From assembly GCA_903871905.1 (NCBI GenBank), contig CAIQIV010000137.1, forward strand, positions 1 to 32,980: a stretch of 32,980 nucleotides of DNA, in the 5' to 3' direction. This document shows positions 1 to 32,980 of the stretch, piece by piece. Source of the DNA: an uncultured Chloroflexota bacterium. GTDB taxonomy: Bacteria > Chloroflexota > Anaerolineae > Anaerolineales > UBA4823. Within the stretch, counting starts at the first letter, position 1. Each line of letters starts with the position of its first letter. The notes beneath the pieces are model-generated. The model saw only the letters and a list, made by a program, of their open reading frames with translations, made no database searches and was not told the DNA's origin. The position numbers and the translations under genes are program-made.

Positions 1-62
1 ACAGCGAAAGGTATGCAGTTGGTAATACAGCAGCAAAATGGTGGCGCGCCGCCCGGCGCAGC

Positions 63-548
63 TCAGATCTTGCCCCAGCGATTTAGAATGCGTGCGTAGG
101 TCTGCTCCAGGGTTTCCGGCAGCACCCGGGTTTCAGAAATTGAGGACATGAAGTTGGTGTCGCCGCCCCAGCGGGGTACAATGTGCAGGTGGACGTGCTC
201 CGCGATGCCTGCCCCGGCAGCCTCACCGATGTTCATCCCCAGGTTAAATCCATCCGGGCGGTATTCTTCTCTCAGCGCCCGGACCACCCGCGAGGTCAGC
301 TCCATCATCTCCGCCCGGGTCTCCGCCTCCAGCAGTTCCAGGGATGGCTGGTGCTCATAGGGCACCACCATGCAGTGCCCGCTGGTGTAGGGAAAGCGGT
401 TCAGGATGACAAAGGCGCGCTCCCCGCGCACCGCAATCAGGTTGTCCGGCCCGTCCGGCTGCCGCATGAGCCGGCAGAAAACACAGTCTTTGACAGGCTC
501 AGAACTTTGGATATATGTCATACGCCACGGTGACCAGATATGCTGCAA
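63..548 (-). CDS. HIT-family nucleotide hydrolase/phosphorylase
   Basis: A 161-residue protein of the histidine-triad family, which cleaves or phosphorolyses nucleotide phosphates such as Ap4A or AMP conjugates in the cytoplasm. The triad is His118-Val-His120-Leu-His122, followed by IVPRW; His120 would be the nucleophile. A Cys22-x2-Cys25 pair near the N-terminus fits the zinc-binding subgroup. The opening IWSPWRMTYI is typical of the Ap4A-phosphorylase-like HIT branch. The start is a TTG at 548-546: GGAG lies 7 bases upstream on the minus strand, and the next in-frame ATG would remove the conserved WSPWR. A possible -10 (TACAAT, minus strand 590-585) sits in the intergenic region, with no good -35. 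It is divergent from xseA. The family call is secure; the exact substrate cannot be read from sequence. Confidence 0.93.
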   Translation of the reverse strand: MQHIWSPWRMTYIQSSEPVKDCVFCRLMRQPDGPDNLIAVRGERAFVILNRFPYTSGHCMVVPYEHQPSLELLEAETRAEMMELTSRVVRALREEYRPDGFNLGMNIGEAAGAGIAEHVHLHIVPRWGGDTNFMSSISETRVLPETLEQTYARILNRWGKI

Positions 549-646
549 AGGGTTTCTCCAGGTTGTTCAGCGCTAGCTAAACTAATTGTAGCAAAGAATC
601 TGCTTGCAGGGAATAGTTGACAGTCCAGCCGAAGAAGGGTATAAAA

Positions 647-1903
647 ATGCCGGAGAACAGCATGGCTCAATCATCCTTTTTTGATCTGGTAGCCTGGACG
701 GTTTCTGACCTGACACGCCGGGTGCAGCAGTTGATAGAAGGCGACCCCGGCTTGCGGAACATCTGGGTTCACGGGGAAGTATCTAATCTGCTGCGCCATA
801 CCTCCGGGCACGTGTATTTCACTTTGAAAGACGCCTCCAGCTCGGTGAAGTGTGTCATGTGGCGCAGCCAGGCCGCGCGCCAGGCCTATCTTCCCCAGAA
901 CGGGGAAGCGGTCCAGGTGCACGGCTATGTTGGCGTCTACCCGGTTTCCGGAGCTTACCAGTTGTACGCCGACCAGATCCTGCCGGCCGGGGAGGGCCAG
1001 CTCTTTCTGCAGTTCTTGCGGCTGAAGGAGCGCCTGGAGGCGGAAGGGCTGTTCTCCGAGGAGCGCAAGCGCCCCATTCCTCGCTGGCCGCAGTGCATCG
1101 GCATTGTCACCTCGCCGACCGGCGCCGCGCTGCGGGATATGGTTAAGACCATCCGCCGCCGCTATCCCCTGGCGCGGGTTGTCCTCTCTCCAGCCCAGGT
1201 CCAGGGAGACGAAGCGCCGGCCAGCATCGTGGCTGCCCTGCAGGCGCTCAACCGGGATGTCCAGCCGGACGTGATCCTGGTGGCGCGCGGCGGCGGGTCG
1301 ATCGAGGACCTGTGGGCTTTTAACGATGAAGGCGTGGCACGCGCCATCGCTGCTTCGGCGGCGCCGGTGATCAGCGGCGTGGGGCACGAGACAGATTTCA
1401 CTATCGCGGATTTCGTCAGCGACCTGCGCGCCCCTACCCCTACCGGCGCTGCCGAGCTGGCAACCCCGGACCGCTCCCAACTGCGCCCCGCCCTGGGCGA
1501 GCTGCAGCTGCGCCTGCTTCGCACCGGGAATGCCGCCGTCCAGCAGCGCCGTGGGGACCTGCTTCACCTGGAGCGCCGCCTGCTCCTGCGCTCCCCGCAA
1601 GCGTTAATCCTTGCCGGACGCCAGCACCTGGATGAGCTGGAGCGCCGGGCAATGTTCAGCCTGGCTTCCCATTTGCATCTCCAGCGCGCCAGGCTTGGCG
1701 GGCTGGAAATTAGTCTGGCAGCCCTCAGCCCGCTGGCTGTGCTGCAGCGGGGGTATGCTATTGTTACCAAAAAGGACGGGCGCCTGGTGCGCAGCATAGC
1801 CCAGCTCTTGCCCGGGGATGAAATCTTTGTCCGCCTGCCGGATGGCAGTTTTGCGGCTCAAGTATCTTTACTGCGGAGTACTCTCGATGACCAAGAACAT
1901 TGA
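647..1903 (+). CDS. xseA: Exodeoxyribonuclease VII large subunit
   Basis: Catalytic large subunit of exonuclease VII, which degrades single-stranded DNA from both ends to oligonucleotides together with XseB. An N-terminal OB-fold (about residues 15-110, with SGHVYFTLKD) precedes the nuclease domain, which shows IGIVTSPTGAALRDM, VARGGGSIEDLWAFND and GVGHETDFTIADFVSD. A coiled-coil region and the C-terminal LQRGYAIV segment follow. Length (418 residues) is normal. The ATG at 647 is chosen because AGAAGGG lies 7 bases upstream. A TTG at 617 has no ribosome-binding site; an ATG at 662, preceded by GGAG, is a close alternative. xseB starts inside its 3' end, so the two subunits are probably translationally coupled. 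Confidence 0.96.
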   Translation: MPENSMAQSSFFDLVAWTVSDLTRRVQQLIEGDPGLRNIWVHGEVSNLLRHTSGHVYFTLKDASSSVKCVMWRSQAARQAYLPQNGEAVQVHGYVGVYPVSGAYQLYADQILPAGEGQLFLQFLRLKERLEAEGLFSEERKRPIPRWPQCIGIVTSPTGAALRDMVKTIRRRYPLARVVLSPAQVQGDEAPASIVAALQALNRDVQPDVILVARGGGSIEDLWAFNDEGVARAIAASAAPVISGVGHETDFTIADFVSDLRAPTPTGAAELATPDRSQLRPALGELQLRLLRTGNAAVQQRRGDLLHLERRLLLRSPQALILAGRQHLDELERRAMFSLASHLHLQRARLGGLEISLAALSPLAVLQRGYAIVTKKDGRLVRSIAQLLPGDEIFVRLPDGSFAAQVSLLRSTLDDQEH

Positions 1904-2135
1904 TCAGCAGTCCTGGCAGCCGGTTGAGCGGCTGCGCTATGACCAGGCCCTGGCCGAGCTGGAAAAAATTATCCAGGATCTTGAGGTGGAGGAGCTTTCT
2001 CTTGAGGATGCCCTGGCGCTCTTTGAGCGCGGCCAGCTTCTGGTGGGTCGTTGCAACGCGCTGTTAGAACAGGCCGAGGTGAAGGTCCAATCGCTGTCTG
2101 GGGGGCAGGTGGCTGATTTGGAGCTTCCAGAATAA
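1887..2135 (+). CDS. xseB: Exodeoxyribonuclease VII small subunit
   Basis: An 82-residue helical protein that binds the XseA coiled coil to form the active exonuclease VII complex. It shows the family pattern: Tyr then ALAELEKIIQDLE, the ALALFERGQLL segment with the invariant FE-x-G, then Cys and AEVKVQ. The start is the ATG at 1887, with GGAG 8 bases upstream inside the xseA 3' end; upstream in-frame starts would add unrelated residues. It overlaps xseA by 17 bases, and its TAA stop shares a base with the next ATG (TAATG). Confidence 0.95.
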   Translation: MTKNIDQQSWQPVERLRYDQALAELEKIIQDLEVEELSLEDALALFERGQLLVGRCNALLEQAEVKVQSLSGGQVADLELPE

Positions 2136-2593
2136 TGTATGACGGCCTGAAAGCTTTCTTCAGCAACCCGGTGCTGATCCCTGCCGTGATCGCCTGGACG
2201 ATCGCCCAGGTGGGCAAGGTGCCGATCGAATACATCCAGACCCGGCGTTGGAACTGGGCGCTGCTCTTCCAGGCTGGTGGGATGCCCAGCTCTCATTCAG
2301 CCCTGGTGACGGCCACGGCGCACGCCGCCGGCTTGCATTATGGGTTTAATTCGGGTGTATTTGCGGTTGCCTGCGTCCTGACCATCGTGGTGATGTATGA
2401 CGCCACCGGCATCCGCCGCCAGGCCGGCAAACATGCCGAGATCATCAACGCCATGATCAATGACCTGGCCAGCGGCCACCCACTGAAGGAAGAGCAGCTT
2501 CGCGAGGTCCTGGGTCACACACCCATGCAGGCATTCTCTGGATTTGTGCTGGGCATCGTCATTGCCCAAATCACCTGGAGCCTGTGGGGCTAG
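2135..2593 (+). CDS. Divergent PAP2 family membrane protein (DUF212, YuiD-like)
   Basis: A 152-residue protein of the divergent PAP2 (acid phosphatase/vanadium-haloperoxidase-related) family, normally about 150 residues. The diagnostic segment GGMPSSHSA is at 48-56, with His54 and Ser53 as the remnant phosphatase motif, and YDATGIRRQAGKHAEIIN follows at 88-105. Hydrophobic segments near residues 11-26, 74-88 and the C-terminus indicate membrane insertion. The family is related to lipid phosphate phosphatases but its own activity is not established. The ATG overlaps the xseB stop by one base, so it is co-transcribed and probably coupled. Confidence 0.9.
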   Translation: MYDGLKAFFSNPVLIPAVIAWTIAQVGKVPIEYIQTRRWNWALLFQAGGMPSSHSALVTATAHAAGLHYGFNSGVFAVACVLTIVVMYDATGIRRQAGKHAEIINAMINDLASGHPLKEEQLREVLGHTPMQAFSGFVLGIVIAQITWSLWG

Positions 2594-2597
2594 GCTT

Positions 2598-4412
2598 ATG
2601 TTTGGCCTGCGCCCTGCCAGGCGGCCATTTCCCCCCTTAGAAAAGCTCCCCCCGCCCTCCATGGGGGAAATCCGCCGCCTGCTGCGGCTGCTCAAACCTT
2701 ACCCGGGCAGGATGGCCATCGCCGTGATCGCCCTGGTGTTTGGTTCCCTGCTGGGCCTGGTATTCCCCTGGGTCATGCAAAACCTGGTGGACACCGTGCT
2801 GCAGCAGGGGGACATGGCTGAGCTGAACCGCATTACCCTTTCGCTGCTGGTGATCTTCCTGGTGCGCGCTATTTTCTACTATTTCCAGGTCTACTCCCTT
2901 TCCTACGTGGGCGAACGCCTGGTGGTGGACCTGCGCACCCAATTGTATGCGCACCTGCACGCCCTCAGCCTGCGCTACTTCACCGACCGGCGGGTGGGAG
3001 AGATTGTCTCCCGCCTGTCATCCGATGTCACCCTGGTGCGCAGCGCCCTGACCAACAATGTGGCCACCGTGCTCAGCCAGGCGCTGACCTTCATCGGTTC
3101 CCTGGCGTTGATGTTGGTGTTGAATTGGCGCCTTACTCTGTTTATCCTGGTGCTGGCGCCGTTGGTTGCCGCCTCTGCAGCCTTCTTTGGCGCTCGCTTG
3201 CGGCGGATATCCACCCATGTCCAGGACGAGCTGGCAGACAGCACCGCACTGGCGGAAGAGGCGCTGTCGGGGGTGCGCGTGGTCAAAGCCTTTGGCCGCG
3301 AGCCGTTTGAGGTCGAGCGTTATGCCAGCCAGGTGGAGCGAACTTTTACCGCCACGATGAAGATGGCTGTGCTGCGTTCAGCCTTCGGCCCTCTGGTCAC
3401 CTTCCTGGCTTTTGGCAGCCTGGCTGGCATCCTATGGTTCGGCGGGCGGGAGGTGCTGGCCGGGCGCCTGTCCGGAGGGGCCCTGATAGCTTTCCTGGTA
3501 TATGGCGTCAACATCACTGCCTCCGTGGGCGCCTTCACCGGTCTATACACCCAGCTCCAGGAGGCGGTCGGCGCCACCCGGCGCATCTTTGAGATGCTGG
3601 ATGAGCAGCCCGAGATTGCCGATGCCCCCGGCGCGCAGCCCCTGCCAGCGGTTGAGGGGCGCATTTCCTTCAAGGATGTTTCCTTCGCTTATCCTGGGGC
3701 GAAGCATGTGCTGCACCACATCAGCCTGGAGATCCAGCCGGGCGAGGTGCTGGCTCTGGTTGGCCCGTCGGGCGCTGGCAAATCCACCTTGTTCAACCTG
3801 GTGCCGCGTTTCTACGACCCGTTGGACGGTGCTGTGCTGCTGGAAAACCATGACTTGCGCCAGGTCAGCCTGGTTTCCCTGCGAGACCAGGTAGGTATTG
3901 TGCCGCAGGAGACGCACCTCTTCTCGGGGACCGTGCTTGATAATATTCGCTACGGGCGCCTGGAGGCCAGCGACCCCGAGCTGCAGGAAGCCGCGCGGGC
4001 GGCCAATGCGGATGAGTTCATTCAGCGTCTCCCTCAGGGTTATCAGACCCTGGTGGGAGAGCGCGGTGTCAAGCTTTCCGGTGGGCAGCGCCAGCGTATC
4101 GCCATTGCCCGCGCCATCTTGAAGAACCCGCGCATCCTGCTTTTGGATGAAGCAACATCCAGCCTGGATTCAGAATCCGAAGGCCTGGTTCAGGAAGCCC
4201 TGGGGCGCCTGATGCGCACTCGCACCACGTTGATCATCGCCCACCGCCTGTCCACTGTGCATCAGGCGGCCCGCATCGCCGTGTTGGATGCGGGCCACCT
4301 GGTGGAGCTGGGCAGCCACGAGGAGTTAATGGCCCTGGACGGCCTGTACGCCCGCCTGTACCGCCTGCAATTGCGCCAGCCGGGTATGGAGATCGAGAAT
4401 ATTAGGATATAA
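2598..4412 (+). CDS. ABC-type exporter half-transporter (MsbA/BmrA-like)
   Basis: A 604-residue ABC half-transporter with fused membrane and ATPase domains, expected to work as a dimer exporting a lipid, drug or peptide. About six transmembrane helices occupy residues 30-310, including GERLVVDLRTQLYAHLHALS, typical of type IV exporters. The nucleotide-binding domain has Walker A GPSGAGKST (389-397), signature LSGGQRQ (493-499), Walker B ILLLDEA with Asp517 and catalytic Glu518, and the switch His549. The start is the ATG at 2598, five bases after the previous stop; the longer frame from 2544 overlaps that gene, and the ATG at 2661 lacks a ribosome-binding site. Substrate cannot be assigned; no peptidase or accessory domain is present. 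Confidence 0.94.
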   Translation: MFGLRPARRPFPPLEKLPPPSMGEIRRLLRLLKPYPGRMAIAVIALVFGSLLGLVFPWVMQNLVDTVLQQGDMAELNRITLSLLVIFLVRAIFYYFQVYSLSYVGERLVVDLRTQLYAHLHALSLRYFTDRRVGEIVSRLSSDVTLVRSALTNNVATVLSQALTFIGSLALMLVLNWRLTLFILVLAPLVAASAAFFGARLRRISTHVQDELADSTALAEEALSGVRVVKAFGREPFEVERYASQVERTFTATMKMAVLRSAFGPLVTFLAFGSLAGILWFGGREVLAGRLSGGALIAFLVYGVNITASVGAFTGLYTQLQEAVGATRRIFEMLDEQPEIADAPGAQPLPAVEGRISFKDVSFAYPGAKHVLHHISLEIQPGEVLALVGPSGAGKSTLFNLVPRFYDPLDGAVLLENHDLRQVSLVSLRDQVGIVPQETHLFSGTVLDNIRYGRLEASDPELQEAARAANADEFIQRLPQGYQTLVGERGVKLSGGQRQRIAIARAILKNPRILLLDEATSSLDSESEGLVQEALGRLMRTRTTLIIAHRLSTVHQAARIAVLDAGHLVELGSHEELMALDGLYARLYRLQLRQPGMEIENIRI

Positions 4413-4419
4413 TTTGCTT

Positions 4420-5268
4420 ATGCAACCTTTAGCCAAGCTTGAACCTGTAGATTATCTGGTAATCGGTCACTTGACGGTAGATGTGACACCTGATGGCCTG
4501 CGTCTGGGTGGCACTGCGACCTACGCCTCCCTTGCTGCCCGCGCCCTGGGCCAGCGTGTCGGTGTGGTGACCTCCTGGGCGGGAAACCTGCCTCTCGATC
4601 CGCTGGACGGCATTGCCATCTCGAACTTCCCCTCCGATGTCAGCACAACGTTTGAGAACATCGAAACCCCCAATGGGCGGGTTCAGATGCTCCACCATGT
4701 GGCTTCGCGCCTGGAGTTTTATCAGGTGCCCGAAGTATGGCGCAAGACGCCTATTGTCCACCTGGGCCCGCTGGCTCAAGAGGTGGACCCCACGCTGGCG
4801 CGCAGCTTCCCGGACTCAATGGTTTGCGTGACTCCCCAGGGATGGCTGCGAGCCTGGCACGGCGATGGGCGCGTCTATCCTACCGAGTGGCCGGAAGCTG
4901 CTTACGTCCTGCCCTATGCCTCGGCAGCGGTGATCAGCTGCGAAGATGTGCGCGGCTGCGAGGGCTGCATCGAAGAAATGGCCGCCTCTTGCCACATCCT
5001 GGCGGTTACCGAAGGGCGCAATGGTTCTTACATGTATTGGAATGGAGATGTGCGCCGCTTCCGCGCCCTGGATGTGAACGAGGTTGACCCGGTGGGTGCC
5101 GGCGACATCTATGCTGCGGCTTTCTTCACCCGCCTGCAAGCCACGCGTGATCCCTGGGAGGCGGCGCGCTTTGCCACCCTGCTTGCCTCCTATTCGGTCA
5201 CCCGCTACCGGCTGGAGGGCATCCCCACGCAGGAAGAAATCGAATCCTGCAAGGTGGAAGTTTTCTAG
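4420..5268 (+). CDS. PfkB-family carbohydrate/nucleoside kinase
   Basis: A 282-residue ribokinase-like protein that would phosphorylate a sugar, nucleoside or related alcohol with ATP. The N-terminus has GHLTVDVTPDG followed by LGGTATYAS, matching the substrate-side glycines of PfkB proteins. The C-terminal ATP/anion-hole motif is DPVGAGD, with Gly226-Ala-Gly228 and catalytic base Asp229. The substrate cannot be inferred from these residues. The start is the ATG at 4420, eight bases after the ABC gene stop; a TTG two codons earlier is less likely. The Shine-Dalgarno is weak (AGGAT, about 12 bases away). A TATAAT at 4408-4413 lies immediately before the ATG but has no -35. Confidence 0.87.
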   Translation: MQPLAKLEPVDYLVIGHLTVDVTPDGLRLGGTATYASLAARALGQRVGVVTSWAGNLPLDPLDGIAISNFPSDVSTTFENIETPNGRVQMLHHVASRLEFYQVPEVWRKTPIVHLGPLAQEVDPTLARSFPDSMVCVTPQGWLRAWHGDGRVYPTEWPEAAYVLPYASAAVISCEDVRGCEGCIEEMAASCHILAVTEGRNGSYMYWNGDVRRFRALDVNEVDPVGAGDIYAAAFFTRLQATRDPWEAARFATLLASYSVTRYRLEGIPTQEEIESCKVEVF

Positions 5269-5288
5269 AAATTGTCTCAAGGATTGAA

Positions 5289-6083
5289 ATGACTCGGGTG
5301 TATACGGTCGTCAACCAGAAGGGCGGTGTAGGCAAGACTACCACCGTAATCAACCTGGGATCATACCTGGCCTATTACGGCCAGCGCGTTTTGTTGGTGG
5401 ACCTGGACCCCCAGGCCAATGCAACTGCCTGCCTGAACATTGATCGCCGCACCCTGAAAGGTGGAACCTACGAGGTGCTGATCGGCTCCGGCCAGGCGGC
5501 TGTTCTGATCCTGCACAACCCCCGGCTCAAGCTGTCGATCCTGCCCTCCACTGCTTCCCTGGCGGGCGGCGAGGTGGAGCTGGTGCCCGAGCTGGCGCGC
5601 GAAAGCCGCCTGAAGCGCGGCCTGGAGCCGGTCATTGAGCGCTTCGATTACGTCCTGGTTGACTGCCCGCCGTCGTTGGGCTTGCTCACCCTGAACGGCC
5701 TGGTTGCCGCCCGGGATGGTGTGCTGATCCCGGTGCAGTGCGAATACCTGTCCCTGGAGGGCCTGAGCCAGCTAACCTACACCCTGAACCGGGTGCGCAG
5801 CGCTCTTTTCCCTGAGTTGAAGGTGCGCGGCGTGGTGTTGACCATGTATGATGGGCGCACCAACCTGTCAGCGGATGTGGTGCGCGATGTGCGTAAATAT
5901 TTTCCCAGCCAGGTTTTCCAGGCGGTGATTCCCCGTTCGGTGCGCCTGGCGGAAGCCCCCTCTCACGGCCAGCCGATCTCGGTCTTTGCCCCGGCGTCCA
6001 ACGGCGCCCAGGCTTATGCCGCCCTGGCGCGCGAGCTGCTTGAGGGGGATGGTATCAGCATCCCGGCTATCCAGGGGGTGTGA
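5289..6083 (+). CDS. parA: Chromosome-partitioning ATPase ParA (Soj-like)
   Basis: A 264-residue ParA/Soj ATPase that, with ParB, segregates the replicated origin region by binding DNA non-specifically in the ATP-bound dimer state. The deviant Walker A motif is KGGVGKTTT (11-19), with signature Lys11 and catalytic Lys16. VDLDPQANAT supplies the Walker A' aspartates and DYVLVDCPPSLG the Walker B. The short N-terminus lacks a helix-turn-helix, so it is the chromosomal type rather than a plasmid ParA with a regulatory domain. AAGGA six to seven bases upstream fixes the ATG. parB starts on its stop codon (TGATG). Confidence 0.95.
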   Translation: MTRVYTVVNQKGGVGKTTTVINLGSYLAYYGQRVLLVDLDPQANATACLNIDRRTLKGGTYEVLIGSGQAAVLILHNPRLKLSILPSTASLAGGEVELVPELARESRLKRGLEPVIERFDYVLVDCPPSLGLLTLNGLVAARDGVLIPVQCEYLSLEGLSQLTYTLNRVRSALFPELKVRGVVLTMYDGRTNLSADVVRDVRKYFPSQVFQAVIPRSVRLAEAPSHGQPISVFAPASNGAQAYAALARELLEGDGISIPAIQGV

Positions 6084-6943
6084 TGGCGCGGCGTTCTGGC
6101 CTTGGGCGTGGGTTGGATGCTCTTATTCCCGGGGGTGAGCCGTCTCCCCAGGGCGGGGTGCTGCAGATCCCCCTGGAACAGGTGCTCCCAAACCCGCGCC
6201 AGCCGCGTACCCATTTTGACCAAAGTGAGTTGCATGACCTGGCTGAATCCATCCGCCAGCACGGGGTGATCCAGCCCTTGATTGTCTCCATGGGCGAGCT
6301 GCCCGACACCTATATCCTCATCGCCGGTGAGCGCCGCCTGCTGGCCGCCCGCCAGGCTGGCCTGGATCATGTCCCGGCGTTGCTGCGCGAAGCCAGCGAC
6401 CAGCAGCGGCTGGAGATGGCTCTGGTGGAAAACGTGCAGCGCGCCGACCTGGGTCCACTGGAAGCAGCCGAGGCTTATCGCCAGTTGGTGGATGAGTTCG
6501 GCCTCTCTCATGAGCAGATTGCTGAACGCGTCGGCAGGAGCCGGGTCTCGGTGACCAATACCCTGCGCTTGCTCAAGCTGCCGGCGGATGTGCGCCAGGC
6601 CCTGGCCGAGCGGGCGCTGAGTGAAGGGCATGCGCGTGCCCTGCTGGCGCTGCCCACTGCTGCCGCCCAATCCGCTGCCATGCAGACCATCCTGCGCCAG
6701 GGATTAAATGTGCGCCAGGCCGAAGACCTGGTGCGCCGCTTGTCAGGCCAGAAACCCGAGCGCCCCCCGCAGCCCCCGCTGCAGCCGGAGATCGTAGCCC
6801 TGGAAGATCGCCTGCGTTCCGGGCTGGGCACAAAAGTGAAAGTCAACCGTCGTGGGACCCAGGGTACCCTGGTCATCCACTATTTCGATGATGAACAACT
6901 GAACGCCCTGGTCACCCGCATCCTGGGTGAGATGGAGTTCTAA
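6083..6943 (+). CDS. parB: Chromosome-partitioning protein ParB
   Basis: A 286-residue ParB/Spo0J CTPase clamp that binds parS sites and recruits ParA and condensin. The N-terminal opening SGLGRGLDALIP is characteristic and likely contacts ParA. NPRQPR (37-42) and the CTP-binding GERRLLAA (82-89) lie in the ParB/Srx domain. ENVQRADLGPLEAAEAY follows, then the parS-binding helix-turn-helix near 141-165 (EQIAERVGRSRVSVTN) and a C-terminal dimerisation domain. The ATG at 6083 shares a base with the parA stop, and GGGGG lies just upstream. I saw no parS palindrome in the window, so its target is elsewhere or diverged. Confidence 0.95.
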   Translation: MARRSGLGRGLDALIPGGEPSPQGGVLQIPLEQVLPNPRQPRTHFDQSELHDLAESIRQHGVIQPLIVSMGELPDTYILIAGERRLLAARQAGLDHVPALLREASDQQRLEMALVENVQRADLGPLEAAEAYRQLVDEFGLSHEQIAERVGRSRVSVTNTLRLLKLPADVRQALAERALSEGHARALLALPTAAAQSAAMQTILRQGLNVRQAEDLVRRLSGQKPERPPQPPLQPEIVALEDRLRSGLGTKVKVNRRGTQGTLVIHYFDDEQLNALVTRILGEMEF

Positions 6944-6946
6944 CGG

Positions 6947-8524
6947 ATGGACGAAATGTTGATCCTGGATAATGCGAAAATCTATACGCTGGATACGTCC
7001 AGCCCGCTGCTGACCGCCCTCCACATCCAGGGAGGGCGGGTGGTTTCTCCTCATATCACCCCGTCTGCGCCTCAGATGCGCCTGGACCTGGGAGGGCGTA
7101 CGGTGCTGCCCGGCCTGGTAGATGCCCACCTGCACCTGGAGCAGTATGCCCTGTTCTTGCAGAAAGTGGACTGCGAGACCAGCACGCGCCAGGAGTGCCT
7201 GGATCGTGTGGCTGCCCGGGCGCAGCAGCTCCCACCGGGTGATTGGCTGCTGGGCCACGGCTGGAACCAGAACTCCTGGGCGGAAGGCTTTGGCGACCCA
7301 CGCGACCTGGATCGTATTGCCCCCGGGTGCCCGGTCTATCTCACCGCCAAGTCACTGCACGCCGCATGGGCAAACAGCGCCGCCCTGCGCCTGGCAAACA
7401 TCACTGCTGCCACACCCGATCCCCCGGGCGGCAGGCTCAGCCGGGACGCCTCGGGAGCCCCAACAGGCATTCTCTACGAGAGCGCCATGGGTTTGGTCGA
7501 GTCCATCCTGCCCGAGCCCACGCTGGAGCAGGTTAGCCGGGCGGTGCTCCAGACCCAGTCCCGCCTGTGGGAGTACGGCCTGACCGGGGTGCACGATTTT
7601 GACCAGCGGCGCAGCTTCGCTGCCCTGCAGCTTCTGCACCAGGCGGGTGCGCTGCGCCTGCGCGTGGTGAAAAGCCTCCCTCTCGAGCTTCTGCCGCACG
7701 CCGCCGCCCTGGGGCTGCGCAGTGGTTTTGGCGACGATTTCCTGCGCATCGGTTCGGTGAAGACCTTTGCCGATGGCGCCCTGGGGCCGCAAACCGCAGC
7801 CATGCTGCAGCCCTACCAGGGCTCGGATGCGGAGCGCGGCATGCTGCTCATGGACGCCGAGGAGCTGTTTGAGCACGGGCGCCAGGCGGCTGAGTGCGGT
7901 CTCAGCCTGGCGGTGCATGCCATCGGCGACCGCGCCAACCACGAGGTGCTCAACGCCTTCAGCCAGCTGCGTAAGCTGGAGGCTGACCAGAAGCTGCCTC
8001 ACCTGCGCCACCGCATCGAGCACGTTCAACTGCTCCACCCGGATGATGCCGGGCGCCTGGCGCAGCTCGGGGTGATTGCTTCCATGCAGCCCATTCATGC
8101 TGCCTCGGATATGCACATGGCTGACCGCTACTGGGGCGAGCGTTCTGCCCTCGCTTATGCCTGGCGCACCCAGCTCGAGCACGGCGCCTGGTTGGCCTTC
8201 GGCTCAGATGCCCCAGTCGAATCGCCCAATCCTTTCTGGGGCCTGCACGCCGCCGTCACCCGCCGCCTGCCGGATGGCGCCCCTGGGCCGGATGGTTGGT
8301 ATCCGCAGCAGCGCCTGGCTTTGGAAGAGGCCTGGAAGGCTTACACCATCGGTGCAGCTTATGCCGCCGGCATGGAAAACCGCCTGGGGCGCCTGTCCCC
8401 CGGTTACCTGGCTGACCTGGTCGTCCTGGACGACGATCCATTCCTGCTGCCTGCCATGGAACTGCGCCGCCTGCAGCCCGCCGGGACCATGGTCGGTGGG
8501 GAGTGGGTGTACCGCAGCTTCTAG
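6947..8524 (+). CDS. Amidohydrolase family 3 metal-dependent hydrolase (YtcJ-like)
   Basis: A 525-residue amidohydrolase-superfamily enzyme that would hydrolyse an amide or related C-N bond with a metal-activated water. The TIM-barrel ligands are visible: His61 and His63 in VDAHLHLE, a conserved [12 protein letters not shown] segment, His324 in VHAIGD, His359 in RIEHVQ and catalytic Asp421 in FGSDAPVE. The C-terminal [17 protein letters not shown] closes the small beta domain. Length fits the YtcJ/AepA-like branch (about 520-560). Substrate is unknown. It starts three bases after the parB stop, with GGAG 8 bases upstream, and is the last gene before the 8540-8575 terminator. Confidence 0.9.
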
Positions 8525-8539
8525 CCGGGGAACCTGGAT

Positions 8540-8575
8540 AAAAAAGAACGGGCCTGCAGCGGCCCGTTCTTTTTT
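8540..8575. terminator. Bidirectional Rho-independent terminator
   Basis: Perfect hairpin between convergent genes: arm 8540-8554 (six A then GAACGGGCC) pairs with 8561-8575 (GGCCCGTTC then six T) around a six-base loop. The A and T runs give a U-tract on both strands, so it can end the xseA-to-amidohydrolase transcript and the sortase transcript. The sortase TAA stop lies inside the T run. Confidence 0.93.
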
Positions 8576-11500
8576 ATTGTGACCTTGTTTCCAGTGGGGT
8601 GACCCCCACCAGTTCCGCCTGCACGATCAGGCGGCTCAGGTAGATCTTCTGCTGGTCGTCCCAGTTGGTGCATGTGATCAGGGTAATCGTCGGGCGGGAG
8701 GTCTTTTCCAGCACGCTCATGTCGTTGGCATTGGTCTCGAACTGGCGCGTCACCTGGTAGGTGTACTCGTTCTTTTCGGTATCCAGGACGATTGCCTCTC
8801 CTTCCTTGAGCGTGGAGATGTAACGGAAAGGCCCATACGCACCGCTGTTGAGCGTCACGTGCCCGGCCAGCCCGGTGTTGCCACCCAGCCCAGGCCACGA
8901 GGTGTCACCCAGCCAGGCGATTTCACTGGTCAGCCCCTCCAGCACCCAGGTTGCGCCATCGAAGGGCACAAACTTAACCGCTGCATCCACCTGCAGGGCC
9001 GGGATGAGCATATGGGTGATGCCGCTGGTGTCCGGTCCTTGCTCGCCGGGCGCCTGGCTGGGCGCCGCGCTGGGGGAGGGGACGGCAAATTCAGGCAGCT
9101 CGCTCAGCGGCACTGGCGTCGGGGTCTGCCGCCGCGGGCGGAAGGTGGACTGCGCCGTGGGCAGCGGCTGGCTGGTGTCGGTAGGCAGCAGGCGCCCGGT
9201 CAGCCAGGTGACTGGCGCCGGGAGGCGCTGTGTGTTGGATGGCTGCAACAGGTAGGCCATTACCCCAAAGCCCACCCCGGCCGCGCAGAAGATCAGCCCG
9301 GCGCGCAGCGCCCAGCCGCTCCATTCTGACCCGCCGCGCCGCGCCGCAAAGCCCCAGCCCAGCAGCACCAGCCCCAGCAGGCTGAGCACGGCAGCGCTGG
9401 CGGCGGCGAAGATCATCGCCCGGCTGTCCTTCCCCCTGGCTGGTACCCCCACCAGTTCCGGATGCCCGCCATGCGCCTGCAGGCTGGCGCTCGGCCCGAG
9501 CCCCAGTTCCATGCCGCCAGTGCAGGCCAGCGTGGTCTTGCCCAAGACGGTGAACTGCTTGGTGTTGGAGTTCTTCGTGTCACAGTTGTAACAGGTCAGG
9601 GTTGAGTAGTGGTTAATGGTGGTGTCGCCGTTGGGGGCGTTGGTCTTGCTGGTATTGACCACGATCTGGATATTGACCGTGCTTTTCGCCGCCAGGCTGG
9701 GGATCTTGACCGTCAGTGACTTGTCCGTGGTGTTCTCTTCTGCCGTAGCGCCGTCCGGGAGCTTGTAGGTCAGGATGTCCAGAAAGGCATAATTGAACTG
9801 GTCCTTCACCTTGATGTCTTGGGCGGTCAGGGTACCGGCATTGGTGACCGAAACCTTGAAGGTGAAGTTACGCCCGCCGCAGCCGCTGCTGGGTTTGACT
9901 TCCAGGGTGATCGACATCGTCGTTTTTGGCGGCACAACCACCGTGTCCAGGTCGTCATAGTAATTGGTGGTCCAGATCGAGCCGGTGGTGTACGGCCCGG
10001 CAGCAATGCGGTTCTTGATCTGCGAGTTGTTGGCCGCACTGCTCGGGATCTGGGTGCGCATGATGATCGTGTTCTGCTGCCCGGCGGCCATGCCGTCCAG
10101 GAACTGCCAGAAGTTGCGCGTGGTGCTCACCCGCGTATAGTTGTAAGACCCTACCGAGGTCGGAATGGAATAGGAGATGTAGGTCAGGTTAGACAGCAGG
10201 TCGTCGGTGATATACACCGGCTTGATCAGGTTGCCGGTGACATTGGAGATCAGCAGGGTATAGGTGACGATCGACCCGGGTCCCGGGCTGACCGGGTAGT
10301 GCAGCTTTTTGACCACGATCGGCGGTTGGACCGCGTCCACATCCATGGCAAAGTTGTTGATCTGGTACGCTTCGGGGGCGGTGGAGGTGACCAGTACCGT
10401 GTTGGTGAAGCGCGCCGTGGGCTGGGCGCTGGAGGGAATCTGGAACTGGATGTAAAAGGTGAAGGTTTCCTGGGCCTTCAGAACGATGTAGGCTGGGAAC
10501 TGCCAGTTGTACACGTGGTTGGTCGTGTCAAGGCTCTTGATCACCCCCGGCACCTTGCTCAGCGTATCCGTGACGTATACCGGCTTTGGCGCGCCGCTGC
10601 TGGCAACCAGCCCTTCCTGCACCACCAGGCTCGATGCAGGGATATTGCCCTGGTTTTTGATGCTGATGGTGTAAGTGATTTTCTGCCCTGCGATCACCTT
10701 GCTTGTGCCGTCGGACTTCTCCACATAGAGGTCAGATGTGGCCAGTGTGGGAGTCGGACTGGCAGTATTCATGATACCGGGTTGAATATCGACCGTGGAA
10801 AGGTATGGGTAGAAGCACTCCCGCTGTGGCAGATCCGTTTGGTTATCGACAAAGCAGTCCAGGGTGAAAGAATTCTTGATCTTCTTGTAAACGCGCAGGT
10901 TAGCCTTCCCGCCGCCTATCGGGCTGGCGATCTGGGTCGGAGACACCACAAAACTCCCATTTACATCTGCGATAGCGGAAAAGTTTCTGTTGAATGAGTC
11001 GGTTAATTCAATGACCGCATAGGGTACTGGGAGATAAGTGTTCGACCGGCCATCATACCCGGTTATTAATCCTTTCAGCTTGGTAACATTAATATTAATC
11101 GTCTTGCTGTCCCCGCTGCTTGTTCCCAGGGGATTGGGCAGGTGCTCGTCATCACCGGTGCGCACCTCAGCCACGCTGTTCACAATTGCCCGGTTTGCCT
11201 CAGCCACCGTGATGCGCGCCACCAGGGTCAGGACAGCGCTGCTGCCGGTTGGGAGCTGACCGGCGCTCCATAAACCGTTGAGATAGGTTCCCTGCGAGGC
11301 GCTGGTGGAGACCAGAGTCAATTCGGAAGGGATGAACTCGACCAGGTTGGCATTTGGGGCTGTGGTTGGACCTGCATTATAAATGGTGAGGGTGTATGTA
11401 ACCAGCATGCCGGTATAAAGGTTGGTCGCAGGCTCCACACCCATGGTTAACTTGATCCTGGCGCTGGCAACCTCTGTAGTTTTGGAAGATTGGTATTTGT

Positions 11501-12197
11501 AAGCTGGATCACTGCTGATGCCGACTGTAACGGTGTTGACTACCGATGGAGCGGCTTCCTTGGCTGTGTTGACTGAGAAAACAATCTCTGGGAACACCGT
11601 TGCATTGGTGACTGGCTGGTCCAGGTTCATCGAACAGTAGATATTCTTGCTGTCACTGGTGTTGCAGGACCAGGGCGGCACGCCGCTCACCAGGCTGCCA
11701 AAAGTGACATAATTGGGCAGTGTATCCGTGACCAGGATCTGACCGGTGAGGGTGCCAACCGAGGAGGTCTTTTCTACCGTGATGGTGTAGTAATCTTCAG
11801 TGGAATTCACCTTGAATAGAACCGAACTGTCTTTACGGATAACCAGGTCGCTGGTCTGCACATCTGCAGGCGTGGTGATCGTGATCCCCTGCGGACCGCT
11901 GGGCGGGTTGAACGGGGCGCCGGCAGTGGGCTCCGGGTTGGGCGCAAATGGGGTGGGCAGGTTGGCTGGTTTTTCCTGGATCTTGACCCCAGGCCGGGAG
12001 GGGACGTTCACCATCCAGGCCCCTGCCGCGAAGCGCTCCAGCCCGTTCACCGGCGCCGGGTTGGCGCTGGCGGCATCGGCAGACCAGGAGCTCACCCACA
12101 GCAGGCCCAGCAAGGCCAGCCCCAGCCCCCCGCATACAGCCAGTGCTCCAAAAGCGCCTCTCCTTCTCAGCCTGCTGCCCGGTGCGCCTCTTCCCAT
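8574..12197 (-). CDS. Membrane-anchored DUF11-repeat surface protein fused to a sortase domain
   Basis: A 1207-residue protein in one uninterrupted frame. A basic N-terminus and hydrophobic segment (about 13-37) act as signal/anchor. The large external region carries at least five DUF11-like beta-sandwich repeats, seen as YTLTIYNAGPTTA, YTISIKNQGNIPA, YTLLISNVTGN and FKVSVTNAGTLTA, each followed by a TDTLP- or TDDLL-type strand. A carboxypeptidase-regulatory-like segment (AVIELTDSFNR) lies between repeats. Two transmembrane helices (about 927-950 and 964-986) and a Pro/Thr/Ser-rich linker precede a C-terminal sortase: His1113 in LAGH, catalytic Cys1176 in TLITC and Arg1189 in YLSRLIV. Sortases are transpeptidases that attach proteins at the cell surface. 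I saw no LPxTG-type sorting signal in this protein. The start is the ATG at 12197, preceded by GGAGAGGA; upstream ATGs lack this site. Confidence 0.88.
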   Translation of the reverse strand: MGRGAPGSRLRRRGAFGALAVCGGLGLALLGLLWVSSWSADAASANPAPVNGLERFAAGAWMVNVPSRPGVKIQEKPANLPTPFAPNPEPTAGAPFNPPSGPQGITITTPADVQTSDLVIRKDSSVLFKVNSTEDYYTITVEKTSSVGTLTGQILVTDTLPNYVTFGSLVSGVPPWSCNTSDSKNIYCSMNLDQPVTNATVFPEIVFSVNTAKEAAPSVVNTVTVGISSDPAYKYQSSKTTEVASARIKLTMGVEPATNLYTGMLVTYTLTIYNAGPTTAPNANLVEFIPSELTLVSTSASQGTYLNGLWSAGQLPTGSSAVLTLVARITVAEANRAIVNSVAEVRTGDDEHLPNPLGTSSGDSKTININVTKLKGLITGYDGRSNTYLPVPYAVIELTDSFNRNFSAIADVNGSFVVSPTQIASPIGGGKANLRVYKKIKNSFTLDCFVDNQTDLPQRECFYPYLSTVDIQPGIMNTASPTPTLATSDLYVEKSDGTSKVIAGQKITYTISIKNQGNIPASSLVVQEGLVASSGAPKPVYVTDTLSKVPGVIKSLDTTNHVYNWQFPAYIVLKAQETFTFYIQFQIPSSAQPTARFTNTVLVTSTAPEAYQINNFAMDVDAVQPPIVVKKLHYPVSPGPGSIVTYTLLISNVTGNLIKPVYITDDLLSNLTYISYSIPTSVGSYNYTRVSTTRNFWQFLDGMAAGQQNTIIMRTQIPSSAANNSQIKNRIAAGPYTTGSIWTTNYYDDLDTVVVPPKTTMSITLEVKPSSGCGGRNFTFKVSVTNAGTLTAQDIKVKDQFNYAFLDILTYKLPDGATAEENTTDKSLTVKIPSLAAKSTVNIQIVVNTSKTNAPNGDTTINHYSTLTCYNCDTKNSNTKQFTVLGKTTLACTGGMELGLGPSASLQAHGGHPELVGVPARGKDSRAMIFAAASAAVLSLLGLVLLGWGFAARRGGSEWSGWALRAGLIFCAAGVGFGVMAYLLQPSNTQRLPAPVTWLTGRLLPTDTSQPLPTAQSTFRPRRQTPTPVPLSELPEFAVPSPSAAPSQAPGEQGPDTSGITHMLIPALQVDAAVKFVPFDGATWVLEGLTSEIAWLGDTSWPGLGGNTGLAGHVTLNSGAYGPFRYISTLKEGEAIVLDTEKNEYTYQVTRQFETNANDMSVLEKTSRPTITLITCTNWDDQQKIYLSRLIVQAELVGVTPLETRSQ

Positions 12198-12237
12198 ATC
12201 GTCCTCTCCACGTGTACAATGAGATTCCATTGTGCCA

Positions 12238-12246
12238 ATTATATCA
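12238..12246 (-). promoter_or_regulatory. Extended -10 promoter for the sortase gene
   Basis: On the minus strand TG-A-TATAAT reads from 12246 down to 12238: a perfect -10 with the TGn extension. No recognisable -35 lies 16-18 bases upstream, which extended -10 promoters tolerate. Transcription would begin near 12231, about 34 bases before the ATG at 12197. Confidence 0.62.
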
Positions 12247-12248
12247 TC

Positions 12249-12277
12249 TTGGGATCGTGCTTTTCTTGCCTTATAAT
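12249..12277 (+). promoter_or_regulatory. Sigma-70-type promoter for the diguanylate cyclase gene
   Basis: TTGGGA (12249-12254, four of six matches to the -35 consensus), a 17-base spacer and a perfect TATAAT (12272-12277). Transcription would start near 12284, about 48 bases before the ATG at 12332. It lies back to back with the minus-strand promoter at 12238-12246, so the polymerase footprints would overlap. Confidence 0.68.
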
Positions 12278-12331
12278 TGAGTGCATGATGGATTGATAGC
12301 TGGTTTGCGTTCACTCAAGTGAGGATGTTCA

Positions 12332-14899
12332 ATGCAAGTGGGTGAGACTGTTCCTTCAGAGTTTGGCGGTCCAATAATTCATACCGAAGACCTGCTGCGC
12401 CAGGGGCTGATCTTCGAAAATATCTGGGATGCCATTATTGTGACGGACCTGGATGGCCTGATCCTGGATTGGAACCCGGCTGCTACGCGCTTGTTTGGCT
12501 ATACCCGGGAGGAGATGCTGGGAAAATCACCCGAGTTGATCCACCGCCCGGCAGACCGCCCCACCCTGCAAAACCAGATCCTGTACAATCTGCGTCAGAA
12601 CGGCCGCTGGTCCGGCGAGGCGGAGCTGGTCGACAATCAGAGGGAGCGCAAGGTATGCGAGGTCACCGTTTTTGAGCTAAAAAATCAGCAGGGAAAAGTG
12701 ATCGGCGCCGTAGGCGTCAACCACGACATCACCGATCGCAAGCAGGTAGAGAAAATACTGCGCACGCGGCTGGCTGTAGAGGAGTTGGTGGCTCTGCTGT
12801 CGTCGCGCTTTATCCATGTTCTATCAGACCAAATGGATCAGGAGATCGCCTGGGCCCTGGAGCAGGTCGGCAGCCAGGCGGAATTGGAACGCTGTTTTAT
12901 GATCCTGGCCTCCTCTCCGGAGCGCCTGGTCAGGACAGTCTACCAATGGGCTGCCCCTGGAATCCTGCCTCTGGCTTTGCTGGACGAAGGATTTACTCCG
13001 TCAGTCTTCCCCTGGCTTGCCGGCCGCCTGCAGGAACCCGGGCCGGTATGGTTCGGCCAGGGGAAGGGATTTCCACCAGAGGCTGCCAGGGAAAGCTTGT
13101 TCTTCGCCAGCCTGGGGATTGAGTCCGCTATCCTGGCGCCGCTTTCGCTGGATCGGGAGGTGGATGGCTTCCTGTGTTTTATTACCCGGGATGGCGGGCG
13201 GCCCTGGTCTGATGAAGATGTGCTGCTCTTGCGTCTGGTCAGTGGTGTCTTTTCCAGCGCTCTGGAGCGTTACGGAGCAGAAGAGCGGCTGCGTCGGGCA
13301 GAGAGCCTGTATCGCCAGTTGGTGGAAAAGGCCATGGCGGTGCTGTACCTCGATGAAGTGAATAACAGCAGCTCATCGCTGTATATCAGCCCGCAGGTGG
13401 AAAACCTGTTCGGGTATACCCAGGAGGAATGGATCAGCGTCCCCGATATGTGGATCAACTTGCTGCACCCTGATGACCGCGAGCGGGTGATCCAGGAGCA
13501 CCTGCGCACCAATGTTTCCGGTGACCCCTTCATCATTGAGTATCGACTGGTAGCCAGGGATGGGAAGGTGCTGTGGATCCGGGACGAAGCCAAGCTGCTG
13601 CTGGATGAGCAGGGCCGGCCTAAGTTCTGGCAGGGTGTGATGCAGGATATCACTGTCCGTAAGACCATGGAGCTGGCTCTCCAGGAAAGCGAAAGTAAAA
13701 ATCGGGCAATCCTGGAGGCATTACCCGACTTGATGTTCCGCTTCAACCACGAAGGGCTGCTGTTGGACAGCCGGGCGCCCCAGGGCAACGTCCTGGGAGA
13801 ACAGTTGGAACAAATGGTGGGAATGAACATCCGCGATGTCTTGCCAGACCATGCGCTCCAGATGTTAGAAGATATCCGGAAAACCCTGACAGCCGGTGAA
13901 GTTCAGGGTTTTGAGTACACCCTGTGGCTGAACCAGGAGCAGCGCTACTTTGAGGCGCGTATGGTGGTCAGCGGACCCGATGAGGTGCTGACCATTGTCC
14001 GGGATATTACCGATCGTAAGCAGGCTGAGCACGTAGCTCGCCAGGTCAGCGCCTATAACCGCGGCTTAATCGAAGCCAGCCTGGATCCATTTGTCTTCTT
14101 TGACCCTCAGGGGCGCATTACGGATGTCAACAAGGCAGCCGAGCTGGTTACTGGTTACCCGCGGCATAAGCTGATCGGTACTGATTTCTTTGGTTACTTT
14201 AATCAACCGGAGCGAACCCGTGCCGCCTACCAGAGGGTGTTCCGGGAGGGGGTGCTGACCGACCTGGAGTCGGAGATCCGCCATCGCAATGGCGGTTTTA
14301 CCCCGGTTTTGGTCAACGCCTCGGTCTACCGGGATGAGCTGGGTAAGCTGGTGGGCGTGTTTGCCGCAGCCCGGGATATCACCGATCGCAAGCAGGTGGA
14401 AGAAAAGCTACGCTACCTGATCTATCATGACGCCCTGACCGAAATTTATAACCGTGCTTTTTTTGAAGAAGAGTTTACCCGCCTGAAGCTCAGCCGCAGC
14501 TATCCTCTCAGCATATTGATGGTGGATGTAGATGGTCTGAAGATCACCAATGATACCCTGGGGCACGAGGCGGGAGATGCCCTGCTGGCGCGCGCCGCCA
14601 GGGTCCTGGCGAACTCTTTCCGCCCGGAAGATATCGTTGCTCGCATTGGGGGCGATGAGTTTGCCGTGCTTCTGCCTGCAACAAACCGCCATGCAGCTGA
14701 ACAGGCCCTGGAGCGTGTCCGGCTTCATCTGGCAGAGAATAACCAGTCAAACTCGGGGGCGCTGCTGCGTCTCTCAATGGGGGTTGCCACAGCCGAAAAC
14801 CCGGCGCAAAGCGTCGAGGTGTTTCGCCTGGCTGATGAGGCCATGTATCAGGTAAAGATTAAACAGAAAATGCAGGATCCAGAGCGAGGAGCCAGGTGA
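12332..14899 (+). CDS. Diguanylate cyclase with four PAS domains and a GAF-like domain
   Basis: An 855-residue signalling protein expected to make cyclic di-GMP from two GTP. Domain order: PAS (about 25-135), GAF-like (150-315), PAS (327-445), PAS (455-570), PAS (577-690) and GGDEF (693-850). Each PAS ends in a PAC-type DIT-x-RK linker; three are nearly identical (ITDRKQ). The active-site motif is intact (Gly773-Gly-Asp-Glu-Phe777), preceded by HDALTEIYNRAFF. The product-inhibition I-site RPED (764-767) sits exactly five residues before it. No transmembrane segment is seen, so sensing is cytoplasmic; ligands are unknown. GTGAGGA lies just upstream of the ATG. The last codon overlaps the next gene. 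Confidence 0.93.
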   Translation: MQVGETVPSEFGGPIIHTEDLLRQGLIFENIWDAIIVTDLDGLILDWNPAATRLFGYTREEMLGKSPELIHRPADRPTLQNQILYNLRQNGRWSGEAELVDNQRERKVCEVTVFELKNQQGKVIGAVGVNHDITDRKQVEKILRTRLAVEELVALLSSRFIHVLSDQMDQEIAWALEQVGSQAELERCFMILASSPERLVRTVYQWAAPGILPLALLDEGFTPSVFPWLAGRLQEPGPVWFGQGKGFPPEAARESLFFASLGIESAILAPLSLDREVDGFLCFITRDGGRPWSDEDVLLLRLVSGVFSSALERYGAEERLRRAESLYRQLVEKAMAVLYLDEVNNSSSSLYISPQVENLFGYTQEEWISVPDMWINLLHPDDRERVIQEHLRTNVSGDPFIIEYRLVARDGKVLWIRDEAKLLLDEQGRPKFWQGVMQDITVRKTMELALQESESKNRAILEALPDLMFRFNHEGLLLDSRAPQGNVLGEQLEQMVGMNIRDVLPDHALQMLEDIRKTLTAGEVQGFEYTLWLNQEQRYFEARMVVSGPDEVLTIVRDITDRKQAEHVARQVSAYNRGLIEASLDPFVFFDPQGRITDVNKAAELVTGYPRHKLIGTDFFGYFNQPERTRAAYQRVFREGVLTDLESEIRHRNGGFTPVLVNASVYRDELGKLVGVFAAARDITDRKQVEEKLRYLIYHDALTEIYNRAFFEEEFTRLKLSRSYPLSILMVDVDGLKITNDTLGHEAGDALLARAARVLANSFRPEDIVARIGGDEFAVLLPATNRHAAEQALERVRLHLAENNQSNSGALLRLSMGVATAENPAQSVEVFRLADEAMYQVKIKQKMQDPERGAR

Positions 14900-15249
14900 A
14901 ATTGATCAACCGCTCGGTGGTGGTAGTCAAACCCCGCCAGCCATTCTTTGAATGGGTGATCGAGCATGATGCGTATGGAGTCGTCCAGCCGGGTTCATTG
15001 CATGACTTGCAGCAGGATTGCCTGGTTGTCCTGGTTCCAGATAGCCAGCAGCCCGGGCAGGAGCTGGATTTCCTGGAGCCTTTTAAGCCTCGCTTGTTTG
15101 AGATGCAGCTGGATGCCTGGTTTACAGACCCACGCACCTGGCCAGCCACGCGTGATGCTCGGGAATTCGACCGCTGGTTTGACCTGGAAGTGCATACCAT
15201 GGTTTGGGACCTGGCAGGCATAGAGTTTCATGTTGAAGATGAACGATAA
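14896..15249 (+). CDS. Uncharacterised conserved-looking protein coupled to the cyclase
   Basis: A 117-residue soluble, acidic protein I cannot assign to a named family. It begins with SVVVVKPRQPFFEWV, has a short insert with VLVPD, and ends with a Trp- and acid-rich half containing DAWFTDPRTW, REFDRWFDLEVH and VWDLAGIEF. There are no cysteines to suggest metal binding beyond a single Cys, no signal peptide and no membrane segment. Its GTG start overlaps the cyclase stop (GTGA), with GAGGAG nine to ten bases upstream inside the cyclase gene. It is therefore almost certainly translated with the cyclase, which suggests, but does not prove, a role in the same signalling pathway. Confidence 0.8.
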   Translation: MKLINRSVVVVKPRQPFFEWVIEHDAYGVVQPGSLHDLQQDCLVVLVPDSQQPGQELDFLEPFKPRLFEMQLDAWFTDPRTWPATRDAREFDRWFDLEVHTMVWDLAGIEFHVEDER

Positions 15250-15330
15250 GTAGATAGTTTTTTTACCCCGGCTCTTAAAAAAATTCAGATGAATTTGTCG
15301 GATTTGCATCATTTAATCCGAACTTAAGAT

Positions 15331-15336
15331 TATAAT
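15331..15336 (+). promoter_or_regulatory. Possible -10 element upstream of the HD-GYP gene
   Basis: TATAAT at 15331-15336 lies 16 bases before the ATG at 15353, in the AT-rich 103-base gap after 15249. No -35 is visible at 16-18 bases upstream (TTGCAT at 15304 is 21 bases away), and there is no TGn extension. The leader would be only about 10 bases, matching the weak Shine-Dalgarno. Confidence 0.35.
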
Positions 15337-15352
15337 GTCATACTGAGAATCG

Positions 15353-16717
15353 ATGAATAATCAAAGTACTCTCTTGATCGTTGATGATGATCCGGTCACC
15401 CGTATGACGCTGGATGCCCTTCTGGACTCGACCATCTACCACAAGGTCTTTGCCGTGGATGGTAGTGATGCCCTGTTGGCGGTGAAGGGCATGGTCCCCG
15501 ATTTGATCTTACTGGATGTCATGCTGCCCGAGATGGACGGTTTTGAAGTCTGCCGACACCTCCGTGCTGATCCCCTGACCAAGGAAGTGCCAATTATTCT
15601 GATCACCTCCCTGGATGATCGGGATTCGAAATTGGAAGGGTTGACTGCCGGTGCAGATGAATATCTCACCAAGCCCTTTGACCAGGCGGAATTACACGCC
15701 AGGGTGAAGAATATCACCCAGCTCAATCGCTACCGGCGTTTGCTGGAGGAGCGTTCCAAGTTTGAGCGTCTGTTTGACCTCTCTCCGGATGGGGTGCTGC
15801 TGATCTCTGCCAGCGGCGTGGTGGAGCATGCCAACTCGACGATGAATTCGCTGCTGAATGCGGATCCAGGCTGCAGCCTGGTTGGCCAGAGCCTGTTCAA
15901 TTTTATCCACGCAGCTGAGAAAGGGTATCTGACCCGCAGCCTGGATGAGATCCTTCTCGGCGGGCGGGACTATGTTCGCCTGGAAACACTGTTCCTGCGC
16001 CAGTCGGGTGAATTTTTTCCGGTGGATCTCAATGCTGCTCGTTTCTTCTGGGATGGGCAAATGCGGGCGCAGGTGATTGTCCGGGATATCTCGGAACAGA
16101 AAAAGGCGCGCGAGGAGTTAGCCAGGGCGTTGGAGGAAGTTACCCAGGCGTATGATGATACCCTGGAGGGTTGGTCCCTGGCGCTGCAGCTCAAAGACCG
16201 GGAGACTGAAGAGCACACCCGTCGCGCCGTGCGTATGACGGTCGACCTGGCCCGCCTGGTGGGCATCCCCGAAGCAGACCTGGTGCATGTTCGGCGTGGG
16301 GCCAGGCTGCATGACATTGGCAAAATGGGCATCCCGGACCGTATTCTGCAGAAAGACGGCCCGTTGACCCCTGAAGAGTGGGATATGATGCGCATGCACC
16401 CTGTTTATGGCTACCAGTTCTTAAAGGATATTGCCTATTTACGGCCTGCCCTGGATATCCCGTACTGCCACCACGAAAAATGGGATGGTACCGGCTACCC
16501 TCGCGGCTTGAAAGGTGAAGAGATACCACTTGCCGCGCGCGTCTCGGCGCTGGTCGACGTTTGGGTTGCCTTGCTGGAAGACCGGCCTTACCGCGCTGCC
16601 TGGTCTGTGGCGGAAGTGAAGGAGTATATCATTTCCCAATCTGGAAAGCATTTTGACCCGGCGATCGTGGATGTCTTTATGAACAAGCTCCTGGCGGAGG
16701 AGGATGGGACTGCCTGA
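15353..16717 (+). CDS. Response regulator with PAS and HD-GYP domains (c-di-GMP phosphodiesterase)
   Basis: A 454-residue two-component output protein expected to hydrolyse cyclic di-GMP. The receiver (about 1-125) has Asp11/Asp12, phospho-acceptor Asp55 in LLDVMLPEMDG and the KPF switch lysine. A PAS domain (about 130-250) follows, ending in DISEQKKAREEL. The HD-GYP domain shows His288 in HTRRAV, His320-Asp321 in LHDIGK, MHPVYGYQ, the HH pair in PYCHHEKWDGTGYP and Gly381-Tyr-Pro383. All metal ligands I could look for are present, so it is probably active. No histidine kinase is encoded beside it. Together with the upstream cyclase it forms a local synthesis-and-degradation pair. The ATG at 15353 has only a weak GAGA upstream. 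Confidence 0.93.
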   Translation: MNNQSTLLIVDDDPVTRMTLDALLDSTIYHKVFAVDGSDALLAVKGMVPDLILLDVMLPEMDGFEVCRHLRADPLTKEVPIILITSLDDRDSKLEGLTAGADEYLTKPFDQAELHARVKNITQLNRYRRLLEERSKFERLFDLSPDGVLLISASGVVEHANSTMNSLLNADPGCSLVGQSLFNFIHAAEKGYLTRSLDEILLGGRDYVRLETLFLRQSGEFFPVDLNAARFFWDGQMRAQVIVRDISEQKKAREELARALEEVTQAYDDTLEGWSLALQLKDRETEEHTRRAVRMTVDLARLVGIPEADLVHVRRGARLHDIGKMGIPDRILQKDGPLTPEEWDMMRMHPVYGYQFLKDIAYLRPALDIPYCHHEKWDGTGYPRGLKGEEIPLAARVSALVDVWVALLEDRPYRAAWSVAEVKEYIISQSGKHFDPAIVDVFMNKLLAEEDGTA

Positions 16718-16737
16718 AAGAAAGCGGTCGCCGGACA

Positions 16738-16746
16738 TGTTATAAT
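16738..16746 (+). promoter_or_regulatory. Extended -10 promoter for argS
   Basis: TG-T-TATAAT (16738-16746) is a perfect extended -10. The -35 region is A-rich without TTGACA. Transcription would start near 16753, giving a leader of about 65 bases that contains the hairpin at 16772-16794. Confidence 0.65.
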
Positions 16747-16771
16747 TGCTTTCCTTGAAGCACTGCTTTTC

Positions 16772-16794
16772 TATTCCCGCGATCCCAGGGAATA
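16772..16794 (+). other. Small hairpin in the argS leader
   Basis: TATTCCC (16772-16778) pairs perfectly with GGGAATA (16788-16794) around a nine-base loop. There is no U-run, so it is not a terminator, and there is no T-box consensus. It may be a leader structure; function unknown. Confidence 0.4.
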
Positions 16795-16817
16795 ATCCAT
16801 TATCGTGAGAGTCAAAT

Positions 16818-18587
16818 GTGTTTGAGAGAGAACAACAGGCCGTATCTACCCAAATTCAGCGTTTTTGCGCCGAGAAGGGTCTGCCAGATCCTGGCGAGAT
16901 CCAGTGGAGCCCCATTCCGTTTTCCGGTGAGTGGGGTATTTCTACTCCGTTTTTCCAGTTAGCCGCTCTGGAGGCGCGGCAGGGGAAGAACCCGGGACAA
17001 CCGGTGAACCTGCGCGCCCAGCATATCGCCGGGCAGGTGGCTGACTACCTGGGTATCCCGCAGGGTTTCCAGCGCCTGGAAGCGGTCAAGGGCTACCTCA
17101 ACCTGTATTATTCCAGCGCGGAGTATTCTCGCACCGTGATGGATACCGTGCTGGCTTCGGGCATGCAGTATGGCCGGGGGGAGGACAAGAAATCTCGGGT
17201 CATGGTCGAGTTCTCCCAGCCCAACACCCACAAAGCTTTCCATGTCGGTCACCTGCGCAATGTGATCCTGGGATCTACCATGAGCAGCATCCTGGAGACG
17301 GCGGGCTACGAGGTGATCCGCGCCAACTACATCGGCGATATTGGCCTGCACGTGATCAAATGGTTGTGGAATTATATGAAATTCCATGCAGGTGAACAGC
17401 CGGGTGAAGATCGGACGCGCTGGATGGGGGACCTGTATGCCGAGGCTGACCGCCGACTGGATCAGCAGCCTGAATACGAGCCCGAGGTGCGCGCCCTGTT
17501 TGCACGCTGGGACCAACGCGACCCTGAGATTGTCAACCTGTGGAAAATGACCCGCCAGTGGTCGTTGGATGGCTTTGACCAGATCTACTGCCTGCTTGGG
17601 GTCGATTTTGACCGGATCTATTTTGAAAGTGAGGTGGAAGACCCGGGCAAGCGGCTGGTTGAGGGGATGGTCCAGCGCGGCATTGCTGTGGATGAGCGCC
17701 CGGAAGGCCCGGTGCTGGTGCGGCTGGATGAGCTGCTGGGTTTGAATAAGGAGAAATACCGGGTGCTGGTGGTGCTGCGCTCCGATGGCACCTCGCTCTA
17801 CTCGACCAAGGACCTGCCTCTGGCAATCCGCAAGTTTGACGAATATGCCTTGCAGAAATCGATCTACGTGATCGATGTGCGTCAGGCTCTCTACATGCAG
17901 CAGATTTTCAAGACCCTGGAGATCATGGGGTATGGCTGGGCGCCGGGTTGTTATCACCTGGCCTACGAGATCGTGAATCTTCCGGGAAATGTCACCATGT
18001 CCTCCCGCGACGGCACGGTTGTGCTGCTGGAAGACTTGATCCGGGAGGCCAGGCAGCGCGCCCTGCAGATTGTGCAGGAGAAAAACCCCGGCCTTCCCGA
18101 CGAGCAGAAAAACTCAATTTCCCTGGCGGTTGCCCTGGGCGCCTTGAAATATGCCATGCTGTCGCGGGATAACACCCGCATCGTCACCTTTGATTGGGAT
18201 GCGGCCCTCGATTTTAATGGCCAGGCTGCTCCTTACATCCAATATGCCCATGTGCGCGCCTGCAGCATCCTGCGTAATGTAGAGGATGACTCGACCACGG
18301 GTGGTTTTTCGGACGAGCCGATGCACCCGGCTGAGATCCAGTTGATTGACATGATCTCCCGACTGCCTGCCGAGGTCCAGCGTGCAGCCGCCGAATACCG
18401 CCCCCTGCATCTGACCAACCTGGCCTATGAGATGGCGCGCGCCTTTAACGATTTTTACAACCAGTGCCCGGTGTTGAAGGCAGAGCCGGAACTGCGGGCG
18501 CGGCGCTTGCGGCTGGTCGCAGCCGCCCGCCAGGCTTTAGGCAACATTCTAAGGATTCTGGGGATCACCGCCCCAGAGATGATGTAA
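16818..18587 (+). CDS. argS: Arginyl-tRNA synthetase
   Basis: A 589-residue class I aminoacyl-tRNA synthetase that charges tRNA-Arg. The N-terminal Add1-like region is followed by VEFSQPNTHKAFHVGHLRN, whose HVGH (142-145) is the HIGH motif. IGDIGLHVIKWLW follows. MSSRDG (394-399) occupies the KMSKS-loop position, where ArgRS usually lacks the canonical lysine. The C-terminal DALR anticodon-binding domain starts near YIQYAHVRACSILRN. Length is normal. The start is a GTG at 16818; an ATG two bases earlier is out of frame. It has its own extended -10 promoter and ends before the hairpin at 18593. Confidence 0.95.
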   Translation: MFEREQQAVSTQIQRFCAEKGLPDPGEIQWSPIPFSGEWGISTPFFQLAALEARQGKNPGQPVNLRAQHIAGQVADYLGIPQGFQRLEAVKGYLNLYYSSAEYSRTVMDTVLASGMQYGRGEDKKSRVMVEFSQPNTHKAFHVGHLRNVILGSTMSSILETAGYEVIRANYIGDIGLHVIKWLWNYMKFHAGEQPGEDRTRWMGDLYAEADRRLDQQPEYEPEVRALFARWDQRDPEIVNLWKMTRQWSLDGFDQIYCLLGVDFDRIYFESEVEDPGKRLVEGMVQRGIAVDERPEGPVLVRLDELLGLNKEKYRVLVVLRSDGTSLYSTKDLPLAIRKFDEYALQKSIYVIDVRQALYMQQIFKTLEIMGYGWAPGCYHLAYEIVNLPGNVTMSSRDGTVVLLEDLIREARQRALQIVQEKNPGLPDEQKNSISLAVALGALKYAMLSRDNTRIVTFDWDAALDFNGQAAPYIQYAHVRACSILRNVEDDSTTGGFSDEPMHPAEIQLIDMISRLPAEVQRAAAEYRPLHLTNLAYEMARAFNDFYNQCPVLKAEPELRARRLRLVAAARQALGNILRILGITAPEMM

Positions 18588-18592
18588 AGAAA

Positions 18593-18624
18593 AAGGAGTC
18601 TCATCTTACCCAGTGAGACTCCTT
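18593..18624 (+). terminator. Rho-independent-like terminator after argS
   Basis: An 11-base perfect stem, AAGGAGTCTCA (18593-18603) with TGAGACTCCTT (18614-18624), and a 10-base loop. It begins six bases after the argS stop. The downstream tract (ATTTAT) is only moderately T-rich. It lies before the ribosome-binding site of the next gene, which would then need its own promoter or read-through. Confidence 0.75.
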
Positions 18625-18666
18625 ATTTATAGAAATGAAGCCAAAATTTCAGGAGACGAAAAGGAT

Positions 18667-19986
18667 ATGTCACCCACTCGTACCATCATCATGGGCGCCG
18701 CCGGGCGCGATTTTCACAATTTCAATGTTTTCTTTCGCAGCAATCCCGAGTATGAAGTGGTCGCCTTCACGGCTACCCAGATCCCGGATATTGAAGGGCG
18801 GACCTACCCGGCGGAGCTGGCAGGCCCCCTCTATCCCGCTGGCATCCCCATTTATGCCGAGCAGGAGCTGGAAAAACTGATCGCCGAGAAAAAAGTTAAC
18901 CAGGTCATCTTTGCGTATAGTGATGTGCCTCACACCGTGGTGATGCACAAAGCCTCCCTGGTGCTTGCTGCCGGCGCAGATTTCCGCTTAATGGGCCTCA
19001 AAACAACCCAGCTGGCATCTTCAAAACCGGTTGTTTCGGTGTGCGCCGTGCGCACCGGCTCTGGCAAGAGCCAGACTACCCGCCGCGTCTCCCTCATCCT
19101 GCGGGACATGGGGTTCAAGGTGGCCGCCATCCGCCACCCCATGCCTTATGGCGACCTGGTCAAGCAGGCTGTGCAGCGCTATGCCAGTTATGATGACCTG
19201 GTCAGGCACGACTGCACCATCGAGGAGCGCGAGGAGTACGAGCCTCACCTGGATAACCAGGTTATTGTGTATGCGGGGGTAGACTACGAGCGCATTCTGC
19301 GCCAGGCAGAGCAGGAAGTGGATGTGATCCTGTGGGATGGCGGTAATAATGACTTCTCCTTTTATAAGCCCGATCTGCAGATCGTGGTTGCCGACCCTCA
19401 CCGCCCAGGGCATGAGCTGGCCTATCATCCGGGCGAGACTAACATACGCAGCGCGGATGTGTTTGTGATCAACAAGGTGGATACTGCCAACCCGGATGCG
19501 GTGATCCAGGTGCGGCAGAACCTGGCTTCCGTCAATTCCAGGGCGGTGGTGATTGAGGCAGCCTCCCCTCTCTTTGTAGACGACCCGGCGGCCATTAAGG
19601 GCCGGCGCGTGCTGGTGGTGGAGGATGGCCCGACCCTGACGCATGGGGAAATGGCTTATGGCGCCGGCTACGTTGCCGCCCGCCGCTTCGGGGCGGCGGA
19701 AATCGTTGACCCGCGCCCCTTCGCCGTGGGCTCGATCCGCGGCACTTTTGAAAAATATCCCTCCACCGGTCCGGTCCTGCCCGCCATGGGGTACGGCGCC
19801 CACCAGACCCGGGAGTTGGAGGAGACGATCAACAAAATGGATGTGGATCTGGTGATCATCGGCACCCCCATCGACTTGCTGCGGGTGATCCAGATCAACA
19901 AGCCCTCGCAGCGCGTGCGCTATGAGCTGCAGGAGATCGGCCAGCCAACCCTGGTTGATATCCTCAAAGCGAAGTTTGGGCGCTAA
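18667..19986 (+). CDS. Cyclic 2,3-diphosphoglycerate synthetase-like P-loop protein
   Basis: A 439-residue protein resembling the cyclic 2,3-diphosphoglycerate synthetase family, also annotated as GTPase-like P-loop proteins. The N-terminal Rossmann-like part starts IIMGAAGRDFHNFN and includes ATQIPDIEGRTYP and IFAYSDVPH. The central P-loop is TGSGKSQTTR, with Gly131, Lys134 and Ser135. ILWDGGNNDFSFYKPDL and VFVINKVD look like Walker B and a nucleotide-specificity motif. The C-terminal half has THGEMAYGAG and VIIGTPIDLLR. In methanogens the named enzyme makes the thermolyte cDPG from 2,3-bisphosphoglycerate; many bacterial homologues have no demonstrated activity, so the reaction is not certain here. 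The start is the ATG at 18667 with AAAAGGAT upstream; an earlier in-frame start overlaps the terminator. Confidence 0.82.
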   Translation: MSPTRTIIMGAAGRDFHNFNVFFRSNPEYEVVAFTATQIPDIEGRTYPAELAGPLYPAGIPIYAEQELEKLIAEKKVNQVIFAYSDVPHTVVMHKASLVLAAGADFRLMGLKTTQLASSKPVVSVCAVRTGSGKSQTTRRVSLILRDMGFKVAAIRHPMPYGDLVKQAVQRYASYDDLVRHDCTIEEREEYEPHLDNQVIVYAGVDYERILRQAEQEVDVILWDGGNNDFSFYKPDLQIVVADPHRPGHELAYHPGETNIRSADVFVINKVDTANPDAVIQVRQNLASVNSRAVVIEAASPLFVDDPAAIKGRRVLVVEDGPTLTHGEMAYGAGYVAARRFGAAEIVDPRPFAVGSIRGTFEKYPSTGPVLPAMGYGAHQTRELEETINKMDVDLVIIGTPIDLLRVIQINKPSQRVRYELQEIGQPTLVDILKAKFGR

Positions 19987-20003
19987 ACTGGCAGGGATTC
20001 TAT

Positions 20004-20039
20004 ACGGAATTGGAGAGCAGATCCGCTCTCCAATTCCGT
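20004..20039 (+). terminator. Long perfect hairpin, probable terminator
   Basis: A 15-base perfect stem, ACGGAATTGGAGAGC (20004-20018) with GCTCTCCAATTCCGT (20025-20039), around a six-base loop, 18 bases after the 18667-19986 gene. The 3' side lacks a clear U-run (GGTTTAACC), so termination efficiency is uncertain. It could also protect the transcript end. Confidence 0.65.
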
Positions 20040-20063
20040 GGTTTAACCATCGCTTATTTAATC

Positions 20064-21311
20064 ATGCCTGAGCTAACCTGGCCTTCCAAGCAGCTGAATT
20101 TCCCGCCGCCGGCCCGCCTGGGGGTGGACAGCTGCGTTTTTCCCCAGGGAGCGGGTTATCCTGGACGGCCGCCAGGCGGACGTATGATTTTGGGGGATAA
20201 CCTGGCTGTGATGGTGTCGCTCCTGGAAGAATATGAAAATCGGGTCAACCTGATTTATGTTGACCCCCCTTTCTTCACCAACCGGCATTACGCGGCCAGG
20301 GTTGGCAAAGGGGAAGACTCCCGGCGGCCTCAGGAATGGCAGCTTGCCGAAGGCTACCCCGACCATTGGGTGGATCTCGACGCCTACCTGGATATGCTCT
20401 ACCCGCGCTTGAAGCTGATGCACCGCCTGTTAGCCGAAGATGGGACCCTTTACCTGCACCTGGATTGGCATGCCGATGCCTATGCGCGCCTCCTTTTAGA
20501 TGAAATCTTTGGCCCAGATAATCTTCTGAATGAGATTATCTGGGTGTATCATGGCCCTTCGCCCATCCGCAGTGCCTTTAACCGCAAACATGATACCATC
20601 CTGGCCTATGTCAAAGGTGAGCGCTATACATTCAATGCAGACGCGGTGCGCCAACCGTATGACCCCAACACGGTGAAGACCTTTGCTGCTTCCACCAAAG
20701 CCGGTTTTGGAAAAATCCCAGACCTGGAGAGGGGCAAGGTGCCGGAAGACTGGTGGTATTTCCCGGTTGTGGCTCGTCTGCACAGTGAGCGTACCGGTTA
20801 TCCCACTCAGAAACCGCAGGCTCTCCTGGAGCGCATCATCCTGGCATCCTCCAACCCGGGCGACCTGGTGGCTGATTTCTTCTCTGGCTCAGGAACCACC
20901 GCGGTTGTGGCTCAGCACTTGCAAAGGCGGTTCATTGCCGTGGATGCCGCCTGGCGCGCTGCGCATACTGCACGCAGCCGCCTGGTCCAGGTGGGGGCGG
21001 CCCCTTTCAGCTTCGAGAGCAGCCTGCCGGCTCCGTTCCCGGCGCCGGCTGAGGCTGCGGTGCAGATCGAAGAAGGTGAGCTTGTCCTGAATCCGCAGGT
21101 CCAGGCGGGGGTGGACTATTGGGAGATAGACCCTGCCTGGGATGGCTCTGTCTTCCGCAGCGCCAGCCAATCCCTGCGGACCCGCCGCTCCCCGCAGGTC
21201 AGCTGTCGCCTGTCTCTCTCTGGGCAGGTACCAGGAAAACCTATCTGTGTGCGCCTGGTGGGGGTGGATGGATCTCTTTCGCAGGCTGTCATTTCCCGGG
21301 TGGATCAATGA
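20064..21311 (+). CDS. Site-specific DNA methyltransferase, beta-class, orphan
   Basis: A 415-residue N4-cytosine/N6-adenine type DNA methyltransferase using S-adenosylmethionine. Catalytic motif IV is VDPPF (66-70) and precedes the AdoMet-binding motif I, DFFSGSGTT (271-279), which is the beta-class order. Supporting segments are LGDNLAVM before motif IV, EDGTLYLHLDWHAD, and PTQKPQALLERII before motif I. The region between about 150 and 250 probably recognises the target base sequence. About 100 residues after motif I form a C-terminal extension I cannot assign. No restriction endonuclease or specificity subunit lies beside it. The ATG at 20064 is chosen because the alternative TTG lies inside the preceding hairpin; no good Shine-Dalgarno is seen. 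N4-C versus N6-A cannot be decided. Confidence 0.88.
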   Translation: MPELTWPSKQLNFPPPARLGVDSCVFPQGAGYPGRPPGGRMILGDNLAVMVSLLEEYENRVNLIYVDPPFFTNRHYAARVGKGEDSRRPQEWQLAEGYPDHWVDLDAYLDMLYPRLKLMHRLLAEDGTLYLHLDWHADAYARLLLDEIFGPDNLLNEIIWVYHGPSPIRSAFNRKHDTILAYVKGERYTFNADAVRQPYDPNTVKTFAASTKAGFGKIPDLERGKVPEDWWYFPVVARLHSERTGYPTQKPQALLERIILASSNPGDLVADFFSGSGTTAVVAQHLQRRFIAVDAAWRAAHTARSRLVQVGAAPFSFESSLPAPFPAPAEAAVQIEEGELVLNPQVQAGVDYWEIDPAWDGSVFRSASQSLRTRRSPQVSCRLSLSGQVPGKPICVRLVGVDGSLSQAVISRVDQ

Positions 21312-21323
21312 CACAGGGCAGGG

Positions 21324-21329
21324 TATAAT
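21324..21329 (+). promoter_or_regulatory. Possible -10 element upstream of the kinase/uridylyltransferase fusion
   Basis: A perfect TATAAT at 21324-21329 in the 94-base gap. The hexamer 17 bases upstream (TGGATC) matches the -35 consensus at only three positions. Transcription would begin near 21336, about 70 bases before the ATG. Confidence 0.45.
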
Positions 21330-21405
21330 CCCAAAATTCGAATAGTATTACTATCCGCAGCCGCGGAGGGTATCAACTTGTCAGCATGGTTCGAGAGAGG
21401 AATCG

Positions 21406-23328
21406 ATGAATATTTTTGTACCTGGTCGTATCTGCCTGTTTGGTGAGCACTCGGATTGGGCTGGCGGCTACCGCCGGATTAATGCTGAGATTGAAAAAGG
21501 TTATACCTTGATATGCGGCACCGATCAGGGCATATATGCCGAGGTAAGCCCGCACCCTACCTCCCTGGTATTAAAGTCGAGCACGCCAGATGGTCAGGTT
21601 CACGGGCCTTATGAGATTCCAATGACCCCCAAAGCCCTGCTGGAAGAAGCCCAAAAGGGGGGGTTCTGGAGCTATGCTGCCGGGGTGGCCTACCAGGTGC
21701 TGATCAACTATCATGTGCGCGGGCTGGTACTCGATAACTACAAAACCGATCTGCCGGTTAAAAAGGGGCTGTCCTCCAGCGCTGCCATCTCGGTCATGAC
21801 CGCACGGGCGTTCAACCGTGTCTATGACCTGAAGATGACCATCCGGGGCGAGATGGAGCTGGCCTACCAGGGTGAAATCACCACGCCCTCCCGCTGCGGA
21901 CGCATGGACCAGGGTTGTGCTTTTGGCAACCGCCCTGTGTTGATGACCTTTGACGGCGACCGGCTGGATACTCACGAGTTCCAGGTTACCCGGGAGCTGT
22001 TTTTTGTCATCGTCGATCTGATGTCCCACAAGGACACCATGGAGATCCTCAACCGCCTGAACCGCTGCTATCCATTCGCCGAAAATGAGCTGGAGAAGGG
22101 GGTGCAGCAGCTGCTAGGCCCAATGAACAAGGAGATTGTCCAGCGCGCCATGCAGGCGTTGCACGCCGGTGATGCAGAGGCGATCGGCCTTCTGATGCTT
22201 GAGGCGCAGGACCTGTTTGACCGGTATGCTGCTCCAGCCTGCCCTGAGGAGCTCACTTCGCCTATCCTGCACCAGGTCCTTGCTCACCAGGCTTTGCGCT
22301 CGCACATTTGGGGTGGCAAAGGTGTCGGCTCTCAGGGAGACGGCACCGCTCAATTCCTGGCTCGCAGCAAAGAGGATCAAGCGCGGGTGGTGGAGATCTT
22401 GCAGCGCGACTTCAACATGCCCTCGCTGACCTTGACCCTGAAGCCCGAGCGCAAGGTGCGCAAGGCCTTGATCCCGGCCGCGGGTTTTGGCACCCGCCTG
22501 TTCCCGGCAACCAAGGCTACCAAGAAGGAGCTTTTCCCCATCATTGACCAGGATGGCATTGCCAAGCCAGCCATCTTGCTCATTGTTGAAGAGGCGCTCA
22601 ACGCCGGTGTTGAAGAAGTGATCATCATCGTACAGGAAGCGGACAAGAAGGACTTTGAGTCCTTCTTTACCGAGCAGATCACCATTGAAAACTATAATAA
22701 GCTCCCACGTCATTTCCAGGATTATGCACGCCGCATTCTGGAGATCGGGCGCAGGATAACTTTCGTGGTCCAGCAGGCTCAGGAGGGTTTTGGCCATGCC
22801 GTCTACTGCGCGCGCCAGGCGATCGGGGATGAGCCGTTCCTCTTGATGTTGGGCGATCATCTCTATCGATCCAATAGCCAGGCGTCCTGCGCTCGCCAGC
22901 TTTTGGAAGCTTACCAGCAGCACGGCGGGAACATCCTCGGCTTGCGCACCACGCCTGAAGATCAGATCAGCAACTTTGGCACGGTCACCGGGGTATGGCT
23001 GGACCCCGAGCGCCTGATGAATGTTACCGAATTTTCGGAAAAGCCGACCATCGATTACGCCCGCAGCAACCTGCGCGTGCCGGCTTTCCCGGAGGGTGAA
23101 TACCTGACGGTATTTGGCATGTATGTCATCAAGCCTAAGTTGTTTGAATACCTGGAAGAGCACATCAGCAACAATGTGCGCCAGCGAGGCGAGTTCCAGC
23201 TTACTTCAGCTCTGGACCGCCTGCGCCAGGAGGACGGCTTCTTGGGGTTGGTGATGGATGGAAAGCGCTACGATATTGGCCTGCCGCAGTATTATCTGGA
23301 GACGCTGCAGACCTTTTCCCGGCCTTGA
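21406..23328 (+). CDS. Fused GHMP sugar kinase / UTP-sugar-1-phosphate uridylyltransferase
   Basis: A 640-residue two-enzyme fusion. The N-terminal half (about 1-345) is a galactokinase-like GHMP kinase: GRICLFGEHSDWAGG (7-21), the phosphate-binding PVKKGLSSSAA (117-127) and the C-terminal GGKGVGSQGDG (303-313). The C-terminal half (about 350-640) is a GalU-type nucleotidyltransferase, opening ALIPAAGFGTRLFPATKAT with the downstream lysine in KKELFPI, then LMLGDHLY and EFSEKP. The natural inference is sugar to sugar-1-phosphate to UDP-sugar in one polypeptide. The sugar (galactose, glucose-like, arabinose or a uronic acid) cannot be read from sequence. GAGAGGA precedes the ATG by six bases. 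The stop lies four bases from the convergent regulator gene. Confidence 0.9.
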   Translation: MNIFVPGRICLFGEHSDWAGGYRRINAEIEKGYTLICGTDQGIYAEVSPHPTSLVLKSSTPDGQVHGPYEIPMTPKALLEEAQKGGFWSYAAGVAYQVLINYHVRGLVLDNYKTDLPVKKGLSSSAAISVMTARAFNRVYDLKMTIRGEMELAYQGEITTPSRCGRMDQGCAFGNRPVLMTFDGDRLDTHEFQVTRELFFVIVDLMSHKDTMEILNRLNRCYPFAENELEKGVQQLLGPMNKEIVQRAMQALHAGDAEAIGLLMLEAQDLFDRYAAPACPEELTSPILHQVLAHQALRSHIWGGKGVGSQGDGTAQFLARSKEDQARVVEILQRDFNMPSLTLTLKPERKVRKALIPAAGFGTRLFPATKATKKELFPIIDQDGIAKPAILLIVEEALNAGVEEVIIIVQEADKKDFESFFTEQITIENYNKLPRHFQDYARRILEIGRRITFVVQQAQEGFGHAVYCARQAIGDEPFLLMLGDHLYRSNSQASCARQLLEAYQQHGGNILGLRTTPEDQISNFGTVTGVWLDPERLMNVTEFSEKPTIDYARSNLRVPAFPEGEYLTVFGMYVIKPKLFEYLEEHISNNVRQRGEFQLTSALDRLRQEDGFLGLVMDGKRYDIGLPQYYLETLQTFSRP

Positions 23329-23332
23329 TAGT

Positions 23333-24004
23333 CTATGGGTCCAGGCGGTAGCCGACGCCGCGGATCGTCTTTAGATAAACCGGTTTCCGGGGATCGTCTT
23401 CGATTGCCCGGCGTAACCAGCTGATGTGCACATCCAGCGTGCGGGTATCTCCGGTATATTCGGTCTTCCATACTTCGCGGAAAAGTTGTTGGCGTTCGAT
23501 CACCTCGCCTGGGTGTTCCATCAACACTTGCAGCAGCCGGCACAGGTAAGGGGTGAGGCGCACCTCGCGCCCTGGGAGGCGCAGGCGTTGGTGATCGATG
23601 CTCAGGCGCAGATCTCCCACTTGCAGCACCTGCTCTTCCAGTTCCAGTTCTTCAATGGTGGGGAGCAGGGGCATGATGCGGTTGATCAGCTTGCGGGCAG
23701 TAAATGGCAGTTGGAGGACAACATTGGCCTCCATGTCGCTGGCGATAACCTGCCCAGGGCCTGCGATCACGACAATGGGCAGGTTGGGGTGTTCTACGTG
23801 GATTAAATGGCAAATCCGTTTCCCGCTGGTGCGCAAGGAGGCCACGTACACCACCACCAGGTTGTGGTGGGCGCTTTCCAGGCGCGACAGAGCTTCGTTT
23901 CCAGTGGTGACAATGTCTACCTGAAAACCTTTCTTCCGTAACGTTGTTATGAAAGACGGGCCTTCAGCCCGTTTGCCTTCAATCCAGAGTATTCTTGTTT
24001 TCAT
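23333..24004 (-). CDS. OmpR-type winged-helix regulator with a degenerate receiver domain
   Basis: A 223-residue transcription factor. The C-terminal winged helix (about 125-223) is well conserved: LTPYLCRLLQVLMEHPGEVI, then TLDVHISWLRRAIEDD and IRGVGYRLDP. The N-terminal half has the length and spacing of a receiver, but the phosphorylation position is Tyr53 (LVVVYVASL instead of a typical LVILDxxLP). The usual lysine before PF is Leu99 (QLPFTARKL), and only Glu9 remains of the acidic cluster. It is therefore probably not phosphorylated by a histidine kinase; none is encoded nearby. The start is the ATG at 24004; the longer frame to 24106 would run through its promoter. The ribosome-binding site is weak. 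Confidence 0.9.
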   Translation of the reverse strand: MKTRILWIEGKRAEGPSFITTLRKKGFQVDIVTTGNEALSRLESAHHNLVVVYVASLRTSGKRICHLIHVEHPNLPIVVIAGPGQVIASDMEANVVLQLPFTARKLINRIMPLLPTIEELELEEQVLQVGDLRLSIDHQRLRLPGREVRLTPYLCRLLQVLMEHPGEVIERQQLFREVWKTEYTGDTRTLDVHISWLRRAIEDDPRKPVYLKTIRGVGYRLDP

Positions 24005-24077
24005 CCAAAGTATATTTGTTGAAACCCTGATCTGTAGCGCCCCAAACCAGCAGTAAAACTGGGTTATGAGTGATGAG

Positions 24078-24106
24078 ATTATACCTGGAATTGTAAAAAA
24101 AGACAA
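24078..24106 (-). promoter_or_regulatory. Sigma-70-type promoter for the winged-helix regulator
   Basis: On the minus strand TTGTCT (24106-24101, four of six), a 17-base spacer and perfect TATAAT (24083-24078). Transcription would start near 24071, leaving about 66 bases before the ATG at 24004. Confidence 0.7.
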
Positions 24107-24115
24107 TTACAATTC
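24088..24115. promoter_or_regulatory. Perfect inverted repeat overlapping the regulator promoter (candidate operator)
   Basis: GAATTGTAA (24088-24096) and TTACAATTC (24107-24115) are perfect 9-base inverted arms separated by 10 bases. They cover the -35 and part of the spacer of the 24078-24106 promoter. The arm centres are 19 bases apart, about two helical turns, as expected for a dimeric DNA-binding protein. Autoregulation by the adjacent regulator is the simplest idea but is an inference. Confidence 0.55.
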
Positions 24116-24184
24116 ACCAGGAAAATTTAAGATTTGACCAACCATTGTTTTACAGTCCAGCCGGGGAAAAGGCTCAAGTTGTCG

Positions 24185-24213
24185 TTGCATCTGTGGCACG
24201 CCCATGTTAGAAT
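24185..24213 (+). promoter_or_regulatory. Promoter for the bifunctional-nuclease gene and possibly downstream genes
   Basis: TTGCAT (24185-24190), a 17-base spacer and TAGAAT (24208-24213) with a TG one base before it (24205-24206), so an extended -10. Transcription would start near 24220, about 24 bases before the ATG. The rest of the 239-base gap (24005-24243) holds the regulator promoter and its inverted repeat, and no gene that I can see. Confidence 0.7.
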
Positions 24214-24243
24214 CGATATGGAATTTTTTTGGCGGAGGCTTTT

Positions 24244-24837
24244 ATGTCTGAAATGATCGAGGTTGTGATCGACAGTATCCGGGTCAGCTTGATGTCACAG
24301 CAAAGGATCGTCATCCTGCGTGAGAAAAACAACGAGCGATATCTTCCTATCTGGATCGGCATCTACGAAGCAGAATCGATCACAATTGCCCTGCAAGAGG
24401 TGGAAGTTGCCAGGCCTCTTACTCACGACCTGATGAAGAACATCTTTTTTGAGTTGAATGCCAGGATTATCCGTGTAGAGGTGGTTGCCTTGCGCGACGA
24501 TACGTACTATGGGAACATCATTGTTGAAGCGGAAGGACGTACGATCAAGATTGACTCCCGCCCCTCCGATGCCCTGGCAATTGCTGTGCGCGCCCATGTG
24601 CCCATCCTGGTGGCCAGGTCGGTGATGGATGTGGCAGGGATCACCCCTGAAGAGGATATCCAGGAGGAGGCGCCGGAAGCCTCTCGGCCTGCTGCTCCGC
24701 CTGAACCCCCCGCACCCAGGCGCGATGTGCCTGAGGCAGAGTCAGGGGATGACCGCCTCGACGTGTTCAAAGATTTCCTGGCCGGTCTCGACCTGGACAA
24801 CCTGGATAACCCGCCTGGCGGTGAAGACCGGGATTGA
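24244..24837 (+). CDS. Bifunctional nuclease family protein (BFN/DUF151)
   Basis: A 197-residue protein with an N-terminal BFN/DUF151 domain (about 1-135). It opens MIEVVIDSIRVSL, has ILREKNNERYLPIWIGIYEA, and ends in the hallmark IDSRPSDALAIAVR. Members have been described with DNase/RNase activity in plants, and related domains sit beside UvrC-type modules; bacterial function is poorly defined. A low-complexity Pro/Glu/Ala linker (about 140-170) joins a short acidic tail (FKDFLAGLDLDNLDN). The start is the ATG at 24244, with GGAGG six bases upstream. It has its own extended -10 promoter and is followed by a terminator before dnaB. Confidence 0.9.
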   Translation: MSEMIEVVIDSIRVSLMSQQRIVILREKNNERYLPIWIGIYEAESITIALQEVEVARPLTHDLMKNIFFELNARIIRVEVVALRDDTYYGNIIVEAEGRTIKIDSRPSDALAIAVRAHVPILVARSVMDVAGITPEEDIQEEAPEASRPAAPPEPPAPRRDVPEAESGDDRLDVFKDFLAGLDLDNLDNPPGGEDRD

Positions 24838-24859
24838 AGCCGGGTAAGCCTGTGATTTG

Positions 24860-24897
24860 CCGGGGTGCGCCGCTCGTACAGGGTGACCCCGGTTTTT
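24860..24897 (+). terminator. Rho-independent terminator after the BFN gene
   Basis: CCGGGGT (24860-24866) pairs with ACCCCGG (24886-24892), followed by five T (24893-24897). The 19-base loop is longer than usual. It sits between the BFN stop and the dnaB start, so dnaB expression would depend on read-through or another promoter, which I did not find. Confidence 0.75.
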
Positions 24898-24920
24898 CTT
24901 CCATTTGATAGGGTTTGCTG

Positions 24921-26297
24921 ATGAGCGATTTTGTCAATCTGGAAACTGAGAGCGTTTCCTCTGCGGAACTGTTGCCCCAAAGCCGGGAAGCGGAGGAAGC
25001 GGTCATTGGATCGGTTCTGATCAACCCGGAGGTGTATTTCGACGTTGCCCAGTTTCTGCGTGGGGATGATTTCTTTATCCATCGTCATCGCTGGATCTGG
25101 GAGGCGATCACCCGCCTGCACGAGCGTCGTGTTCCCCTCGACTTGTTAACCGTCACCGAGGAACTGGATCGGCAGGGCCAGCTGGCGGAAGTCGGTGGCG
25201 CTGCTTACCTGGCAGCCCTGATCAACCAGGTCCCTTCAGCCCTGCATGCTCAATCCTATGGAAAGATCGTCGAAGAGAACTCCATCCGCCGCAAGATGCT
25301 GACTGCGGCCAATGAGATCGCCCGCCTGGCGCATAAACAGGATGTGACCATTGAAATGGTCATGGATGACGCCGAGAAGGCTATCTTTGGCGTCAGCGAA
25401 CGGCGCCTGACCCACGATCTGCAGCCGATTAAAAGCGTCCTGAGCAGTTACTATGACCGCATCGATCAGCTTGCTGGTCGCCCCGAAGAGCTGTTCGGTG
25501 TGCCTACTGGTTTCATTGACCTGGATAAGCTCCTGCAGGGGCTTCACCCCTCCGATTTCCTGATTGTTGCCGGCCGCCCGGGTACCGGAAAGACAGCCTT
25601 CATGCTCTCCATCGCCAAGTTTGCCGCTCAAACCCACCGCAAGCATGTGGCCATCTTTTCCCTGGAAATGTCCAACGAGCAGCTTGTCCAGCGGTTGATC
25701 TCCCAGGAAACGCGCATCGACTCGCAGCGCCTGCAGACTGGCAAGCTGGAAGAAAAAGAATGGCCGCTCTTCACCCATGCCATCGAAGTCCTGGGCGATA
25801 CCCAGATCTACCTGGATGATACGCCGTCCCTGACCCCCATCCAGCTGCGCACCAAGTGCCGCCGCCTGCACCTCGAGGTGCAGCTTGACCTGGTCCTGCT
25901 GGATTACATCCAGCTCATGTCCAGTGGATCGCGCTCTGAGAACCGGGTGCAGGAGGTGTCCTATATCTCCCGCAGCCTCAAGCAGCTGGCGCGCGAGCTG
26001 AACGTGCCTGTCCTTGTGGCTGCCCAGCTCTCTCGGGCGATTGAGCAGCGCTCGGATAAGGAACCGCAGCTTTCGGACCTGCGCGAGTCAGGCTCCCTGG
26101 AGCAGGATGCGGATATTGTCATGTTCATCCACCGGCCGGAGATATATGACCGGGACACGGATAAACCCGGCCTGGCTCAGATCAAGGTTGCCAAGCACCG
26201 CCATGGCCCGGTTGGCGAGGTTCAGCTGGTCTTCCTCGGCCAGTATACCAAATTCGAGAATGCCGCCACTCACCATGTCGATCTACGGAATATGTAA
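24921..26297 (+). CDS. dnaB: Replicative DNA helicase DnaB
   Basis: A 458-residue hexameric helicase that unwinds DNA at the replication fork. The N-terminal primase-interacting domain opens LPQSREAEEAVIGSVLINP. The RecA-like domain carries Walker A GRPGTGKT (218-225), then FSLEMSNEQLVQRLI, Walker B LVLLDYIQLM and LRESGSLEQDADIVMFIHR with the arginine-finger region. Length is normal and there is no intein. The start is the ATG at 24921 with a weak TAGGG upstream; a TTG two codons earlier is less likely. The next two genes encode a DnaD-domain protein and a helicase-loader-like ATPase, making this a probable primosome operon. Confidence 0.96.
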   Translation: MSDFVNLETESVSSAELLPQSREAEEAVIGSVLINPEVYFDVAQFLRGDDFFIHRHRWIWEAITRLHERRVPLDLLTVTEELDRQGQLAEVGGAAYLAALINQVPSALHAQSYGKIVEENSIRRKMLTAANEIARLAHKQDVTIEMVMDDAEKAIFGVSERRLTHDLQPIKSVLSSYYDRIDQLAGRPEELFGVPTGFIDLDKLLQGLHPSDFLIVAGRPGTGKTAFMLSIAKFAAQTHRKHVAIFSLEMSNEQLVQRLISQETRIDSQRLQTGKLEEKEWPLFTHAIEVLGDTQIYLDDTPSLTPIQLRTKCRRLHLEVQLDLVLLDYIQLMSSGSRSENRVQEVSYISRSLKQLARELNVPVLVAAQLSRAIEQRSDKEPQLSDLRESGSLEQDADIVMFIHRPEIYDRDTDKPGLAQIKVAKHRHGPVGEVQLVFLGQYTKFENAATHHVDLRNM

Positions 26298-26315
26298 GGC
26301 AGGGAGTGCGCCCGG

Positions 26316-27002
26316 ATGCTGACTTTTAATGGCTTCCCCGATGGCCGCATGCCCCTGACCCAGGTGCCCTCCCAGTTTTTTCGCGACCTGCTCCCGGCTA
26401 TCGATAACCTGCCTGAGCTGAAGGTGGTTCTCTACCTGGTCTGGCGCATTGGCCTGATGGAAGGCGAGTACCGCTTCCTGCGCCTCAGGGATTTTGTACA
26501 GGATGAAAAATTCATGAACGGGATGGGGGCCTCTCCAGATGAGGCGCGGCTGAACCTGGAAATCGGCCTGGAACAGGCTGTGCGCCAGGGCATTTTCCTG
26601 GAGCTCAAGGCCCCGCTTGCCTCTGGCGACCTGGCCAGCTTTTTCTTCCTCAACGCCCCGAAGGGCAGGGCGGCGCTCCAGGCCTTTCAATCTGGACGCT
26701 GGTCGCCAGCCCCCAACCTGCCGCTCTCTACGGACCACCTGGTGGAGACCTCCAATGTTTACCGGCTGTACGAGGAGCATGTTGGCCCGCTGACCCCACT
26801 GATCGCTGATGCGCTGCGCGAGGCAGAAGAGACCTATCCGTATTCGTGGATTGAAGAGGCCTTTCGCATTGCGGTGGAGAACAATAAGCGAAACTGGCGG
26901 TATATTCGCGCCATTCTGGAACGATGGCAGAGGGAAGGTAAGGATGACAAGCAGGATCGACGAGACTCTGCGGAAGCTCGCCGCAAATACGCCGAGTGGT
27001 AA
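26316..27002 (+). CDS. DnaD-domain replication initiation/primosome protein
   Basis: A 228-residue protein. The C-terminal DnaD domain (about 148-212) reads VYRLYEEHVGPLTPLI, EETYPYSWIEEAFRIAVENN and WRYIRAILERWQREGK. The N-terminal part is winged-helix-like, with PELKVVLYLVWRIG and ASFFFLNAPKGR. DnaD in Bacillus remodels DNA and helps load helicase; the domain also occurs in phage replication proteins. The tail ([18 protein letters not shown]) is basic and charged. The ATG follows the dnaB stop by 18 bases, with GGGAG upstream. Its last 59 bases overlap the next gene, which points to coupled translation. I assign the domain confidently but not orthology to Bacillus dnaD. Confidence 0.87.
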   Translation: MLTFNGFPDGRMPLTQVPSQFFRDLLPAIDNLPELKVVLYLVWRIGLMEGEYRFLRLRDFVQDEKFMNGMGASPDEARLNLEIGLEQAVRQGIFLELKAPLASGDLASFFFLNAPKGRAALQAFQSGRWSPAPNLPLSTDHLVETSNVYRLYEEHVGPLTPLIADALREAEETYPYSWIEEAFRIAVENNKRNWRYIRAILERWQREGKDDKQDRRDSAEARRKYAEW

Positions 27003-28386
27003 CCAGCCTGCAGCGCAGCCCCAGGATACAGCCGCCTCCCCGGTTGCGACCGCCAGGCAGTTCAGTCCGGGGGATCCGGAATGCCCGGTGTGCCATGGCC
27101 TCGGCTATGTGCGCTATGAACTGCCGGTTGGTCATCCTGAGTTTGGCAGGCTGCACGATTGCGCCTGCCGCCAGGCGCAGATCCAGCAAAAGGTCTACCA
27201 GCGCCTGTTTGCCTTCAGCAACCTGTCTGAGCTTGCCCACCTGACCTTTGACAATTTCTTGCCGCGCGGCCGGGTTGGCGTGATGCCCCAGCATGCTTCT
27301 TCCCTGGAATTTGCTTATAACCAGGCCTCCATCTATGCCCGTACTTTAAAGGGCTGGCTGGTGCTCTTGGGGGGCTATGGGGTTGGTAAGACCCACCTGG
27401 CTGCCGCGGTGGGCAACTTCGCCGTCAGCATGGGGGTCCAGGCGCTTTTTGTGACCGTGCCCGATCTGCTTGACTCGCTGCGCACTTCTTTTTCTGACCA
27501 GGAAAATCCATATGCTGAGCGCTTTGAGCAGATTCTCTCGGTCCCCCTCCTGATCCTGGATGATTTTGGTACGCAGAATGCCACCCCCTGGGCGCAGGAA
27601 AAGCTGTTCCAGATCATCAACCACCGCTATATCAACAAACTGCCCCTGGTGGTGACCTCAAATATGCCCATGAACAGCATCGAAGGCCGTATCCGCTCCC
27701 GCCTCGAGGACCCGGAACTGGTGCATATTGTGCGTATCCAGTCCCAGGATTATCGCCGTCCCATCCTGGATGCCGGGCATCATGAGCTGTCTTCCCTGCC
27801 GATGCTGACCGGGCGCACCTTTGCCCATTTTGATTTACGCAAAGGGGAGGGCCTGGAGGCCCAGGACTTGCAGAGCCTGGAGCGAGCTTTTGCTGTTGCC
27901 CGCGAATATGCCGAAGCCCCGCGCGGCTGGTTGGTCTTCATTGGGCCTTATGGCTGTGGAAAGACCCACCTGGCTGCTGCGATTGCCCATTACCGCCTCG
28001 ACCTGGGAGACCAGCTGGTGTTTATCAGCGTTCCGGATTTAATGGATCACCTGCGCGCCACCTTCGCCCCAACCAGCATGGTCAGCATGGACCGCCTGTT
28101 TGATGAGGTGCGCACCATCCCCCTGTTATTCTTAGATGACCTTGGAGCCCAATCCCCGACCCCCTGGGTCCAGGAGAAGCTGTACCAGCTCTTCAACTAT
28201 CGTTATATGGCTGAACTGCCGACGGTTATCACCACCTCCAGCTTGAAGAAAGACCTCGACCAGCGCATCTTGAGCCGCATGGATGATCAGCGCTTGTGCC
28301 GGGTTTCTGCAATCACCGTACCCTCCTACCGCGGCCTGACGCCGCCACAGAAAAGCCCGCCGGTGCGCAAGCGCCGCTCTGGTTAG
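26944..28386 (+). CDS. Helicase-loader-like protein with two tandem DnaC/DnaI-type AAA+ ATPase modules
   Basis: A 480-residue protein. A flexible N-terminus leads to a cysteine cluster, CPVC and later CAC (about 43-76), resembling the zinc-binding head of DnaI. Module 1 has Walker A GGYGVGKT (143-150) and Walker B LLILDDFG (Asp206-Asp207). Module 2 has Walker A GPYGCGKT (334-341) and Walker B LLFLDDLG (Asp398-Asp399). Each is followed by a matching WxQEKL and a sensor-like TSN or TTSS strand. Both sets of catalytic motifs look intact. Single-module relatives load DnaB onto DNA. The start is the ATG at 26944 with GAGGGAAGG upstream; the longer frame from 26809 reads through the DnaD gene. Context next to dnaB supports a loader role. 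Confidence 0.88.
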
Positions 28387-28426
28387 CCGCTCTTCCGGGG
28401 TTTCCCGGGGAACAGGAAAGATCAAA

Positions 28427-29479
28427 ATGAGCACATACAGCAGCGAACTGCCTCTCCCTGCACATTACGATGCCGCCCGTGTCGGTGAAGTCTGGAAAGT
28501 TCAATATGAGACATTGGCGGCTGAGGCCCGCTTGTGGGCTGATCTGCATCATATTGAGCCGGAGCACAAGGACCGGATCAGGGTTGCCCTGATTGCTGTA
28601 GATGTGCAGAATACCTTTTGCATCCCCGGCTTTGAGCTGTATGTTGGGGGGCGCTCCGGGCAGGGCGCGGTCCAGGACAATCGCCGGTTGGTTGAATTTG
28701 TTTACCGCAACCTGCACAACATCAGCCAGATTTCGATCACCCTGGACACACACCAGGCGATCCAGGTCTTTCACTCCATCTATCTGGTCAACTCGCGTGG
28801 TGAACATCCCTCTCCGTTGACCCAGATCACAGTGGAGATGATTGCCCGTGGGGATTGGAGTTTCAACTCGGATATTGCCCCCAGCCTGGGGATCTCCGCC
28901 CAATATGGACAGGAGCAGCTGCTCTACTATGTCCAGCAGCTCCATGTCCAGGGGAAATATGACCTGACCATCTGGCCTTACCATGCTATGCTTGGCAGCA
29001 TGGGGCATGCCCTGGTTCCGGCCTTTGAGCAGGCGGTCTTTTTCCATACCCTGGCACGTTACAGCCAGCCTGAGATCCTGGTGAAAGGCGATGACCCGCT
29101 GACCGAGAGTTATTCTGCCGTTGGTCCTGAAGTGCTTACGGATAGCTATGGGGAGCTCATTGGTCACCGGCGGCAGACCCTCTTCCAGAAAGTCTTGCAT
29201 TATGATGTGGTGATCATTGCCGGGCAGGCAAAGAGTCACTGCGTGGCTTGGACCGTTGAAGACCTGCTGCACGACTTCCATCGCAAGAAGCCGGATCTTG
29301 CGCACAAGATCTATTTGCTGGAGGACTGCTCCTCGCCGGTGGTTGCCCCGGGGGTGGTTGATTTTACCGAGGCTGCAGACGCCGCTTACCAAAGGTTCGC
29401 TGCTGCTGGGATGCACATTGTGCGCTCCACCGATCCCTTTTGGGATTGGCCCGGTATCGCTCCATTATATTCGGATTGA
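28427..29479 (+). CDS. Isochorismatase-superfamily cysteine hydrolase, long form
   Basis: A 350-residue member of the isochorismatase/nicotinamidase superfamily. The putative catalytic triad is Asp59 in [10 protein letters not shown], Lys220 in ILVKGDDP and Cys272 in [12 protein letters not shown]. The usual family length is 180-210, so this protein has an N-terminal extension of about 50 residues and a longer middle region ([14 protein letters not shown] is seen there). Substrates in the family include nicotinamide, isochorismate and carbamoyl compounds; which applies here cannot be said. The ATG is preceded by AGGAAAG. It follows the loader gene by 40 bases and could share its transcript. 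The next element is the independent promoter at 29491. Confidence 0.85.
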
Positions 29480-29490
29480 ACCGGTCATTA

Positions 29491-29519
29491 TTGACATTTG
29501 GCTGATTCTATGTGATACT
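29491..29519 (+). promoter_or_regulatory. Strong sigma-70-type promoter with extended -10
   Basis: Perfect TTGACA (29491-29496), a 17-base spacer and GATACT (29514-29519), with TG at 29511-29512 forming an extended -10. Transcription would start near 29526. It is the best promoter match in the window and reads into a region without a conventional gene. Confidence 0.8.
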
Positions 29520-29598
29520 TACTCCATCAGGTGGCTGGTTCTAAAGACCTCTGCCTGTGTTTGAGATGCCATCCCATAAAAGAGGAGGTGTTGCCGAG

Positions 29599-29655
29599 AT
29601 GTACGATGATAGTACCAAACGCAGCGCTGCGGCAGCCCTCCTCCTGATGAAGTAG
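29599..29655 (+). CDS. Possible 18-residue peptide or leader peptide
   Basis: ATG to TAG encodes MYDDSTKRSAAAALLLMK. AGGAGGT (29583-29589) lies 9 bases upstream, the strongest Shine-Dalgarno in the window. The second half is four Ala then three Leu and Met. The last third lies inside a stable hairpin and a terminator follows 18 bases after the stop, a leader-peptide arrangement. The short hydrophobic tail could also be membrane-active. No family is recognised. Confidence 0.4.
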   Translation: MYDDSTKRSAAAALLLMK

Positions 29656-29672
29656 GGAGCCGCAGCGCGCAG

Positions 29673-29705
29673 GAAGCCGTCCAACCGGGCGGCTTCTTGT
29701 TTGTC
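29673..29705 (+). terminator. Rho-independent terminator of the small transcript
   Basis: GAAGCCGTCC (29673-29682) pairs with GGGCGGCTTC (29687-29696), ten pairs including one G-U, around an AACC loop. The tail TTGTTTGTC follows. It lies 47 bases before the 29752 start codon. Confidence 0.85.
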
Positions 29706-29751
29706 TGTGTCCCATCCAGTTGAACCATCCTCACAATTAAGGAGAGTTGAA

Positions 29752-30183
29752 ATGAGCAAGTCACCATTCAGAACCCTGATCGAGTCGATCGCCAGCGAAA
29801 TGGATTGGGAGATCAGTGAAATTGACGATGAAAGCGCGGTCATTGAATTGGAAGCCGAATCGGGCAGCGAGATGACCCTGTACGCCAGCTCCGATGAGGA
29901 GACGGTTGAGTTTGATGTGCCCAGCCTGGCAGTGATGGAGAAGGAGAGTGATATCCAGGGGAATGTCTCCACCTTCTTGCTCAAGCGCAATGCGGACCTG
30001 CGGGTGGGCGCCTGGGTCCTGGAAGAGGTGGATGACGGCTGGTGTTACTCGGTGATGTACAACGAGGATCTGGAGGTCCTGCAGAAGATGGCAAAGGACG
30101 GGATTATCTCCAACCTGATCACCATTGTGGAGGAATGCGATCGCTTTGATGAGCTGTGGGAGCAGGGCGAGATCGAGGGATGA
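29752..30183 (+). CDS. YbjN-like / type III secretion chaperone-like fold protein
   Basis: A 143-residue acidic cytoplasmic protein. The pattern SPFRTLIESIASEMDW, alternating acidic beta strands (AVIELEAESGSEMTLYAS) and a long helical C-terminus resemble the YbjN/T3SS-chaperone-like superfamily (CesT-like fold). Members act as chaperones or regulators; the role here is unknown. It has no signal peptide or membrane segment. The ATG at 29752 has AAGGAGAG upstream; longer in-frame starts lie in the terminator region. Its TGA stop overlaps the ATG of the CPBP gene (ATGA), so the two are coupled. Read-through of the 29673-29705 terminator or a promoter I did not see must drive it. Confidence 0.72.
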   Translation: MSKSPFRTLIESIASEMDWEISEIDDESAVIELEAESGSEMTLYASSDEETVEFDVPSLAVMEKESDIQGNVSTFLLKRNADLRVGAWVLEEVDDGWCYSVMYNEDLEVLQKMAKDGIISNLITIVEECDRFDELWEQGEIEG

Positions 30184-31190
30184 AGCTTTTCTGGAATCCG
30201 GACCAGCGCCGGCTGCGCGCCGGCTGGCGGCTGGTGCTCCAATCTATCCTGTTCTTTTTCCTCCTCACCTTTGTCCAACTGGTGACCCAATTCGGCGCCG
30301 CGGCTGTGTTGATCGCCAGTGGGCAGCTGGATATAGACCTGTCAGACAGCCAGGGCCTGGGAGCCCAGATTGCCCAGGCCGCCATGCAAAACCCTCTGTT
30401 GTCCACCCTTTCCATCCTGGGCGTCTTGTTTTGCACTTTCCTCTCTATCTGGATCGCCGGGTTGATCCTGGATAGGCGCCCCTTCGCCGATTTCGGATTT
30501 CACCTGGGGGCATCCTGGACCGTCGATTTTGCTTTTGGTCTGGCTCTGGGCGCCGGGCTGATGGTCTTGATTTTCATCATCGAGCTCGCCGCCGGCTGGA
30601 TCGACATCCAGGGTTTTTTCCACGCTTCTATCCCCGGCGCCGCGTTTGGCCTGCTCTTCCTGGTGGAATTGGTCAAGTTCATCTGTGTCGGTTTCTACGA
30701 GGAAATGCTATCCCGCGGCTATCACCTGAGGAATATTGCCGAGGGCATGAATTTCAAGCCCCTCAATCCTCGCCTGGCTTTGCTCATCGGCTATCTTTTC
30801 TCCTCCTTGGTCTTCAGTGTGTTCCATCTCGCCAATCCGCATGCCTCCTGGATCAGCACCATTAACCTGGTTGTGGCGGGTCTGCTGCTGGGGGCAGGTT
30901 TTGTATTGACCGGTGAGCTGGCTGTCTCCATTGGCCTGCATATTGCCTGGAACCTGTTCCAGGGCACCATCTTTGGCTTTCCGGTGAGCGGGACGGATAA
31001 CCTGGTCAGCCTGGTATGGATTGAACAGAGCGGGCCGGAGTGGATCACGGGTGCTGGTTTTGGCCCGGAGGCCGGGATGATCGGCATGCTGGCCATGCTG
31101 CTGGGGTTGGCTGCGATTTATGCCTGGGTCAGGCGCCGCCGGGGTTTGGCCCACCTGCAGGAAAGGCTGGCGGTTTACTCTCGATCGTAA
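30180..31190 (+). CDS. CPBP-family intramembrane metalloprotease (CAAX/Abi-like)
   Basis: A 336-residue polytopic membrane protein of the CPBP family. Conserved motifs in order are Glu174-Glu175-x3-Arg179 (EEMLSR), the FxxxH motif ending at His216 in FSVFHLANP, and His254 with Asn258 in LHIAWNLFQG. All four catalytic elements are present. About eight hydrophobic helices surround them. Bacterial members process peptides, including bacteriocin-related ones, or act in self-immunity or signalling; prenyl-protein cleavage is known only for the eukaryotic Rce1 branch. It overlaps the YbjN-like gene by four bases. Confidence 0.92.
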   Translation: MKLFWNPDQRRLRAGWRLVLQSILFFFLLTFVQLVTQFGAAAVLIASGQLDIDLSDSQGLGAQIAQAAMQNPLLSTLSILGVLFCTFLSIWIAGLILDRRPFADFGFHLGASWTVDFAFGLALGAGLMVLIFIIELAAGWIDIQGFFHASIPGAAFGLLFLVELVKFICVGFYEEMLSRGYHLRNIAEGMNFKPLNPRLALLIGYLFSSLVFSVFHLANPHASWISTINLVVAGLLLGAGFVLTGELAVSIGLHIAWNLFQGTIFGFPVSGTDNLVSLVWIEQSGPEWITGAGFGPEAGMIGMLAMLLGLAAIYAWVRRRRGLAHLQERLAVYSRS

Positions 31191-31196
31191 GGAAGG

Positions 31197-32762
31197 ATGG
31201 CAGGGCTGGACAGGCATATATTTCGCCTCCTTTCTTTTGCCTGGTTTGCTTTCTGGACGCTGCTTTTTTCCCTGGCGTACACCCAGGCCCCTCTGTATAC
31301 ATCCAACCAGAACCAGTATTTTTTACACGGGCTGGCGGCTGCTGGCTATGGCTATCTGCAGGAAGATTGGCTGGTGAGCACTTTGGATCCTACCCCTGTC
31401 TTCAGCTTCCTGGTGCGTATCACCTACCAGCTCCTGCATTTTGAGCCGGTGTACTATCTCTATTACGCTTTGTTGATGGGGGTGTATCTCTATGCCCTGG
31501 CAGGGATTGTCGGGCAGGTATTCCCGGCGCTGCGCCAGGGAAAAGGGCGGCTGCTGCTTCTGGCTTTGCTCGTCGTGCTGCATTCCGCCATGCTGCGTTT
31601 CGGCCTGTCTCGCCTGTTGGGGGATAACTGGAACTTCCTGTTAGAAGACGGCGTGGCGGACCAGCGTATGCTAGGCCTGGTGTTCCAGCCCAGCTCATTT
31701 GGCGTCTTTCTGATGCTCTCGCTCTACTTGTTCCTGTGCCGGCGTCCGCGGCTGGCGCTGCTCAGTGCGGTTGCCGCTGCTACATTTCATCCTACTTACA
31801 TTCTGGCCGCTGGCGTGCTCACCCTGGCATACCTGGTGGTGTTGCTCTTTGAGGGTTGGAGAACCAGGGGACCGCGTTCTACCTTGGTAGAGTGCCTGGG
31901 CCTGGGGATCTTTGCCCTGCTGCTGATCCTGCCTATCCTGGGCTATGTATACTTCGGTTTTCAGGGTTCGGCGACCGCCCTGGCCGGACAGGCGCGCCAG
32001 GTGCTGGTGGAATACCGCATCCCGCACCATGCCCTGTTGAGCTGGTGGTTCGATCTCACCGCCGTGTTCAAGCTGGCCTTTATCCTCCTGGCCTTGTATC
32101 TGGTGCGAAAACACCGGCTGTTTCCTGTGTTTTGTATAGTCTTTTTCACGGCCCTGGGGCTGACCCTGGTTCAGTTGGTGACCCGTTCCTACAGCCTGGC
32201 GCTGCTCTTCCCCTGGCGGCTGTCGACCCTGCTGGTCCCGCTGTCCACCGGGTTGATCCTGGGGTGGCTGGCGGCGCGGCTGCTTTCCTGGAAGGGTGGG
32301 GGGGCGGACCTGGTTTCCCGTTGGGCGCCGCGGGCCGCCTGGGCATTGGTTGCCCTGGCTGCCGGCGTCGGCATCCTGCGCATGGCGCTGGACTTCCAGC
32401 GCCAGCAAGCCCAGCCGTATCTCCCCATGACCGGCTGGGTCGCACGGGCTCACCGCCCCGGTCAGGTCTACCTGACCCCGGTCAAGCTGCAGGAGTTCCG
32501 CCTGGCGACCGGTTCGCCGGCCTATGTAGATTTCAAATCCATCCCCTACGGAGACCTGGATGTCCTGGAATGGTACCGCCGGGTAAGGCTGGCGGATCGC
32601 TTTTACAAAGACCCGGACTGCCAGCTGCTCGAACAGTTTGCCGGCCAGGAGGCGGTCACCCATCTTGTCCTTCCCCAGGACGGCAGGCTCTTCCGCTGCC
32701 CGCAGGCTACTTCAATTTACCAGGATGCAGCCTATGGCGTCTATCTCCTCCAGGCTCGCTGA
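31197..32762 (+). CDS. Polytopic membrane protein of unknown function
   Basis: A 521-residue protein with about ten to twelve hydrophobic helices and a C-terminal soluble domain of about 110 residues (from about 405). An early external loop, NQNQYFLHGL followed by YGYLQEDWLV, and the overall layout recall GT-C-like glycosyltransferases and related DUF6798-type membrane proteins. I do not see a clear catalytic DxD or similar motif, so the enzymatic reading is weak. It starts seven bases after the CPBP stop with AAGGA upstream, so it is probably in the same operon. Its 3' end overlaps the next gene by 29 bases. Confidence 0.75.
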   Translation: MAGLDRHIFRLLSFAWFAFWTLLFSLAYTQAPLYTSNQNQYFLHGLAAAGYGYLQEDWLVSTLDPTPVFSFLVRITYQLLHFEPVYYLYYALLMGVYLYALAGIVGQVFPALRQGKGRLLLLALLVVLHSAMLRFGLSRLLGDNWNFLLEDGVADQRMLGLVFQPSSFGVFLMLSLYLFLCRRPRLALLSAVAAATFHPTYILAAGVLTLAYLVVLLFEGWRTRGPRSTLVECLGLGIFALLLILPILGYVYFGFQGSATALAGQARQVLVEYRIPHHALLSWWFDLTAVFKLAFILLALYLVRKHRLFPVFCIVFFTALGLTLVQLVTRSYSLALLFPWRLSTLLVPLSTGLILGWLAARLLSWKGGGADLVSRWAPRAAWALVALAAGVGILRMALDFQRQQAQPYLPMTGWVARAHRPGQVYLTPVKLQEFRLATGSPAYVDFKSIPYGDLDVLEWYRRVRLADRFYKDPDCQLLEQFAGQEAVTHLVLPQDGRLFRCPQATSIYQDAAYGVYLLQAR

Positions 32763-32980
32763 GCCTTCCCCCTACCGCTGCTTGTGGCCGCTGGGGCTGC
32801 TGGTTGGCGTCCAGGTCGTACTGTTTGCTTTCTTTGCCCGTCAGCCTGAAGCTTCCGGGTTTCTATCGCCGACACGCTTCTCCGCCTTTGTGGCCCTGGG
32901 GGTGTTGAGCTGTGGGGTGGTGCCTGCCATTCTCCGCCCCGGCTTTGAGACCATGCTGGCTGGATGCCTGGCATCTTTGA
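32734..32980 (+). CDS. Start of a membrane-protein gene, cut by the window edge
   Basis: An open frame from the ATG at 32734 runs uninterrupted for 82 codons to the window end. The predicted N-terminus has hydrophobic stretches (LWPLGLLVGVQVVLFAFFA and FVALGVLSCGVVPAIL), indicating an integral membrane protein. AGGAT lies upstream. The 29-base overlap with the preceding membrane-protein gene suggests coupling. The family cannot be assigned from this part. Confidence 0.6.
   Translation, partial: MASISSRLAEPSPYRCLWPLGLLVGVQVVLFAFFARQPEASGFLSPTRFSAFVALGVLSCGVVPAILRPGFETMLAGCLASL

What the first reader, a model, noticed from the sequence alone, without database searches (positions are those of the whole stretch)
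29491..29705. Near-consensus promoter, strong SD, 18-codon ORF, hairpin and terminator: undescribed small transcript
The best promoter in the window drives only about 180 bases before a strong terminator. The region holds nothing but a tiny ORF with a near-perfect Shine-Dalgarno. The peptide ends in AAAALLLMK, and the hairpin covers its last codons and stop, as in leader-peptide attenuators; the downstream genes (YbjN-like, CPBP protease) are not amino-acid biosynthetic. Alternatives are an abundant small RNA, or a small membrane peptide handled by the downstream CPBP protease.
Basis: partly seen in the sequence, partly recalled or inferred. Interest (0 to 1): 0.62.

Follow-up and report, generated by a model that had tools for sequence, protein, structure and literature searches.

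The report
Self-gating short-ORF RNA of Chloroflexota
The spot holds an unannotated small RNA gene, kept across the bacterial class Anaerolineae and probably much of its phylum, in which the ribosome-binding site, a segment inside a 15-18 codon reading frame and a segment after the stop codon compete to pair; its purpose is unknown and I found no earlier description of it.

Summary
Region 29491-29708 is a stand-alone small gene, usually single-copy, found in 276 of 400 genomes of its order and 185 of 346 of its class, with weaker but plausible relatives elsewhere in Chloroflexota. No Rfam family matches. Conserved parts: near-consensus promoter, extended Shine-Dalgarno (S), a 14-22 codon ORF (179 of 181 distinct members), a segment E inside the ORF, a stop codon, a segment T right after it, and a terminator. 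E pairs with S or, alternatively, with T; covariation supports both helices. Without T, S:E (start site closed) is the predicted fold in 86 of 86 representatives; with T, E:T is about 9 kcal/mol more stable. The peptide is not what is conserved: at least three members read E in another frame, yet the stop stays in place. Downstream genes differ and lie on either strand, so it is not a leader; there is no antisense promoter and the peptide is not hydrophobic, so it is not a type I toxin. Best reading: a short mRNA that gates its own translation as it is transcribed. What this achieves for the cell is not shown.

The parts
29491..29519 (+). promoter: TTGACA, 17 nt, GATACT with extended TG
   Evidence: 89% of members have a site of score >=10, 3% of shuffles; spacing 17 nearly fixed
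29526..29567 (+). 5' leader with a weak, sequence-variable hairpin (transcript start inferred)
   Evidence: modest support: 69% of members fold better than shuffles
29568..29574 (+). element U, GC[CT]ATCC, conserved; may pair weakly with the Shine-Dalgarno
29582..29595 (+). element S: extended Shine-Dalgarno GAGGAGGTGTTGCC
29599..29655 (+). short ORF, MYDDSTKRSAAAALLLMK, stop TAG
   Evidence: open to the hairpin in 179 of 181 distinct members; the other frames in 70 and 0 of 179
29624..29643 (+). element E, GCGCTGCGGCAGCCCTCCTC: pairs with S or with T
29659..29668 (+). element T, GCCGCAGCGC: 3' arm, beginning 4 nt after the stop codon
   Evidence: 98.1% of cells paired, all 10 pairs with changes on both sides
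29669..29708 (+). intrinsic terminator: covarying stem plus T-rich tail
   Evidence: 175 of 179 members, 24 of 358 shuffles

Best explanation
A stand-alone, probably abundant, short mRNA that controls its own translation with a three-strand switch. As the RNA is made, E pairs with S and closes the ribosome-binding site (supported in silico). When T has been transcribed, E moves to T, because E:T is more stable, and S is released, possibly still weakly held by U (energies computed; kinetics inferred). A ribosome then loads on the extended Shine-Dalgarno and reads 15-18 codons through E. When it reaches the stop codon it should cover T, while the 5' part of E has already left it and can close S again, so that loading is limited to about one ribosome at a time (inferred from spacing only). 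What is selected is the switch and the act of translation with its fixed stop position, more than the peptide (supported by frame changes). The use to the cell is not shown; my best guess is that the RNA's fate or activity depends on ribosome loading, so that it reports it.
For: Conservation in 276/400 genomes of the order and 185/346 of the class, nearly always one copy. ORF open to the hairpin in 179/181 members, start ATG in 176, stop close to T; the other two frames open in 70 and 0 of 179. E is read in other frames in L235, L219 (GTG start) and L236 with the stop still in place. E:T: 98.1% of cells paired, changes on both sides in all 10 pairs, 0/500 shuffles. S:E: pair 33-94 is a standard pair of five kinds in all 67 sequences; own S:E duplexes beat swapped ones, -23.95 vs -21.09 kcal/mol, 0 of 20000 permutations. 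A mutual-information scan with no assumed structure ranks E:T pairs and the S:E pair 24-63 at the top, all 100% canonical. RNA ending before T folds as S:E in 86/86; full length E:T -38.8 vs -30.0 kcal/mol with T blocked. Downstream gene on either strand, neighbours not conserved. Spacing: start to E arm median 22 nt, stop to end of T median 17 nt.
Against: No expression, ribosome-profiling or probing data. Most genomes are metagenome assemblies. The permutation tests ignore relatedness. Part of the S:E signal could come from E being conserved for T, though pair 24-63 lies outside the E:T arm. S keeps some pairing (with U) in the E:T state, so how far it opens is uncertain. Pseudoknots were not modelled. 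A purpose for gating a non-conserved peptide is missing. L206 and L017 lack an obvious intact ORF (L206 may be a sequencing error).
Confidence: 0.6

Rival explanations
1. Dual-function regulatory RNA: in the E:T form the loop shows CCUCC (an anti-Shine-Dalgarno sequence) and binds the start sites of other mRNAs; translation of the ORF switches this activity off. Compatible with the cis switch, but the output is in trans.
For: Stand-alone transcript with promoter and terminator; the loop is CCCTCCTC or TCACCTCC, close to the 16S 3' end GGATCACCTCCTTTCT.
Against: In distant members E covers GGTGATGCCCAT instead and shows no CCUCC, so the exposed anti-SD is not the constant feature; no targets were searched for.
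Confidence: 0.22
2. The peptide itself is the product and the RNA structure only sets its level.
For: ORF kept in 179/181; recurrent MDxSS...SAVASP pattern.
Against: The C-terminal pattern follows from E being an RNA element; in L235, L219, L236 and in other classes the peptide differs while the RNA plan stays; the last codons vary freely.
Confidence: 0.11
3. Leader-peptide attenuator of the downstream genes, sensing serine (AGU) decoding.
For: AGT is 84% of Ser codons before E although it is the rarest Ser codon (8.8%) in flanking genes; the geometry resembles attenuators.
Against: Downstream genes differ and lie on either strand; the terminator is a separate stem and is not seen to exchange with E or T; AGU is part of an NGUAGU nucleotide motif in which the first codon changes amino acid.
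Confidence: 0.04
4. Type I toxin mRNA with start-site sequestration, like AapA or Hok.
For: Stand-alone short mRNA, anti-SD inside the ORF, transient structure (PMC6733600).
Against: No antisense promoter above shuffles (7.59 vs 7.58) and no hydrophobic peptide.
Confidence: 0.03

Closest known systems
AapA/IsoA and hok/Sok type I toxin mRNAs
   Same: stand-alone short mRNA; anti-SD segments, one inside the ORF, form transient hairpins during transcription (PMC6733600)
   Different: no antisense promoter, no hydrophobic toxin; here the completed RNA is predicted to release the start site, not to close it
Amino-acid leader-peptide attenuators (e.g. Rfam Phe_leader, RF01859)
   Same: short ORF over competing helices followed by a terminator; Phe_leader is the best but sub-threshold Rfam hit (26.2 bits, cut-off 55)
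   Different: no conserved downstream gene; the competing helices concern the ORF's own start, not the terminator
Dual-function small RNAs
   Same: small RNA gene with a short, apparently translated ORF
   Different: no trans partner known; the ORF overlaps the switch and the peptide is not conserved

Membership tests
Any Rfam 15 family | score above gathering threshold | tested here: not met
   no match; best Phe_leader 26.2 of 55 bits
Leader-peptide attenuator | conserved regulated gene downstream in cis | tested here: not met
   either strand, 73 downstream clusters among distinct members
Leader-peptide attenuator | terminator competes with an antiterminator | tested here: inconclusive
   the terminator stem is independent of E and T in the consensus fold; alternative terminator pairings were not tested systematically
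Leader-peptide attenuator | run of regulatory codons | tested here: inconclusive
   AGT enriched, but as part of an NGTAGT motif
Type I toxin mRNA | antisense RNA gene over the mRNA | tested here: not met
   antisense promoter scores equal shuffles (sigma-70 type only)
Type I toxin mRNA | hydrophobic membrane peptide | tested here: not met
   mean GRAVY 0.11
Type I toxin mRNA | toxicity on expression | not testable with these tools
   needs an experiment
Dual-function small RNA | independent promoter and terminator plus translated short ORF | tested here: met
   (translation inferred from conservation)
Dual-function small RNA | base-pairs with target mRNAs in trans | not tested
   no target search was made

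The most novel reading that the evidence does not exclude
A phylum-wide RNA whose job is to sense ribosome loading: a near-maximal Shine-Dalgarno, an internal segment resembling the 16S rRNA 3' end and a post-stop competitor make each RNA molecule admit about one ribosome, and that state is read out by something other than the peptide.
Probability: 0.25. Interest if true: 0.9.

Novelty: new variant of a known kind. Interest (0 to 1): 0.74.

Why it matters
An apparently ancient, strongly promoted small gene of a large, mostly uncultured bacterial phylum has been missed by protein and RNA annotation alike. It combines a translated ORF without a conserved peptide with a covariation-supported three-strand switch on its own start site. 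If confirmed, it offers a compact natural system for testing how transcription, RNA folding and ribosome loading compete, and possibly a new kind of ribosome-load sensor.

Tried and rejected
Rfam at gathering and permissive thresholds gave nothing. The cis-leader idea was rejected by neighbour orientation and turnover. The type I toxin idea was rejected by antisense-promoter and hydrophobicity tests. Pairing of U with GAUAGU or with the stop region was considered by eye and dropped for lack of covariation. Weak model hits in family f85 (L246, L249, L252) were not counted as members: poor S:E pairing and the ORF ends inside a terminator. Two viral-contig pattern hits look like chance and show how rare such an S:E arrangement is by chance. 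The 16S gene was not found in the window's own genome; a same-family genome ends GGATCACCTCCTTTCT. Literature searches found no description; Chloroflexi-1 (RF01698, named in PMC2864571) is a known motif of the phylum and no Rfam family matches here.

Full report
What is there. The region has a near-consensus promoter (29491-29519), an extended Shine-Dalgarno (GAGGAGG, 29582-29588), an 18-codon ORF (29599-29655), a hairpin with arms 29624-29633 and 29659-29668, and a terminator (29669-29700). The transcript folds better than shuffles, z -4.8. No Rfam family matches.

Conservation. A DNA search found the element in 24 of 41 genomes. A covariance model (R1) found it in 276 of 400 genomes of the order and 185 of 346 of the class, nearly always once. 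R1 found nothing outside the class among the phylum genomes sampled. A broader model (R2) gave weak hits outside the class. Of 18 such loci read in full, about 15 show the same plan: ATG 8 nt after the Shine-Dalgarno, a short ORF, S:E complementarity and, in many, a TTGACA promoter. Those E-values are rough, so the extension to the phylum is probable, not proven. One further likely member outside the class, in G850, was found by pattern alone.

The ORF is real. Among 181 distinct members 179 keep an ORF from a start 5-15 nt after GGAGG to the hairpin; starts are ATG in 176 and GTG in 3; the +1 frame is open in 70 and the +2 frame in none. Stops fall mostly between 10 nt before T and 1 nt into it. 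In L235, L219 (GTG start) and L236 the E element is read in a different frame, so the peptide is different, yet the stop is in the same place. Selection therefore acts on being translated and on where translation ends, more than on the peptide.

The switch. E is complementary both to S and to T. For E:T, 98.1% of cells are paired and all ten pairs have changes on both sides, against a mean of 4 in shuffles. For S:E, 93.8% of cells are paired, with 18 two-sided changes at one pair; cells paired and covariation score exceed all shuffles, while the number of pairs with two-sided change does not (143 of 500 shuffles reach it). In the first family all 20 members match GTGTTG with GCA[AG]CC or GT[AG]ACC, and GTGATG with GCATCC. 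Own S:E duplexes are stronger than swapped ones by 2.9 kcal/mol (0 of 20000 permutations), own E:T by 9.2. A mutual-information scan without any assumed structure puts E:T pairs and the S:E pair 24-63 at the top, all fully canonical. In several distant members T repeats the S sequence almost letter for letter (for example GGTGATGCCC in L254), which makes the competition explicit.

How it should behave. If the RNA ends before T, the predicted fold is S:E in 86 of 86 representatives. With T, the E:T state is more stable by 8.8 kcal/mol (sd 4.3) and is the minimum in 83%. Thus S should be closed while the RNA is being made and opened when it is complete. S also matches the 16S 3' end well (mean duplex -19.2 kcal/mol; GGATCACCTCCTTTCT). 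The E arm begins a median 22 nt after the start, and T ends a median 17 nt after the first base of the stop. From usual ribosome footprints (general knowledge) an initiating ribosome would leave E:T largely intact, while a terminating one would cover T and leave the 5' part of E free to close S. That step is inference.

What it is not. Neighbouring genes are not conserved: 73 clusters of downstream genes, strand 77 + and 96 -, and the window's own neighbours recur in no other locus compared. Hence no cis leader. No antisense promoter and no hydrophobic peptide: not a type I toxin, although the metastable anti-SD logic is shared with AapA mRNAs (PMC6733600).

Open points. The codon AGT is 84% of the Ser codons before E but only 8.8% of Ser codons in flanking genes; whether this is a pause site, a protein site or a linker that avoids pairing is unknown. 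The function of the RNA is unknown. All evidence is computational and mostly from metagenome-assembled genomes.

Noticed in passing
window 29599-29623 (codons 3-5 of the ORF) and homologous positions in members: Conserved NGTAGT/AGTAGT motif: AGT makes 84% of Ser codons before E though it is the rarest Ser codon in flanking ORFs (8.8%); reason unknown.
   Followed up: partly
L246 974-1052, L249 1005-1079, L252 967-1043: Another tiny gene in family f85: 11-12 codon ORF after a strong Shine-Dalgarno, whose stop codon lies in the loop of a strong terminator hairpin. Probably unrelated.
   Followed up: partly
window 26809-28386: One ORF with two IstB/DnaC-like AAA+ stretches in tandem, downstream of a replicative-helicase-like ORF (24915-26297).
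   Followed up: no
window 28427-29479: 350-aa ORF upstream of the element has no Pfam match at E 0.001 although it reads like a cysteine hydrolase; a similar protein lies upstream in L014 by eye.
   Followed up: no
L268 5644-5709, minus strand: Viral contig with GGAGGTGATG...ATG...GCATCACCTCC: an apparent ORF start that may be closed by an anti-SD inside the frame.
   Followed up: partly
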